Source: Candidatus Thiodiazotropha endoloripes
GTDB taxonomy: Bacteria > Pseudomonadota > Gammaproteobacteria > Chromatiales > Chromatiaceae
Direction: 5' to 3'
Assembly: GCA_001709035.1 (NCBI GenBank)
Contig: LVKA01000011.1
Span: 806,001 to 870,000 of the forward strand
DNA: 64,000 bases
Part shown: one piece after another, positions 1 to 64,000 of the stretch
Layout: every line of letters begins with the position of its first letter
How positions within the stretch are numbered: the stretch's first letter is position 1
Made by a program: the position numbers and the translations under genes
Notes under the pieces: model-generated
Told to the model about the DNA's origin: nothing
The model's input: the letters and a program-made list of their open reading frames with translations, nothing else
Databases searched by the model: none

Positions 1-54
1 TGATCTGAAGCAGACCCGTTGATCACCAGGTAAATAGTATCTAACTGTGCACTA

Positions 55-1215
55 GTGTATCCTGGCTGCGATTCAATTTCCGTCTCACCTGTCTGCATTC
101 ATCGTTGTAGCGGCACAATTCACTACAGGTTGCTATCTCTCTTGTCTCTACTCAACCACTATCAGCAACAACTTCAGCTCAATGGCTATCAGCGGGATCC
201 TCATCAGGAGCAGATTCTAGCGGCCTTTGAACGCCTTGCTGAAGCACTGCAGCAGCCGAGAAAAGCGAAGGGTTGGTTGTGGAAGAAAAGTATCGAAACG
301 ATTCCCGGAGTCTATCTCTGGGGTGGTGTGGGTCGGGGTAAAACCTGGTTGATGGATATGTTTCATCATCAGTATCAGCAACTGGGTATTGAGCGACACC
401 ATTTTCACAGTTTCATGCGCTACATTCATCAACGACTGGCTGAGCACGGCGGAGAGAAGGAGCCGATGTTGCTGATAGCCGATGAGATGGCCAGCCGGAT
501 GCAGGTGCTCTGTCTGGATGAATTCAATGTCATCGATATCGGTGATGCGATGTTGATGCGGGTGTTGCTGGAGAGTTTGCAGAAAGTGGGCATCGTCTTG
601 GTCACCACGTCGAATCAGCCGCCAGACAGACTCTACTGGCAGGGATTGCAGAGAGAGCAGTTCCTGCCGGCAATCGATCTGCTGAACAGCAATAATGAAG
701 TGCTGGAGCTGGCCGGCAACAAAGACTACCGGCTACAACTGTTTGAGGCTTCTTCCGTCTATCACACCCCGCTGAGCGACGAGTCGATGGTTAATCTGAG
801 CAAGGAGTTCGATCGATTGGTCAGCGGTGGCGTCGAAGAGACGGGGCGTTTTGAAGTGCCGGGAAGAGCGGTGCGGTTCGTCAAACGGGGGAGTGGTGTC
901 ATCTGGTGTGACTTCAACGCCCTGTGCGGTCCACCCAGATGGCAGAACGACTATCTGGAACTGGCTCGCTGTCACCATACGGTATTTATCTCGGACATAC
1001 CCAAACTGGACGGTACCTGGGATGATCGAAGTCGTCGTTTTATCAATCTGATCGATGTCTTTTACGATAGAAAAGTCAAAGTGGTGATCAGTGCCGATGC
1101 GAAACCGGATCAGCTCTACAGCGGTGTCCGTCTGGCATTTGAATTCCAACGTACGGTGAGTCGCTTGAAAGAGATGCAATCAACCGCTTATCTGGAAGCG
1201 CCTCATAAAGGCTGA
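55..1215 (+). CDS. zapE: Cell division ATPase ZapE (AFG1-like family)
   Basis: P-loop ATPase of the AFG1/ZapE family, which binds FtsZ at the constricting division ring. Walker A GGVGRGKT lies at residues 90-97, followed by WLMDMF, and Walker B is VLCLDEF near residue 155; the C-terminal VKVVISADAKP and FEFQRTVSRLKEMQS blocks are also family features. Family members are about 375 aa. The first roughly 33 residues (Cys/Ser/Leu-rich) do not look like ZapE, so the ATG at 55 may be too far upstream; in-frame TTG codons at 130 and 142 just before NHYQQQLQLNGYQ are alternatives. No clear Shine-Dalgarno favours any of them. It stands alone, followed by about 300 bp without a gene. Identity is secure; the start is not. 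Confidence 0.93.
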   Translation: MYPGCDSISVSPVCIHRCSGTIHYRLLSLLSLLNHYQQQLQLNGYQRDPHQEQILAAFERLAEALQQPRKAKGWLWKKSIETIPGVYLWGGVGRGKTWLMDMFHHQYQQLGIERHHFHSFMRYIHQRLAEHGGEKEPMLLIADEMASRMQVLCLDEFNVIDIGDAMLMRVLLESLQKVGIVLVTTSNQPPDRLYWQGLQREQFLPAIDLLNSNNEVLELAGNKDYRLQLFEASSVYHTPLSDESMVNLSKEFDRLVSGGVEETGRFEVPGRAVRFVKRGSGVIWCDFNALCGPPRWQNDYLELARCHHTVFISDIPKLDGTWDDRSRRFINLIDVFYDRKVKVVISADAKPDQLYSGVRLAFEFQRTVSRLKEMQSTAYLEAPHKG

Positions 1216-1519
1216 GTGTCTTGCGGTATACAGATTCAATCGTGTATGTCAGTTAGCCCTAAGTGATATGCAATCAACTGATCGTAGCTGACATTTATGT
1301 GTGCACCCGTACCCGCAGAAAGCAAATGCAAGATTGCTATAACCATTGGCTGCATGAGCAACTATTTGTCATTGGCAATGTTCTGAACTATCCCATCACC
1401 ATCAGTACCTCGCTGGCGTGAATCATCTAGAAGTATGTTGAAATCTTAGATTTGCGAAAGTATTGAATTTAGATTGTTGCCTCTACAATATTTATTTCAC
1501 ATGTAGAAGGAGAAGGATC
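1216..1519. other. Intergenic region between zapE and the MBL-fold gene
   Basis: About 300 bp. I see no convincing ORF, RNA or hairpin terminator. A good ribosome binding site (AGGAGAAGG) lies at its right end and belongs to the downstream gene. Confidence 0.5.
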
Positions 1520-2440
1520 ATGTTGAAAGCCATTGTGCTTTTTTTTGTTGGTGTGATTTGCAGTACGTCACTTCATGCTGAACAGGTGTTGAGAACAGAA
1601 AAACTGACTCACAATGTCTATGCGCTGATTGGCCCACTGACAAATCGAAACCCTGAAAACCTGGGTAACAATGCCAACTTTGGTGTCATTGTCACGGATG
1701 ATGGCGTGGTGCTGGTCGATTCGGGTGCTACAGACAAGGGCGCACGGATGATACACGCAGCGATTCAAAATATTACCGATAAGCCTGTGAAATGGGTCAT
1801 TAACAGCGGTGGACAGGATCATCGCTGGATGGGCAATGGTTATTTCAAAGAACTGGGTGCGACTATCATTGCCAGTGAAAAAGCAGTCGCCGATCAAAAG
1901 GCCCGCAGGGATTCTCAACTGGACAGGCTTTGGAGTTTGGTCGGAGAAAAAGGCCTGGAGGGCACAAGTTATATTTTTGCCGATGAACTGTTTTCAAAGC
2001 AGAAAACACTAAAGGTTGGCAATACACGAATCGAAATCTATCATGCAGGACACGCCCATACGCCTGGTGACAGCTATATCTGGCTGCCCCAACACAGAAT
2101 CATGTTTAGTGGAGATATTGTTTATACAGACCGACTGTTAGGCGTTGGTTCAATGTCTGCACATAAAAGCTGGATCGCCGCTTTTGAAGCAATGGCTGCA
2201 AAACAACCTGAAGTGGTTGTTGGAGGACATGGTAATCCTGCCTCACTCTCAAAAGCCAAAGCAGACACCTATGATTATCTGGTGTTTCTGCGCGAAGCCG
2301 TATTGGAGTTCCTCGATCAAGGAAACAGTCTGGAAGATATAGGAAAGATTGATCAGTCCCGATTCAGTTACCTGGAAAATTTCGGATCACTGAAAGGCCG
2401 TAACGCCCAACGAGTGTATGAAGAGCTTGAGTGGGAGTAA
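1520..2440 (+). CDS. Secreted metallo-beta-lactamase-fold protein with incomplete metal motif
   Basis: A 306-aa MBL-fold protein. The start at 1520 is preceded by AGGAGAAGG and gives a clear Sec signal peptide (about residues 1-20, ending SLHA-EQ), so it acts in the periplasm. Fold landmarks: VTDDGVVLVDSGA, then INSGGQDHRWMGN where HxHxDH is expected, then HAHTPGD, FSGDIVYTD and VVGGHGNP. The first two histidines of HxHxDH are replaced (GGQ), while the Asp-His of that motif and the later His, Asp and His ligands remain, so only one metal site may be intact. The layout resembles periplasmic SoxH/quinoprotein-relay-like MBL proteins; the substrate is unknown. Convergent with the next gene, 17 bp away. 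Confidence 0.85.
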   Translation: MLKAIVLFFVGVICSTSLHAEQVLRTEKLTHNVYALIGPLTNRNPENLGNNANFGVIVTDDGVVLVDSGATDKGARMIHAAIQNITDKPVKWVINSGGQDHRWMGNGYFKELGATIIASEKAVADQKARRDSQLDRLWSLVGEKGLEGTSYIFADELFSKQKTLKVGNTRIEIYHAGHAHTPGDSYIWLPQHRIMFSGDIVYTDRLLGVGSMSAHKSWIAAFEAMAAKQPEVVVGGHGNPASLSKAKADTYDYLVFLREAVLEFLDQGNSLEDIGKIDQSRFSYLENFGSLKGRNAQRVYEELEWE

Positions 2441-2457
2441 GCGACGAGGATAGTCAA

Positions 2458-3072
2458 CTATCGGATGTTGCGGGACTCACACATCTTCATACCCATGGTC
2501 ACCATTGATTGCACGGGAAAGTTGGCCATGCACTGCCACTCCATGGTGGTACCATCCATCACCAGTTGCGGTGCCAGCACGACTCGCTTCCCTGTCCCGA
2601 AGTGCTCATTTAAAGAAGCGACGATAGCACCCTGATTACCGAATAACACCTCTTTGATATCCGCACTCTTGAGGTTTTCCTGGTTCAAGCCTAGATCCTG
2701 GGGCTTTTCCGGCCACTGCCCATTCATCAGATAGAATTGCTGCATCTGCATTTTGATCGGTGTCAGCAGCGCAATCACATTGCTGAGTCTGCTTTGAAAC
2801 ATCATCTTGCCTGCAATCGCCGGCTCATTTCCTTCAGGAATGTATTCACCTTCCCCCATCAGATTGGGTCCCAGCTGGGAGCGATGTTCCGGTGGTGTGA
2901 AGACGTTAACCGTCTCCTGGCTGATATTCGAGTCGCAGGCGACCTGCTGATAGACAAGTTCACCCTCAGCGTTGGTGCATTTGTAGAATTTCTTAGCCAG
3001 TACAGGGCTGCCAGACAGCAGCAGGACGAGGCTCAGAACAACAATCTTAAACTGTAGGATTGGGTGGCTCAT
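2458..3072 (-). CDS. Secreted DUF4124 protein with pilin-like C-terminal domain
   Basis: A 204-aa protein. Residues 1-26 form a signal peptide (hydrophobic core VVLSLVLLLSG, cleavage near VLA-KK). Residues about 27-55 match DUF4124 (KKFYKCTNAEGELVYQQVAC). The second half resembles the globular part of type IV pilins: an amphipathic helix (IKMQMQQFYLMNGQWP), then the substrate-like VVLAPQL and MEWQCM with a second Cys near the C-terminus, as in the pilin disulfide loop. It lacks the prepilin leader and N-terminal pilin helix, so it should be a soluble periplasmic protein rather than a pilus subunit. Function unknown. Confidence 0.8.
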   Translation of the reverse strand: MSHPILQFKIVVLSLVLLLSGSPVLAKKFYKCTNAEGELVYQQVACDSNISQETVNVFTPPEHRSQLGPNLMGEGEYIPEGNEPAIAGKMMFQSRLSNVIALLTPIKMQMQQFYLMNGQWPEKPQDLGLNQENLKSADIKEVLFGNQGAIVASLNEHFGTGKRVVLAPQLVMDGTTMEWQCMANFPVQSMVTMGMKMCESRNIR

Positions 3073-3191
3073 AATTCATCATTGCCGATTTGGACCATCA
3101 CTATCCTAGCAAGAATCATCGGAAATAGGCATCTGGAGTTCTACAAATGGAGTGATGGGAAAAGTAACGGTTAGTGTTAACAGGCCCTAGG

Positions 3192-3929
3192 TCAACCGTC
3201 ATTGAAGTCGCCCCAGAGAGTTTGCACAGCGGCGATGGCGGCCAGTGGGGCGGTCTCCGTTCTCAGTACCCTAGGACCCAGGCGTACGCCGGTGAACCCC
3301 TTTTGTTTTGCCAGTTCACGCTCATCCGGGGTCAACCCCCCCTCCGGACCTACCAGGATCGATACTGAGCTTGTTGGTTGGGCAATCTGCACCAGGTTCT
3401 GTTGTCCCTCTAGATCGAGTAACAGTCCGAGCTCCGGGTTCGGCTGGGATAGGGCCGTCGTTATCTGCAACGGTTCATCCAGCTGTGGCAGTCGGCAGCG
3501 GTCTGACTGTTCACAGGCACTGACCATCACCCGCTGCCAATGTGTCATCCGGTTGCGACGCTTCTTTTCATCAAGCTTGACCACGCAGCGATTGGTCAAC
3601 AGTGGGGTGATTTGAGTCACCCCCAGTTCGGTGGCCTTCTGGATTGCCAGATCCATGCGCTCACCACGGGAGATACCGATCAGCAGATGGATGCTGAGTG
3701 CCGCTTCCGCTTCCCGGCGAAGCTGTTCTGCCAGCTGGGCTTTGACCTCCTGCTTGCTGACTTGCGCCAGGTTGGCCGCATACTCATTGCCGCTGTTGTC
3801 AAACAGGATGATCGGATTACCCGGACGCAGCCTCAACACCTGTCGCAGGTGGTGGGCCGGCGCCTCTTCAAGGCTGATCAGAGCGCCCGGTTTCAGCGGT
3901 TGGCTGGTGTAGCAGCGTGGAACTCTCAT
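3192..3929 (-). CDS. rsmE: 16S rRNA (uracil(1498)-N(3))-methyltransferase RsmE
   Basis: SPOUT-class enzyme that methylates N3 of U1498 in 16S rRNA with S-adenosylmethionine. Length (245 aa) is typical. The N-terminal PUA-like part contains AHHLRQVLRLRPGNPI; the trefoil-knot SAM site is visible as ILVGPEGGLTPDE and LGPRVLRTETAPLAAIAAVQ near the C-terminus. It lies 36 bp downstream of rnfE on the same strand and may be read through from the rnf operon, although the functions are unrelated. Confidence 0.95.
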   Translation of the reverse strand: MRVPRCYTSQPLKPGALISLEEAPAHHLRQVLRLRPGNPIILFDNSGNEYAANLAQVSKQEVKAQLAEQLRREAEAALSIHLLIGISRGERMDLAIQKATELGVTQITPLLTNRCVVKLDEKKRRNRMTHWQRVMVSACEQSDRCRLPQLDEPLQITTALSQPNPELGLLLDLEGQQNLVQIAQPTSSVSILVGPEGGLTPDERELAKQKGFTGVRLGPRVLRTETAPLAAIAAVQTLWGDFNDG

Positions 3930-3965
3930 GACTGGCTGACAACTCCCGGTGTGGGTCGGGGCTGA

Positions 3966-4658
3966 TTATCCGGTTACCCCGGTCGCTTCTTCAACGTAAC
4001 CGCTGCTGGCAGCCTGGCGTTGGGCAAGACGTTTATCGATCAGGTTCTTTACCATGATCAACAGGCCGAGGCCGATGAATGCACCCGGTGGCAGAATGGC
4101 GATCAGCATGCCGGGAAAATCCTCGATCCTCAAAGTCATGCCTTTGGCTGCTTCCCCGAACATGAGATGGGCCTGATCGAACAGAGTGCCCTGGCCAAGC
4201 AATTCGCGGAAGCCACCGAGTACGATCAGCACCAGGGTAAAACCGATGCCGACACTCAGGCCGTCGACCAGGGACCGCCAAAGATTGTTCTTCGAGGCGA
4301 ACGCCTCGGCTCGACCGATGATGGTGCAGTTGGTGACAATCAGTGGAATGAAGATGCCGAGTATTTTGTGCAGTTCATGAAAGTAGGCATTCATCCCCAG
4401 TTCGATGGCGGTGACGAAGGAGGCGATCACCATCACAAACACCGGCAGGCGAACCTCCGGACGAACAAAGTTACGGATCAGTGAGACGGTACTGTTGGAA
4501 GCGACCAATACGGCGGTGGTCGCCAATCCGAGGCCCAGGCCGTTAATCGCGGTATTGCTTACTGCAAGCAGTGGGCAGAGTCCAAGCAGCGCCACCAGGG
4601 CCTGATTGTTGTGCCAGAGACCATCCATGATGAGTGTGCGTGTGCTGTTGTCTGACAT
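3966..4658 (-). CDS. rnfE: Ion-translocating oxidoreductase subunit RnfE
   Basis: Integral membrane subunit of the Rnf complex (ferredoxin:NAD+ oxidoreductase that moves Na+ or H+ across the inner membrane). About 230 aa with six hydrophobic segments; the [18 protein letters not shown] start and the [18 protein letters not shown] loop are typical. The start is placed at MSDNSTRTL (4658) to match RnfE homologues; an upstream in-frame ATG at 4715 would run into the end of rnfG. Last rnf gene of the operon, 13 bp after rnfG. Confidence 0.96.
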
Positions 4659-4671
4659 ACTGTTGTCCCGA

Positions 4672-5310
4672 TTACCCGGCTCCGGGTGCGGAGGCTTGCC
4701 GATCATACAAGGCATCCTTGTTGTCCCGCACGTAGAGTAGTGTGTTTTTCACCGAATGGACGATGGTTCTGGGCGTTATGGTGGCTCCGGTAAACTGGTC
4801 GAAATAGCCGCCGTCCCGTTTTACACCCCACTTCTCCAGAGGTGGATCGCCCAGGGATTTGTCATTGAAACTGTAGACCCAATCCGACCGGTTCTCTTCG
4901 ACCTTGTCTCCCAGTCCGGGAGTCTCTTTGTGGCTGATGATCCGCACCCCGCCCAGGGTGCCGTCATAACGGACCGCCACCAGCAGTTTGATCGGGCCGC
5001 TGTAGCCGTTGGGTACCACGGAAGTGAGTACTGTCGCCACCGGCTGCTCCAGTTTTCGACCACGATAGACCGTGGTCTGTTCACTGCCCAGCAGGTCGGG
5101 AGCCTGGATCTGGATGGTATCGGTCACCATGTCGTTGTCCACACTCTCGGCAGGCACCAGGGCATTCAGGGATTGTAACAGCGCCTGTCGCTCATTCTCC
5201 GCGATACGGTCTTTGGTCGCCACATGGGTAAAGGAGACCAGGGAGGTACCGGCCACGGCAAAGGTACCGAGGATCACAGCGGCAATGAGAATCGAGATGC
5301 GGCTGTTCAT
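4672..5310 (-). CDS. rnfG: Ion-translocating oxidoreductase subunit RnfG
   Basis: Periplasm-facing flavoprotein subunit of Rnf (212 aa). One N-terminal membrane anchor ([20 protein letters not shown]), then an FMN-binding domain with [20 protein letters not shown] and the flavinylation motif [10 protein letters not shown] near residue 180, whose Thr is expected to carry covalent FMN attached by ApbE. No apbE is in the window. The ATG overlaps the rnfD stop in an ATGA junction, which fixes the start at 5310. Confidence 0.96.
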
Positions 5311-6347
5311 GATTTCATCTCGCCGTGACCATAGGTGCGTGGTCGGGTGTAGTAGTCGATCGTCGGCGCCGCCATGTTCATCAGCAGTACGGCAAAGGCC
5401 ACCGCATCCGGATAACCACCCCAGGTGCGGATCACATAGACCAGGATGCCGATGGTTGCACCGTAGATCAGTTGCCCGGTTCGGGTAGTGCAGGCGGTGA
5501 CCGGGTCGGTGGCGATGAAAAAGGCGCCGAGTATCGCCCCACCGCTGAATACATGAAACAGGGGAAAGGGGAAGCTCTCTGAATCGAACAGCCAGAACAG
5601 GGTGGCCATGCCCACCAGACCGGTGAGAAAGGCCAGCGGAATCTGCCAGGTGATGGTCCGTTTGTAGACCATCCAGATACCGCCCATCAGAAACCAGTTG
5701 CCGACCCACTCCCAGCCGAACCCACCGAAATCACCCCATAAGGGATTGGTGCGTATCTCACTGATCATCATATTGAGATCGAGATTGGTACGCATCACAT
5801 CCAGTGGCGTCGCCATGGTGATCGCATCCAGGGTGTAGTCGTCAGGCAGCGCTCCGGTGAATTTGAAGAGGACCATCTCGCGCAGGCTGATGTGGTGTTC
5901 GGCGAGTACGGCAGGCGGCAGCCAGGCGGTCATTTCCACCGGGTAGGAGATCAGCAGTAGGACGTAGGCTGCCATGGCCGGGTTGAAGGGATTGTATCCC
6001 AGTCCGCCATACATCTGTTTGACCATGATGATGCCAAAGGCCATACCCAATACCACCATCCACCAGGGCAGCAGGGGTGGGATGGCCACGGCAAACAGCA
6101 TCGCGGTGACCACTGCGCTGAGATCCATCAGCACAGGTGTTACTGGTCGTTTGCGTAACTTGATCACCAGCGCTTCAAAAGCAATCGCAGAGCCAATTGC
6201 CAGCAGCAGGTTCACCAGAACGCCATAGCCGAAATAGAAAATCAGCGCCAGTGTGCCCGGGATCAGTGCCAGCACCACCTGGAGCATGACTTTGTCGACC
6301 CGGTTGGGACGCCCGGTATGGGGTGAACTGTGGGTAGGAAATTCCAT
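5307..6347 (-). CDS. rnfD: Ion-translocating oxidoreductase subunit RnfD
   Basis: Integral membrane flavoprotein subunit of the Rnf complex (346 aa), with about ten hydrophobic segments. Family blocks include VMLQVVLALIPGTLAL near residue 20, GGLGYNPFNPAM, the flavin-attachment region DAITMATPLD and the ATDPVTACTTRTGQLIYG segment. It joins rnfC upstream and rnfG downstream through ATGA overlaps, so translation of the three is probably coupled. Confidence 0.97.
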   Translation of the reverse strand: MEFPTHSSPHTGRPNRVDKVMLQVVLALIPGTLALIFYFGYGVLVNLLLAIGSAIAFEALVIKLRKRPVTPVLMDLSAVVTAMLFAVAIPPLLPWWMVVLGMAFGIIMVKQMYGGLGYNPFNPAMAAYVLLLISYPVEMTAWLPPAVLAEHHISLREMVLFKFTGALPDDYTLDAITMATPLDVMRTNLDLNMMISEIRTNPLWGDFGGFGWEWVGNWFLMGGIWMVYKRTITWQIPLAFLTGLVGMATLFWLFDSESFPFPLFHVFSGGAILGAFFIATDPVTACTTRTGQLIYGATIGILVYVIRTWGGYPDAVAFAVLLMNMAAPTIDYYTRPRTYGHGEMKS

Positions 6348-8038
6348 CAGGCTGAGGGCTCCGAATGATTCTCACGCACTTTGGTAGCTGTTTTCCGGCG
6401 CTCATCGACCGCTTCGATTTGAGCCTGTTGGGCGGGGGTCAGATTCTCCGTGTTTTTGGGGGACTGACTCAGTTTCGCCTTCTTTTCAGCGGCCCGTTTC
6501 ATCGCTGCCTGTATGGCAGCCTGTTTGGACTCTTTGTCATCCTTTTTAGGCGCAGCTTTTTTCCCGGCAGGCTTTGCATTCAGATTCTCTTTTTTCTTGC
6601 GCAACCTGGCCTTGCGCTCGGCTTCCAGTCGTTCCAGACGGGCGACACGGAAATCGTGACGCTGTTTGGCCCGTTCCGACTCCCGGCGATCCTGCTCCAG
6701 CGCCCAGCTCTCCGCCTTGGCGTAGCGGAAGTAGTGGACCAGCGGGATGTGAGACGGGCAGACATGGGAACAGCAGCCGCACTCGATGCAGTCGAACAGA
6801 TTGTAGTCCTGCACCTTCTCCAGGTCCTTGGCGCGACTGTGCCAGTACATCTGTTGCGGCAACAGGTGGGCCGGGCAGACATCGGCGCATCGGCCGCAGC
6901 GGATACAGGCCTGGGCCGGTTCCGGTCTTGGCGCCTCTTCCGCTGTGGGGCAGAGAATGCAGTTTGAGCCTTTGGTGATCGGTACCCGGTCTGTGGAGAG
7001 GTCGAAGCCCATCATCGGACCCCCCAGGATCAACTGCTGCGGATTGTTCTGATAACCGCCGGCCTGTTCGATCAGGTCACTTGCCAGCATGCCGATGGGC
7101 ACCTCATAGTTACCCGGATTTTTGATCCCCTCACCGGTGACGGTAACCAGACGTGATACCAGTGGACGCCCTTGCAGCACCGCATCGGCAATCGCTGCGG
7201 TGGTGGCCACGTTGTGGCAGATGGTGCCGATCTGCGCCGGCAGCCCCGAGGTGGGGACCTCCTGGCCGGTCAGAATATGGATCAGCTGCTTCTCTCCACC
7301 GCTTGGGTAGATGGTTGGGATACGCACGACCTCGATGTTCTCTTCCTGACGCAGCTCTTCAAACATCGCCAGAATCGCTTCCGGCTTATTGTCTTCGATG
7401 GCGATCAGGCAGACCTCGCTCTGCAGCAGATGCTGCAGTATGCGGGCTCCATCCATCACCTTCGCGGCCTGGTCTCTCATCAGACGGTCGTCACAGGTGA
7501 TATAGGGTTCGCATTCGGCGCCATTGATGATCAGGGTTTTGATCGGTTTGCCCGGATTGAGTTTGATGGCGGAAGGAAAGGTCGCGCCACCCATGCCCAC
7601 GATGCCGGACGCTCGGATGCGTTGTCTGAGAGTGTCTGCCGATGTCTGTCGATAGTCGCTGATGGGGGGAGGCAGATCGGCCCAGCGATCCTCGCCGTCC
7701 GGTTCGATCATGATGCAGTGGCCGTTGAGTCCGGACGGGTGGGGTATGGCGTGCGCCACAATCTCGATCACGGTTCCCGAGGTGGGGGCGTGCAGCGGTG
7801 CGGTTACCGGTGCCGATGAGTCGGCGATCAGCTCACCTTTCAGCACCTGATCGCCAGGCTTGACGCAGGCCTGGGCCGTCACGCCGATGTGTTGCTGCAG
7901 AGGAACCACCAGCCGTTTCGGTAGCTCGATCGATTGCAGTGGGGATTGCAGGGAGAGCTCTTTGTGGTCGGGCAAGTGGAGACCGCCATGGAAATTCCAT
8001 AACTCCCGGGTCTTACCTTTCTTCGACTCTACATACAT
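6347..8038 (-). CDS. rnfC: Ion-translocating oxidoreductase subunit RnfC
   Basis: Peripheral cytoplasmic subunit of Rnf that binds NAD(H), FMN and two [4Fe-4S] clusters (563 aa). The NFHGGLHLPDHKELS start is canonical. Nucleotide- and FMN-binding blocks include GIVGMGGATFPSAIKL, NGAECEPYITCDDRLM and YPSGGEKQLI. Two ferredoxin CxxCxxCxxxCP motifs occur at about residues 370-425 (CIRCGRCADVCP and CIECGCCSHVCP). The last about 115 residues are Lys/Ala/Glu-rich and low complexity, a tail that varies among RnfC proteins. The stop overlaps the rnfD start. Confidence 0.97.
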   Translation of the reverse strand: MYVESKKGKTRELWNFHGGLHLPDHKELSLQSPLQSIELPKRLVVPLQQHIGVTAQACVKPGDQVLKGELIADSSAPVTAPLHAPTSGTVIEIVAHAIPHPSGLNGHCIMIEPDGEDRWADLPPPISDYRQTSADTLRQRIRASGIVGMGGATFPSAIKLNPGKPIKTLIINGAECEPYITCDDRLMRDQAAKVMDGARILQHLLQSEVCLIAIEDNKPEAILAMFEELRQEENIEVVRIPTIYPSGGEKQLIHILTGQEVPTSGLPAQIGTICHNVATTAAIADAVLQGRPLVSRLVTVTGEGIKNPGNYEVPIGMLASDLIEQAGGYQNNPQQLILGGPMMGFDLSTDRVPITKGSNCILCPTAEEAPRPEPAQACIRCGRCADVCPAHLLPQQMYWHSRAKDLEKVQDYNLFDCIECGCCSHVCPSHIPLVHYFRYAKAESWALEQDRRESERAKQRHDFRVARLERLEAERKARLRKKKENLNAKPAGKKAAPKKDDKESKQAAIQAAMKRAAEKKAKLSQSPKNTENLTPAQQAQIEAVDERRKTATKVRENHSEPSA

Positions 8039-8040
8039 GA

Positions 8041-8601
8041 TTAATGTTGCTCTGCTATCTCTTCAGTGCCACTCTGGGGGAAGGGCCAGCGCCAGTTATC
8101 CGCCTTCTGCGGAATCGGCTCCATGATGATGCAATCCACCGGGCAGGGGGGCAGGCAGCGCTCGCAACCGGTGCATTCCGCTTCGATCACCACATGCATC
8201 TGCTTTGCTGCGCCGATGATCGCATCCACCGGGCAGGCCTGCAGGCAGAGGGTGCAACCGATGCACTCCTGCTCTTTTATGATGGCAATCGCTTTCGGCT
8301 TCTCCTCGAGCGTTTCCGCTTCCAGTGCTATCGGGTCCCGTCCCAGCAGATCGGCCAGGGCGATCATCGTACCTTCACCGCCCGGGGGGCATAGGTTGAT
8401 CTCCGCCTCACCGTTGGCGATCGCTTCGGCGTAGGGGCGGCAGCCGGCAAATCCACATTGACCACACTGGGTCTGGGGCAGGACTTTTTCGATCTGGTCA
8501 GTGATCGGATCCCCCTCCACATGGAAGCGGATATTGGCATACCCCAACAGCAGTCCAAACAGGGTGGCCAGGCCGGTGATGGTGAGGATCGCAATCAACA
8601 T
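8041..8601 (-). CDS. rnfB: Ion-translocating oxidoreductase subunit RnfB
   Basis: Membrane-anchored iron-sulfur subunit of Rnf that takes electrons from ferredoxin (186 aa). N-terminal anchor at about residues 1-22, then the four-Cys domain ([16 protein letters not shown] with NLCPPGG), then two [4Fe-4S] ferredoxin motifs ([12 protein letters not shown] and [12 protein letters not shown]). It ends 2 bp before the rnfC start and begins 12 bp after rnfA. Length and cluster set match the short gammaproteobacterial form. Confidence 0.96.
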
Positions 8602-8613
8602 CGGGGCATCGTC

Positions 8614-9195
8614 CTACACAGAAACCAGGCCGGCAAAACCCATGAAAGCCAGGGACATCAGCCCCGCCGTAATCATGGCGATGGCATTGCCCTGCAGCGG
8701 CTCCGGAACATCGGCTACGGTGACCCGTTCACGAATTCCGGCAAACAGCACCAGCACCAGTGAGAAACCGGCGGCGGCGCCAAACCCGTAGAGGGCGGAC
8801 TCGATAAAGCCATGCTGCTCCTGGGTATTCAGCAGGGCGACCCCGAGTACCGCACAGTTGGTGGTGATCAGGGGCAGAAAGATGCCCAGCACCTGGTAGA
8901 GCATGGGGCTGGTTTTGTGCATCACCATTTCGGTGAACTGCACCACTACCGCAATCACCAGGATGAAGGCGATGGTACGCAGGAACTCCAGATCGAGCGG
9001 TATCAGCAGATATTCATTGATCAGGTATGAGCAGATGGCGGACAGGGTAAGCACAAAGGTGGTGGCCAGACCCATGCCGGTGGCGGTCTCCAGTTTCCTT
9101 GAGACTCCCATAAAGGGGCACAGGCCGAGAAACTTCACCAAAACGAAGTTATTCACCAGCACGGTGCTAATCAGAATCAGGGCATACTCTTGCAT
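8614..9195 (-). CDS. rnfA: Ion-translocating oxidoreductase subunit RnfA
   Basis: First gene of the rnf operon; a six-helix inner-membrane protein (193 aa) related to RnfE and thought to be part of the ion path. Highly conserved blocks: [38 protein letters not shown] and [18 protein letters not shown]. The start is placed at [10 protein letters not shown] (9195), which matches homologues; a further in-frame start six codons upstream is less likely. No strong Shine-Dalgarno is visible. Confidence 0.96.
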
Positions 9196-9548
9196 GGAAA
9201 AACCAAATCTCAATTAATGGCGTTAGGATAAGCGTCCGTCTGACTGGTTACAACTTGTCTCTACTGGGTATTTGCGCGCTACTATGCTGATTTACCCGGA
9301 GTATTTCATTGATAAGCCGCAAACGGTACTGGTCTCGGCCGTATAAATCCATAACAATAGGTCTGGCTTGCCGGTTTTACCTGAAAATTGAGTTAAATCG
9401 CGTGATTTGATGGGTGATAAGGCCAGAAGCGAAGATTTCACACCGGACTGACAAAAAACGGTCATCCAGTCGTCCAAACTGACCGTTTATACAATAAAAG
9501 GGGCTGATTGCAGTACAGCCTGAACCAAGAGAGAGGATGAGAAGAGAC
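9196..9548. promoter_or_regulatory. Divergent intergenic region rnfA / metY
   Basis: About 350 bp that must hold the promoters of both the rnf operon and the sulfhydrylase gene. It contains a perfect 9-bp inverted repeat (see separate entry) and a possible -10 hexamer TACAAT at 9490-9495 for the rightward gene. No SAM riboswitch fold or MetJ-type box (AGACGTCT) was recognised. A short minus-strand ORF inside (9292-9477) has no features of a real gene. Confidence 0.45.
9456..9488. promoter_or_regulatory. Perfect 9-bp inverted repeat, possible operator
   Basis: AAACGGTCA (9456-9464) and TGACCGTTT (9480-9488) are exact reverse complements separated by 15 nt, ending 60 bp before the sulfhydrylase start and just before a possible -10 box (TACAAT). 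The two half-sites are 24 bp centre to centre, somewhat over two helical turns, which suits a dimeric regulator, but a hairpin in a leader RNA is an alternative. Confidence 0.4.
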
Positions 9549-10826
9549 ATGAAACTAGAATCCCTTGCGCTGCATGCGGGCTACGATTCCGAACCCACCA
9601 CCAAAGCGGCCGCAGTACCGATCTACCAGACCACCTCCTACACCTTTGACGACACCCAGCATGGTGCGGATCTGTTCGATCTCAAAGTGGTGGGGAATAT
9701 CTATACCCGGATCATGAATCCGACTACAGCGGTGCTCGAGCAGCGGATGACCGAGATGGAAGGAGGGGTGGGTGCCCTGGCCCTGGCGTCCGGTATGGCC
9801 GCGATCACCTATGCGATCCAGTGTATCGCCAGCAGTGGCGACAATATCGTCAGTACCAGTCAGCTGTATGGCGGCACCTACAATCTGTTCGCCCACACCT
9901 TTCCCCGTCAGGGAATCGATGTGCGGATGGCCTCGTTCGATGATTATGAGAAGCTGGAGAGCCTGATCGACGACAAGACCCGGGCCCTGTTCTGCGAGTC
10001 GATCGGCAACCCGGCCGGGAATATTGTCGATCTGGAGCGGCTGGCAGAGATCGCCCATCGCCATGGGGTACCGCTGATTGTGGATAACACGGTCGCTACG
10101 CCCTACCTCTGTCGGGCCTTCGATCATGGCGCCGATATCATCATCCATTCGCTGACCAAGTATATCGGGGGTCACGGCACCACGGTTGGAGGTGTGATCA
10201 TCGATTCCGGCAAGTTTGACTGGGCTGGAAACAAAGCGCGTTTTCCAATGCTGAACGAACCGGACCCCTCCTACCACGGAGTGGTCTATACCGAAGCCCT
10301 GGGTCCAGCCGCTTTCATCGGCCGCTGCCGGGTGGTGCCATTGAGAAACACCGGCGCCGCACTCTCACCGCACAGCGCCTTCCTGATCATGCAGGGTCTT
10401 GAGACCCTGGGTCTGCGGATGGAGCGGCATTGTGAAAACAGTCTCGCGGTGGCCGAATTTCTGAAGCAGCAACCCCAGGTGAAGTGGGTCAACTACGCAG
10501 CATTACCGGAGAGCCCGCACTACGAACGCTGCCAGAAGATCACCAAGGGGCAGGCCTCGGGTATCCTCAGTTTCGGTATCGAAGGGGGCCGGGAAGCTGG
10601 GGCCCGCTTTATCGATGCCCTGCAGATGATTCTGAGGCTGGTGAATATCGGTGATGCCAAATCCCTGGCCTGTCATCCAGCCACCACCACCCATCGTCAA
10701 TTGAATGAGGATGAGCTGGCGACCGCCGGTGTCAGTGGGGATATGGTTCGCCTATCGATTGGTATCGAACATGTGGACGATATTATCGCCGACATCAGTC
10801 AGGCATTGGAAGCGGCTAAGGGTTGA
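9549..10826 (+). CDS. metY: O-acetylhomoserine sulfhydrylase (aminocarboxypropyltransferase)
   Basis: PLP enzyme of the Cys/Met metabolism family that makes homocysteine from O-acetylhomoserine and sulfide (425 aa). The PLP lysine sits in HSLTKYIGGHG; SGMAAITYAIQCI, YGGTYNLFAHTF, VDNTVATPYLCR and the NIGDAKSLACHPATTTHRQL block are diagnostic of the longer MetY type rather than cystathionine synthases. The start is placed at MKLESLALHAG (9549), because the ATG at 9537 lies inside the purine-rich ribosome binding region. In a sulfur oxidiser with abundant internal sulfide, direct sulfhydrylation is a sensible route. Monocistronic. Confidence 0.93.
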   Translation: MKLESLALHAGYDSEPTTKAAAVPIYQTTSYTFDDTQHGADLFDLKVVGNIYTRIMNPTTAVLEQRMTEMEGGVGALALASGMAAITYAIQCIASSGDNIVSTSQLYGGTYNLFAHTFPRQGIDVRMASFDDYEKLESLIDDKTRALFCESIGNPAGNIVDLERLAEIAHRHGVPLIVDNTVATPYLCRAFDHGADIIIHSLTKYIGGHGTTVGGVIIDSGKFDWAGNKARFPMLNEPDPSYHGVVYTEALGPAAFIGRCRVVPLRNTGAALSPHSAFLIMQGLETLGLRMERHCENSLAVAEFLKQQPQVKWVNYAALPESPHYERCQKITKGQASGILSFGIEGGREAGARFIDALQMILRLVNIGDAKSLACHPATTTHRQLNEDELATAGVSGDMVRLSIGIEHVDDIIADISQALEAAKG

Positions 10827-10875
10827 GATATTTAGTCTGCAAATGAACGCTAAAAACGCAAATATTTAGCGTGTA

Positions 10876-10896
10876 GGGTGGGGCCTAGCCCCACCC
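10876..10896. repeat. REP-like GC palindrome downstream of metY
   Basis: GGGTGGGGC / GCCCCACCC, 9-bp perfect stem with a 3-nt loop, preceded by GTA. The same sequence family occurs twice at 27.26-27.33 kb. It sits between the convergent metY and sulfur-globule-like genes and may also act as a bidirectional terminator. A smaller hairpin (GCTAAA/TTTAGC) lies just upstream at about 10849-10870. Confidence 0.65.
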
Positions 10897-10922
10897 ATTC
10901 CCTGCTGCGGAGTCACTCAGTT

Positions 10923-11243
10923 CTACTTATCGACACCCGTGGTTGGTGCGGCCGGCGTTGCATAGGAGTAAGCGTGGTAGGGATAAGCGTAACCATAGGG
11001 GGCGCCCCACCAGGGACCATAGTAGTCCCGATAACGATTCCAGCCCCGTCCATAGCCGGATCCCCTGGCGCTGCCACTGAAGCCAAAGCTGAAATAGCCG
11101 TCACCCCAGCCCCAGCCATCACCTAACCAGTCGTTATCCCAGCCCCGATGTCCCCAGCCGGGTCCATGACCCCACCATGCAGAAGCGGTGGTGGAGAAGA
11201 TAACCAAAGCTACCGCAGCTGTAGTTAATGCAATTTTTTTCAT
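10923..11243 (-). CDS. Sulfur globule envelope protein-like (Gly/Tyr/Trp-rich, secreted)
   Basis: A 106-aa exported protein. Start at MKKIALTT (11243) behind a strong GGGAGAGGG ribosome binding site; signal peptide about residues 1-22 ending TTASA-WW. The mature part is dominated by Gly, Tyr, Trp, Ala and Pro, with GSARGSGYGRGW followed by Tyr/Pro-rich repeats (APYGYAYPYHAYSY) and a C-terminal TPAAP. Composition, the ARGxGYGRG core and the order acidic/Gly-Trp part then Tyr-Pro tail resemble SgpA/SgpB, the proteins that form the protein envelope around periplasmic sulfur globules in purple sulfur bacteria. Low-complexity Gly/Tyr-rich secreted proteins of other kinds are the main alternative. 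Confidence 0.75.
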   Translation of the reverse strand: MKKIALTTAAVALVIFSTTASAWWGHGPGWGHRGWDNDWLGDGWGWGDGYFSFGFSGSARGSGYGRGWNRYRDYYGPWWGAPYGYAYPYHAYSYATPAAPTTGVDK

Positions 11244-11830
11244 GATCCCTCTCCCTGATCGATGCTTAACAGTGATGAAAAGATATTGCATCTGACCAAC
11301 AAACTTTTGGCCATCAATAGTTATGTATAAGTAAATTCTGAATATCTCAAATTAATATAATCAACTTTACAACCTGTCTTTTATAGCCGGGCCCTATCGA
11401 GTCGAAATCAGATATTCAGTGGTTTTTTTGGTGCTGATGAACTCAAATGAAGTCACATATAACCATTCCGGTACAATCCATTATTCGACAATCTCCTGCA
11501 AATGAATGCTGATCTGGAACGATCGATTAACCAGCGGTTCTTTTAATATAATCCTATGTACCCAGCTTGAAGATGAGCGAGGCTGAACAATAATAGTTTT
11601 GAAGCCACCACTGTTTTGAAAATATCTATAGGTGACTTCAGAGTGTAAACTCAATAACCGGCCTTCAAGGATTGATCGTCAACTGCGGTGCTGATCAACA
11701 AAAATCGTATTTTTTTCTACAATACCTGTGGGTGTTGTCCATATTGCGACAGTTCACTCTTATTGAACAACATCACGATGCATCGTGGTTACTGTCAAAC
11801 TAAAATAGGATTGATTCAAAGGAGGGAGTG
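11244..11830. other. AT-rich intergenic region, divergent promoters
   Basis: About 590 bp, clearly more A+T-rich than its surroundings, between the leftward sulfur-globule-like gene and the rightward toxin-like gene. It contains a 14-bp perfect palindrome (11774-11787, listed separately). No ORF, tRNA or repeat copy found elsewhere in the window was seen. Confidence 0.45.
11774..11787. promoter_or_regulatory. 14-bp perfect palindrome CACGATGCATCGTG
   Basis: CACGATGCATCGTG is fully self-complementary and ends 43 bp before the start of the toxin-domain-like gene, where a promoter-proximal operator would be expected. No second copy was noticed. A chance palindrome cannot be excluded. Confidence 0.35.
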
Positions 11831-12322
11831 ATGGCCTTCATAGAAGGAACAAGCCGCGATGCGCTTGGGGATATTGTAATTCGAAGCAAGGTTAAATCGC
11901 CGCCTGGTCGTTTAGGGTATGAGAAGATGTACTGGCCCGGTGTGGAGGTTGGTCTTCAGGGATGGGAGAGGGCTCATAGTCAGGGAAATATAACAGGACA
12001 CGAAAGCCCCCATGGAATCCGTTACGCGCCGAGAGAAGTAAACCAGCATTTTCAGCGGTTGGGTATAGAGAAGTTCATTCAAGAACTTTATAAACTGAAA
12101 GCGGACGATGTGGATTTATGGTTAACAACTGTCACATCAACCCATACTGGAACGCTGCGTCTCAAAGAGATTCAATATCGTGTTGATGTCGTGCGAAGGG
12201 GTCAATCAAAAGCGCTGTTCGAAGCTTCTATCGAGGTGGAGAATAAGAAAAGTTTTCCAAAGATCAGCGTGCAGGTGAGGGAGCGTCATTCCGCTCAAGA
12301 GTGGCAACGTTTTATCTCTTAG
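11831..12322 (+). CDS. Stand-alone polymorphic-toxin-domain-like protein
   Basis: A 163-aa soluble protein without signal peptide, behind a very strong ribosome binding site (AAAGGAGGGA); a GTG three bases upstream is an alternative start. The core WERAHSQGNITGHESPHGIRYAP followed by EVNQHFQRLGIEKFIQEL and TSTHTGTLRLKEIQYRVDVV recalls the C-terminal toxin domain found at the ends of large polymorphic (RHS/YD-type) toxins. Here it is not fused to any delivery module and no obvious immunity gene follows. The match is from memory of the pattern, so the family assignment is tentative; a cellular ancestor or a displaced toxin tip are both possible. Confidence 0.6.
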   Translation: MAFIEGTSRDALGDIVIRSKVKSPPGRLGYEKMYWPGVEVGLQGWERAHSQGNITGHESPHGIRYAPREVNQHFQRLGIEKFIQELYKLKADDVDLWLTTVTSTHTGTLRLKEIQYRVDVVRRGQSKALFEASIEVENKKSFPKISVQVRERHSAQEWQRFIS

Positions 12323-12373
12323 TGCGTCTGTGGAAACCAGTTGGAAAGTTGCATTGTATTGGATTGAATCGTT

Positions 12374-12916
12374 GTGCCAGTGAAGCTGTTTGAAACGGAA
12401 AGGTTATATGGACGTGAGTTCACCACTCAGGATACGACCAGGCTCACTCAGATCCTGAGTGACCCTGAAGTAATGAAATACTCGGTCCATGGTGTTTGTG
12501 ATGAAAGAGCAACCCGAAAGTTTATCGATTGGTCTATCGCCTGCTACGAGGAATCAGGTATTGGGTTCTGGGCTTTGATCGAGAAAAAGTCGGGTAATCT
12601 GATTGGCTTTAGTGGGGTGGGTCCTGAGCCTGTTGATGGCACTGAACTGATGAACTTAGGCTATCGTCTGGCCAGGGAGTACTGGAATCTCAGGTTCGCC
12701 ACGGAAGCGGCGAAAGGGGTTTTAGAGTATGTGTTCAGGCAACGGGCGATTGAGTCGGTGGCGGTTATTATCGAACCGGATCATCTGGCATCCCTCAAAG
12801 TGGCCGAGAAAGTGGGGTTTACTGACTATACGAATAGGGAGTTCTATGGTCGGCCTGTGCGGATCTACCGTTTGGATTTACAAGCGTGGTTGTCGATTGA
12901 TCGTGGTGCTACCTGA
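12374..12916 (+). CDS. GNAT-family N-acetyltransferase (RimJ/RimL type)
   Basis: A 180-aa acetyltransferase. The opening LFETERLYGREFTTQD is the typical RimJ/RimL-like start; the acetyl-CoA part includes LGYRLAREYWNLRFATEAAKGVLEYVF, a variant of the usual YWGKGYATEA segment, and VIIEPDHLASLKVAEKVGF, the conserved NxxSxxVxEKxGF helix. A GTG start at 12374 is required because no ATG is close; the ribosome binding site is weak. The substrate (protein N-terminus or small amine) cannot be inferred. Confidence 0.85.
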   Translation: MPVKLFETERLYGREFTTQDTTRLTQILSDPEVMKYSVHGVCDERATRKFIDWSIACYEESGIGFWALIEKKSGNLIGFSGVGPEPVDGTELMNLGYRLAREYWNLRFATEAAKGVLEYVFRQRAIESVAVIIEPDHLASLKVAEKVGFTDYTNREFYGRPVRIYRLDLQAWLSIDRGAT

Positions 12917-12940
12917 ATTCGATATCAATGAGGCAGAGGC

Positions 12941-13396
12941 TTAACGCTTAGGCTCCTGAGGCAGGGTTTTAACCGATCGCTTCAAGACAGCCCGCTTGAT
13001 CAGCATGGCCCAGTTTCGCCAGCCACCCGCTTGCAGCTCTGTCGTGGTTGATTTCAACTGGTTACCAACCATCACCGCCTCAGGTACACGCTTGCGGATC
13101 GCAAGTGCCACTTCTCTGCAGAGCCCCGGTTCGGGTAGAACCGTTACCCAGATGACATTGAGTTTCAGATTGATGTCGGTGAACACGATCTTTTCATCAA
13201 ACTCCTTCAGCACCTCTTCGAGCATCCTCTGCAAATGGTTGATCTGTACTTCAGAGTAGTGTTTCAGTCTCGGGATCAGCATCATCAGATCGGCCAGCGG
13301 GGCACCATCGGCCTGTTTGTTCGGTGCGCGCTGCCACAGCGGAGCAGAGGGCTGCCAGCGCGATGTGGAGGGTGAGGTCGTTTTTGGTATATCCAT
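12941..13396 (-). CDS. Conserved-looking hypothetical protein
   Basis: I do not recognise this 151-aa soluble protein. The first about 30 residues are Ser/Pro/Gln-rich and probably disordered; residues about 35-150 alternate helices and strands (PRLKHYSEVQINHLQRMLEE, LNVIWVTVLPEPG, VPEAVMVGNQL) and end in a basic tail. It is convergent with the GNAT gene and lies 218 bp upstream of the beta-CASP nuclease on the same strand. Confidence 0.65.
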   Translation of the reverse strand: MDIPKTTSPSTSRWQPSAPLWQRAPNKQADGAPLADLMMLIPRLKHYSEVQINHLQRMLEEVLKEFDEKIVFTDINLKLNVIWVTVLPEPGLCREVALAIRKRVPEAVMVGNQLKSTTTELQAGGWRNWAMLIKRAVLKRSVKTLPQEPKR

Positions 13397-13614
13397 ACAG
13401 AAGATCTGTGTTTGATGATCACCGATTACTGTTCGTAGCGTTACCCTGTTTCTATGGATCAGAATCCAAACAACATTTTAGGCAGTATAGACCAGTTAAA
13501 AATGGCTTATGAAATGTGCTGAGTGAGTTTATTGGCGGCAAAGAATCGCAAAAACTCGCAAACATCAGATGGCCTTTAGAGAGACCTGCAATGATGCGGT
13601 TAAATAAAACACTT

Positions 13615-15006
13615 TTAGATATCCAACAAATCCCCCATATCCGGCACCGAAGCCTTGAACCCCAACTCCGACTCAATGTGATCACGCAAATCGCTTTTCG
13701 ATTCAGGTTCACCATGCACCACATGCACATGAGGCGAGCTGTTACGGTAACTGCTCAGCCAGCGGGTCAGGTCATCCACATCCCCATGGGCCGAGAGGCC
13801 ACCGACGGTATGCACCTTCGCCTTTACCCGGTACTCATCGCCATGGATGCGCACAGTGGGTTTACCCTCCACCAGGGCCCGACCCATGGTGCCATTGGCC
13901 TGGTAACCGACAATCATCACATGGGAACCGCTGCGGGAGATGTTGTGCTTCAGGTGGTGGATGATCCGGCCACCGGTCATCATACCGCTGGCAGAGATGA
14001 TGATGGCGCCGCTCTTGATCCGGTTGATCCCCATCGACTCCTGGGGTGATGCGGTCAGTTTGAGATTCTGCAGATGGGGCATCTCATGGATCTTCTTACG
14101 CAGTTTGGTCGCCTCCTCGTCGTAGAGGTGAGGGTAGTCCCAATAGACCTTGCTGGCGCGGATCGCCATTGGGCTGTCGAGAAAAACCTGCCAGCGGTTA
14201 AGGCCCCACTCATCGTAATACTTGCCCAGGTAGTAGAGGATCTCCTGACTGCGACCAATGGAGAAGGCGGGAATCAGCAGATTACCCTTTTGATGGGTCG
14301 CTTCACGGATGATCTCGCCGATCTCCTCGATGGTTTTCTGTCGATCCCGGTGACGGCGATTGCCGTAGGTGCTTTCGATGATGACATGGTCCGCCTCTTC
14401 GATGGCCGCCGGGTCGTTGATGATGGGGGTGTCGTACTGTCCCAGATCACCGCTGAAGACTACCTTGTGCTGCTTACCGTTCTCAGTCAGCCAGACCTCC
14501 ACGCTGGAGGAGCCCAGGATGTGCCCCGCATCCTGAAAGCGGATCGAGATCCCCGGCAGAATTTCACGCTTCTCCCGATATTTCAGGCCGACGAGTTTGT
14601 CCAGCGCCTCCTGGGCATCGGCCACGGTATAAAGGGGATCGATGAACGGTTTGCCTTTGCGCTTGCGCCATTTGTTCTCGTATTGAGCATCCTTCTCCTG
14701 CAGAAAGGCGGAGTCCTGCAGCATGATGTCGCACAGCTCCATGGTGGCGTTCTGAGCGTAGATCGGTCCCTGATAGCCCTGCTTCACCAGCAGCGGAATC
14801 CGCCCGGAGTGGTCGATGTGGCCGTGACTCAACACCACCGCACTGATCTCATCCGGGGAGAAGGGGAAAGGGCGTCGGTTCTTCTCCATCTCCTCGCGAC
14901 GTCCCTGGATCAGCCCGCAATCGAGCAGGATGGTCTCACCATTGGCGCGGAGGATATGGCAGGAACCGGTGATACCGCTGGTTGCACCGTAGAATTCAAT
15001 CTGCAT
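13615..15006 (-). CDS. Beta-CASP metallo-beta-lactamase RNase (Ysh1/CPSF-73-like)
   Basis: A 463-aa RNA-processing nuclease-type protein. N-terminal MBL domain: GATSGITGSCHIL, LDCGLIQG, the metal motif LSHGHIDHSGRIPLL (HxHxDH), GHILGSSS and VFSGDLG; the beta-CASP insert follows, with IESTYGNR, FSIGRSQEILYYL and SASGMMTGGRI; the last metal His is in GGLSAHGD. All catalytic positions are present. Start at MQIEFYG (15006) with AAGGA 8 nt upstream. Such proteins in bacteria are predicted exo/endoribonucleases, with the exact RNA target unknown. Confidence 0.92.
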   Translation of the reverse strand: MQIEFYGATSGITGSCHILRANGETILLDCGLIQGRREEMEKNRRPFPFSPDEISAVVLSHGHIDHSGRIPLLVKQGYQGPIYAQNATMELCDIMLQDSAFLQEKDAQYENKWRKRKGKPFIDPLYTVADAQEALDKLVGLKYREKREILPGISIRFQDAGHILGSSSVEVWLTENGKQHKVVFSGDLGQYDTPIINDPAAIEEADHVIIESTYGNRRHRDRQKTIEEIGEIIREATHQKGNLLIPAFSIGRSQEILYYLGKYYDEWGLNRWQVFLDSPMAIRASKVYWDYPHLYDEEATKLRKKIHEMPHLQNLKLTASPQESMGINRIKSGAIIISASGMMTGGRIIHHLKHNISRSGSHVMIVGYQANGTMGRALVEGKPTVRIHGDEYRVKAKVHTVGGLSAHGDVDDLTRWLSSYRNSSPHVHVVHGEPESKSDLRDHIESELGFKASVPDMGDLLDI

Positions 15007-15197
15007 AGTCACTGTCCTTTAGAGGATCTTTTTGGTTAGTCATCGAAGGCCTATCTGCAGCATAGCATGAAGCCGGGTAAAACAGCCGTTGCGACTGGAG
15101 ATAGCCACAAAAATAAACATTCACAGTCTCTTCAAAGGGATATAATCATTGAATGAGCCTGTCGGCAACGTCTTGGATCGAAAACGGAGTGGCCATC

Positions 15198-15902
15198 ATG
15201 ACAACAGAAATCGAACAACTCGAGGCACCGGAGAACAAAAAAGGGCTTCGTGGTATCCATATCCTGTGGATCGTGTTGGCAACCATCCTGGTAACCGCCG
15301 CCGTCACCTACTGGGTGGTGCGCACCTACATCTACGCCAAGGATTTCACCCCGGTGCAACTCTCACAGACCGAGCAACAGGTGCTGAATGAAAAGCTGGA
15401 GAGCCTGGGTTACCAACCCGCACCAGCCATCGCCCCGAATAGGCAACCCGCTGAAAAGGAGACCGATGAGGCCTGGCTGAGAGCGGAGCGGTACAGTGAG
15501 AAAAATGCCCGACGGGAAGTCTTCTTCACCGAGCGGGAGCTCAACGGCATGGTGGCCAACAATCCGGAGATGGCAAAGAAACTCGCCATCGATCTCAGCG
15601 ACGACCTGGTCAGCGCCAGAATCCTGGTGCCAGTGGATCCGGATTTTCCGATCCTTGGTGGAAAGACCCTGCGGGTATCAACTGGAATGGAGCTGGCATT
15701 CCGGGATGCCAGACCGGTAGTGATCCTGAAGGGTGTCAGCATTATGGGCGTACCCATCCCCAACGCCTGGCTGGGCGGTCTGAAGAATATCGATCTGGTG
15801 AGTGAGTTCGGCGATGAGCAGGGCTTCTGGGCCGGTTTTGCAGAAGGTGTCGAGCATATTCGGGTGGTAGAGGGTGAACTGAAGATCAAGCTCAAGGAGT
15901 AG
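15198..15902 (+). CDS. Membrane-anchored protein of unknown function
   Basis: A 234-aa protein with one N-terminal transmembrane helix (about residues 23-45, ILWIVLATILVTAAVTYWVV) and a large outer domain. The start at MTTEIEQL (15198) has GGAG 8 nt upstream; an in-frame start at 15153 is less likely. The outer domain contains FFTERELNGMVANNPEMAKKLAIDLSDD and a strand-rich end (VPVDPDFPILGGKTLRV, VVILKGVSIMGVPIPNAWLGGL), a plan loosely like YpmS/DUF2140-type lipid-facing domains. No firm family assigned. Confidence 0.75.
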   Translation: MTTEIEQLEAPENKKGLRGIHILWIVLATILVTAAVTYWVVRTYIYAKDFTPVQLSQTEQQVLNEKLESLGYQPAPAIAPNRQPAEKETDEAWLRAERYSEKNARREVFFTERELNGMVANNPEMAKKLAIDLSDDLVSARILVPVDPDFPILGGKTLRVSTGMELAFRDARPVVILKGVSIMGVPIPNAWLGGLKNIDLVSEFGDEQGFWAGFAEGVEHIRVVEGELKIKLKE

Positions 15903-16305
15903 AGCGGCAATTCCAACCAGCTATGGCGTCACGTCAGTCAGGTTAGATGAGCGTTAGGGAGGCTGGCCGACTACAATGGAAAACTGCTACGAACATAGTA
16001 AGAGCCAGGTTGAAAACCACGCTTTCGGATTTAAGGGACTAGACAAGATAATTTAACAGGATAAAGTTTAAGTCATCGATGCTTAGGATTTAAGCTTAAG
16101 TTACAGGGAGGTGTTTATCAGTAATGGAACCCCTCCTCAAACTTCAAGCAATTACCTGTAATGAGAAACGACACCCTTTTTGTGGTGGATCGTTATTTCT
16201 ATTTGAACGGATTTTTATTTAGTGGAAATTGCAATTGATAACCATTCTGCTTGCAAAATATCGCAATATCAGTGGCAGTAAGATAATCAGCTGCTAGAGC
16301 AAAAA
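15903..16305. other. Intergenic region at the left edge of the accessory block
   Basis: About 400 bp in which base composition shifts towards A+T. A GTTAGGG at 15953-15959 resembles an integron recombination core but has no associated hairpin, so it is not called. No ORF or RNA was seen. Confidence 0.4.
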
Positions 16306-16719
16306 ATGGAAAGAAGCCTGCTACCTGTAGCCCTAATTGTATTAGCCCTATCAGAAGTAGCAACAACAGGGCTTTTATATGATTGGTTGGGTATTGTGGA
16401 TCTAGTTATTCTCTATTTTATTACTACCTGTCTAGGTGCGGCGATATTACTTACTCAATCAGGCTTCATGAAAAGAATAGCTAAAGAAGCAAAGAAACGT
16501 GCCAAGGGGGATGATCTTCATGATGAACTGCAAAAACAACTAGACGGCGGCGAGGCAACAGAAGGTGCCAAAGAGTGGGGTGTACTTACAGCTCAGGGTG
16601 TTTTTCATACGGCTGCATGGGCGCTTATTCTAATTCCAGGCCTTATTACAGATGCCCTTAGTTACGTATTAATTGGGATGTGGTTCGCGAGAAAAGACCG
16701 TGTATCTAAAATGCTCTAA
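16306..16719 (+). CDS. FxsA-like inner membrane protein
   Basis: A 137-aa membrane protein resembling FxsA: a first hydrophobic helix pair (LLPVALIVLALSEVATTGLL and IVDLVILYFITTCLGAAIL), a charged loop (KRIAKEAKKRAKGDD), and a last pair with ALILIPGLITDALSYVLIG, matching the PGFLTDALG signature of FxsA. FxsA overproduction relieves phage T7 exclusion by F plasmid PifA. The loop and C-terminus are shorter and more charged than usual. The stop codon is embedded in an attC-like core (CTCTAAC), as in integron gene cassettes. Confidence 0.7.
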   Translation: MERSLLPVALIVLALSEVATTGLLYDWLGIVDLVILYFITTCLGAAILLTQSGFMKRIAKEAKKRAKGDDLHDELQKQLDGGEATEGAKEWGVLTAQGVFHTAAWALILIPGLITDALSYVLIGMWFARKDRVSKML

Positions 16720-16801
16720 CAAAGTAATTTAACTCGGACGGCAAAAAGTACCGTTCGTTCCTCACTATGCTTTTTGCCTCCGGTGAATTGCAGCGTTATG
16801 T
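16714..16801. repeat. Integron attC-like recombination site 1
   Basis: The site begins at CTCTAAC, which overlaps the upstream stop codon, and ends at GTTATGT (16795-16801). Inside is an imperfect hairpin: AATTTAACTCGGA and TCCGGTGAATT form the outer arms, and GGCAAAAAG (16740-16748) pairs perfectly with CTTTTTGCC (16770-16778), with one extra C on one arm, as expected for the extrahelical base of attC sites. Length of about 88 nt fits attC. Core boxes fit the RYYYAAC/GTTRRRY consensus imperfectly. Confidence 0.6.
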
Positions 16802-16806
16802 GTATC

Positions 16807-17196
16807 TCAAACTCTGACTAGTCCAAGATGCTCAACGAAAGGTTTAAAATCTTTATCTGAAAAAAGGAGAGGGAGTTTCTGGTCAATGCAAAATGTTGCG
16901 ATGATGACATCAGTTGTCTTACGAACCGTAAGCCCTTTTTTTCGAAGGGCTCTAAAATTATCTGCGCTTCGAATCGCCATTGCTTTGCCAAGCATATCTA
17001 AAACCGTTACGTCCCCAAATAGCTTGCGGGCGGCATTATAGTCTTTATCGTGCCTAAATCCCTGCAATACATCAGTCAATATCAAATCACCGATAGCAAC
17101 CGGTTTAATCCCGAGAGTTTCATCGAGCTTATCAGTTTGAGCATTTTCAAGACCAGAGAAATAATCAATCCATACGCTGGAGTCAACTACGATCAT
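16807..17196 (-). CDS. vapC: VapC-type PIN-domain toxin RNase
   Basis: A 129-aa PIN-domain ribonuclease, toxin half of a type II toxin-antitoxin pair. Acidic catalytic positions: Asp5 in VVDSSVWIDYF, an Asp in LILTDVLQGF (usually Glu in this family), Asp in KTTDVIIATFC, and LLFSDKDFKPF near the C-terminus. Its ATG overlaps the vapB stop by 4 bp. The pair lies antisense between two attC-like sites, a common location for toxin-antitoxin cassettes in chromosomal integrons. Confidence 0.9.
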   Translation of the reverse strand: MIVVDSSVWIDYFSGLENAQTDKLDETLGIKPVAIGDLILTDVLQGFRHDKDYNAARKLFGDVTVLDMLGKAMAIRSADNFRALRKKGLTVRKTTDVIIATFCIDQKLPLLFSDKDFKPFVEHLGLVRV

Positions 17197-17387
17197 GAGT
17201 TAGATCTCATCTCATCTAGGTCACCAACCCATTTCAACTTGCCACGAAAATTCCTTATATTTTCTTGTTTTTTTAACCTAATCAGCGTCTTAAGCCCAAG
17301 CTCCACGGCATCCTTCTTGGTTCTTAGGCCAGTTACCTTCAAGACGTCGTCCATTAGCTTATCGTCTATATCGATGTTGGTTCGCAT
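17193..17387 (-). CDS. vapB: VapB-type antitoxin
   Basis: A 64-aa antitoxin: an N-terminal ribbon-helix-helix DNA-binding part (MRTNIDIDDKLMDDVLKVTG, then RTKKDAVELGLKTLI) of the VapB/DUF2191 kind, and a C-terminal toxin-wrapping tail (RNFRGKLKWVGDLDEMR). Start at 17387 with GAGGGAAAA upstream. It should repress its own promoter, which lies within 17388-17450. It is overlapped by the downstream toxin gene. Confidence 0.9.
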   Translation of the reverse strand: MRTNIDIDDKLMDDVLKVTGLRTKKDAVELGLKTLIRLKKQENIRNFRGKLKWVGDLDEMRSNS

Positions 17388-17449
17388 GTTTTCCCTCACT
17401 ATGTGTAATTACAAAATGTGTATAAATTATCTAGATTATACACATAGCG

Positions 17450-17516
17450 ATCAACTGCACATGAATAATCTGTTCCGCTACACAACGCGAAATCCAGGTG
17501 AGTTGGGGCGTTAGCG
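17450..17516. repeat. Integron attC-like recombination site 2
   Basis: GATCAAC (17450-17456) and GTTAGCG (17510-17516) are candidate outer cores. AACTGCACATGAA (17453-17465) pairs imperfectly with TCCAGGTGAGTT (17493-17504). The right end, GGTGAGTTGGGGCGTTAG, has the typical layout of attC left/right boxes. The next start codon is only 6 nt away, as usual for cassettes. Confidence 0.5.
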
Positions 17517-17521
17517 ATAGT

Positions 17522-17800
17522 ATGACAAATATCTTACTTATATCTCTGACTGCAATTGTGATTTTGGCGGCTTTGTCTTCTTGGAGACACTCTTTTGTGG
17601 GTTATTTAGGAATATTGGCTTCTACATTTGTATTTCTAGGTGCATTCTTTTTTGAATCTATTTTAGAGGCATTGCATGATTCAGATTTAGTTCAATTAAT
17701 CATGGAATTGGGACTGTTATTTATAGCATATGGTTTTTTCTGGTTTTTCTTTACTGTGAAATATATAACTGAGAGTTCGCTATTCGATCTTACATATTAA
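17522..17800 (+). CDS. Small hydrophobic membrane protein
   Basis: A 92-aa protein with three hydrophobic stretches (NILLISLTAIVILAALSSW, FVGYLGILASTFVFLGAFFF and LIMELGLLFIAYGFFWFFFT). No family recognised. ATG at 17522 lies 6 nt after attC-like site 2 and lacks a clear ribosome binding site, as often seen for integron cassette genes. An in-frame start at 17498 would read through the site and is not favoured. Confidence 0.6.
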   Translation: MTNILLISLTAIVILAALSSWRHSFVGYLGILASTFVFLGAFFFESILEALHDSDLVQLIMELGLLFIAYGFFWFFFTVKYITESSLFDLTY

Positions 17801-17803
17801 AGC

Positions 17804-17935
17804 ATGCCTATGTTCAAAGAATTTGTTGACAGGAAGGGGTATAGGACAGCCTTTGAGTCGTTCACAATTACTGCGGGGTATGGTTTGTTTTTATCAGCAA
17901 TGTTGCTTTATGCATTTTATATATATAGGGGCTAA
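17804..17935 (+). CDS. Possible 43-aa membrane peptide
   Basis: A short ORF starting 3 nt after the previous stop, with a charged N-terminal part (KEFVDRKGYRTAFESF) and one C-terminal hydrophobic helix (GYGLFLSAMLLYAFYIY). The TAA stop sits in GGCTAAC, another core-like box. No Shine-Dalgarno; the close spacing suggests coupling to the upstream membrane gene. Could be spurious. Confidence 0.4.
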   Translation: MPMFKEFVDRKGYRTAFESFTITAGYGLFLSAMLLYAFYIYRG

Positions 17936-18012
17936 CCAGGCCTTTTAGTGAACACAATCACTACCACACCTGTACCAATGAAGGCTACGTCAGCTAAAAA
18001 AGGACTTACAGA

Positions 18013-18522
18013 ATGAAAGACGTAATATTTGTACTCTTCATAATATGGTCTGGTCATGCATTCTGCTTGGATTTGGAACCAGCTAAATCCGTTCTGGGCG
18101 TGCCTTGGAATAGTTCAGAAGCGGAGGCGATGAAAATATTGGGGTCGCCTAACGGTTACTTCCATGCAACAAAGCACAAAAAGCTAGTCTTCTACGGTAA
18201 ATCTGTTGTGCTACTCTTTAAGCGCGGAAAGTTAAAGGGTTTCAGGTATTACGAGGCTTGTTGCAGAGCACTGTATCAAATGTCTGTTTCAATCAATTCT
18301 AAGTACTCTAAAGAACCAATATCGCTTGACGGTGTAAAGCTATCAGGTAGCTCTTTCCATAATTTAAATAGATCTCTTTCTTACGAGCTTGGGCTCCCTG
18401 ACTATCGTGCAGAAATAGCAACCGATGAAGTTACGATAAGACTAGGATTTACAGGCAGTGGCTACCCAGGCAAAGCTGAAGAATTCCACTTTAGCAGCAT
18501 CGAAGTAGACTATGACTTATAA
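18013..18522 (+). CDS. Secreted hypothetical protein
   Basis: A 169-aa protein with an N-terminal signal peptide (VIFVLFIIWSGHAFC, cleavage near residue 18-20) and a mature domain with the motif VLGVPWNSSEAEAMKILGSPNG, reminiscent of small periplasmic domains that start with a GxxWGxS segment. Mature Cys-Cys pair at YYEACCRAL. No family recognised. A ribosome binding site AAGGAC is present. Composition is A+T-richer than the flanking core genes. Confidence 0.6.
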   Translation: MKDVIFVLFIIWSGHAFCLDLEPAKSVLGVPWNSSEAEAMKILGSPNGYFHATKHKKLVFYGKSVVLLFKRGKLKGFRYYEACCRALYQMSVSINSKYSKEPISLDGVKLSGSSFHNLNRSLSYELGLPDYRAEIATDEVTIRLGFTGSGYPGKAEEFHFSSIEVDYDL

Positions 18523-18602
18523 GCCGAACAAGAAAGTTATGCTGCTCACTATTAAGCTTGTGCCACTTTGATTGATACTTCGGTAATTCAGGTAGGCTAT
18601 CA

Positions 18603-18848
18603 ATGGGCATAGGAATGCTCTATTACAATATGCGGAACAAAAAGCCCAGTGCTAAGTGCAAGCGCTGTGGTTTACGTTACACGATTGATTATGCAGAGTG
18701 TCCGCACTGCACAGGTCTTTCTGAGCAGGAATTGGTTGAATTGAAAAGAGTCATTAGAGCAGGGAGAATTGCCAGCAGGCAACTCGGTAAGAAGTTGCTT
18801 TTGACAGCGGTTGCACTCATCGTGGCTTTACTCTTTGTCACCAAATAA
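18603..18848 (+). CDS. Small zinc-ribbon protein with C-terminal membrane helix
   Basis: An 81-aa protein. CKRCGLRYTIDYAECPHC (about residues 19-36) is a two-knuckle CxxC-CxxC zinc ribbon; a helix of mixed charge follows, and residues about 62-79 (LLLTAVALIVALLFV) form a C-terminal transmembrane anchor. Similar zinc-ribbon-TM proteins are widespread and mostly uncharacterised. Alternative ATGs exist 4 and 9 codons downstream. Confidence 0.65.
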   Translation: MGIGMLYYNMRNKKPSAKCKRCGLRYTIDYAECPHCTGLSEQELVELKRVIRAGRIASRQLGKKLLLTAVALIVALLFVTK

Positions 18849-18953
18849 ATCCATAAGTATCTTCAAATTTGCTTGTGTTAAGTTATTCTTGGTTTATCTG
18901 CCTTACCTACACACCAGCCTAACGGACCACTCACTTATTTAGTTTTGTACCAA

Positions 18954-19262
18954 ATGTTACTGTTTATAAAAAGTGCATGGACCGGTAAGGAAAAACTCTC
19001 TCTGGTTTTTTGGGGCTACTACATCTCTGGGCAGCTTGGTCTTGCACTCTTGATTGGTGCTTTTTTGGTATTTATACCCAGTGAAACAGCACAGATTATT
19101 GCAGCTGTATTACTCTTTTTGCCCTATGTAATCTGGGCAAGCTGGTCAGTCTGGGCGTGTGCCTACAATGTAGAGCAGAAATACTGGGGTCATGCCGCCA
19201 GGGTTGTTGTGGTGATTTCGGTGATGAGTGCGATTCGCAATTTGATCGTGATATTGGAGTGA
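18954..19262 (+). CDS. Small multi-pass membrane protein
   Basis: A 102-aa protein with hydrophobic segments LSLVFWGYYISGQLGLALLIGAFLVF, AAVLLFLPYVIWASWSVWACAY and ARVVVVISVMSAIRNLIVIL. The WGYYISGQL and ASWSVWACAYN pieces are typical of short uncharacterised membrane proteins of integrons and islands. The ATG at 18954 is preferred over a TTG three codons upstream. Last gene of the accessory block. Confidence 0.65.
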   Translation: MLLFIKSAWTGKEKLSLVFWGYYISGQLGLALLIGAFLVFIPSETAQIIAAVLLFLPYVIWASWSVWACAYNVEQKYWGHAARVVVVISVMSAIRNLIVILE

Positions 19263-19484
19263 TTTTAGGTACTTAACAGTCAGTAATGAACCGTTTTCCG
19301 GGCAATTATTGTAATCACCATTCTATTGATTTTTCCTTGTAAGTGTTTGCTTTTTAGCCGATAAAAGGGTAATTTTGCAGTTCCGCATAGTCTTAATAAT
19401 ATCTCGAATCCTGCTTTTCGATGTTTCCTCAATCGTTACACCGAAATCTAATTTCAAAGAGTTCATCAAGATTTGTGGTGATTC

Positions 19485-19523
19485 TACCTCCTAAGGGGTA
19501 ATCTTTTTTTTATTATTGAGGTA
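19485..19523 (+). promoter_or_regulatory. Cold-shock gene leader with possible Shine-Dalgarno masking
   Basis: TACCTC (19485-19490) is an exact complement of GAGGTA (19518-19523), which contains the ribosome binding site 10 nt before the cold-shock ATG. TACC (19485-19488) can instead pair with GGTA (19497-19500) in front of a run of eight T residues. The two pairings exclude each other, as in a temperature- or protein-dependent leader switch. Both stems are short. Confidence 0.35.
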
Positions 19524-19531
19524 TTCATACC

Positions 19532-19741
19532 ATGTCAGAAAGACAAACTGGAACCGTCAAATGGTTCGACAGCGGCAAAGGTTACGGCTTTATTGAGCGT
19601 CCAAACGGTAAAGATCTCTTCGTTCATTTCCGTTCAATCGAAGGGGAGGGGCACCGTTCTCTGGTCGATGGACAGAAAGTCGAGTTTACTGAAGTGGCTG
19701 GTCAGAAAGGTCCTCAGGCAGACAAGGTTGTCCCGCTCTAA
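19532..19741 (+). CDS. Cold-shock protein, CspA family
   Basis: A 69-aa single cold-shock domain that binds single-stranded RNA/DNA as a chaperone. RNP1 is KGYGFIE and RNP2 is [22 protein letters not shown] and [10 protein letters not shown] are canonical start and end. It has a long upstream gene-free leader (about 270 bp), as cold-shock genes often do, and a GAGGT ribosome binding site. Which paralogue this is cannot be decided. Confidence 0.95.
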
Positions 19742-20093
19742 ACGACTCGGTGTTGTACCCGGGCTCAAGGAGTGAGCCCGGTCAGTCAGCCTGTTACCTG
19801 ATAAGGTATTCGGAAAAGACTGTTTTCCTTCTCCGTTTCCGCTCTTCTGCACGTGACAATCAGAGCGCGTCCTATAAACCTGTTCTAAGGCAAAGGCTCT
19901 CTTTGTGTCTCTCGATTCGAATTTCTAACAGATTCAGAATGGTTTGACGGGTTGTTTATAAACTTGGTTAAATTCTAATCTGAACAGAGTGAAATTAAAC
20001 GCCTGCCATGACACCTTCACAATTGACCGAATATCGATCAATCAGTGCCAATAAAATTTATCCAGGCTGTAAGTGAGTCGAAAATGGCCGGTT
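19742..20093. other. Intergenic region between convergent cold-shock gene and metG
   Basis: About 350 bp. Apart from the GC hairpin at its left end (19759-19781) I see nothing definite; the short ORFs inside look accidental. Confidence 0.45.
19759..19781 (+). terminator. GC-rich hairpin after the cold-shock gene
   Basis: CCGGGCTCA and TGAGCCCGG form a perfect 9-bp stem with a 5-nt loop 17 bp after the stop codon. There is no T run after it, so it is either a poor intrinsic terminator or a 3' stabilising hairpin. Confidence 0.55.
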
Positions 20094-22142
20094 TTACTTA
20101 ACCCGCATCCCCGGCTCTGCACCTTCATCCGGATTGAGGATGAACAGATCCTTACCCCCAGGCCCGGCGGCCAGCACCATACCCTCGGATAGCCCGAAAC
20201 GCATCTTACGTGGCGCCAGATTGGCGACCATCACGGTAAGCTTGCCTTCCAGATCCTCCGGCGCATAGGCGGATTTGATGCCGGCGAAGACGTTGCGGCT
20301 CTCGCCACCCAAGTCGAGGGTGAGTTGCAGCAGTTTGTCGGCGCCATCCACATGCTCCGCCCTGGCGATCCTGGCGATCCGCAGATCGAGCTTGGCGAAA
20401 TCGTCGAACTGGATGGTGTCAGCGATTGGATCCTTGGCCAGGGGCGAGTCGGCCGCTGGCTTTGCCGGCGCGGTCTGCTGCTGAGCCGCCAGATCCTCTT
20501 TGGAATGTTCCAACATGGCCTCGATATGTTTCGGGTCGACCCGGGTCATCAGCGGCTTGAACTTGCTGATGGTGTGGCCACTCAGCGGGGTGGCCAGCTG
20601 CTCCCAGTTGAGGCGTTCGATCTGCAGGAAGGACTCGGCCATCTCTGCGGTGCTCGGGAGGATCGGTCGCAGGTAGCCGATCAGCAGACGGAACAGGTTG
20701 AGACCGTCGCTGCAGATCGCCTGCAGCTCGGCTTCTTTGCCTTCCTCCTTGGCAACCACCCAGGGCTTCTGTTCATCGATGTACTGATTGGCGCGATCCG
20801 CCAGGGCCATGATCTCACGCACGGCGCGGCTGAACTCCCGCTTCTCATAGTGTTGGGCAATGGTCTCGCCGGCGGCAACGAACTCATCGAACAGGGCCTG
20901 CTCGCTTACATGCTCGGCCAGCTTGCCTTCGAAGCGTTTGCTGATGAATCCGGCGCAGCGACTGGCGATGTTGACCACCTTGCCCACCAGGTCGCTGTTG
21001 ACCCGCTGGGCGAAGTCTTCCAGGTTGAGGTCGATGTCGTCGACCCCGGAGCCCAGCTTGGCGGCGAAGTAGTAGCGCAGGTATTCCGGATTGAGATGGT
21101 CCAGGTAGGTGCGTGCCTTGATGAAGGTGCCACGGGATTTGGACATCTTCGCGCCGTCCACAGTGAGAAAGCCGTGAGCGTAGACCGCATTGGGTGTACG
21201 GAAGCCCGCACCGTGGAGCATCGCCGGCCAGAACAGGGTGTGGAAATAGATGATGTCTTTGCCGATGAAGTGGTAGAGCTCGGTGTCGCTGCCTTCCGCC
21301 CAGTAGCTGTCGAAGTCGAGGCCTTCGGTCTTGTCGCAGAGGTTGCGGAAGCTGGCCATGTAGCCGATCGGCGCGTCGAGCCAGACATAGAAATATTTAC
21401 CCGGGTGGTCGGGGATCTCGAAGCCGAAGTAGGGGGCGTCTCGGGAGATATCCCACTCCTGCAGGCCTGCCTCGAACCATTCCCCCAGTTTGTTGGAGAC
21501 TTCACTCTGTACATGGCCGCCCCCCGTCCACTCTTTGAGCATGCTCTCGAAGTCGGCCAGTTTGAAGAAATAGTGGTCCGACTCCCGCTGCTCCGGTACA
21601 GCACCGGATACCGCAGAGACCGGATTCTTCAACTCCGCCGGGGAGTAGCTGGCGCCGCAGACTTCACAGTTGTCACCATACTGATCCTCTGAGCCGCATT
21701 TGGGGCAGGTGCCCTTGATGAAGCGATCGGGCAGGAACATATGCTCCACCGGGTCGTAGGCCTGGGTGATGGTGCGCTTGGCGATATGACCCCCATCCCG
21801 GTTACGTTCGTAGATGGTGTTGGCGCAGGCCTGATTCTCCGGCGAGTGGGTGGAGTGGTAGTTGTCGAAACCGATGCGGAACTCGGCGAAGTCCGCAGTA
21901 TGCTCCTCGGCCACCCGTTCGATCAGGGTTTCGGGTTCGATCCCCTCCTGGCGGGCTCTGAGCATGATCGGGGTGCCATGGGCATCATCGGCACAGACGT
22001 AGTAGCACTCGTGTCCCCGCATCTTCTGAAAACGCACCCAGATGTCGGTCTGTATGTATTCCACCAGATGACCAATGTGGATCGGCCCGTTGGCATAGGG
22101 CAGGGCGCTGGTGACGAGGATCTTTCGCGGTGTGTTGTTCAT
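20094..22142 (-). CDS. metG: Methionyl-tRNA synthetase
   Basis: Class I aminoacyl-tRNA synthetase charging tRNA-Met (682 aa, the long bacterial type with a C-terminal dimerisation/tRNA-binding domain). HIGH motif in [20 protein letters not shown] intact in [13 protein letters not shown], zinc knuckles [18 protein letters not shown]. The last about 105 residues form the Trbp111-like OB-fold domain ([29 protein letters not shown]). A Pro/Ala linker precedes it. Start at [11 protein letters not shown] (22142), matching homologues; 33 extra in-frame codons upstream are unlikely to be coding. Divergent from the acyltransferase gene. Confidence 0.97.
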
Positions 22143-22358
22143 GTCGAGTCTGGTTTTCAGGTTGCAGCAGGGCGTTTGCCCGGAAAAACCGGGATTATCA
22201 CATATCGGTTCGGAAATAGGTAAGTCACCGGTTGGTTTCATCGCTAAACCGGTTTCACAGGATGGTCATCTTGGTGCAATCTAATCCTAATCCTGATGAA
22301 AACCACCTGTCATGCGGCTCTTCTAAGCTCTGCCTGTTTTATTTGCAGGAGCCCGCAT

Positions 22359-24074
22359 GTGCTGAATGTTGAACAGGTCTTGACCAATCGTTTTCCGGGA
22401 TTTTTCGAAAAGCAGCCCTCTCTGCTGACCAAACCCATGTTGAAGGCTCTGCGTCTGCTGTTTCGCGAGCGGGAGATCAACCGGTTTCTGGAAGAGCACC
22501 ATGCGCTGCGAGGCCTCGAGCTGATCGAAAAGGTCCTTGAGTACTTCGATTTGGACTATCTGGTGTCGAACAAGGATCTGGAGAACATCCCCTCCAGCGG
22601 TCGGGTCATCGTGGTGGCCAACCACCCCCTGGGGGCGCTGGACGCCCTCAGCCTGATCCTGATGATCAGCCGGGTGCGCCGGGATATCCGGGTGGTGGCC
22701 AACGATCTGCTCGCCTCCATCGAACCGCTGAAGGATCTGCTGCTGCCGGTGGACAACCTGGGTGGCGGTTCGAGTCGCCGGGGAGTCAAACAGATCCATG
22801 CCGCCCTGCAACGGGAGGAGCTGGTGATCATCTTCCCGGCCGGTGAGGTCTCCCGGTTACGCCCCAACGGGGTCCGGGATGTGCGCTGGAAGAGCGGCTT
22901 CATGCAGTTTGCCCGGCGTACCGGCTCACCGCTGCTGCCGATCTACATCGATGCCCGTAATTCGCCCCTGTTCTATGGCGTCTCCATGCTCTACAAGCCG
23001 ATCGCCGCTCTGTTGCTGGTGCAGGAGATGTTCATGCAGCGCTCCAACACCATCGCCTTCCGGGTAGGCGAACTGATCCCTTTTACCCATCTGAATGTGG
23101 AGGGGATCAGGCTGAAGGCCCGGGTGAAGATGGTGCGCAAGCATCTCTATCGGATCTCCCAGCGCAAACCGGGTGTGTTCACCACTGAGAAGAGTATTGC
23201 CCATCCGGAATCCCGCCAGGCGCTGAAGAAGGAGCTGAGCAAGGGTGAGATCCTCGGCCAGACCAGAGATGGCAAACAGATACTGCTGATGGATTGGCAG
23301 CCGGGCAGCGTCTTGATGCGGGAGATTGGGCGGCTAAGGGAGTTGAGCTTTCGCAAGGTGGGAGAGGGTACCGGCAAGCGACGGGATACGGACAACTACG
23401 ATCTGCACTACCGCCATCTGGTACTGTGGGATGAGTCTGAGCTGGAAGTGGTCGGCTCCTATCGTATCGGTGAAGTGGGCTCGATCCTGGTCAATCAGGG
23501 TAGTGAAGGTCTCTACACCAACTCGTTGTTCAAGTTTGACGATCACTTCGATCGCTACGCCCGTCAGTCGATCGAACTGGGACGCAGCTTCGTGCAACCC
23601 CGCTACTGGGGCAGCCGGGCCCTGGATTACCTGTGGCAGGGGGTAGGGGCCTATCTGAAGCACCACCCTGAAATCAAATTTATGTATGGGCCGGTGAGCA
23701 TCAGCGCCCACTACCCGAAACCGGCCAGGGATCTGATGGTGGACTTTTTTCAGCGTTACTACGCAAGCAATGAGTATCTGGGGCAGGCCAGGGTGCCTTA
23801 TCAGATCAGCCAGTCGACCAGGGATGAGTTTGGTCAGGTGTTCAGTGGTGATGACTATGAGGCCGATCGGCAGGAGCTGAAGAACCAGCTGGCGCTGTTC
23901 GACCTGACCATTCCCACTCTGTTCAAGCAGTACACCGATCTGTGTGAACCCGGCGGTGTGCGGTTTCTCGATTTTGGCGTGGATCCGGAGTTCGCCGGAT
24001 GTACGGATGGCATGATCCTGGTTGAGATCTCCAAGGTCAAAGCAAGCAAACGCAAGCGCTACATGGGGAGCTAG
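22359..24074 (+). CDS. Bifunctional acyltransferase, OlsF-like (ornithine-lipid-type synthase)
   Basis: A 571-aa fusion. The N-terminal half is a PlsC/OlsA-like O-acyltransferase with the NHPLGALD motif (residues 88-95), FPAGEVSR and PLLPIYID. The C-terminal half looks like the GNAT-fold N-acyltransferase of the OlsB/hemolysin family (VGSYRIG, GLYTNSLFKFDD, ELGRSFVQPRYWGSRALDYLWQG). This two-domain plan is that of OlsF, which makes ornithine lipids by acylating the amino acid and then the lyso-lipid. GTG start at 22359, with AGGAG 7 nt upstream; the ATG at 22296 adds residues that do not fit. The substrate amino acid is inferred only. Confidence 0.82.
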   Translation: MLNVEQVLTNRFPGFFEKQPSLLTKPMLKALRLLFREREINRFLEEHHALRGLELIEKVLEYFDLDYLVSNKDLENIPSSGRVIVVANHPLGALDALSLILMISRVRRDIRVVANDLLASIEPLKDLLLPVDNLGGGSSRRGVKQIHAALQREELVIIFPAGEVSRLRPNGVRDVRWKSGFMQFARRTGSPLLPIYIDARNSPLFYGVSMLYKPIAALLLVQEMFMQRSNTIAFRVGELIPFTHLNVEGIRLKARVKMVRKHLYRISQRKPGVFTTEKSIAHPESRQALKKELSKGEILGQTRDGKQILLMDWQPGSVLMREIGRLRELSFRKVGEGTGKRRDTDNYDLHYRHLVLWDESELEVVGSYRIGEVGSILVNQGSEGLYTNSLFKFDDHFDRYARQSIELGRSFVQPRYWGSRALDYLWQGVGAYLKHHPEIKFMYGPVSISAHYPKPARDLMVDFFQRYYASNEYLGQARVPYQISQSTRDEFGQVFSGDDYEADRQELKNQLALFDLTIPTLFKQYTDLCEPGGVRFLDFGVDPEFAGCTDGMILVEISKVKASKRKRYMGS

Positions 24075-24213
24075 TCGCTCATACGAGCAGGTTGGGATAG
24101 TTGATGAGGGAGAGGGTAAACAGGGGTTGGCTCTCCTTAGCCAGGGTGATCCGCAACCCCCTGTTTGTACAACCCCTCATCCATCTGCTGTAGCTGGGTG
24201 GGGGGATCTGAAT

Positions 24214-24711
24214 TTACCTTAAACGCACCGGAACCACTTCGGTATCACAATCCGCACCGTTACAGGCCTCGATGATGATGTAGAGGTCTTCGGGAAGGCT
24301 GTCGATCAACTCGTCCACGTCATATTCGTAGTTATCGTCGTCTTCACAGACCATCTCCAGATTGTTGTCGAACCAGCACTCCTCATCGTTGCGGTCATCA
24401 TGATCGCAGCGACCGTACTCGCCACACCAGACGTAGTAGAAACGAATGTCGTTGTCTTCGTCCAGGTTGCTGTTTACGCTGAGCCAGAAATAGGCGTTGT
24501 AGCCGCTGGCGTTGTCATCGTCGACTTCCCAGACCAACTCGAACTCACCGTTGTTGATCGCCGAGTCGATGGTTACCCGGCCATCTTCCAGTTCAGATGA
24601 AGAGCCGTTGATTCTGAACTCTTCGACCTCCACATCATCACCGCCTCCGTTACAGCCGGCAATGAGGAGTGAGAATGTGGCCATGACGGCAAGAATAAGA
24701 TTTTTGAGCAT
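24214..24711 (-). CDS. Acidic secreted lipoprotein of unknown function
   Basis: A 165-aa protein with a lipoprotein signal (lipobox LIAGC, Cys near residue 20). The mature part is strongly acidic (runs of Asp/Glu such as CEDDDNYEYDVDELID) with several Cys pairs (VWCGEYGRCDHDD, EECWFD, EACNGADCDTE), suggesting disulfides and perhaps calcium binding. Beta-rich ELVWEVDDDNASGYNAYFWLS recalls an immunoglobulin-like fold. No family recognised. Good ribosome binding site (GGAGGGA). Confidence 0.75.
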   Translation of the reverse strand: MLKNLILAVMATFSLLIAGCNGGGDDVEVEEFRINGSSSELEDGRVTIDSAINNGEFELVWEVDDDNASGYNAYFWLSVNSNLDEDNDIRFYYVWCGEYGRCDHDDRNDEECWFDNNLEMVCEDDDNYEYDVDELIDSLPEDLYIIIEACNGADCDTEVVPVRLR

Positions 24712-24937
24712 AATATGTCCCTCCTTCCATGGTTAGCAATGACAAAAATAGTGTTATAGCAAACTATCCCATTCAGTGATTATGGGCGTCAAGGCGCATA
24801 TTGTATCGATTTGTAGCAGTAGTCCTTAAAATCACTTTCGAATTCGGCGACTTAAATTGCATGGTTTGCACAACGACCCCACGCCTGATGGTGCCGTTGC
24901 GCGGCTAGTGACTGACCGGTTCAACCCAGCTTGCCCG

Positions 24938-25738
24938 TTACAGCATAAACAGCAGAATCAAAGCACCCAGGATGAAACGGTAGATGACGAACGGGGTCAT
25001 ACCGATGTTTTCGATGAAGCGCAGAAAGTAGTGGATACAGAGGTAGGCGGTAATGAAGGCCAGGCCTGCGCCGAGGCTGATCGAGAGCCAGTCCACCTCC
25101 GCTTCGCTTTGCAGCAGATCGAGTCCCAGCAGTCCGCCGGACATCAGGATGGTGGGGATGGAGATCAGAAAAGAGAAACGGGATGCCGCTTCACGGGTCA
25201 GGCCGAGGAACAGCCCGGCGGTCATGGTGGAACCGGAGCGGGAGGTGCCCGGAATGATCGCCATCGCCTGGAACAGGCCGATCACCACGGCATCGCTCCA
25301 GCGCAGGGAGTATTCATCCCGATGGCGTTTGCCGAACTGGTCTGCCAGCAGCAGTAGCACGCCAAAACCGATGGTGGTGATGGCGATGACCAGTGGCGAG
25401 CGCAGATCGGTCTCCACCAGGGATTTCATCAGCAATCCGAACAGGCCAACCGGAATGGTGGCGATGACGATCATCCAGCCAAGCCGGGACTCCTTGGAGC
25501 GGGCAGACGGGTTGACCCAGGAGAGAAAAAAATCCCGGGTTATGGAGATCACCTGGTGACGGAAATAGCCGATTACCGCCGCCAGGGTTCCCACATGCAC
25601 GGCCACGTCGAAGGCCAGCCCCTGATCGGTATAGCCGGCCACCTTGGGCGCCAGGATCAGATGAGCCGAACTGGAAATCGGCAGAAATTCGGTCAGTCCC
25701 TGAACCGTGGCCAGGATGATGATTTGTAGGAGTTCCAT
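24938..25738 (-). CDS. uppP: Undecaprenyl-diphosphatase UppP (BacA)
   Basis: Inner-membrane phosphatase that recycles undecaprenyl pyrophosphate to the monophosphate carrier used for peptidoglycan and other polymers (266 aa). Signature motifs LTEFLPISSSAHLIL near the N-terminus (conserved Glu) and MAIIPGTSRSGSTMTAGL in the middle; about eight hydrophobic helices. It complements the lipid II pathway encoded at 44-60 kb and lies 58 bp downstream of galE, possibly co-transcribed. Confidence 0.96.
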   Translation of the reverse strand: MELLQIIILATVQGLTEFLPISSSAHLILAPKVAGYTDQGLAFDVAVHVGTLAAVIGYFRHQVISITRDFFLSWVNPSARSKESRLGWMIVIATIPVGLFGLLMKSLVETDLRSPLVIAITTIGFGVLLLLADQFGKRHRDEYSLRWSDAVVIGLFQAMAIIPGTSRSGSTMTAGLFLGLTREAASRFSFLISIPTILMSGGLLGLDLLQSEAEVDWLSISLGAGLAFITAYLCIHYFLRFIENIGMTPFVIYRFILGALILLFML

Positions 25739-25795
25739 GTCGATCTTTCCTGCTAGTCGACGCCTAACGGTTGGGGGCGGTCAACACGAATCCAG

Positions 25796-26800
25796 TCAGT
25801 CCTGATTGGACCATGGGTCGTTAAGCTGTTTCCGCTCCCAGGCCAGTGCAGAGCTGGCGATTACGGAGAGATCGTCATATTTGGGCGACCAGCCCAGTAC
25901 CTCACGCACCTTCTCGGCACCGGCAACAAGCTCCGGCGGATCACCGGCACGGCGCTCTGCCTCGATGATGTTGAGCGGTGAACCGTTGGCCGCCTCCACC
26001 GATTTCAGCAGTTCGCGGACCGAGAAGCCGTGACCGTATCCGCAGTTGAGAATGGCGGAATCACCACCATTGCGCAGATAGTCCAGGGCCTTGACGTGGG
26101 CGGTGGCCAGGTCTTCCACATGGATGTAGTCGCGTACACCGGTGCCGTCCGCTGTGGGGTAGTCGGTACCGAAGATATAGACCGCATCCCGTTTGCCCAC
26201 CGCAGCCTCGCAGGCGACCTTGGTCAGCAGGGTGGCCTTCGGGGTCGACTGGCCGATTCGGCCCTCCAAATCGCAACCGGCCACATTGAAATAGCGCAGG
26301 GCGATATAGTTCATGTCGGTGGCCTGTGACAGATCGTGCAGCATCATCTCCGACATCAGCTTGGAGGTACCATAAGGATTGATCGGGCTGGTGGGGGTGT
26401 CCTCATAGGCAACCTCTTTCTCGGGAATACCGTAGACCGCCGCGGTGGAGGAGAAGACAAAGTTCTTCACCCCCGCTTCGGCGCAGCACTGCAGCAGACT
26501 GCGGGTATTGCAGGTGTTGTTGGCGTAGTACTTGAGGGGGTTCTCCACCGACTCCGGGACGATGGTGTGGGCGGCAAAGTGCATCACCGTATCGATCTCA
26601 TGCTCCTCCAGGATGCGGCTGACCAGCTCCCGGTCGCCGGTATCACCCACCACCAGATCACCATACAGGACCGCCTGGCGGAAACCGGTGCAGAGGTTGT
26701 CCAGGGTTACCAGCCTTTCGCCCGCTTCGCCAAGCTGACGTGCGGTATGACTGCCAATGTAGCCGGCGCCGCCGGTCACCAGAATCCCTTTTTTCGACAT
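25796..26800 (-). CDS. galE: UDP-glucose 4-epimerase
   Basis: Short-chain dehydrogenase-fold epimerase interconverting UDP-glucose and UDP-galactose for surface polysaccharide (334 aa). NAD-binding GGAGYIGSHTARQL at residues 8-21, catalytic SSTAAVYG and YGTSKLMSEM (Tyr-x-x-x-Lys), and the family motifs RYFNVAGCDLEGRIG and GVRDYIHVEDLA. Start at MSKKGILVTGG (26800). Confidence 0.94.
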   Translation of the reverse strand: MSKKGILVTGGAGYIGSHTARQLGEAGERLVTLDNLCTGFRQAVLYGDLVVGDTGDRELVSRILEEHEIDTVMHFAAHTIVPESVENPLKYYANNTCNTRSLLQCCAEAGVKNFVFSSTAAVYGIPEKEVAYEDTPTSPINPYGTSKLMSEMMLHDLSQATDMNYIALRYFNVAGCDLEGRIGQSTPKATLLTKVACEAAVGKRDAVYIFGTDYPTADGTGVRDYIHVEDLATAHVKALDYLRNGGDSAILNCGYGHGFSVRELLKSVEAANGSPLNIIEAERRAGDPPELVAGAEKVREVLGWSPKYDDLSVIASSALAWERKQLNDPWSNQD

Positions 26801-27044
26801 CAATAATTCCCCATGTTCAAGTGGTATTCCGCCAGTCACAAATCAGATGAGATCAATAACCTAAAAAGCCGTTGAGACTTAATTCAGGGTGGGCAGAGTT
26901 TTGTTGGGGTACATGATAACGATGGATGAAGCGTGAGTCATGCCCAGTTTCAGGGATGGGTGATCTGTTTAGGATGCATCAGTCCGGTTACAGCCTCATA
27001 ATGGTCGACTCAAGCAGAGTCTTGAAACCTGGGTGGATCCACTC

Positions 27045-27118
27045 GTTATTGGTCTCTTGTCGGAAAGTCCCTGTTTCGTCCTCCAGGGCGAGTCACTTTT
27101 CTTTTCTCGCCAAACACT
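27045..27118. repeat. Dispersed intergenic repeat, copy A
   Basis: Contains CCCTGTTTCG then CCAGGGCGAGTCACTTTT and CTCGCCAA. It aligns with copy B at 36699-36767 over about 70 bp. The GGGCGAGTCACTTT-type sequence is familiar as an abundant intergenic element in proteobacteria. Confidence 0.5.
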
Positions 27119-27263
27119 GCTGTCCGGAAAAATCAGTGAGTCTGTGTTCATATGATGATTATGGCGACGCTTCGCCTTATTACTAATCTGACCATCAGTA
27201 TTAAACCGGATGGTGGCTCAGTACGCACCAAGGCGTTTCATTGTGCTTAATCTAAAGCGGTTC

Positions 27264-27326
27264 TGGTGGGGCATGGCCCCACCCTACCATTGATTTCAGG
27301 GTGTAGGGTGGGGCCATGCCCCACCA
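27264..27326. repeat. BIME-like pair of inverted REP palindromes
   Basis: The 24-mers at 27264-27287 and 27303-27326 are exact reverse complements of each other, 15 nt apart; each is itself a hairpin (GGGGCATGGCCCC core). A third member lies at 10873-10896. The GTAGGGTGGGGC sequence is a typical REP of the kind mobilised by TnpA(REP)/RAYT transposases; none is in the window. Confidence 0.7.
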
Positions 27327-27468
27327 AATAGGGTTTGAGTAGGCGCCTTATAGTGATATGCACTAAGAGCATTTTGCGGCCATTGGCGGTGATTGGCTTC
27401 CATTCGCGGCTTATTTTATTCTCATCTTTACACGTTAGGGCCGAACAACAGCATTGGGACAAGCTCTG

Positions 27469-28245
27469 TTACTGGAGTCTGAACAGCCTCTGGGTATTAA
27501 GCCGGGTTTGTGCGGCGATCTCTTGGGCAGGCTGACTGCGCAGTTGGCTGAACAGTTCAAGAATCAGTGGCAGATAGGCGGGCTCGTTGCGTTCGCCTCG
27601 GTGCTGTGTGTCGGGTTGATCCGGTGAGTCGGTCTCGATCAGCAGGGACTCCAGAGGCAAGGATTTCACCAGATGCCTCAGACGTTTTGCCCGCTCATAG
27701 GTTACCGGTCCACCGAAGCTGAGGTAGAACCCCATCTCGATCAGTCGATGGGCCTGTTGCTCACTACCCGAGTAGCTGTGCAGCATGCCGCGCAGGCCCG
27801 GGAAGCGTCGCAGGGTATTGATCACCTCCTCCACGGAGCGGCGGGCGTGGATGATCACCGGCAGGTCGTATCGTCCGGCCAGTTCCAGCTGGGCTTCGAA
27901 CAGCCTTTGCTGGCGCTCGGGCTGGGGATCCTCAATGTAGAAATCGAGTCCGCACTCGCCTACCGCCACCGGCTGTTCAGCGGCCAGCCACTCACTCAGC
28001 TGATCGATATGATCATCCTGATGATCGGTCAGAAACATCGGATGCAGACCGTAGCTGGGATGGAGTCCCGGGTGGTCCAGGCAGAGTTGTTTGATTCGCG
28101 GCCACCAGGCCGCTTTGATGGCCGGGATGATCTGTTGTGTTACCCCGGCCTGCTCGGCGCGGCTCAGGGCTTGCTGCCGATCGACGTCGAAACTGGCGTC
28201 GTCGAAGTGGCTGTGGGCGTCGATCAGCTGCGGGTGAAGACCCAT
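27469..28245 (-). CDS. TatD-family metal-dependent hydrolase (YjjV-like)
   Basis: A 258-aa TIM-barrel nuclease/hydrolase. Metal ligands are all present: IDAHSHFDD (HxH), VGECGLDF (Glu), VIIHARRS (His), MLHSYSG (His) and LIETDSPDQP (Asp). The sequence is closer to YjjV than to TatD itself (no ELR-style spacing between the first and second blocks). Its start overlaps the yaaA 3' end by 22 bp, implying coupled expression. Confidence 0.92.
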   Translation of the reverse strand: MGLHPQLIDAHSHFDDASFDVDRQQALSRAEQAGVTQQIIPAIKAAWWPRIKQLCLDHPGLHPSYGLHPMFLTDHQDDHIDQLSEWLAAEQPVAVGECGLDFYIEDPQPERQQRLFEAQLELAGRYDLPVIIHARRSVEEVINTLRRFPGLRGMLHSYSGSEQQAHRLIEMGFYLSFGGPVTYERAKRLRHLVKSLPLESLLIETDSPDQPDTQHRGERNEPAYLPLILELFSQLRSQPAQEIAAQTRLNTQRLFRLQ

Positions 28246-28991
28246 TGATCGTCCTTCGAGAGTTTTTTATTGAACCGATAGCCATCCACATCGAAATCCT
28301 TGAGATCCTCCGGGTCGGTGAGTTGATTGTTGATGATGTATCGGCTCATCAGGCCCCTGGCCTTTTTGGCGAATACGCCGATCATGCGATAGCTGCCGTT
28401 CTTTCGTTCCTTGAACTGTGGGGTGATGATGCGGCCTTTGATAAGCTTAGGTTTGATCGATTTGAAATATTCGTTGGAAGCCAGGTTGACCAGAATGTCA
28501 TCCCCCTGGGCCTTCATATCCTTGTTGATCGACTGGGTGATCTGTTCGCCCCAGAAGGCATAGAGGTCCTTACCCTGCTCATTGGGCAGCCTGGTGCCCA
28601 TCTCCAACCGGTAGGGCTGCATCAGATCGAGGGGTTTCAGCACCCCGTAAAGGCCTGACAGGATGCGCAGATGGCGCTGGGCGAACTCGAACCCCGGTTC
28701 GTCCAGGGTCTCGGCATCGAGCCCGGTGTAGACATCCCCCTTCATCGCCAGTGCCGCTTGCTTGGCATTCTTCATATTGAAGGGGGTTTTCCAGTCGTGA
28801 TAACGATCGAAGTTGAGCTCCGAGAGCTTGATGCTCAGATTCATCAGCTCCGCCAGATCCAGAGCCGAGTAGTTGCGCAGGTTGTCGATCAACGCTTGTG
28901 ACTGCTTGAGAAAGCGGGGCTTGGTATGGGTTTTGGTGACCGGTGGTGTCTCGTAATCAAGGGTTTTGGCGGGTGAAATAGCAATCAACAT
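28224..28991 (-). CDS. yaaA: Peroxide stress protein YaaA (DUF328)
   Basis: A 255-aa cytosolic protein that limits DNA and protein damage during peroxide stress by lowering free iron. The MLIAISPAKTLDY start, FNMKNAKQAALAMKGDVYTGL, RILSGLYGVLKPLDLMQPYRLEMG and NLASNEYFKSI blocks are canonical. It is first of a two-gene unit with the tatD-like gene and divergent from the xthA operon, a sensible grouping with oxidative DNA repair. Confidence 0.95.
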   Translation of the reverse strand: MLIAISPAKTLDYETPPVTKTHTKPRFLKQSQALIDNLRNYSALDLAELMNLSIKLSELNFDRYHDWKTPFNMKNAKQAALAMKGDVYTGLDAETLDEPGFEFAQRHLRILSGLYGVLKPLDLMQPYRLEMGTRLPNEQGKDLYAFWGEQITQSINKDMKAQGDDILVNLASNEYFKSIKPKLIKGRIITPQFKERKNGSYRMIGVFAKKARGLMSRYIINNQLTDPEDLKDFDVDGYRFNKKLSKDDQWVFTRS

Positions 28992-29159
28992 CTCTGAATC
29001 TCTTTAAGCTGCACGGGTTCCAGTCGGCTGGTGTGGATAACGGCTCAATCATCGCCATACCCTGAGGGAATTACAACCGTTTCTGAGCAGGTTTATTCCT
29101 TAATCTTGCCTGCCGCCCATGATAGGCTTCGATCTCTTTCCAGCCGAATGGCTCATACT

Positions 29160-29468
29160 ATGACCCAGAAAAACCAGGATCTGCTCGGGCGACTGCTGCA
29201 ACTGGCGCAGGATCTGTATGCGGAAACCGCTGAACTCTCGGAAACCGAGAGTGAGCTGCAGCTCTGGTACAACCGGGGTTACGCGGATGGCATGATCCGT
29301 CAGATCAGCGATCTGGGTTACGCCAGGCAGGTGACTGAGGCCTTGGGTCCGGTGGGAGAGACAATCAGCGAGGAGCAGCGCTTCCTGCCCTGGGGCAAGG
29401 CCTATCGGCACGGCTTCGAGGTGGGTGAGCGCGAGACTATTGAGGTTCTGGGGGAGAAAAACGGGTGA
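29160..29468 (+). CDS. Small conserved-looking hypothetical protein upstream of xthA
   Basis: About 102 aa, soluble and acidic. Helical N-terminal half ([41 protein letters not shown]) and a C-terminal part with [16 protein letters not shown]. The start is uncertain: ATG at 29160 or 29148, with no clear ribosome binding site; a longer ORF from 29031 includes unlikely residues. Its stop overlaps the xthA GTG start, so it is probably co-translated with that gene. No family recognised. Confidence 0.65.
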
Positions 29469-30280
29469 AGATCGTCTCATTTAATACCAACGGCATACGT
29501 GCCAGAGAGCACCAACTGACGCAACTCAAGGCCAACTACGATCCGGATGTGATCGGGATTCAGGAGTCCAAGGTACAGGATGCGGATTTCCCGCATGGGA
29601 TGATCGATGCTCTCGACTACCAGGCGGCCTATCACGGTCAGAAGACCCACTATGGGGTGGCGCTGCTCTCCAAGTTGGCTCCCATGGAGGTTAGCAAGGG
29701 ATTCCCCGGTGATGAAGAGGATGCGCAGCGGCGTATGATCATCGGCCGCTATCAGTCTCCCAAGGGACAGGAATTCACCCTGCTCAACGGCTATTTTCCC
29801 CAGGGTGAGAGCCGTGACCATGAGGTGAAGTTTCCGGCCAAGCGGAAGTTTTACGCCGATCTGCTCGACTACCTGAACAACCAGCACGATCCATCCGAGC
29901 CACTGATGGTGATCGGCGACATGAACGTGGCGCCGCTGGATCTGGATATCGGCATCGGGCCCGACAATGCCAAACGCTGGCTGAAGACCGGCAAGTGCAG
30001 CTTTCTGCCGGAAGAGCGGGAATGGTTGCAGGCGCTTCTCGATTGGGGGCTGGTGGACAGCTATCGCCAACTCAAACCGCAAGTGGATGACCGCTTCAGC
30101 TGGTTCGATTACCGCAGTCGGGGATTCGACCGGGAGCCCAGGCGCGGCTTGCGTATCGACCTGATGCTGGTGACCCAACCTCTGATGGCGTGTTGTACCG
30201 ACGTGGGAATCGCCTACGACATCCGCGGGATGGAGAAACCCTCTGATCACTGTCCGGTGTGGGCCGAGTTCGACTTCTAG
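29465..30280 (+). CDS. xthA: Exodeoxyribonuclease III
   Basis: AP endonuclease and 3'-exonuclease for base-excision repair (271 aa). Endonuclease/exonuclease/phosphatase-fold residues: [18 protein letters not shown] (catalytic Glu), [22 protein letters not shown] (Asp/Asn), [15 protein letters not shown] and the C-terminal [10 protein letters not shown] His. GTG start overlaps the upstream stop (GTGA); its TAG stop shares one base with the GTG of the next gene. Confidence 0.96.
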
Positions 30281-31041
30281 TGCTGACTGTCACGCTGCGA
30301 TTCTATGAGGAGCTGAACGATTTCTTACCCGGCCCTCTGCGCAAGCGTGACATCAAACGGGAGATCCAGTCCGGGGAGAGTTTGAAGCATCTGATCGAAG
30401 CCTTGGGGGTGCCCCATACGGAGGTCGAGGTGGTGCTAGTGAATGGGATCTCGGTGGACCTTGATCAACAACTTCAGGGCGGGGAGAGGATCAGTGTCTA
30501 TCCCATGTTTGAGTCCCTGGATGTCACCCCTTTACTACGTCTGCGGGAGCAGCCATTAAGAACGCCCAAGTTTGTCACCGATGCCCACCTGGGGAAACTG
30601 GCCCGCTATCTGAGGCTGTTGGGCTTCGATACCCTATTCTTCAATGACATCGGCGACCAGAGACTGGTGGAGACTTCAGTCTCTGAGAGACGGATCCTGC
30701 TGACCCGGGACCGAGCGCTGCTGATGCGCCGAACGATCACTCATGGCTGCTATGTGCATGCCATCGAGCCCTGGCTGCAGTTGACCGAAGTGGTGGCGCG
30801 TTTGGATCTTGTGGATCAGGTTCGGCCTTTCAGTCGCTGCATGGTCTGTAATGGCGCCATCGTCGCCGCACAGAAAGACCTCATCGAGCAACAGCTGCCA
30901 GGTCAGGTTATTCGCCAACATGATCAATTCTGGCGTTGTCAGGACTGCCAGAAAATCTATTGGCAGGGCAGTCACTACAGTAAACTGCTGAAAACGATTG
31001 CCGGGCTGGTTGTCGGTAACCGTCAGGCTGGCGATGTGTAG
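30280..31041 (+). CDS. Mut7-C RNase domain protein with N-terminal ubiquitin-like domain
   Basis: A 253-aa protein. Residues 1-80 form a ubiquitin/MoaD-like beta-grasp (VTLRFYEELNDFLP ... VLVNGISVDLDQQLQGGERISVYP). Residues about 95-180 are the Mut7-C PIN-like nuclease domain (PKFVTDAHLGKLARYLRLLGFDT, then RRILLTRDRALLMRR), and a zinc ribbon follows (CMVCNGAI and CQDCQKIYWQGSHY). This is a known bacterial architecture; the role is unknown but RNA processing is presumed. GTG start at 30280 in a TAGTG junction with xthA. Confidence 0.88.
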   Translation: MLTVTLRFYEELNDFLPGPLRKRDIKREIQSGESLKHLIEALGVPHTEVEVVLVNGISVDLDQQLQGGERISVYPMFESLDVTPLLRLREQPLRTPKFVTDAHLGKLARYLRLLGFDTLFFNDIGDQRLVETSVSERRILLTRDRALLMRRTITHGCYVHAIEPWLQLTEVVARLDLVDQVRPFSRCMVCNGAIVAAQKDLIEQQLPGQVIRQHDQFWRCQDCQKIYWQGSHYSKLLKTIAGLVVGNRQAGDV

Positions 31042-31194
31042 TCGTAACAGTCTTGCTGATCCCAGGCACTCGGCAGTGTGACTGCTGTCAAAATTGATAT
31101 CTCCGAGCGTATATTACTGCAGCAATAATCTGCACTCTCCACGCTTCTACGGCTATTATGTTTGTGGATGCTGGATCTTTAGGGAGTAACAATC

Positions 31195-32169
31195 ATGAAC
31201 TTCGTGGCCAAGAGTTGGATCCCTTTACTTGTACTCTCATTCACTCTGCTGGCCTGTGGTGGGGATGACGCTAACACCGATAACGATGGCGGAGATACCG
31301 CCAGCGCCTCCCTGAACTACAGCGGTGAGACCAAACAGGCTTCGATGACCAGTGAAAATGTCAATCAGCTGGCGACTGCGGCTGCTTCCGGCTCGAAACA
31401 GGCGGTCAGCACCGACAGTGTTCCGGTGGTGAGCCAGCGCCCTGATTCACCGCTCAGCCAGGATCAGATCAATCAAGCCATGGCCCGGTTGGTGGGGGAG
31501 CTGCTGAGCCGCGGACCTCAGCTGGCGGGGCGGGGTGAAACGGCGGCCAGAACCGAAGATCTTTCCAGTTCAATCTGCAACAGCGGCTCGGTGGAGGTCG
31601 ATTTCCCGGACTTCAGCCTGGAAGGGGAGTGGCGTATTGTTTTTACTCAATGCAGCCGTGATACCACTTACGACAACGGTAGCTACTCAACCGTATTTCA
31701 CGGCACGGTGGAAGGGACTTACACCAAGGTCGGTATCGGCTATCGACTCACCCTCAACTACATAAACTTCAGTGTCTCCATCAACAACCCGGGGGGCAGT
31801 TACAGCGACACCTTCAACATGCAGATGACCTGTACCGCCGCCAATCAGGACGGTTCGGATGTTAGCTGCGAATACTACTCGGACTACCAGGGCTATGATA
31901 ACCGGACCTATCGGGTGACTGAAGTCAGCGTCTCTGGCAGCGGATCGTCCGGGTACCTGGTATCGGTGCGGGTCTACGATCCCGAACATGGTTATATCCA
32001 TGTGACCACTGTAGTGCCCCTGACCTTCGATTGTGAAACAGGACGTCCCAGTGCCGGTCGTATCCAGATCGAGGCCGCCAATGGGGTCACTGCCGTAATC
32101 GAATTCATCAGTTGCACTCAGTATGTCGTGACTTTCAATGGGCTGGCTGAGACGTATCGTTGGCCTTAG
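31195..32169 (+). CDS. Secreted lipoprotein of unknown function
   Basis: A 324-aa protein with a lipoprotein signal (VLSFTLLACGGDD, Cys at about residue 21). A disordered acidic and Ser/Ala-rich segment (residues 22-125) is followed by a beta-rich domain with repeated Tyr/Ser/Gly strands (YDNGSYSTVFHGTVEGTYTK, YRLTLNYINFSVSINN) and four or more Cys (CNSG, FTQCSRD, MTCTA, FDCETG, ISCTQY). It resembles other orphan outer-membrane-associated lipoproteins; no family recognised. Ribosome binding site GGGAG. Confidence 0.75.
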   Translation: MNFVAKSWIPLLVLSFTLLACGGDDANTDNDGGDTASASLNYSGETKQASMTSENVNQLATAAASGSKQAVSTDSVPVVSQRPDSPLSQDQINQAMARLVGELLSRGPQLAGRGETAARTEDLSSSICNSGSVEVDFPDFSLEGEWRIVFTQCSRDTTYDNGSYSTVFHGTVEGTYTKVGIGYRLTLNYINFSVSINNPGGSYSDTFNMQMTCTAANQDGSDVSCEYYSDYQGYDNRTYRVTEVSVSGSGSSGYLVSVRVYDPEHGYIHVTTVVPLTFDCETGRPSAGRIQIEAANGVTAVIEFISCTQYVVTFNGLAETYRWP

Positions 32170-32374
32170 GGATATGAATGGCACAGGGATAAACTTTTAA
32201 TTTGTTGAGATAACTGCTTTTCCATTGACTTCGATCTTAATGGCAATGAAAGGCTGGTTACAGTTGATATCTCAGCTGATTTGGATTTGAGAGATGGAAA
32301 AGCCTGGTGCATCAAATTATGCGGATCAGCAAAGCACACACCATCAACCTGTCAAATCGGCAGAGAGAGTAGCT

Positions 32375-32399
32375 CCCCTCTCCCCTTGCGGGAGAGGGG
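32375..32399 (+). repeat. CCCCTCTCCC hairpin repeat R1
   Basis: Perfect 10-bp stem with a 5-nt loop, followed by TTGGGGGAGAGGG. First member of a family with six copies in the window; left arm of an inverted pair with R2. Confidence 0.7.
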
Positions 32400-32524
32400 T
32401 TGGGGGAGAGGGGGAGTATCCAACAACCCCCGCATCTGAATACACACTCCGAAAACCAAGAACTGTTGGATGAGCGTGGCTTACACTTCAAGACTCAAAT
32501 GCTTGAAGCTCACCCTCTCCCCAA

Positions 32525-32549
32525 CCCCTCTCCCCTCAAGGGAGAGGGG
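32525..32549 (-). repeat. CCCCTCTCCC hairpin repeat R2
   Basis: Perfect 10-bp stem, 5-nt loop, preceded by CACCCTCTCCCCAA, i.e. opposite orientation to R1. The 125-nt spacing to R1 is close to that of R3/R4 (123 nt). Confidence 0.7.
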
Positions 32550-32608
32550 CTATCTCGGTAGCTGTGAATTCGTGTTCATTGATGGACTGCAGTTCTTAAA
32601 AACCAGTT

Positions 32609-33883
32609 CTAGACAACAGATCCAACCAGGGCACTGCCATCGTCAGTTAGGGCGGTGAGTTTCACCGGTACGATCCGGTTGACCAGTTTGCTGTCGGTCG
32701 CTGAGTCGATCTCCACGCGCAGGTAGTTTGGGGTGTATCCAGCGAAACCCCGTTCCACTGAACCCTCTACCAGGATCGGCAGGGTCTTGCCCAGATAATC
32801 CTCCAGGGTTTGGCGTTTCATCCTTTCACCAAGCAGATGCAGGGCTTCGCTGCGCTGGCGTTTGAGTTCGCGACTGACCGGGTCGGGCAGACTGGCGGCC
32901 TTGGTTCCCTGGCGGGGGGAGTAGGCGAATATGTGGAGATGGCCGAAGCCGATCTCTTCGGCAAACCCCAGGGTTTGTTGCCACTCCGCTTCGCTCTCTC
33001 CGGGGAAACCGACAATGATGTCTGTGGTGACATTGAAATCTTCGACGCTTTCCCTGGCCTGGGTGATCAGTGAACGGTACTCATCACTGCGGCAGCGTCT
33101 CGCCATACGTCTCAAGACAGTGTCGGCGCCACTCTGCAGGGGCAGATGCAGGTGGGGCATCAGACGGGGGTTTTTAAACAGGTCCCAGAATCCTGCCTGC
33201 AGATCCCAGGGTTCGATGGAACCGATGCGCAGGCGGGGGATTTCGGTATCGGCCAGTATTGCTTCAATCAACTGGACCAGATTGGTGTCGATGTCTGCGC
33301 CATAGCCGCCGATGTGAACCCCGGTTACCACAACCTCCTGGATACCTTCACCATGCAGGCGATTGATCTCATCGACGATATCGTCGATCGGACGGCTGCG
33401 TTCTTCGCCTCTGGCCAGGGTCACGATGCAGAAGGTGCAGCGGTAGCGACAGCCATCCTGTACCTTGATGAAGGCACGTTGGCGTCCCCGCGCCAGGATG
33501 CCGCCGACTTCCGCCTCCATGGCGGCTTCCGGCATCAGCTTCAGGTCGAGTTTGTCGCTGACGATCTCCACCAACCGGGCCTTGTCCCGGTTGTCCACCA
33601 GCAGATCGACCCCTTCCATCTTCATCGCCTGGTCCGGCTCCAGGGAGGCGTAGCAGCCACTCACCACCAGCCGGGCATTGGGATTCAGCCGGCCGCTGCG
33701 ACTCATCAGCTTCCTCGATTTACGCACCGCCTCCTGGGTCACCGCGCAGGTGTTCACCACCAGCAGATCCGCCTCTTCGGCCTGACCGGTGATGCGAAAG
33801 CCCCGAGCCTGAAATTCCCGGCTCCAGGTTTCGAGCTCCGCCTCGTTGAGACGGCAGCCCAGTGTTTTGAGATGAATGCGCAT
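32609..33883 (-). CDS. mtaB: tRNA t6A37 methylthiotransferase MtaB
   Basis: Radical-SAM methylthiotransferase that converts t6A37 to ms2t6A37 in tRNAs reading ANN codons (424 aa). UPF0004 domain cysteines in TLGCRLNEAE, VNTCAVTQEA and VSGCYASLE hold the auxiliary cluster; the radical-SAM cluster motif is CRYRCTFC (CxxxCxxC) at about residue 150; a TRAM domain closes the protein (PILVEGSVERGFAGYT onward). The TLGCRLNEAE start distinguishes MtaB from MiaB and RimO. Start at MRIHLKTLG (33883); 24 in-frame upstream codons are unlikely to be translated. Confidence 0.93.
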   Translation of the reverse strand: MRIHLKTLGCRLNEAELETWSREFQARGFRITGQAEEADLLVVNTCAVTQEAVRKSRKLMSRSGRLNPNARLVVSGCYASLEPDQAMKMEGVDLLVDNRDKARLVEIVSDKLDLKLMPEAAMEAEVGGILARGRQRAFIKVQDGCRYRCTFCIVTLARGEERSRPIDDIVDEINRLHGEGIQEVVVTGVHIGGYGADIDTNLVQLIEAILADTEIPRLRIGSIEPWDLQAGFWDLFKNPRLMPHLHLPLQSGADTVLRRMARRCRSDEYRSLITQARESVEDFNVTTDIIVGFPGESEAEWQQTLGFAEEIGFGHLHIFAYSPRQGTKAASLPDPVSRELKRQRSEALHLLGERMKRQTLEDYLGKTLPILVEGSVERGFAGYTPNYLRVEIDSATDSKLVNRIVPVKLTALTDDGSALVGSVV

Positions 33884-33966
33884 GATCAACTGGATTCTTT
33901 GAACGATGGGCAAAGGTAATGAGGATGCTGGGGTATTGCAACTCCAATCCGTCATAAAAGTTGCTT

Positions 33967-33989
33967 TGAGACTCGCGTTTTGAGTCTCA
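33967..33989. promoter_or_regulatory. 8-bp inverted repeat between mtaB and rmuC
   Basis: TGAGACTC and GAGTCTCA, perfect complement with a 7-nt gap, in the short divergent promoter region, 21 bp before the rmuC start. Candidate operator or leader hairpin. Confidence 0.35.
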
Positions 33990-34009
33990 GTATCGGTTAT
34001 AGTTCGGTC

Positions 34010-35581
34010 ATGGAATGGTTTACACAGATATCTTCACCGCTTCAGGTACTGTTGATTCTCGGCCTGTCAGGGCTGCTGTTGCTCGGCTGGGTGCTCTACT
34101 GGCTGGCCCGGCTACTCGATACCCAGCAGCGGGAGCAGCAGGTCCGGGTCCACCACCAGCAGCAGCTTCAGGAGCAGTTGCATGAGATGGAGCGGCGTAA
34201 TGCCAAGGAGCAGAGTGAACTGCGCGAGCTGCTGTCGGAACGGATCGCCAAGGGCATGTTGGCCCAGCAGAGGTTGATTCACGGCATGCAGCAGACCCAG
34301 CTTGAGCGCGCGGATAAGCTCAGCCAGCTGCTTGACCGGCGATTTGCCGATATCAAGGAGCATCTGGGGGGTGATGCGGGACGTCTGCGACTGGATCTGC
34401 TGGCCCAGTTTGAAAACCTGAAGAAGGTAGTGACCGACAATCTGGCCGACGGCCGCCTGCAGCAGCAGGAGAAGCTTGCCGAGCTGCGGGAGTCGATGAC
34501 CCGCTCACTGGCTCACCAGCGTGAGGCTTTCGACGAGCGTCAGACCCAGAGCATGAGCAAACAGCATGAGACTCTGCAGTCGGGTATGGGGGAGGTGCGC
34601 AAGCAGGTTGCTGAAGCACTGACCCAGCATGCGGACAACCTGGGCAAGCGGGTCGAGGGGCTGACCGAGACCACCGATCAGCGCCTGAAGGAGATCAGTG
34701 GCCAGGTCGAGAAGCGTCTCAGCGAGGGCTTCGAGAAGACCACAGAGACTTTCAATCAGGTGCTCACCCATCTGACCCGTATCGACGAGGCGCAGAAGAA
34801 GATCACCGAGCTCTCCACCAATGTGGTCTCACTGCAGGAGGTGCTCTCGGACAAACGCTCCAGAGGGGCCTTTGGCGAAGTGCAGTTAAGTGCGCTGGTA
34901 CGCAATGTGATGCCGGAGAGCGGCTTCTCGCTGCAACATACCCTGAGCAACGGCCGGCGCGCCGACTGTGTGCTGTTTCTGCCCGATCCCACCGGCAATG
35001 TGGCGATCGATGCGAAGTTTCCGCTGGAGTCCTATCAGCGGATGCTCGACGACGAGCTGCCCGAGTCGGATCGTAATCAGGCACAGAGGCAGTTCCGCAT
35101 CGATATCCGCAAGCACATGGAGGATATCGCCTCCCGCTATATCATTCCGGGTGAAACCTCCGACGGTGCGGTGATGTTCATCCCGGCCGAGGCGGTGTTC
35201 GCTGAGATCCACGCCCGTTTCCCGGACCTGGTGGAAGAGGCCTTCCGCAAACGGGTCTGGCTGGTCTCGCCAACCACCATGATGGCGATACTGACCACGG
35301 CGAGGGCGGTGATGAAAGATGCAGCCACCCGCGAGCAGGTGCATATCATTCAGGACCATCTACGCGCCCTGTCGAAGGATTTCGGCCGCTTCCAGACCCG
35401 TATGGACAATCTGGCCCGGCATATCGGACAGGCCCATCAGGATGTCAGTGATGTGAATATCTCCGCACGCAAGATCAGCAACCGCTTCGAAAAGATCGAA
35501 AAGGTGGAGCTGGATGAAGAGGAGAGCCCCGACCTGCCGGTATTCCGCAAGGCTTCGTTACCATCGTCTGAGGAAGAGTGA
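34010..35581 (+). CDS. rmuC: DNA recombination protein RmuC
   Basis: A 523-aa RmuC-family protein (PF02646 type) that limits inversions between short repeats. One N-terminal membrane helix (VLLILGLSGLLLLGWVLYWL), then about 250 residues of Gln/Glu-rich coiled coil, then the nuclease-like domain with RGAFGEVQLSALVRNVMPESGF, VAIDAKFPLESYQRM, FIPAEAVFAEIHARFPDL and the LVSPTTMMAILTTARAV block. ATG at 34010 is the best start. The last six codons plus 538 bp downstream are duplicated in tandem (see repeats). Confidence 0.95.
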   Translation: MEWFTQISSPLQVLLILGLSGLLLLGWVLYWLARLLDTQQREQQVRVHHQQQLQEQLHEMERRNAKEQSELRELLSERIAKGMLAQQRLIHGMQQTQLERADKLSQLLDRRFADIKEHLGGDAGRLRLDLLAQFENLKKVVTDNLADGRLQQQEKLAELRESMTRSLAHQREAFDERQTQSMSKQHETLQSGMGEVRKQVAEALTQHADNLGKRVEGLTETTDQRLKEISGQVEKRLSEGFEKTTETFNQVLTHLTRIDEAQKKITELSTNVVSLQEVLSDKRSRGAFGEVQLSALVRNVMPESGFSLQHTLSNGRRADCVLFLPDPTGNVAIDAKFPLESYQRMLDDELPESDRNQAQRQFRIDIRKHMEDIASRYIIPGETSDGAVMFIPAEAVFAEIHARFPDLVEEAFRKRVWLVSPTTMMAILTTARAVMKDAATREQVHIIQDHLRALSKDFGRFQTRMDNLARHIGQAHQDVSDVNISARKISNRFEKIEKVELDEEESPDLPVFRKASLPSSEEE

Positions 35582-35767
35582 ATGATCTTTGTTCGCGCAT
35601 CAACACAAATCAGATTTGCGAATCAGGCGTTATTGCTGCGGCAGGGTGCATTGCTGAGAGAAAATCACGTTTTTTGCCCTGATTGACGTCCATTGGCAGA
35701 TTGAATTTTATGGTCTAGATCATTGCGAACCCATTACCATTCAGTCTAACCCGTGCAAGTCTTAAAG

Positions 35768-35792
35768 CCCCTCTCCCTTTACGGGAGAGGGG
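35768..35792 (+). repeat. CCCCTCTCCC hairpin repeat R3
   Basis: Perfect 10-bp stem with loop TTTAC, followed by TTGGGGAGAGGG; same orientation as R1. Confidence 0.7.
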
Positions 35793-35915
35793 TTGGGGAG
35801 AGGGTGTACGCGAAGCGTTTCATGAGAGCGAAAGATAAAGCCGCTTTTATCCTTCATTTATTATCATATCGATTCTTGGTGAAATGATGCGGTCCATTCT
35901 CCCCCTCTCCCCCGG

Positions 35916-35940
35916 CCCCTCTCCCGCAAGGGGAGAGGGG
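35916..35940 (-). repeat. CCCCTCTCCC hairpin repeat R4
   Basis: Perfect 10-bp stem with loop GCAAG, preceded by CCCCCTCTCCCCCGG; opposite orientation to R3, 123 nt away. Confidence 0.7.
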
Positions 35941-36326
35941 AGCTGTTCACCCCGCTGGTTTGACTCGCTGATGATATGTGCCTCTTTCCAGCTTTAACCC
36001 CCCTGCTGCACGATGCTTTTCATGTCTTAACTCGCAATCTGCTAGAGAAACTGAAGACAACTCATCCGTTGGCTGCATAATCTTCGTAGTTAACGGAGCA
36101 GCTGTGTGTCTATATATAACCATTGTCTGAGGAAGAGTGAATGATCTTTGTTCGCACATCAACACAAATCAGATTTGCGAATCAGGCGTTATTGCTGCGG
36201 CAGGGTGCATTGCTGAGAGAAAATCACGTTTTTTGCCCTGATTGACGTCCATTGGCAGATTGAATTTTATGGTCTAGATCATTGCGAACCCATTACCATT
36301 CAGTCTAACCCGTGCAAGTCTTAAAG

Positions 36327-36351
36327 CCCCTCTCCCTTTACGGGAGAGGGG
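36327..36351 (+). repeat. CCCCTCTCCC hairpin repeat R5
   Basis: Duplicate of R3 within copy 2 of the tandem duplication; stem unchanged. Confidence 0.65.
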
Positions 36352-36474
36352 TTGGGGAGAGGGTGTACGCGAAGCGTTTCATGAGAGCGAAAGATAAAGC
36401 CGCTTTTATCCTTCATTTATTATCATATCGATTCTTGGTGAAATGATGCGGGCCATTCTCCCCCTCTCCCCCGG

Positions 36475-36499
36475 CCCCTCTCCCGCAAGGTGAGAGGGG
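36475..36499 (-). repeat. CCCCTCTCCC hairpin repeat R6
   Basis: Duplicate of R4; one stem base changed (GGTGAGAGGGG instead of GGGGAGAGGGG), which weakens the hairpin. Confidence 0.6.
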
Positions 36500-36698
36500 A
36501 GCTGTTCACCCCACTGGTTTGACTCGCTGATGATATGTGCCTCTTTCCAGCTTTAACCCCCTGCTGCACGATGCTTTTCATGTCTCAACTCGCAATCTGC
36601 TAGAGAAACTGAAGACAACTCATCCGTTGGCTGCATAATCTTCGTAGTTAATGGGGCAGCTGTGTGTCTATATATAGAATTCAGAGTTACTGCTACTT

Positions 36699-36767
36699 GT
36701 TATTGTGCCTCTTTGCTGAAAAACCCTGTTTCGCCCTCCTGGGCGAGTCATTTTTTTACGCCAACAG
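36699..36767. repeat. Dispersed intergenic repeat, copy B
   Basis: TATTGTGCCTCTTTGCTG then CCCTGTTTCGCCCTCCTGGG and CGAGTCATTTTTTTACGCCAA; aligns with copy A at 27045-27118 in the same orientation. Confidence 0.5.
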
Positions 36768-37169
36768 CAAAGTCACAAAATGAAAGGACGCCCGGCCGTC
36801 ACGTTCCTGCGCTTCTCGCTCGTGCCGGGACGGGGTTCAGAGGGAGTGGATTCTGAGATTTGAGCCTTTGGGTGTTTTATCCGCGAATGAGCACATGTCT
36901 TGCGGTTGATTTTAATACCTGGTCAGGCTCTACTGAAATATCGGCTTCCATTTGCGGTATGGGCATGCAGCGTAAGGTCATAACAATACACAACAACCAT
37001 TTGCGTTCATTTACGGACTTAAATAAAAACATGCCTCGGTTTATACTTCCTCTGCTGGTTTGTCAGCATCCTGCTTGCGGAAAGGGCTGAGCCCGACAAA
37101 CGATCTCGATAAATTGAACGATTTCCTTGTGCCTATCTGCAAGCCAGGCCTGTTAACAAGGAGTTCGTT

Positions 37170-38507
37170 ATGATCCAGTCACTCCCGGCGTTGCGTCGCC
37201 AGTTTGATTCTGAGCAGAAGCAGTTTCACGAGTTTCCTGCGGATGACCCCCGCTGCCTGCAACCGCTCTCACTTGAGCAGTGTAAGAAGCAGGCCAAGCA
37301 ACTGGTAAAAGCCCTCAATCAGGGCCAAGCCTGGTCACGAACCGCATCCCACCCCAAGGCCGACAGTCTGCAGGCGGATCAGCTCAAGCTGGCTGATGCT
37401 CAACTGATCATAGCCCGTGAGCAGGGCTTTCCATCCTGGCCCAAACTGAAACACCATGTGGAAGCGAGTGAAATGGCCACCCGGGCGATCGAGAGTGGCC
37501 GCCCGGATCCCTTGGATGGTCAGCTGCGGACACTGCATATCCGCTGTGGCACCGATGTGATGTACAAGCTGGCTGTGGCGGGCTTCCGTGGTGACTTTCT
37601 CTGTTTTGCCGATCCCTATATCCAGGGGCCTGTGCCGGCTGAAACGGACCGGCAAAGGTTCATCGACATTCGCAGTAGCTTCATTGCGAACAGCAACTGG
37701 CGTCTGAAACCGCAGGCGGTCAAGGATCTGACCGCCGATTATGATGCCCTGGAACAGATCAGGGATTACCAGCGGGTCTGCTTTTGGTTCGAGCACGATG
37801 CCTACGATGTCTTGGTCTTTAGCAAAATCCTGCATTTTTTACGGGATCGATCCAAGCGGCCGGAGCAGATGGCATTCATCTGCGTGGACCACTATCCCGG
37901 AGTGGCTCGTTTCAACGGGATCGGGCAGCTGCCGGTCGAAACCATGCCGCTGCTGTGGCAGCAGTTTGCTCCCCTCGAGGAGCAGCATATTGAGTTCGGC
38001 GGCCAGTGCTGGGAGGCCTATACCGCCGCAACCCCGGAGGCTCTTAGTCGGATCGTCAATCTGCACTCCCCGGCTTTTCCGCAGATCCTGCCCGCCTTGA
38101 AACGGCACATCAAGGAGCTGCCCTGGCGTGTCGACGGTCTGTCGCTCTCAGAACGGCTGACACTGCGGATTCTGCACGAGCAGGGCCCCCAGGATGGGGC
38201 AAAACTCTTCTATCATTGGTACACCTCCATCTATGAACCCCTGGCGTTCATGGGTGACAGCAGTTACTGGAAGGTGTTGTCACATCTGGCTGAGGCCAGG
38301 CGCCCGGCTATCGAGCTGGTGAGGGGCTCTTCCAAACCGATCGACTGGCAGGTCTCACTGACCGGTTTTGGGCGGAACCTGCTGGCTGGTGAGGCGCACT
38401 GGCAATCCCACAATGACTATGACGTCTGGTTCGGCGGGGTGCACAATCGTACCCCTGGAGAGCTCTGGTACTGGGATGAAGAGACCGGTCAGGTCATACA
38501 GGCGTAG
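37170..38507 (+). CDS. DUF1835 domain protein
   Basis: A 445-aa soluble protein. The N-terminal about 95 residues end in ADAQLIIAREQGFPSWPKLKHHVE, a motif common at the start of ankyrin-type and DUF1835 proteins. Residues about 115-260 match DUF1835 (LHIRCGTDVMYKLAVAGFRGDFLCFADPY, RVCFWFEHDAYDVLVFSKILHFL). The C-terminal part (LSERLTLRILHEQGPQDGAKLFYHW) resembles the associated DUF3658-like region. Biochemical role unknown. Strong ribosome binding site AAGGAG. Not obviously part of the effector module that follows. Confidence 0.82.
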   Translation: MIQSLPALRRQFDSEQKQFHEFPADDPRCLQPLSLEQCKKQAKQLVKALNQGQAWSRTASHPKADSLQADQLKLADAQLIIAREQGFPSWPKLKHHVEASEMATRAIESGRPDPLDGQLRTLHIRCGTDVMYKLAVAGFRGDFLCFADPYIQGPVPAETDRQRFIDIRSSFIANSNWRLKPQAVKDLTADYDALEQIRDYQRVCFWFEHDAYDVLVFSKILHFLRDRSKRPEQMAFICVDHYPGVARFNGIGQLPVETMPLLWQQFAPLEEQHIEFGGQCWEAYTAATPEALSRIVNLHSPAFPQILPALKRHIKELPWRVDGLSLSERLTLRILHEQGPQDGAKLFYHWYTSIYEPLAFMGDSSYWKVLSHLAEARRPAIELVRGSSKPIDWQVSLTGFGRNLLAGEAHWQSHNDYDVWFGGVHNRTPGELWYWDEETGQVIQA

Positions 38508-38623
38508 CGCCGGGTGGTAATATTTCTCTGGTAACTGCCTGAAAACTGATTATGCTTCTGTGGAAGGAATAATAATCCGCAGCGCCAGGATGGAGCGCGT
38601 TCACAACAAGAGAATAACTATCG

Positions 38624-39736
38624 ATGGAATTGCTCAATGCCACCGGAATGCAAGCTGGCTATACCATGGGGATGCGCCCGGATGGCCGGGAACTGCTTGT
38701 GGTGGCGGTAAAAGGAACCTTCAATATTCCTCCGATCCGTCAACAGGTTACTCGGGCAGAGCTACAGAAGCCTCTGGTAGATGCGGACTGCTTTACCGGC
38801 GAACCCGGTTATTCGGCGCCGTTGTATGAAGTGGACTATGCGCCGGTCAAATCCATGTGTGATGTGCTGCTTAACGGCAGCGCTTATGCTCCCGGTGGCA
38901 AACCCGCTTCACGGGTCGAAGTTACACTCAGAATTGGTCCTATGTATAAATCCTTCGCGGTTACCGGAAACCGATTCTGGGAGGCAGGGAAACTGGCAAT
39001 CAGTCCAGGTTATCCGGGGCTGTTCGAGCGCATGCCGATCAGTTATGACACGGCGTTCGGCGGCGTCGATAACTTTCATGAAAACGAGCAGAAGCACAGT
39101 GCCTGGATGACCAATCCGGTTGGATGCGGCTATCACAAGCAGTTGTCGCGTGAGTTGGTGGATGGTTCACCGATGCCCAATACTGAAGAGTTGAAGCGTC
39201 CAGTTACAATGCCCAACGGCACCTATGCACCAATGGCATTCGGCCCGCTTGGACGGGGATGGGATCCGCGTCGCCAGCTCGCTGGCACCTACGATCAGGC
39301 GTGGCTCGATAACAATTTCCCTTTTCTTCCGCCCGATTTCCATGAGGCCTATTATCAGGCCGCACCGGCTGATCAGCAGATTCCTTATTTGCAGGGAGGT
39401 GAGCGGGTGTTTCTGGAAAATCTCACGCCAGAGGGACAGACCTCGTTCGATCTGCCACAGATCGAAATACCAGCGGTTTTTTTCTATAAAAACGGTGAAC
39501 AGAGAGATCTTCGGGCGGTTATCGATACCCTGGTCATCGAACCGGATGAAGGGATCTTCACTATAACCTGGCGGGCTACCATTCCACTCAAGAAAAATCT
39601 GTTTGAATTAAGTCAGGTACTGCTCGGTAGAAAACCTCGTGGCTGGTGGCGCGCCCGCAAACTGGGTAAAACCTACTACCCGACACTGGCGCATGCCAAG
39701 CATGAAAAACCGATTCAGGCAGCGGGGGAAAGTTGA
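38624..39736 (+). CDS. DUF2169 protein, T6SS effector accessory
   Basis: A 370-aa soluble protein of the DUF2169 family, found beside VgrG/PAAR effector genes of type VI secretion systems and thought to help load or fold effectors. Visible landmarks: GMRPDGRELLVVAVKGTFNI at the start, DYAPVKSMCDVLLNGSAYAP, FERMPISYDTAFGGVD, PMAFGPLGRGWDPR and LPPDFHEAYYQAAPADQQ. It starts a four-gene unit; its stop overlaps the next start (TGATG). No tssA-M, vgrG or hcp gene is in the window. Confidence 0.88.
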   Translation: MELLNATGMQAGYTMGMRPDGRELLVVAVKGTFNIPPIRQQVTRAELQKPLVDADCFTGEPGYSAPLYEVDYAPVKSMCDVLLNGSAYAPGGKPASRVEVTLRIGPMYKSFAVTGNRFWEAGKLAISPGYPGLFERMPISYDTAFGGVDNFHENEQKHSAWMTNPVGCGYHKQLSRELVDGSPMPNTEELKRPVTMPNGTYAPMAFGPLGRGWDPRRQLAGTYDQAWLDNNFPFLPPDFHEAYYQAAPADQQIPYLQGGERVFLENLTPEGQTSFDLPQIEIPAVFFYKNGEQRDLRAVIDTLVIEPDEGIFTITWRATIPLKKNLFELSQVLLGRKPRGWWRARKLGKTYYPTLAHAKHEKPIQAAGES

Positions 39737-40773
39737 TGGGATTGCCGTTGGCCATAACCGCAACAGGCCTGGTTACCGGTGTCGGAATGAGTGCTCCGGC
39801 AACCTGTGCCGCAATTCGCTGTGCGATCGATAATTTTCAGGAGACCGGTTTTATGGATCGCGACGGAGAGTGGATTCTCGGTTGCGAAGTGCCGATGGAA
39901 AAGCCCTGGCGGGGAAAAACCAAGTTACTGAAAATGGCAGCTGCGGCCATTGGTGAAGTCATACAGGACAATCCCGGTATCAATTTGGTGGAGACACCGC
40001 TGCTGCTCTGTCTCGCAGAGCACAGTCGACCAGGCCGGATTATCGATGATGATGCTCAGTTTTTTCTTGATCTTCAGCAGGAGCTGGGGGTTGAGTTCAG
40101 TGATCAGTCACTGGTGATTGCTGCTGGCCATGTATCTGCCGCTGTGGCATTAAAGCACGCCCGGGAAATGATCTTTCAGCAGGGGGTGAAACATGTCTTG
40201 GTTGCTTCCAGCGACACAATGTTGGTCTCTCCAACGCTTGACCACTACGAAACACAGGAGCGGTTGTTGACCAGTGAGAATTCCAATGGATTCATACCAG
40301 GCGAGGCGGGTGCTGCGATGCTGGTTGAGTCTGGAGAAAAACAGACTCAAGCTGTGCTCAACTGTGACGGTCTTGGGTTTGCCGTGGAGACGGCCCATGT
40401 TGATTCAGAAGAGCCTTTGAGGGCTGAAGGGTTAACCGCAGCGATTAAGGCTTCCCTGACTGATGCCGGATGCGAAATGGGGGATCTGGATTTTCGAATC
40501 ACGGATCTTTCCGGTGAGCAGTACTATTTCAAAGAGGCGAGTTTGGCTCTCAGTCGTACTTTGCGTCAACGCAAGGAGGAGTTCGATATCTGGCATCCTG
40601 CTGATTGTGTCGGTGAGGTGGGGTCTTCCCAGGGGTTGATAATGTTGGCTGTATTGAAAGCGGCGTGCGAAAAGGACTATACAAAAGGTTATCGAATGTT
40701 TGCTCACATGGGGAATGATGATGGTAAAAGGTCTTCACTCGTTCTGACATGGCGCAACGGGAGGGGGTCCTGA
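39736..40773 (+). CDS. Thiolase-like (beta-ketoacyl synthase-fold) protein of T6SS effector module
   Basis: A 345-aa protein with a ketosynthase-like fold: start LAITATGLVTGVGMSAPATCAAIRC, and FIPGEAGAAMLVE and WHPADCVGEVGSSQGLIMLA in the second half. The nucleophile region reads DQSLVIAAGHVSAAVALKHA, with no Cys at the expected elbow, so it is probably not an active condensing enzyme. Such degenerate thiolase-like proteins sit between DUF2169 and PAAR-effector genes, as in the Pseudomonas aeruginosa vgrG1b locus. Coupled to both neighbours by TGATG overlaps. Confidence 0.82.
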   Translation: MGLPLAITATGLVTGVGMSAPATCAAIRCAIDNFQETGFMDRDGEWILGCEVPMEKPWRGKTKLLKMAAAAIGEVIQDNPGINLVETPLLLCLAEHSRPGRIIDDDAQFFLDLQQELGVEFSDQSLVIAAGHVSAAVALKHAREMIFQQGVKHVLVASSDTMLVSPTLDHYETQERLLTSENSNGFIPGEAGAAMLVESGEKQTQAVLNCDGLGFAVETAHVDSEEPLRAEGLTAAIKASLTDAGCEMGDLDFRITDLSGEQYYFKEASLALSRTLRQRKEEFDIWHPADCVGEVGSSQGLIMLAVLKAACEKDYTKGYRMFAHMGNDDGKRSSLVLTWRNGRGS

Positions 40774-41993
40774 TGGCGAATGATGTCTACGCAAACGGGC
40801 GTGAATTATCATGTAAAAAGGCGGATGGAAAGTCTATCTGCTCATTTCCCGATGTCTGTTTTACGCCGCCGCAAACACCTGCAACACCGCCCGGAGTGCC
40901 AATTCCTTACCCGAATACCGGTATGGCTAAGGATACGACCAAAGGCAGCAAGAAGGTTAAGATCAGCGGTAAGGAGATCATTCTCAAAAACAAATCCCAC
41001 TTCAAACAATCCTATGGCGATGAAGCGGGGTGCGCACCCAAGAAGGGTGTGATAACAAGCAAAAACCGTGGCAAAGTCTACTTCAACGCCTGGTCCATGG
41101 ATGTGAAATTCGAGGGTAAAAATGTTGTCAGACATTTTGATTTAACAACTCATAATCATGGCTCAGTTCCAGGAAATACGGTCACTTGGCCATACTTGGA
41201 CACCATGGCCATGTCGAATCCTGATCACCCTTGCGTGGAAGATCAGATGAAGGAGATGGAGGCCTGTAAGGATTACAAGCCGTATGGTGAAGAAGATGCG
41301 TGCGACGGAATAGATATGCCGCCGACCCCGCCAGCTTGTCCCGATGGAATGTCGAAAAAGGATTTCAAGAAGTCTCAGCCCTACAAGGACTATAAATCGC
41401 TGCGGCACGCTTTTTATGCAGAGGCCGCCCACGACTCTGCCAAACATGATTGTTTGAACGCGCGCCGTTGTCAGCTCGTCCCCTATAAGCCCATCGGTAA
41501 TCAGCCTGGTTGTTGCGACTCAAAACGTCAGACAGGTCATCATCTGGTGGAGGCGGCGGCGTGTTTCGATACCGGAAGAGGAGGCAGCGGTTCAGATGCT
41601 TTTGTCGACTGTGGTACCTATGATCAGGGTAAAGCACCCAGTATTTGTGCTGAAGGTACGGATCATGGAACAGGCACACATGGCCTGATGCATACATTTC
41701 AAAGTGATTCAGCGATCGGTTGTGATGCCGGTGAGGTAACTTGCACCAGTGGTAAAAAAGTACAGGTAGACCACAAAACAAACTACAAGGATGCCAGGGA
41801 TAGTGGCGTGGATGCAGTCGCAGAAGTTTTTCCGGAGGCCAATTGCAGTAAGGCTTGCTTGACGGCACAGATGGACGCTTATCACAAAGAAGAGTGCAAG
41901 ATGAAAGATAGTACTGAACTTAAAGCTGTAGCCACGACCACATCCCCTGATGTGGAAGCGGGTCGGGCCTACGTACGTAGAAATAAAGCATAG
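40773..41993 (+). CDS. DUF4150/PAAR-like T6SS effector with GHH nuclease domain (Tse7-like)
   Basis: A 406-aa predicted antibacterial effector. Residues about 1-130 are the DUF4150 PAAR-like spike tip (ANGRELSCKKADGKS, PDVCFTPPQTPATPPGVPIPYPNTG, GDEAGCAPKKGVITSKNRGK). The C-terminal half is Cys/His-rich and carries the GHH signature at residues 255-257 (RQTGHHLVEAA), followed by GTGTHGLMHTFQ and VDHKTNYKDARDSGVDAV, matching HNH/Endo VII-like Tox-GHH2 DNases. This is the plan of Tse7 of P. aeruginosa. ATG at 40773 with GGGAGGGGG upstream; overlaps the previous stop. Target (DNA) is inferred. Confidence 0.85.
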   Translation: MANDVYANGRELSCKKADGKSICSFPDVCFTPPQTPATPPGVPIPYPNTGMAKDTTKGSKKVKISGKEIILKNKSHFKQSYGDEAGCAPKKGVITSKNRGKVYFNAWSMDVKFEGKNVVRHFDLTTHNHGSVPGNTVTWPYLDTMAMSNPDHPCVEDQMKEMEACKDYKPYGEEDACDGIDMPPTPPACPDGMSKKDFKKSQPYKDYKSLRHAFYAEAAHDSAKHDCLNARRCQLVPYKPIGNQPGCCDSKRQTGHHLVEAAACFDTGRGGSGSDAFVDCGTYDQGKAPSICAEGTDHGTGTHGLMHTFQSDSAIGCDAGEVTCTSGKKVQVDHKTNYKDARDSGVDAVAEVFPEANCSKACLTAQMDAYHKEECKMKDSTELKAVATTTSPDVEAGRAYVRRNKA

Positions 41994-42027
41994 CCGGCTT
42001 TAAGTTTTTCAAGATGGGAGAAAACAT

Positions 42028-42933
42028 GTGAGTGAGCCACTCAAGGATACATACACCTTTCTGACAGGCGCGACGAACGACAAAGAGTTCGTTGTTGTGG
42101 CATCGGTTGTAGATGAGTTAGGTGATCGCTCGCCAGCTCAGTTATACCTCTGGCTGGGTGATGACTGGTACGATGTGGATACCTATGGCTGGTCTACAGC
42201 AGGATTGTGTGTAGTCAAACAGGAGAAACCAACTGTTGTTTGCGTGAGTAATGCTGGTGATGTGGCGACGGCTGCGACTGGTGGCATTCGGGGCGAAGAG
42301 CGTATCGGTGAGGGCGGTGAGACACCCAGACAACTTGGGAGAATTCGCAGTGTAAGAGCCATCGATGGTCTGGCCCATGCGGCGGGTATGGGGCGGCAGG
42401 TATACCGACGTGAATCAAATGGTGACTGGCGTGCGATTGACAGTGGTGTGCGACGTCAGAAGAAAGATGGCAATGTTGTGGGTTTTGAAGGTATCGATGG
42501 TTTCGATAAAAACGATATTTATGCTGCTGGGTGGAACGGTGAGATCTGGCATTATGACGGTCAGGCCTGGCGTCAGATCGATTCACCCACTGACCAGATC
42601 TTGTCCAATTTAGTCTGTGGTGGTGACGGTTATGTTTACGCTTGTGGAAGACGGGGACTGTTGCTGTGCGGACGTGGTGACGAGTGGCGCGTTATTCGTC
42701 AGGAGTCTACTATCGAGGATATTTGGGGGCTGGCTTGGTTTAACGACAGCCTTTATCTTGCCACCATGCGAGCTGTCTATCGGTTAAGTGATGAGGTTTT
42801 GGAGCTGGTTGATTTTGGAGATGATTTACCGGCCACCTGCCATCATCTCGCTACAGGTGATGGCGTGTTGTGTTCCATTGGTGAAAAGGATGTGATGCTG
42901 TTCGATGGTCAGCAGTGGGAGCGTTTGGACTAA
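42028..42933 (+). CDS. Beta-propeller-like protein, candidate immunity to the GHH effector
   Basis: A 301-aa soluble protein with repeats of about 45 residues typical of beta-propeller blades (NDIYAAGWNGEIWHYDGQAW, GYVYACGRRGLLLCGRGDEW, DSLYLATMRAVYRLSDEVLE, GVLCSIGEKDVMLFDGQQWE). It follows the effector by 34 bp, the position of an immunity gene. GTG start at 42028 with GGAG 7 nt upstream. No signal peptide, consistent with cytosolic neutralisation of a nuclease. Function rests on position and on analogy with the tse7-tsi7 pair. Confidence 0.75.
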   Translation: MSEPLKDTYTFLTGATNDKEFVVVASVVDELGDRSPAQLYLWLGDDWYDVDTYGWSTAGLCVVKQEKPTVVCVSNAGDVATAATGGIRGEERIGEGGETPRQLGRIRSVRAIDGLAHAAGMGRQVYRRESNGDWRAIDSGVRRQKKDGNVVGFEGIDGFDKNDIYAAGWNGEIWHYDGQAWRQIDSPTDQILSNLVCGGDGYVYACGRRGLLLCGRGDEWRVIRQESTIEDIWGLAWFNDSLYLATMRAVYRLSDEVLELVDFGDDLPATCHHLATGDGVLCSIGEKDVMLFDGQQWERLD

Positions 42934-43403
42934 TCCTGATTGTTCATCACTCTCTCCCAAAAACTGCCCCAGAATCCTTTTTGCTCCTCGATGCGATCCA
43001 GGCGTCGCTCGATGGCATTCATTCTGTCGTGGATCTCTGTGTCAAGCTGTAACAACTGACCGGCGGTTGCTGTGTCGTGTTGCTGCAAGACCAGCTGTTC
43101 CAGATATTGGGCGATGGACAATCCTTCCCGTTCAGCGCTGGCAACGATCGCGGCTTTCACATCATCCGACATCCCTTCCAGGTGCCAGGGATTGTGCGCC
43201 TTTTTCTTTACGCTGGGTTTCGCGTTCTGCTGCGCTGTTTGCGCTTTGGGTCTCTGTTTTTTCACCGTCGGCTTCTTCTTCTGTTTGTGTTTCAGGGTGA
43301 TCGGTTTCTGTGGCAGAGCTGAGTAGTCCCGTTTCGGGCGCTTAGGGGGTTTGCTGGGTATGCTGGAGGAGGAGCTGGTGTTGTCGGGTGTTGTGTCTGT
43401 CAT
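42930..43403 (-). CDS. Lys-rich protein with ribbon-helix-helix-like domain
   Basis: A 157-aa protein. The first about 70 residues are Ser/Pro then Lys/Gln-rich and disordered. Residues about 77-107 (GMSDDVKAAIVASAEREGLSIAQYLEQLVL) look like a CopG/Arc-type ribbon-helix-helix half, and a short coiled coil follows (LDTEIHDRMNAIERRLDRIEEQ). A DNA-binding role is plausible. It overlaps the immunity gene tail-to-tail by 4 bp. Confidence 0.65.
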   Translation of the reverse strand: MTDTTPDNTSSSSSIPSKPPKRPKRDYSALPQKPITLKHKQKKKPTVKKQRPKAQTAQQNAKPSVKKKAHNPWHLEGMSDDVKAAIVASAEREGLSIAQYLEQLVLQQHDTATAGQLLQLDTEIHDRMNAIERRLDRIEEQKGFWGSFWERVMNNQD

Positions 43404-43708
43404 GGTCTTGACTGCGCCGCAGAATCGGTGGTGAAAAATTCCATTCGGTTCCCATTCAATGGCGCTGGGTGAGAGAGGCCATTCCGCCGGGGTTGGCTGA
43501 AGTTTAGCGGAAACTGGAGCAGGGGGGCTAAAAAATTATCGCAGGGGTGTCAGATATCCAGGTTCAGGATTCTGCTTTGACTGACCGACTGGCACAGTCG
43601 TCACCTCCACAGCAGACCTGAGTGGAGAGAATTTGGATGGCTCAGAGGGTCACAGATGGGTGCTGCCAAATGGCTTTGTTTGGCACCGCTTCCGTGTCCG
43701 TTGACTCC

Positions 43709-43807
43709 TCAGGTGACCAGGTTGATCAGGACGGAAACCATCCAGATTCCGGCGATGGCCAGGATCAGTGTGTCAATGGAGAGAATGTCGCGAATTGGCG
43801 TTTTCAT
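43709..43807 (-). CDS. Predicted 32-aa single-span membrane peptide
   Basis: The ORF reads MKTPIRDILSIDTLILAIAG then a second half ending SVLINLVT: a short basic cytoplasmic start and one transmembrane helix (about residues 11-30). The ribosome binding site AGAGGTAACACC is well spaced from the ATG. Small hydrophobic proteins of this size are usually missed by gene callers. The reading rests on the ribosome binding site and topology only; no homologue is known to me. Confidence 0.55.
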   Translation of the reverse strand: MKTPIRDILSIDTLILAIAGIWMVSVLINLVT

Positions 43808-44078
43808 GGTGTTACCTCTATTACTGCTATCGGTATACCGGTACTGGGTTGTGTCAGAACCTGTGACTTATTGGGATAAAATCGACGCTGTTGGTTCCCT
43901 GTTGCAAAACACCCTGGCGAGCTGTCCTTAGGAGTCCGGGTATCGGCCGTCAATTTCAGCATGACGCTTACCCTCTGTATCGGCAAGGTATAGAACTCAT
44001 TAATCTCTGGCATTGAAAAATATCAATTGAGCGCTCTTTAGAATTGGCTCAGCCTATGTGGCGCAGATTTTGTGGGGC

Positions 44079-44107
44079 TTGTCACAGTGGGCATAAGAAT
44101 TTAAAGT
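44079..44107 (+). promoter_or_regulatory. Probable rnpB promoter
   Basis: TTGTCA (44079-44084) and TAAAGT (44102-44107) separated by 17 nt place transcription start at about 44113, where the RNase P RNA helix P1 begins. Confidence 0.5.
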
Positions 44108-44109
44108 GT

Positions 44110-44484
44110 GGCAGGGAGTTGGCCAGACAGTCGCTGATTACCGCTTGCGGTAGACAGAGGAAAGTCCGGGCTCCGGCGGGCAGGGTGCCAGGTAACGCCT
44201 GGGAGGCGAAAGCCTACGGAGAGTGCCACAGAAAATATACCGCCAGCGGCTCTGCTGCTGGTAAGGGTGAAATGGTGCGGTAAGAGCGCACCGCATCCCT
44301 GGCAACAGGGGTGGCAGGGTAAACCCCACCCGGAGCAAGACCAAATAGAGGAACAGGCCGGTCTCTGACTGAGCCAAGTGCGCCCCCACTGTTCCTGGGT
44401 AGGTTGCTTGAGGTGTGTGGTGACGCACATCCCAGATGAATGGCTGTCCTTGACAGAACCCGGCTTATCGGCCGACTCCCTCCA
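44110..44484 (+). ncRNA. rnpB: RNase P RNA (type A)
   Basis: Catalytic RNA of RNase P, which matures tRNA 5' ends. Conserved cores are intact: GAGGAAAGTCCGGGCTCC, GGGCAGGGTGCCAGGTAACG, GGTAAGGGTGAAA, GTGCGGTAAGAGCGCACCG, AAACCCCACCCGGAGCAAGA with CCAAATAG, and AGATGAATGGCTGTCC then GACAGAACCCGGCTTATCGG. Helix P1 pairs GGGAGTTGGCC (44114-44124) with GGCCGACTCCC (44470-44480). Ends are estimated from P1. It lies about 250 bp upstream of mraZ, an arrangement shared with pseudomonads. Confidence 0.97.
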
Positions 44485-44646
44485 CTTTACACCACAAGCT
44501 CCGTTCCTGGGGCCATATTTCTTAAGATTTTACTTTAGGTTTACTGGGCAGGCTTCTGTATTTCCAGCGGATAATTTTTGCTTTCAATCCGCTTTGCTTG
44601 GTGTGTGTAAACCACTGACCCTAAACGAATTTTTACACTATTCACC

Positions 44647-44700
44647 TTGACAGAAGGTGAGAGTGGGTCCTAATATGGAGAAAGGTGGATTAATGTGGGG
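44647..44700 (+). promoter_or_regulatory. mraZ/dcw promoter with candidate MraZ boxes
   Basis: TTGACA (44647-44652) and TAATAT (44671-44676), 18-nt spacer. Overlapping and following it are TGGAG, TGGAT and TGGGG starting at 44676, 44686 and 44696, an exact 10-bp period, plus TGGGT at 44664. MraZ is known to bind three TGGGN repeats spaced 5 nt apart at its own promoter, so these are likely autoregulatory sites (two of the three are TGGA rather than TGGG). Confidence 0.65.
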
Positions 44701-44736
44701 AAAAAGGGAAAATAACGCCGGCAGAGGGGCAACGAT

Positions 44737-45192
44737 TTGTTTCGAGGGATTTCATCGCTCAATTTGGATACGAAAGGGCGGCTCGCGATACCAACCCGGT
44801 ATCGGGAGCAGCTCGTGGACGTGTGCGCCTCCGAATTAGTGATAACCGCCGATATGGATCACTGTCTGCTGATCTATCCCAAACCCACATGGCTTGAAAT
44901 CGAAAAGAAGCTGGTGGCCATGCCGACCTTCGATGCGGCTGCGCGAAATATGCAGCGTCTCTACATCGGTAGTGCTGCCGAATTGGAGATGGATGGTCAG
45001 GGTCGGATTCTGCTGCCTCCGGCATTGCGTAAGTTCGCCGCGCTCGACAAGAAGGTCGCACTGGTCGGTCAGATGAATAAATTTGAGTTATGGGATGAAG
45101 AGACCTGGAAGTCCAAGCAGGAGGACTGGCTGAAGAGTGTGGATCTGACAGATCTCAATCTACCGCCAGAGTTCAAGTCTCTTTCAATCTGA
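44737..45192 (+). CDS. mraZ: Transcriptional regulator MraZ
   Basis: A 151-aa protein with two AbrB-like domains that represses the dcw operon. [23 protein letters not shown] and [19 protein letters not shown] are the two conserved repeats. The start is TTG at 44737 (FRG block immediately after), with GAGGGG 8 nt upstream; a TTG start may lower its yield. The TGA overlaps the rsmH ATG. Confidence 0.95.
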
Positions 45193-46121
45193 TGGCTCAG
45201 GAGCATCTTTCGGTACTGTTGCAGGCTTCTGTTGAGGCGCTGAAGGTTGAACCGATGGGCATTTATATGGATGCCACATTCGGGCGGGGTGGCCATAGCC
45301 GGCTGATCCTCGAGGGATTGGGTGAACATGGGCGATTGATCGGGATCGACAGGGATCCTCAGGCCGTGGCTCATGGTGAGCAATTGTTTGCACATGATAA
45401 CCGCTTTCGAATGGTACAGGAGAACTTTGCCATGCTTGCGGAGGTCGCTGAACAACAGGGTGTCGCGGGACAGGTGAATGGGATCTTGCTCGATCTCGGG
45501 GTCTCCTCACCCCAGTTGGATCAGGCGCAGCGCGGCTTCAGTTTCATCCAGGACGGGCCTTTGGATATGCGCATGGACCCAAGTCGTGGGGTGTCGGCGG
45601 CAGAGTGGCTGGTGAAAGCTGAGAGCCGGGAGATTGCTCAGGTGCTGAAAACCTATGGTGAGGAGCGTCATGCCAAGCGCATTGCCCGTGCCATTGTCGA
45701 GGCAAGGGTGGAGCAGCCGATTGAGACCACAGCTCGGTTGGCGGAGCTGGTGAGCCAGGCCAATCCTTCTTGGGAGAAAGGTAAGCATCCGGCAACCCGG
45801 AGTTTTCAGGCGATCCGCATTTTTATTAATGGTGAACTCGACGCATTGAGGCAGACCCTCGATGGTGTCATTGATGTATTGGCCCCGGGGGGCAGGTTGG
45901 TAGTGATCAGTTTTCACTCTTTGGAGGACCGCATCGTCAAGCGGTTCATGAGGGATCAGGCCAAAGGCGACCCATTTCCACCGGGTGTGCCGGTGACTGA
46001 CGATCAGCGGCAACCCAAATTGCGTCTGGTGGGTAAGGCGATAACTCCTGATGAAGCTGAGACCGGCGCCAATCCAAGGGCGCGCAGTGCGGTATTGCGC
46101 GTTGCGGAGCGGTGTCTGTGA
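45192..46121 (+). CDS. rsmH: 16S rRNA (cytosine(1402)-N(4))-methyltransferase RsmH (MraW)
   Basis: SAM-dependent methyltransferase acting on C1402 of 16S rRNA (309 aa). Motifs: [64 protein letters not shown] and [16 protein letters not shown]. Standard length and position as the second dcw gene. Its 3' end overlaps the GTG of ftsL. Confidence 0.97.
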
Positions 46122-46390
46122 GCGTTAGCGGAAAAGTGCTCTTTTCACTGCTGGTGCTGGCAGTGCTGATATCGGCAATCGGGGTTGTCTATAGCAAGTA
46201 TCTCAGCAGAAAACATTTTGTCGCCTTGCAGGAGTTGCAGGCGGAACAGGAGCGCATTGGTGTTGAGTGGGGCAGGTTGCAGCTTGAGGAGAGCACCCTG
46301 GCAACTCACTCGGTGGTTGAACGCAAAGCGCGGGACGGTTTGAAGATGCATCTGCCCGACTTTACCGAAATCGTAGTCATTAAACATTGA
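46118..46390 (+). CDS. ftsL: Cell division protein FtsL
   Basis: A 90-aa bitopic division protein that joins FtsB and FtsQ and activates FtsWI. Transmembrane helix at about residues 6-26 ([19 protein letters not shown]), then a leucine-zipper-like coiled coil ([23 protein letters not shown]) and [20 protein letters not shown] at 46118 (GTGA overlap with rsmH) is preferred over the in-frame GTG at 46112, because GGAG lies at a better distance. Confidence 0.93.
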
Positions 46391-46392
46391 AT

Positions 46393-48129
46393 ATGGCCAA
46401 CCGGAAGAAAAAAAAGGCACAGCAGGCGGAGATTATCCGGCAACCGAGCTATCGGGCCCGGCGCTTCACTGTGCTTGCTGTGTTGGCCCTGGCCTATGTC
46501 TCGCTGATCTGGCAGTCGGTGGATCGGCAGGTCTTCGAGACCGCTTTTCTTCAGGAGCAGGGGGAGCGCCGTTATCTGCGTACCATGAAGGTCAGCGCCA
46601 GTCGGGGCATGATCACCGATCGCAACGGTGAGCCGCTGTCGATCAGTACACCGGTCAAGAGTGTGGTGGCCAATCCACGGGTGGTGAAGAGCGACAACCA
46701 GACCATCGGTGCGCTCGCTTCAATTCTCGATCTGAATCCGGATCGTCTGCGTCGTCAGCTCTCCAGTGATCGCAGCTTCGTCTATCTGAAGCGCCGCATC
46801 AATCCGGATCAGGCTGAAAAGGTCGCAGCGCTTGAGATCAAGGGGCTGGATCTGCAATCGGAGTATCGTCGCTTCTATCCCAGCGGTGAAGTGATGTCGC
46901 ACATCGTCGGTTTCACCAACATCGACGACCAGGGCCAGGAGGGGATGGAGTTGGCCTATGACCAGTGGCTCAGTGGTACCCCGGGGGCCAAGCGGGTGAT
47001 CAAGGATGGCAGTGGTCGGGTGGTCAATCAGGTGGAGAATATCCAGAGCCCCGCTCCAGGTAAGGATCTGACCCTGAGTATCGATCGCAGACTGCAGTTC
47101 CTCGCCTATCGGGAACTCAAGGCGGCGGTGGCCAAACATCGCGCCCGATCCGGTTCTGTGGTGATCCTCGATGCGCAGAATGGTGAGATTCTGGCGATGG
47201 TCAACAGCCCCGCCTACAATCCCAATGACCTGCAGGATCGACGTTCAAGCAAGCTGCGCAATCGCTCGGTGACCGATGTCTTCGAACCAGGCTCCACCAT
47301 TAAGCCTTTTGCGGTGGCTGCGGCGATGGAGCAGGGCAAGTTCAGGCCGACCACACCGATCGATGTCTCGCCCGGTTATATGAAGGTGGGTCGCTATCTG
47401 GTGCGGGATCATCGTAACTACGGCATGATCGATGTGGCCACGGTGCTGCGTAAATCAAGTAACGTGGGCGCCAGCAAGATTGCCCTGTCGATGCCGCCGG
47501 AAAACCTCTGGCAGCTCTATACCAAGCTGGGATTCGGTTCCAGTCCGGAGTCGCTTTTTCCGGGAGAGTCGAGTGGTCGTTTGCCCCATTTTTCCGATTG
47601 GTCTTCGTTTGAGCAGGCCACCCTCTCATTTGGTTATGGTCTCTCGGTCACCCCGTTGCAGCTGGCCCGGGCCTATTCGGTGCTGGCCAATGATGGGGAG
47701 CGCTTGCCGGTCTCTCTGCTGAAGCAGGATCAGCAACCTGTCGGTGAGCGGGTATTGCGCCAGAGCACCGCAAGAAGTGTGGTTGCGATGCTTGAATCGG
47801 TTGTCAGTCGTGACGGATCGGCCCCCCTGGCGGCGGTGCCCGGCTACCGGGTTGCCGGTAAAACCGGGACTGCCAAGAAATCGGTCGCCGGTGGTTATGC
47901 GGAAGATAAGTATCTCTCCCTGTTCGTCGGTATGGCTCCGGCCACCCGGCCACGCCTGGTGATGGCGGTGTTCATCGACGAACCCGGCGGCGAGGAGTAT
48001 TACGGAGGTGCGGTTGCCGGTCCGGTCTTCTCCAAGGTAATGAGCGGTGCTCTGCGGTTGATGAATATCCCGCCGGACAAGCCCTGGCATGACGATAAGC
48101 TGATGGCCCGACTCGGAGAGCAGGAATGA
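46393..48129 (+). CDS. ftsI: Peptidoglycan D,D-transpeptidase FtsI (PBP3)
   Basis: Septal class B penicillin-binding protein (578 aa). Lys-rich cytoplasmic start, one membrane helix (FTVLAVLALAYVSLIW), the pedestal domain with RGMITDRNGEPLSIS, and the transpeptidase domain with active-site Ser in FEPGSTIKPF (SxxK), KSSNVG (SxN) and VAGKTGTAKK (KTG). All three catalytic motifs are intact. ATG at 46393; an upstream in-frame TTG at 46387 is unlikely. It cross-links septal strands made by FtsW. ATGA overlap with murE. Confidence 0.97.
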   Translation: MANRKKKKAQQAEIIRQPSYRARRFTVLAVLALAYVSLIWQSVDRQVFETAFLQEQGERRYLRTMKVSASRGMITDRNGEPLSISTPVKSVVANPRVVKSDNQTIGALASILDLNPDRLRRQLSSDRSFVYLKRRINPDQAEKVAALEIKGLDLQSEYRRFYPSGEVMSHIVGFTNIDDQGQEGMELAYDQWLSGTPGAKRVIKDGSGRVVNQVENIQSPAPGKDLTLSIDRRLQFLAYRELKAAVAKHRARSGSVVILDAQNGEILAMVNSPAYNPNDLQDRRSSKLRNRSVTDVFEPGSTIKPFAVAAAMEQGKFRPTTPIDVSPGYMKVGRYLVRDHRNYGMIDVATVLRKSSNVGASKIALSMPPENLWQLYTKLGFGSSPESLFPGESSGRLPHFSDWSSFEQATLSFGYGLSVTPLQLARAYSVLANDGERLPVSLLKQDQQPVGERVLRQSTARSVVAMLESVVSRDGSAPLAAVPGYRVAGKTGTAKKSVAGGYAEDKYLSLFVGMAPATRPRLVMAVFIDEPGGEEYYGGAVAGPVFSKVMSGALRLMNIPPDKPWHDDKLMARLGEQE

Positions 48130-49667
48130 TGACGGCCAGAGAGATTACTGAGACGCACTGGCTCACCACATTGCTGGCTGGTCTGGCGGATCTGCCGTCG
48201 GAGCAGGATCGGCAGATCGGCGGTCTCTGTCTGGACAGTCGCCAACTGGTCGAGGGGGATCTGTTCCTGGCTTGCGCCGGAACCCGCCAGCATGGTCTGG
48301 CGTATGCCGAGCAGGCGATCGCCCAGGGTGCTGAAGCGATTGTTTGGGAGCCGGATGGTGGTGAGGGTGATCGGCTGGCCGGAGAGCTGCAAAATTGCGC
48401 TCTGCCCTTGATCAAGGTTGCCAATCTTTCCCGCTCTCTCAGTGAGATCGCCGGTCGTTTCTATGACAACCCCAGCCGGGCAATGACCCTCTACGGAATA
48501 ACCGGTACCAACGGCAAGACCAGCATCTGTCAGCTGCTGGCGCAGGCGCTGGAAAGCGAACACCCCTGTGGCATGGTGGGTACCCTGGGTGCCGGCCTGC
48601 CCGGACAGCTGGAAACCACCGGTATGACAACTCCGGATGCGGTGAGTGTGCAGCAGATCCTCTCTCGGCTGTTGGGGCAGGGCGCCAAATCGGTGGCGAT
48701 GGAGGTCTCCTCTCACGCATTGGACCAGTACCGGGTGGATAGGGTGGCCTTCGATTGCGCCATCTTCACCAACCTCAGTCGCGACCATTTTGACTATCAC
48801 GGCAGCCTGGAAAACTACAGCAATGCCAAGCGCCGGCTGTTTCAACTGCCTGAGCTCGGTCGTGCGGTAATCAATCTGGATGACCCCTTTGGTCGCCAGC
48901 TGGCTGAATCTCTCTGCCAGAAGATGCCTGTGTATGGATACAGCATCGAACCCGACAGCACGCTGCCGGACGGAGTGCAGGGCTGGGTTCGGGCAACCAG
49001 TCTACAGGCCACCGGTGAAGGCTTGAGTCTCTCGGTTTCAACCCCGGCGGGAGAGAGCCGCTTGGAGAGTGGCCTGCTGGGGCGTTTCAATGGCGCCAAT
49101 CTGCTGGCTGTGTTGAGTGTGTTGCTGATCACTGGCTGGCCACTTGAACGGGCGGTTGCGGTTCTGGCGAAGCTCTCCACCGTGCCGGGCCGAATGGAAC
49201 GCTTTGGTGATTCCGGCAAACCGACCGTGGTGGTCGATTATGCGCATACTCCGGATGCCCTGGAGAAGGCCCTGCAGGCGCTGCGGCTGCACTGCGCAGG
49301 TCAATTGATTGTTGTCTTCGGTTGTGGTGGAGACCGGGATCCCGGCAAGCGTCCGATGATGGGTGAGGTGGCGGCAAGCGAAGCTGACCTCTGCTATCTG
49401 ACCGATGACAATCCACGCAGTGAATCGAGTGCCGAGATCATCAAGCAGATTCTTGCCGGTATGCCCAATGTGGATCAAGTTGAGGTGGAAGCCGACCGGG
49501 GTAAGGCGATCCGCCAGGCGGTCTCCGCCGCCAAACCCGGTGACCTGGTGCTGGTGGCAGGCAAGGGGCATGAGGATTATCAGTTGGTGGCTGACCAGGT
49601 TTTGCACTTCGATGATCGGGAAGTGGTTCAGGCGGCCCTGGCCGGGTGGCAGGAGGGGGCGATATGA
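48126..49667 (+). CDS. murE: UDP-MurNAc-tripeptide synthetase MurE
   Basis: Mur ligase adding the third stem residue to UDP-MurNAc-L-Ala-D-Glu (513 aa). ATP site GITGTNGKTSICQLLA, FTNLSRDHFDYHG, and the DNPR motif in LTDDNPRSES, which marks specificity for meso-diaminopimelate as in other Gram-negatives. VVDYAHTPDALEKAL and GCGGDRDPGKRPMM are also diagnostic. Coupled to ftsI and murF by short overlaps. Confidence 0.97.
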   Translation: MMTAREITETHWLTTLLAGLADLPSEQDRQIGGLCLDSRQLVEGDLFLACAGTRQHGLAYAEQAIAQGAEAIVWEPDGGEGDRLAGELQNCALPLIKVANLSRSLSEIAGRFYDNPSRAMTLYGITGTNGKTSICQLLAQALESEHPCGMVGTLGAGLPGQLETTGMTTPDAVSVQQILSRLLGQGAKSVAMEVSSHALDQYRVDRVAFDCAIFTNLSRDHFDYHGSLENYSNAKRRLFQLPELGRAVINLDDPFGRQLAESLCQKMPVYGYSIEPDSTLPDGVQGWVRATSLQATGEGLSLSVSTPAGESRLESGLLGRFNGANLLAVLSVLLITGWPLERAVAVLAKLSTVPGRMERFGDSGKPTVVVDYAHTPDALEKALQALRLHCAGQLIVVFGCGGDRDPGKRPMMGEVAASEADLCYLTDDNPRSESSAEIIKQILAGMPNVDQVEVEADRGKAIRQAVSAAKPGDLVLVAGKGHEDYQLVADQVLHFDDREVVQAALAGWQEGAI

Positions 49668-51031
49668 ACAGTCTCAGCCTTGCCGAAGTGGCGCTGGAGC
49701 TGGAAGCCGTGCATCAGGGAGCCGATCTGCGCTTTCATTCGGTCAGCACCGATACCCGGACGATTCAGCCCGGAGATCTGTTTGTCGCCTTGAGCGGCCC
49801 CAATTTCGATGGCCACCGGTTTATCGGTCAGGCGATGGAGAAGGGGGCGGTGGCGGCCATGGTCAGCGAGCTGCAGGCTGGTGAGCTTCCCCAGCTGCAG
49901 GTGACCGATACCCGCATCGGCCTGGGACGTCTGGCTGCTTTCTGGCGGGACCGATTTGAGGTGCCAATTGTTGCCGTCACCGGCAGTAACGGTAAAACCA
50001 CCGTCAAAGAGCTGCTCGCTTCCATTCTTGGAATCCGGGGTAGTGTGCTGGCCACCCAAGGCAACCTGAACAATGAGATCGGACTGCCTTTGACTCTGTT
50101 ACGGCTGCAGGATGAGCCGTGTGCGGTGATCGAGATGGGCGCCAATCATCCCGGCGAGATCGGATATTTAAGTCAGATCACCCGTCCCGATGTGGCGCTG
50201 ATCAACAACGCGGGGGCAGCCCACCTTGAAGGCTTTGGGGATCTGACCGGTGTGGCCCATGCCAAGGGTGAGATCCTGAGTGGCTTGAAAGCCACCGGAG
50301 TCGGGGTGCTGAATGCGGATGATCGCTTTTTTCCGCTCTGGCGGGAGCTGTGCGGTGAACGTCATATGATCTCCTTCGGTAGCTCGCCCAAGGCGGATGT
50401 GCAGAGCGATCTGAGTCAGGCCGGAATGCGCTGGTCGGAACAGGGATTTCAGAATCATATGCAGGTCAGTTATCGGGGTGAGCAGTTTGCGGTGCAGCTC
50501 TCACTGGCCGGTCGGCATAACCTGATGAATGCCCTGGCGGCGATCGCTGCAGCATTGGCAATGGAGTGTGACATTGAACAGATCCAGATGGGATTGGCCG
50601 GGGTGCAGGCCGTGGCAGGGCGTCTGCGCTTGCACCATACCTCCGCCGGTTATCGGTTGATCGATGACAGCTACAACGCCAATCCGGATTCCGTGGATGC
50701 GGCAATCGAGGTGCTGCGCGGCGCCACGGGTACCCGCTATCTGGTACTCGGGGATCTGGCGGAGCTGGGAGATGAAGCCGCCGCCTTGCACGCCGGTATC
50801 GGTGAGCGGGCCAGACAGGCTGGGCTGGAGCACCTCTACTCCTTGGGCGAGTTGAGTCGCGGGGCCGTGCAGAGTTTTGGTGATGGAGGGAAAGCCTTTA
50901 GCGAACTGGATCAATTGGTGGATGCGTTGCATGCAGCAGCCCGAACCGGTGATGCGGTGCTGGTCAAGGGGTCTCGTAGCGCGGGCATGGACCGGGTGGT
51001 TGAGCGTTTGATGTCCGAGGGGAGGGGCTGA
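49664..51031 (+). CDS. murF: UDP-MurNAc-tripeptide:D-Ala-D-Ala ligase MurF
   Basis: Adds D-Ala-D-Ala to complete the pentapeptide precursor (455 aa). [16 protein letters not shown] at the N-terminus, ATP site [45 protein letters not shown] and [15 protein letters not shown]. Start at [11 protein letters not shown] (49664) with AGGAGGGGG upstream, overlapping the murE stop. Confidence 0.97.
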
Positions 51032-51033
51032 TT

Positions 51034-52116
51034 GTGTTGTTATATCTGACTGAGTGGCTGGTGCAATTCGATGGGGGATTCCGGGTATTTCAGTATCTGA
51101 CCCTGAGAACCATCCTCGGTGTGCTGACCGCTCTGCTGATCTCCCTGGCGCTGGGGCCGATGATGATCCGTCGTTTGAGTTTTCATCAGATCGGCCAGAC
51201 GGTGCGGGACGATGGTCCGGAGACCCATTTTTCCAAAGCCGGCACACCCACCATGGGTGGCGCTCTGATTCTGGTGGCGATTGCCATTGCCACCCTGCTG
51301 TGGGCCGACCTGGACAATCGCTATGTCTGGATCGTACTGATTGTGACCCTGATCTTCGGCCTGATTGGCCTGGTGGATGATTACAAAAAGCTGGTGCTGA
51401 ATGATCCCAAAGGCCTGGCGGCGCGCTGGAAATACTTCTGGCAGTCGGTGGCCGGTCTGGGTGCTTCGGTGGTCTTCTTTGCCACCGCAACCTCACCGAC
51501 AGAAACGGCGCTGCTGATCCCCTACCTGAAGGATGTCTCGCTGGACCTGGGGCCAGTGTTCATTCTGTTCAGCTATCTGGTGATCGTCGGTTCATCGAAT
51601 GCGGTCAATCTGACCGACGGTCTGGATGGCCTGGCGATCCTGCCCACCGTGATGGTCGGGGGAGCGCTGGGGGTTATCGCCTATGCCACCGGCCATGCGG
51701 ATTTTGCCACCTATCTGAAGATTCCCTATCTCCCCGGGGTGGGGGAGTTGATTGTGTTTTGCGCCGCCCTGGTCGGCGCCGGCCTGGGATTTCTCTGGTT
51801 CAACACCTATCCCGCCCAGGTCTTCATGGGGGATGTGGGTGCGCTGGCGCTGGGTGCCGCTCTGGGTGTGGTTGCGGTGGCTGTGCGTCAGGAGATCGTG
51901 CTGTTCATCATGGGTGGGGTGTTTGTGATCGAGACTGTCTCGGTGGTGCTGCAGGTGGCCTCATTCAAGTTGACCGGCAAACGCATATTCCGAATGGCGC
52001 CACTGCATCACCATTTTGAATTGAAGGGCTGGCCCGAGCCTCGGGTAATCGTTCGTTTCTGGATCATCACCGTCATTCTGGTGCTGGTCGGTTTGGCGAG
52101 TTTGAAGATACGTTAA
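51034..52116 (+). CDS. mraY: Phospho-MurNAc-pentapeptide transferase MraY
   Basis: Ten-helix inner-membrane enzyme that transfers phospho-MurNAc-pentapeptide to undecaprenyl phosphate, making lipid I (360 aa). Active-site blocks: [21 protein letters not shown] (catalytic Asp pair), [14 protein letters not shown] and the [15 protein letters not shown] loop. GTG start at 51034, 2 bp after the murF stop. TAATG overlap with murD. Confidence 0.98.
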
Positions 52117-53471
52117 TGTCAGAGCAATCGAAACTGCAGGGTAAGACGCTGATTGTGGGTCTGGGTAAGACCGGGCTCTCCTGTGCCCGCTACCTGGCGG
52201 CGCAGGGGGTTTCGCTGGCGATGACCGACAGCCGAGAGAACCCCCCGGGGCTGGAGTTACTGAGTCAGGAGTTGCCGGACATGGCGCTGTTTCTGGGCGG
52301 TTTCCAGGAAGAGGTGTTTGCGGCGGCCAGTCGATTGGTGGTGAGTCCCGGTGTGGCTCTGGATCAGCCGTTGATTCAGGCGGCCAAGCAGCGTGGTGTT
52401 GAAGTGCTGGGGGATGTGGAGCTGTTCGCCAGAGCGACTGAGGCTCCGGTGATCGCGATTACCGGATCAAACGGCAAGAGTACCGTTACCACCCTGCTTG
52501 GTGAGATGGCCCGCATGGCGGGTGTGAAGGTTGCGGTGGGCGGCAACCTCGGTGAGCCGGCGCTCGATCTGCTGGATGATGAGGTGGATCTCTATATTCT
52601 TGAACTCTCCAGTTTTCAGCTGGAGAGTACCTGGTCGTTGCAGCCCAGGGCGGCGGTGGTGCTGAATGTTTCGGCGGATCATATGGATCGCTATCGGGAT
52701 CTGCAGGACTACGCAGATACCAAAGCCAAGGTCTACCATCAGGCCGAGGTCTCAGTGGTCAATCGGGACGATCCGGTGGTGGCGGCGATGGTGGATGCGG
52801 CTTCGGAGTCGCTGGGTTTTACCCTGCAGGCGCCCCAAGCCATTGACTTCGGTCTGCATGAGCAGGATGGGGTGAGCTGGCTGAGTGAAGGGCATGTGCC
52901 GCTGATGCCGGTGAGCGAATTGAGAATTCCCGGTCGCCATAACCAGGCCAATGCCCTCGCGGCTTTGGCTCTGGGCTGTGCCGCCGGTTTCCCTCAGAAC
53001 GACATGTTGGCTGCCCTGCGCAGCTATACCGGTCTGCCCCATCGCACCCAGTGGGTCGCGGATAAGGCCGGACTTCGCTGGTACAACGACTCAAAAGGCA
53101 CCAATGTGGGGGCAACCATCTCCGCATTGAATGGATTGCATCCGGATCGGGGAGAGAGCCGCACGGTGCTGATCGCCGGTGGTGACTGCAAGGGTGCGGA
53201 TTTCAGTGAATTGGTCGATGTGGTGATGAAGACGACCAGAGGTGTGGTGCTGATCGGTCGTGATGCACCGGCCATTCGGTCTGTGTTGGAAGGACGGGTT
53301 GAACTGGTCAATGCACAGAGCATGGATGAGGCGGTTGCTTCAGCCTATCACCTGGCGCAACCCGGGGATCGGGTCGTTCTTTCACCGGCTTGTGCCAGTT
53401 TCGATATGTTCCGCAATTTTGAACAGCGGGGTGAGGCCTTCATGGCAGCGGTGGAGGCGTTCGAAGCATGA
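52116..53471 (+). CDS. murD: UDP-MurNAc-L-alanine:D-glutamate ligase MurD
   Basis: Adds D-Glu as second stem residue (451 aa). N-terminal TLIVGLGKTGLSCARYLA, ATP site AITGSNGKSTVTTLLGEM, ELSSFQLEST, NVSADHMDRY, GRHNQANALAALAL, YNDSKGTNVGATISAL and the LSPACASFDMF end. Length typical. ATGA overlap with ftsW. Confidence 0.97.
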   Translation: MSEQSKLQGKTLIVGLGKTGLSCARYLAAQGVSLAMTDSRENPPGLELLSQELPDMALFLGGFQEEVFAAASRLVVSPGVALDQPLIQAAKQRGVEVLGDVELFARATEAPVIAITGSNGKSTVTTLLGEMARMAGVKVAVGGNLGEPALDLLDDEVDLYILELSSFQLESTWSLQPRAAVVLNVSADHMDRYRDLQDYADTKAKVYHQAEVSVVNRDDPVVAAMVDAASESLGFTLQAPQAIDFGLHEQDGVSWLSEGHVPLMPVSELRIPGRHNQANALAALALGCAAGFPQNDMLAALRSYTGLPHRTQWVADKAGLRWYNDSKGTNVGATISALNGLHPDRGESRTVLIAGGDCKGADFSELVDVVMKTTRGVVLIGRDAPAIRSVLEGRVELVNAQSMDEAVASAYHLAQPGDRVVLSPACASFDMFRNFEQRGEAFMAAVEAFEA

Positions 53472-54661
53472 GCAACAGACGACCTCAGGCGATGGATGCC
53501 CGTGCTGCCAAACCCCAGGAGCCAACCGTTGACTGGTGGCTGCTGGGGGCCTCGGTGCTGCTGCTCGGTTTTGGTCTGGTGATGGTGGCTTCATCCTCGA
53601 TGACGGTGGGTGACCGGCTGGCTGGCTCACCCTTCTTCTATGTCTATCGCCACCTGTTTGCCATGTTTCTCGGTTTGATCGGTGCCGCCCTGTTCTTCGG
53701 TATCCCCATGGAACAGTGGCGCAAGGCTGGGCCGATGCTGGTCTTTCTCGGCATGTTCCTGCTGCTCATCGTGCTGATTCCCGGGGTCGGCAAGACGGTC
53801 AACGGCGCAACCCGGTGGGTACCCCTGGGCATCTTCAATCTGCAGAGCTCCGAGTTCATGAAGCTCTTCATGGTGCTCTATATCGCGGGCTATCTGGTGC
53901 GTCGTCAGGATGAGGTCGCCCGCTCGTTCTGGGGCTTTGCCAAACCGATGCTGCTGCTGGTCATCACCAGCGCGATGATTCTGCTGCAGCCCGATTTCGG
54001 CACCACGGTGGTGCTGTTTGCCACTGCACTGGGAATGCTGTTTCTAGGCGGCGTGGTGCTCTATCAGTTTGTCACCCTGATTCTGTTCTCCATGGTGGCC
54101 GGTTTTGCGCTGATCTTTTTCACCCCCTATCGCTGGCAGCGCTTTACTACCTTTCTCAATCCCTGGGATGACCCTTTCAATACCGACTTTCAGCTCTCCC
54201 AGGCGCTGATCGCCTTCGGCCGGGGCGAGTTCACCGGGGTGGGGCTGGGTAACGGCATCCAGAAACAGTTCTATCTGCCGGAGGCGCATACCGATTTCAT
54301 TATGGCCGTGGTGGGCGAGGAGTTCGGTCTGCTCGGTACCCTAGGGATCATTCTGCTGTTTGCCTTTATCACCTGGCGCGCGTTTCAGATCGGTGTCAGG
54401 GCGGAAGCGGCGGGGCAGCGATTCTCTACCTATACCGCCTATGGGCTGGGGCTGTGGCTCGGTATGCAGGCGTTTATCAATATCGGCGTCAATGTCGGCA
54501 TGTTGCCGACCAAGGGTCTGACCCTGCCGTTCATGAGCTACGGGGGTAACAGCATCATCGTCGCCTGCCTGATGATCGCCCTGTTGCTGCGCATCGACTA
54601 CGAGTCCCGCAAATCGCCAGACCGCGAAAGGCAAGGGAGGCGATCATGGAGCCTCATGTGA
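53468..54661 (+). CDS. ftsW: Septal peptidoglycan glycosyltransferase FtsW
   Basis: SEDS-family polymerase (397 aa, about ten membrane helices) that works with FtsI at the septum. GATRWVPLGIFNLQSSEFMKL holds the conserved catalytic neighbourhood; LLQPDFGTTVVL, GLGNGIQKQFYLPEAHTDFI and GLTLPFMSYGGNSIIV are family motifs. N-terminal about 20 residues are cytoplasmic. Overlaps murG by 16 bp. Confidence 0.97.
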   Translation: MSNRRPQAMDARAAKPQEPTVDWWLLGASVLLLGFGLVMVASSSMTVGDRLAGSPFFYVYRHLFAMFLGLIGAALFFGIPMEQWRKAGPMLVFLGMFLLLIVLIPGVGKTVNGATRWVPLGIFNLQSSEFMKLFMVLYIAGYLVRRQDEVARSFWGFAKPMLLLVITSAMILLQPDFGTTVVLFATALGMLFLGGVVLYQFVTLILFSMVAGFALIFFTPYRWQRFTTFLNPWDDPFNTDFQLSQALIAFGRGEFTGVGLGNGIQKQFYLPEAHTDFIMAVVGEEFGLLGTLGIILLFAFITWRAFQIGVRAEAAGQRFSTYTAYGLGLWLGMQAFINIGVNVGMLPTKGLTLPFMSYGGNSIIVACLMIALLLRIDYESRKSPDRERQGRRSWSLM

Positions 54662-55725
54662 TGGTCATGGCCGGTGGCACCGGCGGGCACCTGTTTCCCG
54701 CACTGGCGGTTGCCCAGTGGCTGCAGAATCATAACTGCCGGATCACCTGGCTCGGCAGCAGTGGCGGCATGGAGAATCGCCTGATACCGGAGTATGGCTT
54801 TCCGATCCGCACCCTGGAGGTGAAGGGGTTGCGCGGTAGCGGACTGAAGCGTCGCATCATGGCGCCCTGGGTGGTCAGTCGCTCACTGCTGCAGGCCTAT
54901 CGCCTGCTGCGTCAGGTGCAACCCAATCTGGTACTGGGCATGGGTGGCTTCGTCACCGGGCCTGGCGGGGTTGCTGCCAGGCTGATGAAGATTCCGCTGG
55001 TGATTCAGGAGCAGAATGCCATCCCCGGTTTAACCAACCGGATTCTGGCCCGCTTCGCCAATAAAGTGTTCGAGGCCTTTCCCGGCAGTTTCGGTGCCGA
55101 GGCCCAGGCTGAGACAGTGGGTAATCCTGTGCGTCAGGAGATCGTCGATCTACTCCCACCGGAAGTCCGTTTCAGCCAGCGCAGCGGAGCGATTCGATTG
55201 CTTGTGCTGGGTGGATCTCTGGGTGCCCGGGCGCTCAATCAGACCCTGCCCGAGGCATTGGCTCTGCTCAGCCGGGAGGAGCGTCCTCTGGTCCGGCATC
55301 AGGCCGGTGAGAAGCTGCTGCAGGAGACCATCGAGTCCTATCGTCAGCAGGGTGTGGAGGCGGAGATCAAGGCGTTTGAGAAGGATATGGCGGAAGCCTA
55401 TGGCTGGGCCGATCTGGTGCTCTGCCGGGCGGGCGCCCTGACCGTCACCGAATTGGCCACGGCCGGCCTGGGATCGATTCTTGTGCCCTATCCTCATGCG
55501 GTGGATGACCATCAGACCCATAACGCACAGTTTCTGGTTGAGGCCGGTAGTGCACAGCTGGTACAGCAGACCGATCTCAATCCCACCGATCTGGCCGGCC
55601 GTTTGAAGGCCCTGTGTGCCAGTCGGGAGTCATTGTTGCAGATGGCCAAGGCGGCCCGTGAACAGTCCCGCGCCGATGCTGCGGCCAACCTGGGGCGCTT
55701 TTGCCTGGAGACCATTGGATCATGA
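54646..55725 (+). CDS. murG: UDP-GlcNAc:lipid I GlcNAc transferase MurG
   Basis: Peripheral membrane GT-B glycosyltransferase that turns lipid I into lipid II (359 aa). [17 protein letters not shown] at the start, [63 protein letters not shown] and [17 protein letters not shown]. The ATG at 54646 lies inside the ftsW 3' end. Confidence 0.97.
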
Positions 55726-57158
55726 ATGAGCAACTGCGAAGCCGCCACAATCCGAACAGCATGGGCCGCATGCGACGGATCCATTTTGTCGGCATCGGCG
55801 GTGCGGGCATGAGTGGTATCGCCGAGGTGATGATCAATCTGGGGTATCAGGTATCGGGTTCGGATCAGCGCGAGAGCCGGGTCACCGCGCGACTTGTGGC
55901 GCTGGGCGCCAAGGTCTATCTGGGGCATCAGGCTGAGCATGTCGAAGGTGTGGATGCGGTGGTCATCTCAAGTGCCGTGAAAGAGCAGAATCCGGAAGTG
56001 GTGGCCGCCCGCCAGGATCGGATTCCGGTGGTTCCAAGGGCCGAGATGCTGGCCGAGATCATGCGTTTCCAATATGGCATCGCGGTTGCGGGTACCCATG
56101 GGAAAACCACCACCACCAGTCTGGTGGCCAGTGTGTTGGCCGAGGCCGGGCTCGATCCGACTTTTGTGATCGGCGGACTGTTGAACAGTGCCGGCGCCAA
56201 TGCCCGTTTGGGTGAAGGTGAGTATCTGGTGGCTGAGGCGGATGAGAGTGATGCCTCGTTCCTCTATCTGCAGCCGATGCTGGCGGTTGTGACCAACATC
56301 GATGCGGACCACATGTCCACCTACGGGGGTGATTTCAACCGCCTGCGGGGCACCTTCCTGGAGTTTCTCCACCATCTGCCTTTCTATGGTCAGGCGGTGA
56401 TGTGCATCGATGATCCGGTGGTCATGGAAATGCTGCCGGAGGTGACCCGTCCGATCACGACTTACGGCTTCAGCTCTGATGCGGATGTGCAGGCAACCGA
56501 TGTCCACAGCGAAGGGCTGCAGACCCATTTCAGACTGCACGTCAAAGCCCAGCAGCTGAGCTTTGAAGTAACCCTGAATCTGCCGGGTCGACACAATGTG
56601 CTGAATGCCCTGGCCGCTGCCTGTGTGGCGCTTGAGCTCCACACAGATCCCCGTCACATCCAGTCTGCGCTGAAGAAGTTTGCCGGTATCGGCCGACGTT
56701 TTCAGACCCGTGGCGACTGCCAGATGGATGGTATGCATGTGATGTTGGTGGATGACTACGCCCACCACCCACGGGAGATACAAGCGACCCTGGAAGCGGT
56801 ACGTGACGGATGGCCGGAGCGGCGGCTGGTGGTCGCCTTTCAACCCCATCGCTATACCCGGACCCAGGAGCAGTTCGAGGATTTTGTTCAGGTACTTTCC
56901 AGATCGGATCTGTTGATCCTGACCGAGGTCTATGCGGCGGGAGAGGAGACAATTCAGGGTGCCACCGGACGTGATCTGAGTCGGGCGATCCGGGTGCGCG
57001 GCCAGGTCGATCCGATCTTCATGGAGCCCGTGACTGAGTTGCCTGAGCTGTTGCGCGGGCTGCTTCAGGATGGGGATATCGTGCTGACAATCGGGGCAGG
57101 CAGTATCGGCGCAATTGCGGCGGAATTGCCCACACAACTATGTGAGGAGGCCCAGTGA
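55722..57158 (+). CDS. murC: UDP-MurNAc:L-alanine ligase MurC
   Basis: First Mur ligase, adding L-Ala to UDP-MurNAc (478 aa). [21 protein letters not shown] site [56 protein letters not shown] and [10 protein letters not shown]. Start at MNEQLRSRH (55722) in an ATGA overlap with murG. Its TGA shares a base with the start of the 58-codon ORF that precedes murB. Confidence 0.97.
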
Positions 57159-57334
57159 TGGCGCAGATCTTTGATATGAGACGGTTGCATCAAGGGTGCG
57201 GAGAGTCGTTGCAGAGCGAGTTGCTTGTCATGGCAAAAGCGGGCAGGCAACAGAGCTCAATCAACCGGGAAGCGCAGAAGCAGCGCTTGAAGAGTGCTCA
57301 TCAGATGCAGAAACGGGAGAGGTTCTGGGGATGA
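57158..57334 (+). CDS. Unrecognised 58-aa gene between murC and murB
   Basis: A hidden small ORF filling the whole murC-murB gap. ATG at 57158 overlaps the murC stop (TGATG) and GAGGAGG lies 7 nt upstream, among the strongest ribosome binding sites in the cluster; its TGA (57332-57334) overlaps the murB ATG at 57331 (ATGA). The protein is soluble and strongly basic, starting [20 protein letters not shown] and ending HQMQKRERFWG, mostly helical with Gln/Arg/Lys and a single Cys. I know no dcw gene like it. It may be a small division or cell-wall factor or mainly a coupling leader for murB. Confidence 0.65.
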   Translation: MAQIFDMRRLHQGCGESLQSELLVMAKAGRQQSSINREAQKQRLKSAHQMQKRERFWG

Positions 57335-58230
57335 TGCCGGTGATGAAGTCACAACCACTACGCGGTGAGATGCGATTGGACGAACCTCTGTCCAAGCATA
57401 CCACCTGGCGTGTGGGTGGACCGGCGAAACACTTTTATCGGCCGGCTGACCGGGATGATCTGGTGAATTTTCTGAGTCAGCTGGATGAAGAGGAACCACT
57501 CTTCTGGCTCGGGCTGGGGAGCAATCTACTGGTCAGGGATGGCGGTTTCGACGGTACCGTGATCGCCACTCAGGGCTCCTTGAAGGATTGTACTCTGGTG
57601 GATGATCAGCGGATCTATGCCGAGGCCGGTGTCTCCTGTGCGAAGGTTGCCAGAGTCGCTGCCAGAGCCGGACGCTGCGGAGTTGAATTTCTGGCCGGTA
57701 TTCCCGGCACCCTGGGGGGCGCCCTGGCGATGAATGCGGGTGCTTTCGGTGGCGAAACCTGGCAGCGGGTGAAGCAGGTCGAGACCATCGATCGTTACGG
57801 TGTGGTTCGGCAAAGAGAGACCACCGACTTCCAGGTTGGTTATCGCCATGTGAGCAGACCCGAAGGTGAGTGGTTTCTCTCCGCGCAACTCTCCCTCTTG
57901 GCAGGGGATGCGGAGGCGGCCCAGCAGAAGATCAAAGCACTGCTGGCAAAACGTTCGGCCACCCAGCCCACTACCCAGCCCAGCTGTGGTTCGGTGTTCC
58001 GCAATCCGCCTGGAGACCATGCAGCGAGGTTGATCGAGTCTATTGGATTGAAAGGCCGTCAGTTGGGTGGTGCCCAGGTGTCGGAAAAGCATGCCAATTT
58101 CATCGTCAATACGGGAGACGCCACCGCCGCGGATATCGAAACTTTGATCGAGACGGTGCAGCGCGAAGTGAAAGCGGCGACCGGGATCGATCTGATCACT
58201 GAAGTCCACCGCTTAGGAGGGCCGAAGTAG
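57331..58230 (+). CDS. murB: UDP-N-acetylenolpyruvoylglucosamine reductase MurB
   Basis: FAD enzyme making UDP-MurNAc (299 aa). FAD/substrate motifs: LSKHTTWRVGGPAKHF, LGLGSNLLVRDGGFDGTVI, AGIPGTLGGALAMNAGAFGG, QVGYRHVSRPEG and QPSCGSVFRNP (the Ser of GSVFRNP is the proton donor), ending LIESIGLKGRQLGGAQVSEKHANFIVN. The missing third-domain insertion makes it type II-like. ATG at 57331 has GGGAGAGG upstream; a longer in-frame reading from GTG 57196 is rejected. It sits between murC and ddlB, unlike in E. coli where murB is elsewhere. Confidence 0.95.
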   Translation: MMPVMKSQPLRGEMRLDEPLSKHTTWRVGGPAKHFYRPADRDDLVNFLSQLDEEEPLFWLGLGSNLLVRDGGFDGTVIATQGSLKDCTLVDDQRIYAEAGVSCAKVARVAARAGRCGVEFLAGIPGTLGGALAMNAGAFGGETWQRVKQVETIDRYGVVRQRETTDFQVGYRHVSRPEGEWFLSAQLSLLAGDAEAAQQKIKALLAKRSATQPTTQPSCGSVFRNPPGDHAARLIESIGLKGRQLGGAQVSEKHANFIVNTGDATAADIETLIETVQREVKAATGIDLITEVHRLGGPK

Positions 58231-59163
58231 ATGTCTGTTTCAGCTGACAGCTTTGGCAAGGTGGCGGTGTTGATGGGAGGCCGTTCCGCGGAGCGTGAGA
58301 TCTCGCTGAAGAGTGGTAACGCGGTTCTCTCAGCACTGCTGCGCCGCGATGTCGATGCGGTGGGCATCGATACTGGTGACGGGGTGCTCAATCAGCTCGA
58401 CGGGGCAGGCTTTGATCGGGCCTTCATCATCCTCCACGGACGAGGCGGCGAGGACGGCACCGTACAGGGTGCCCTGCAGACTCTGGGTCTGCCCTATACC
58501 GGCAGTGGTGTGCTTGGATCGTCGTTGGCGATGGAGAAGCACCGCACCAAGACGTTGTGGCGGGGATTGTCACTGCCCACACCTGAAGCGGTGTTACTCG
58601 AGACGGCGGAGGACCTAAACCAGGCCGATGCGCTGGGTTATCCGTTGATCATCAAACCCAGCGCCGAGGGTTCGAGTATCGGTATGAGCAAAGTCGAAAA
58701 CCGTGAGCAGCTGCAGCAGGCCTGGCAGACCGCCCGGGAGTATGACAGCCGGGTTCTGGCGGAACGCTGGGTGGTTGGCGAGGAGTATACCGCGGGGTTT
58801 GTGCAGGGGCAGATGCTGCCGCTGATCCGCCTTGAGACACCCCACCAGTTTTACGACTATCAGGCCAAGTACAGTGTGGACACCACCCGTTACCACTGTC
58901 CCTGTGGTCTGCCCGAGACGGAGGAAGCGCTACTTCTAACACTCTGCCGGAAGGCCTACGAAGCGGTGGGGGTCAGTGGTTGGGGGCGAGTCGACCTGAT
59001 GCTCGATGAGGAGCGGCAGCCCTGGCTGATCGAAGTCAACACGGTACCGGGAATGACCGACCACAGTCTGGTGCCGATGGCGGCGAAGGTGGTCGGGATC
59101 GATTTTGACGAGCTGGTGATGCGGATTCTGCAAACCAGTCTTGATCAGCAGGTGGGGTCATGA
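58231..59163 (+). CDS. ddlB: D-alanine:D-alanine ligase
   Basis: ATP-grasp ligase producing D-Ala-D-Ala for MurF (310 aa). VAVLMGGRSAEREISLKSG, LHGRGGEDGTVQGALQ, YTGSGVLGSSLAMEKHRTK, PLIIKPSAEGSSIGMSKV, GWGRVDLMLDEERQPWLIEVNTVPGMTDHSLVP. Starts directly after the murB stop and shares bases with the ftsQ start. Confidence 0.97.
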   Translation: MSVSADSFGKVAVLMGGRSAEREISLKSGNAVLSALLRRDVDAVGIDTGDGVLNQLDGAGFDRAFIILHGRGGEDGTVQGALQTLGLPYTGSGVLGSSLAMEKHRTKTLWRGLSLPTPEAVLLETAEDLNQADALGYPLIIKPSAEGSSIGMSKVENREQLQQAWQTAREYDSRVLAERWVVGEEYTAGFVQGQMLPLIRLETPHQFYDYQAKYSVDTTRYHCPCGLPETEEALLLTLCRKAYEAVGVSGWGRVDLMLDEERQPWLIEVNTVPGMTDHSLVPMAAKVVGIDFDELVMRILQTSLDQQVGS

Positions 59164-60017
59164 GTAACCGACGTCGTACTGCAAAACAGCAGCAGAAACC
59201 GCTGCTCCCTGAGAACAGTCTGCTGTGGCTGAAGCTGGCGCTAATGAGCCTGGTATTGATCTCCGCCCTTTATTGGATGGGCCATATGCTGGCTGATCCC
59301 GCCGTAATGCCGGTTCGTACCGTGGGTGTTGATGGTGAGATGCGTTTTGTTAAGCGGGAGCGCCTGGAGCAGGTTGTTGCCGAAGCGGTCAACGGCAGCT
59401 TTTTCAGTGTTGACCTGAAACGGATGCGGCAACAGATCGAAGCCATGCCCTGGGTAAAGCAGGCCAGCATACGGCGGGTCTGGCCCGACAAGCTGAGGGT
59501 GCATGTAAAGGAACATCAGCCACTCGCCTACTGGGGTGAAGAGGCGATAGTCAGTCAGTTGGCCGAGGTGTTTGAGCCGGAAAAGCTGCCGCAGCTGCCG
59601 GGGCTGGTGACCCTGGTTGGCGATGCTCAACAGGCGAAGACCATTACCCGGGAGTATCAGCGCATGCAGACCCTGCTCGATACCGCGGGTTTGAGTCTGA
59701 CCCGGATCTGGGTGGATGCGCGACAGGCGTGGCGGATCGAAACCGAGCGTGGCCTGTTACTTCAGCTGGGGCGGCGGGATGTGATGCAGAGACTGACCCG
59801 CTTTGTGCGTCTCTATCCCGATCTGATGGCGCAACCTGATCGTCAGCTGGTGAGTGTTGATTTGAGATATACCAATGGCTTTTCCGTGCAGTGGCGGACG
59901 AGTGAGGAAGCGACTGCCGAGGCTGGCCAGGCGTTGGGTTTTTATAGGGATGGCGCTCGGATGAGCCGCGCAGATTCCGAAAATAATTTGAGGAAAACGG
60001 GCAAAAGTCCCGGGTAG
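59160..60017 (+). CDS. ftsQ: Cell division protein FtsQ
   Basis: Bitopic divisome protein linking FtsLB to the rest (285 aa). Cytoplasmic basic start, one membrane helix (LWLKLALMSLVLISALYWMG), POTRA domain (MPVRTVGVDGEMRFVKRERLEQVV ... SFFSVDLKRMRQQIEAMPWV), then the beta domain with VWPDKLRVHVKEHQPLAYW and a C-terminal VDLRYTNGFSVQW. ATGA overlap with ddlB. Confidence 0.95.
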   Translation: MSNRRRTAKQQQKPLLPENSLLWLKLALMSLVLISALYWMGHMLADPAVMPVRTVGVDGEMRFVKRERLEQVVAEAVNGSFFSVDLKRMRQQIEAMPWVKQASIRRVWPDKLRVHVKEHQPLAYWGEEAIVSQLAEVFEPEKLPQLPGLVTLVGDAQQAKTITREYQRMQTLLDTAGLSLTRIWVDARQAWRIETERGLLLQLGRRDVMQRLTRFVRLYPDLMAQPDRQLVSVDLRYTNGFSVQWRTSEEATAEAGQALGFYRDGARMSRADSENNLRKTGKSPG

Positions 60018-60021
60018 ATGC

Positions 60022-61257
60022 ATGACTAAACGAAGTGAGAAAAACCTGATCATCGGGCTCGATATCGGTACCTCGAAGGTGGTGGCCATTGTTGGCGAGA
60101 TCAAAGCGGATAATGGCATTGAGATTATCGGTATCGGTTCCCACCCTTCACGCGGATTGAAGAAAGGGGTGGTGGTGAATATCGAGTCCACCGTGCAGTC
60201 GATTCAGCGTGCGGTTGAAGAGGCGGAGCTGATGGCGGGTTGTGAGATCCATTCGGTCTACGCCGGGATTGCCGGCAGCCACATCCGCAGTCTCAACTCC
60301 CACGGCATTGTCGCCATCAAGGACAAAGAGGTGAGTCAGAGCGATGTCGAACGGGTGATCGATGCCGCCCGGGCAGTTGCCATCCCGGCTGACCAGAAGA
60401 TTCTGCACATCCTGCCCCAGGAGTTCATCATCGATGAGCAGGAAGGCATTCGCGATCCGGTGGGTATGTCAGGGGTTCGTCTCGAAGCCCGGGTTCATAT
60501 GGTCACCGGCGCGGTGAGTGCGGCTCAGAACATTGTTAAGTGCGTGCGTCGCTGCGGGCTGGATGTGGATGACCTGATTCTGGAGCAGCTGGCCTCCAGC
60601 TATTCCGTGTTGAGCGACGACGAAAAAGAGCTGGGTGTCTGCCTGGTGGACATCGGCGGCGGTACTACCGATATCGCGGTTTTTACCGGTGGTTCGATCC
60701 GCCATACCGCGGTGATTCCCATCGCCGGGGATCAGGTGACCAACGATATCGCGGTCGCCCTGCGTACCCCGACCCAGCATGCGGAAGAGATCAAGATCAA
60801 ATATGCCTGCGCATTGACCCAACTGGCGACCAGCGATGAGACCATCGAGGTGCCCAGTATCGGCGAGCGGCCGCCGCGCAGGCTCTCCCGTCAGACCCTG
60901 GCGGAGGTGGTCGAGCCACGTTACGAAGAGCTGATGACGCTGATTCAGGCGGAGTTGAGACGAAGTGGTTTTGAAGATGTGATTGCCGGTGGCGTGGTGC
61001 TTACCGGTGGCAGTTCGAAGATCGAGGGAGTTATCGATCTGGCGGAAGAGGTATTTCATATGCCGGTGCGATTAGGTGTGCCCCAGTATGTCAGCGGTCT
61101 GGCTGACGTGGTGCGCAATCCGATCTATTCCACTGGAGTGGGATTGTTACTGTTCGGTCAACGTAATCGCGCCCAGGGTGGGCGGGAGTTGGCCAATGAT
61201 GGTGGCCTGAAAGCGATATGGGATCGAATGAAGCATTGGTTTCAGGGCAATTTTTAA
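60022..61257 (+). CDS. ftsA: Cell division protein FtsA
   Basis: Actin-like ATPase tethering FtsZ to the membrane (411 aa). LIIGLDIGTSKVVAIVGEI, the 1C domain, LVDIGGGTTDIAVFTGG, VVLTGGSSKIEGVIDLAEE and a C-terminal amphipathic targeting helix (KAIWDRMKHWFQGNF). ATG 60022 is 4 bp after the ftsQ stop. Confidence 0.98.
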   Translation: MTKRSEKNLIIGLDIGTSKVVAIVGEIKADNGIEIIGIGSHPSRGLKKGVVVNIESTVQSIQRAVEEAELMAGCEIHSVYAGIAGSHIRSLNSHGIVAIKDKEVSQSDVERVIDAARAVAIPADQKILHILPQEFIIDEQEGIRDPVGMSGVRLEARVHMVTGAVSAAQNIVKCVRRCGLDVDDLILEQLASSYSVLSDDEKELGVCLVDIGGGTTDIAVFTGGSIRHTAVIPIAGDQVTNDIAVALRTPTQHAEEIKIKYACALTQLATSDETIEVPSIGERPPRRLSRQTLAEVVEPRYEELMTLIQAELRRSGFEDVIAGGVVLTGGSSKIEGVIDLAEEVFHMPVRLGVPQYVSGLADVVRNPIYSTGVGLLLFGQRNRAQGGRELANDGGLKAIWDRMKHWFQGNF

Positions 61258-61301
61258 ATTTTTTTGACATCTGTTAGGCGCGACAGACGCGGAGGTAGAT
61301 C

Positions 61302-62480
61302 ATGTTCGAATTAATGGATACACACAGTCAGAATGCTGTGATCAAAGTAATCGGTGTCGGCGGAGGCGGCGGCAACGCGGTCAATCATATGCTGACCGGC
61401 GAGATTGAAGGAGTCGACTTCATCTGTGCCAACACCGATGCCCAGGCGTTACGTCACAGTGAGGTACGGACCCTGTTGCAGCTCGGTTCCGATATCACCA
61501 AGGGGTTGGGCGCGGGCGCCAATCCTGAGATCGGCCGTCAGGCCGCACTTGAGGATCGTGACCGTATCGAAGAGGCGCTCGACGGGGCGGATATGATCTT
61601 CATCACTGCCGGTATGGGTGGTGGAACCGGTACCGGCGCCGCTCCTGTGGTGGCGCAGGTCGCCAAGGATCTGGGTATTCTGACCGTGGCGGTGGTCACC
61701 AAACCGTTTGGTTTTGAGGGGGGCAAACGGATGAGGATTGCCGAACAGGGCATGGAAGACCTGGGAAAACATGTGGATTCCCTGATCACCATCCCCAATG
61801 AGAAGCTGTTGGCGGTGCTCGGCAAGGAGATGAGTCTGCTGAATGCCTTCAAATCGGCCAATGATGTGCTGCTGCATGCGGTTCAGGGCATCGCCGAGCT
61901 GATTACCCGACCCGGTCTGATCAATGTGGACTTTGCCGACGTCAAAACCGTGATGTCGGAAATGGGTGCTGCAATGATGGGCTCCGGTGAGGCAAACGGT
62001 GATAATCGGGCCCGTGAAGCGGCTGAGCGGGCGATCCGCAGTCCGCTGCTGGAGGATGTCAATCTGGCCGGCGCCAAGGGTATTCTGGTGAACATCACGG
62101 CCGGACTCAATCTGGCAATCGGTGAGTTTGACGAAGTCGGCACCACCGTGCGTGAATTTGCCGATGACGATGCCACCGTGGTGGTTGGTACCGTCATCGA
62201 TCCCGATATGCAGAACGATATGCGGGTCACCGTGGTGGCTACCGGACTGGGTGAACGGCCCAAGGCGGAGCTGCCGAAACCGACCAAAGTCGAGGATCTG
62301 CCGCCGGTGAAACTGGTCGATAGCCAGGAACCACAGCAGGTTCCGGAGGATTATCGGGAACTGGATCGCCCCACAGTGTTGCGAAATAGCAACAGTGACC
62401 GCAGTGCTGCAGTGACGACAGCGGATGGCAACCTGGATTACCTGGATATACCAGCTTTTTTACGTCGCCAGGCAGATTAA
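61302..62480 (+). CDS. ftsZ: Cell division GTPase FtsZ
   Basis: Tubulin-like GTPase forming the Z ring (392 aa). IKVIGVGGGGGNAVNHM, GTP motif GMGGGTGTGAAPVVAQ, NVDFADVKTVM (T7 synergy loop region), and a conserved C-terminal peptide LDYLDIPAFLRRQAD that binds FtsA and ZipA. The linker (about residues 320-370) is Pro/Glu-rich. GGAGGTAG ribosome binding site. Confidence 0.98.
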   Translation: MFELMDTHSQNAVIKVIGVGGGGGNAVNHMLTGEIEGVDFICANTDAQALRHSEVRTLLQLGSDITKGLGAGANPEIGRQAALEDRDRIEEALDGADMIFITAGMGGGTGTGAAPVVAQVAKDLGILTVAVVTKPFGFEGGKRMRIAEQGMEDLGKHVDSLITIPNEKLLAVLGKEMSLLNAFKSANDVLLHAVQGIAELITRPGLINVDFADVKTVMSEMGAAMMGSGEANGDNRAREAAERAIRSPLLEDVNLAGAKGILVNITAGLNLAIGEFDEVGTTVREFADDDATVVVGTVIDPDMQNDMRVTVVATGLGERPKAELPKPTKVEDLPPVKLVDSQEPQQVPEDYRELDRPTVLRNSNSDRSAAVTTADGNLDYLDIPAFLRRQAD

Positions 62481-62514
62481 TGTAGAATTCCCAGTTACAA
62501 TGTGATTACAAGTT

Positions 62515-62549
62515 TTGTATGCTTGTTACAACAATGCTGGGAATATAAC
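62515..62549 (+). promoter_or_regulatory. Possible lpxC promoter
   Basis: TATAAC at 62544-62549 is a good -10, with a weak -35 (TTGTTA at 62523-62528, only 15 nt away). lpxC is separated from ftsZ by 153 bp, the largest gap after ftsI, so a separate promoter is expected, but this placement is tentative. Confidence 0.3.
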
Positions 62550-62633
62550 TGTTTTTACAGATGGACCAGCTGTGATAGCATGCGCGCCTTTTGTGGTGCC
62601 AATGGCCATTATCAGTATGGGAGCTGCGAGTCG

Positions 62634-63551
62634 ATGATTTGGCAACGTACGTTGAAGAACGTGATACGCGCTACCGGTGTGGGACTTCACACCGGTGAGA
62701 AGGTCTACCTGACCCTGCGGCCGGCCGCTCCGGATACGGGAATCATTTTCAGACGGGTCGATCTCGATCCGCCGGTTGAGATTCGCGCCTGTGCGGAAAA
62801 TGTCGGGGATACTCGGCTTTCCAGTACTCTGGTACAGGATGGGGTGCGGGTCTCTACTGTCGAGCATCTGCTCTCTGCGCTGGCAGGGCTGGGTATCGAC
62901 AACGCCTATGTGGATGTGAGTGCTGCGGAAGTACCGATCATGGACGGCAGTGCCGGTCCCTTCGTGTTTCTGTTGCAGTCCGCTGGGGTTGAAGAGCAGA
63001 ACAAGGCCAAGCGGTTTATTCGTATCAAGCGTAAAGTTGAAGTGGTTGAGGGTGACAAACGCGCCAGTTTCGAGCCCTTTGATGGTTTCAAGGTCTCTTT
63101 TTCCATAGATTTTGACCACCCTGCCTTCAAGGAACGTTCTCAATTCGCCACGATTGATTTCTCATCTACCTCTTTTGTCAGAGAGGTCAGTCGGGCGAGA
63201 ACCTTCGGCTTTTTGCGTGATATCGAGATGTTACGGCAGAAAGAGCTGGCACTCGGCGGCAGTCTCGACAATGCGGTGGTGGTCGATGACTACCGGGTCA
63301 TGAATGTGGACGGGCTGCGCTACGAAGATGAGTTCGTCAAGCACAAAATCCTCGATGCCATCGGTGACCTCTATCTGCTGGGCCACAGTCTGGTTGGCGC
63401 CTTCAGTGGGCACAAATCGGGACATGCCTTGAACAACCGGCTGCTGCTTGAGCTGATCAGTCAGGAGGATGCCTGGGAGGAGATTACCTTCGATGAACCG
63501 GAGGATGCGCCGATCTCTTACATGCAGCCTGCTCACCTGACGGTCACTTAA
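62634..63551 (+). CDS. lpxC: UDP-3-O-acyl-N-acetylglucosamine deacetylase LpxC
   Basis: Zinc deacetylase, committed step of lipid A synthesis (305 aa). [20 protein letters not shown] at the start, [20 protein letters not shown] (first zinc His), [47 protein letters not shown] and the catalytic [15 protein letters not shown]. Start at 62634; the upstream extension to 62502 does not resemble LpxC. It shows that the organism makes lipid A. Last gene of the dcw operon. Confidence 0.97.
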
Positions 63552-63577
63552 GGCCTGTTACTACACGCTTCGAATCG

Positions 63578-63600
63578 CCCCCCGGCTTCAGCCAGGGGGG
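63578..63600. terminator. Terminator hairpin between lpxC and dciA
   Basis: CCCCCCGGC and GCC-A-GGGGGG form a strong stem with loop TTCA, followed by TATCTTT. It lies between two convergent genes and could serve both. Confidence 0.75.
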
Positions 63601-63606
63601 TATCTT

Positions 63607-64000
63607 TCACTTACCTGTCTCGCCATGCCGGCTTAATTTCAGCAGCGCCTCACTGAGGTCCGGATCACGGATTGTGGCAGCGGTTTGACGTAATATTTCG
63701 CCGTTATGTTTGCTCAAGGACAGGGTTTTATGCTTCAGGGAAGAGGATTTTTTTCCAGCTTCTAGCAGGATACGGGTGCGTATCCGCTCAACCCCCAAAC
63801 CGTGCTGCTGCAGTTGCTGAAGCAACTGGGGAACGGCGTAGCGCAGCCGGCTGGCCCACACCGGGGAAGAGACGAACAGACTGAGCACACCCGCCTGCAG
63901 AACCGTGGCCTTCAATTGCTGATCCAGGGGTGCCGACAGGTTGGACCTGACTATCGTGCAGAGTGCTTCATAGTCTGCCAGTTTTTTGCCCAGTTTTGCC
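63607..64000 (-). CDS. dciA: DUF721/DciA-like protein, truncated by window edge
   Basis: The frame is open to the window end, so the N-terminus is missing; 131 residues are visible. The pattern (LADYEALCTIVRSNL, then ATVLQAGVLSLFVSSPVWASRLRYAVPQLLQQL) matches DUF721 proteins near lpxC and secA in gammaproteobacteria. DciA is the helicase loader that replaces DnaC in most bacteria. The C-terminal tail with SSSLKHKTLSLSKHNGEIL is basic. Confidence 0.82.
   Translation of the reverse strand, partial: AKLGKKLADYEALCTIVRSNLSAPLDQQLKATVLQAGVLSLFVSSPVWASRLRYAVPQLLQQLQQHGLGVERIRTRILLEAGKKSSSLKHKTLSLSKHNGEILRQTAATIRDPDLSEALLKLSRHGETGK

Follow-up and report, generated by a model that had tools for sequence, protein, structure and literature searches.

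The described gene order of the dcw cluster around murC and murB is murG-murC-murB-ddlB-ftsQ. In Firmicutes, the small protein ReoM reportedly regulates a Mur enzyme by acting on the stability of MurA. Regulatory leader peptides are exemplified by TnaC, ErmCL and SpeFL, and motif I of the SAM-dependent methyltransferases reads LHLGCG... We examined a window of 64,000 nucleotides (the whole stretch of DNA that was analysed) from Candidatus Thiodiazotropha endoloripes, whose ORF list gives the dcw order murE-murF-mraY-murD-ftsW-murG-murC-murB-ddlB-ftsQ-ftsA-ftsZ, in which family models confirm murC and murB, the other names being assigned by eye from the translations. An additional small gene lies between murC and murB in this window.

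Layout and coding signal at the murC-murB junction

The murC gene (UDP-N-acetylmuramate--L-alanine ligase; TIGR01082, E 4.6e-173) occupies 55722..57158 and murB (UDP-N-acetylmuramate dehydrogenase; PRK13905, E 3.2e-115) occupies 57331..58230, both on the + strand. As a preliminary description had claimed, the 172-bp gap between them (57159-57330) is filled by a single ORF, and all that was said there of its coordinates, overlaps and ribosome binding site holds. The ORF (57158..57334, + strand) consists of 58 codons and a TGA, and encodes a product of 58 aa. Its ATG (57158-57160) overlaps the TGA stop of the upstream coupling partner murC (57156-57158) as TGATG, and is preceded, 7 nt upstream, by the Shine-Dalgarno sequence GAGGAGG (57144..57150, + strand) within the 3' end of murC. 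At the other end, the TGA stop (57332-57334) overlaps the ATG of the downstream coupling partner murB at 57331 (ATGA), and a Shine-Dalgarno-like sequence for murB, GGGAGAGG, is found within the 3' end of the small gene (57315..57322, + strand). The positions of these elements show a layout that would let ribosomes run from murC through the small gene into murB. A tandem ATGATG opens murB (57331-57336), so that its true start is 57331 or 57334; both overlap the small-gene stop.

Similar joints were seen in relatives. At the 22 junctions of the genus, murC stop and ORF start are at most 3 nt apart; at the other end, the ORF terminates either in overlap with the projected start of murB or 3 nt short of it. 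All 106 rows kept have a possible start codon no more than 12 nt from the murC stop; the lower bound of this distance is built in, as the scan began 12 nt before that stop. An upstream Shine-Dalgarno-like sequence was present in 52 of 77 distinct ORFs, and 40 of the 77 contained one positioned for murB inside the ORF end, as compared with 9.1% of 5335 control tail windows; these counts omit L101, L104, L105, L108 and the ORFs with a murB start that is unknown or downstream of their stop. With overlapping or abutting start and stop and a ribosome binding site, in the window as well as in relatives, the ORF has the features of a translationally coupled gene. The final six residues of the peptides were enriched in R, E and G. 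The murB Shine-Dalgarno-like DNA embedded there suggests that the tail end has two roles and that the basic, Arg-rich character of the product is partly a nucleic-acid constraint. The 82 distinct peptides described below have a median pI of 10.8, and the earlier characterization of the product as basic and Gln/Arg-rich is qualified in that the Arg/Glu-rich end stems in part from the embedded site.

In the clade of the window (6 genomes), the dN/dS of the whole ORF was 0.12 in frame as compared with 2.0 and 1.6 in the shifted frames, and the variable sites at the three codon positions numbered 9, 8 and 27. Codons 1-24 gave a dN/dS of 0.04 and codons 25-58 of 0.24; the values for murC and murB, from 5 of the 6 genomes, were 0.06 and 0.10, respectively. 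Among the 22 genus genomes, third codon bases vary while most core residues are unchanged. Other groups, with fewer changes, gave core values of 0.13 (B), 0.26 (C), 0.04 (E), 0.95 (F, 4 changes) and 0.10 (G), and tail values of 0.87 (B, 16 changes), 0.40 (C), 0.32 (E), 0.54 (F) and 0.31 (G), and group D showed two changes only, both nonsynonymous and both in the tail. The signal is faint in the core of F and the tail of B, which counts against the coding reading in these small groups. The shifted frames were mostly closed in relatives, +1 being open in 1 and +2 in 13 of 110 rows. Repeated loci (L025-L047 repeat earlier loci) are counted in the peptide and selection statistics unless these are given as distinct. 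These comparisons show that purifying selection acts on the small ORF as a protein-coding sequence, in its own frame, and in the window clade with about the same strength as on murB; judged by its evolution, it is a genuine small-protein gene inside the dcw operon.

In the window, the murB frame is open from 57196 (57196-58230), and an N-terminal extension of MurB could therefore be taken for the true frame; the ORF could otherwise have arisen by chance or be a mere spacer. We give practically no credence to this group of explanations. The chance ORF and the MurB extension are refuted by the dN/dS above 1 in the shifted frames, by the closure of those frames in most relatives, and by the conservation of the motif across families. 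An RNA element, such as an alternative mRNA structure that would hide the murB start, also seems improbable: no Rfam family matched at the junction, and the fold of the junction RNA was not unusual (z -1.68, with 12 of 200 shuffles folding as well).

Distribution and history of the family

The product was matched in all 22 same-genus genomes among the 56 relatives searched, each time at the murC-murB junction. A profile built from the genus proteins and one outsider (A1) gave a long tail of weak matches in 195 genomes of the order; 57 of 60 weak-match regions examined contained murC with a motif ORF directly after it. Both were present at 110 of the 114 loci L001-L114, with murC missing from L023, L107, L111 and L112. 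One genome, G187, showed two similar junction copies (L063, L070) on two contigs of a draft assembly, perhaps from mixed strains.

When 370 class-wide genomes were searched with the core, 34 matched at E <= 0.05. Seventeen of the 30 loci returned lay at the murC-murB junction, as did 16 of the 17 with E <= 0.0035, and 14 genomes from 8 other families carry the core at this junction. Seven of the 8 genomes in the order of G490 gave a match at E <= 0.01, each with a junction copy (the motifs of G893 and G894 being altered), G892 being the sole genome that did not match at this threshold. A draw of 348 genomes from the phylum gave a single match at E <= 0.002, the window's own genome, which suggests that the family is confined to part of the class. 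Among contigs of named genomes, 70 stretches matched and 20 loci were confirmed, 11 from Sedimenticola, 3 from Candidatus Thiodiazotropha, 2 from lucinid-clam symbionts and 4 from other MAGs. The ORF is flanked by murC and murB at 19 of these, the 20th running off a contig edge, and the named carrier strains include Sedimenticola selenatireducens DSM 17993 and BK-1, and S. hydrogenitrophicus SB48 and SN1189. These matches define a new and well-conserved family of small proteins, coupled on both sides within the dcw cluster and found in part of the class to which the window belongs, which the named relatives identify as Gammaproteobacteria.

A census of the family was based on the murC 3' ends of 187 of its 197 genomes, with 188 loci classified by motif pattern; of the ten genomes outside it, seven gave no murC match and G067, G129 and G188 only weak matches away from murC. 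A motif ORF lies between murC and murB in 120 of the 187, some with changed motifs, 112 being recognized by pattern and eight (G098, G092, G095, G088, G216, G026, G159 and G196), which the pattern had classed as gaps, by eye. Among these eight, GCGE is replaced by DCGE in G098, G092 and G095 and by GCGG in G026, G159 and G196, and the carrier status of G088, whose motif was read as far as GCG, is backed by a separate match. The 120 include G104, with a degenerate motif (GCVE). In 51 of the 187 genomes murC abuts murB (within ~40 nt) and there is no ORF, and the rest have a gap without the motif (7), ddlB next without the ORF (6), or no next gene found in the locus (3).

The absence of the ORF from the 51 genomes in which murC abuts murB indicates that it is dispensable. 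On a FastTree phylogeny of MurC plus MurB with long branches flagged (166 rows, of which 103 with the ORF, 49 without and 14 other), presence against absence requires at least 18 changes, a count of with versus without only, in which the carriers found by eye were not entered as carriers. The labels were clustered on the tree: presence took 27 changes against a shuffled mean of 50.7 and absence 20 against 42.7, and none of 500 shuffles was as low. We infer the root, hence the direction of change, and with it an ancestral presence followed by many scattered losses, a history favored since one motif would hardly have been gained several times over at one junction. The preliminary description had regarded murB starting directly after murC in related species as evidence against a gene; this arrangement does occur, and on the tree it looks like scattered loss of a real one. 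Its reading of the ORF as a coding gene coupled to both neighbors is supported by amino-acid conservation in the genus, the family and beyond, and by the in-frame dN/dS.

We also looked for residues of MurC and MurB that track the presence of the gene. Among the associations listed there were many raw ones, phylogenetically independent pairs were few or mixed, the best-looking residue, a Val of MurB, was weak, and none was convincing after allowing for phylogeny. Columns at the alignment start run against the gene because many gene-bearing loci are cut there.

The GCGE motif and possible modes of action

In the alignments, the conserved part of the protein is an N-terminal GCGE motif, which is absent from the preliminary description. 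The core of the window protein comprises residues 8-18 (R-R-L-H-Q-G-C-G-E-S-L; 57179..57211, + strand; alignments A1, A2 and A3), and is followed by a variable basic tail, residues 19-58 (57212..57331, + strand), which is probably disordered, as judged by the peptide statistics. The shared core reads R-L-H-[MQ]-G-C-G-E-[SP]-L; E and the final L are also invariant in a 64-row core alignment, whose rows were chosen by the pattern GCG[ED]. The 82 distinct peptides (relatives and window, omitting L101, L104, L105 and L108) are 49-79 aa long, with a median of 58 aa and a median of one Cys each; GCG stands at median residue 13, and the tail, counted from 12 residues past GCG, has 25-43 residues. No hydrophobic or membrane segment was found in the 82 peptides (top 15-residue mean hydropathy 1.35, median 0.56), and the absence of such a segment before the Cys or elsewhere speaks against a lipoprotein or membrane small protein. 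AlphaFold models of 21 sequences (mean pLDDT 60.5, pTM 0.27) showed no confident fold, and none for the motif, with one long low-confidence helix after it. These models suggest that the small protein, if it folds at all, probably does so only on a partner.

Searches of Pfam and NCBIfam gave no significant match to the window protein, and those of Pfam, NCBIfam, PHROG and PDB gave none to 52 family members, the scattered hits being at chance level (best E 0.025). A Pfam-A scan of the 52 members at E up to 5, in which HMMER filters drop most matches above 0.1, returned four single-member chance hits, none of them a methyltransferase. In the papers searched, none of four motif strings was met, and literature searches for small proteins linked to murC or murB turned up nothing relevant among the titles and abstract openings listed. 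LHMGCGE resembles methyltransferase motifs locally, and the ORF might thus be a relic of a larger protein, for example of motif I (LHxGCG) of a SAM-dependent methyltransferase, kept by chance. This seems very improbable to us, given that no methyltransferase appears among the chance-level Pfam and NCBIfam hits, that no PDB entry matched, that the core is so strongly constrained in the window clade (dN/dS 0.04, as above), and that all 82 distinct peptides are short.

The Cys is present in all rows of A1-A3 and in 111 of 111 motif-selected genomes, a set for which GCG was required, so that the invariance of G-C-G there, as in the pattern-based census, is partly due to selection of the rows. Lying between two Gly residues, the Cys might be the working part of the protein, adjusting peptidoglycan precursor synthesis by reacting with a sulfur, redox or metal signal; this would be a sharper version of the accessory-protein reading given below. 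Sedimenticola and Thiodiazotropha, sulfur-cycling bacteria, account for 14 of the 20 named loci, in line with such a sensor. However, the adjacent His varies (H in 76 of 111 genomes), and the median of one Cys per peptide argues against a general disulfide or CxxC pair; we consider such a sensor improbable.

Another possibility is a cis-acting leader peptide, in which RLHMGCGE pauses or is sensed in the ribosome and tunes the coupled murB, the free peptide being inert. The ORF sits directly before murB with a stop-start overlap, its residues are kept while wobble bases change, and its tail is free to vary, as such a leader would predict. However, the motif lies near the N-terminus with the variable tail after it, although an early pause may occur; the RNA of the region, as noted above, is neither unusually structured nor matched in Rfam; and the genomes without the ORF mostly have murB abutting murC (51 of 67). 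As compared with arrest peptides, the conserved residues are not C-terminal and the ORF is not always directly upstream of the gene that it would regulate. In G183 it is kept between murC and ddlB, and G895 carries, in addition to its junction copy (L145), a second, 53-codon ORF containing RVHMGCGESL on the minus strand (L169:9361-9522; MHVKTRRVHMGCGESLIS...). This second copy lies away from the mur genes, ~730 nt downstream of a gene that by eye is dsrC-like, and has its own ribosome binding site, GGGAGGG. Beyond it, the first long ORF runs convergently; on the strand of the copy, two short mechanical ORFs (82 and 43 codons), unsupported, overlap or follow it, and no recognized same-strand gene is coupled downstream. 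Since a leader serving murB would not be expected elsewhere, this copy away from the mur genes, found in one genome distant from the window, speaks for action of the protein in trans rather than for a leader of murB, as does the retention of the ORF in G183, where no native-type murB was matched (see below).

Genomes with altered murB loci were also considered. Eight genomes have ddlB as the next recognized gene and no intact native-type murB after murC; six of the eight lack the ORF, as the leader peptide would also predict, and the two that keep it have unusual tails. This loss fits a tie of the ORF to murB, and does not tell cis from trans. The motif ORF is kept before a truncated murB in G178, where only a C-terminal murB fragment (~80 codons) was matched between the motif ORF and ddlB (L171). 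No native-type MurB was matched at E <= 1e-10 in G183 (rated 100% complete), nor in G108, G068, G137 and G176 (99-100% complete, as is G183), and only weak native-type matches were seen in G086 and G072; perhaps murB has been replaced in such genomes by a distant type elsewhere. In G064, a native-type murB (G064:C10:116746-117612; L195) is found ~3 kb downstream, separated from murC by other sequence, and no motif ORF was seen. Taken together, we weigh action in trans clearly above action in cis, and regard the leader peptide as unlikely, without being far-fetched.

The explanation that we prefer, with somewhat better than even confidence, is a trans-acting small accessory protein, coupled with murC and murB, whose GCGE element docks on a partner. 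Judged by its sequence features, this is probably an accessory protein, small and basic, with Gly-Cys-Gly-Glu as its conserved element, acting in or next to cell-wall building. The partner would most likely be MurB or MurC from the same message, which is a guess, as is any role for the Cys. The protein would fold upon binding the partner while its basic tail stays flexible, and translational coupling would match its level to those of MurC and MurB. A more specific version, which we put forward as a long shot, is an ancestral cysteine-based controller of UDP-MurNAc synthesis, in which GCGE would bind MurB or MurC and report a redox or sulfur signal, and which would have been lost where unneeded. 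If this were true, cell-wall precursor supply would be tied to sulfur metabolism in a large, largely sulfur-metabolizing lineage.

Comparison with known systems

The leader peptides TnaC, ErmCL and SpeFL resemble the small gene in being short ORFs directly upstream of a coupled gene with few invariant residues. In contrast to these, the conserved residues of the small gene are N-terminal and not at the end, a free-standing copy exists, and no known RNA family or unusual fold was found. With motif I of the SAM-dependent methyltransferases, the small protein shares the local string LHxGCGE; unlike these enzymes, it matches no methyltransferase model and no PDB entry, and is far too short for their fold. 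Like ReoM, the product would be a small soluble protein acting on an early step of peptidoglycan synthesis. In contrast to ReoM, the link to a Mur enzyme is here one of gene position only; the family matched no model or PDB entry, that of ReoM included if it is among those searched.

Few bacterial operons have been studied as thoroughly as dcw, and the extra family fixed at this junction is under murB-like selection and lies outside every library searched. If the gene is translated, it would offer a ready genetic handle, as many relatives have its slot either occupied or cleanly vacant and the carriers include several named strains, which makes a role in cell-wall synthesis directly testable. 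As compared with the described dcw cluster, the small product is covered by no model searched and its slot is empty in 51 of 187 relatives; the window agrees with the order murG-murC-murB-ddlB-ftsQ, and the small gene is joined to its neighbors by the same kind of stop-start overlaps.
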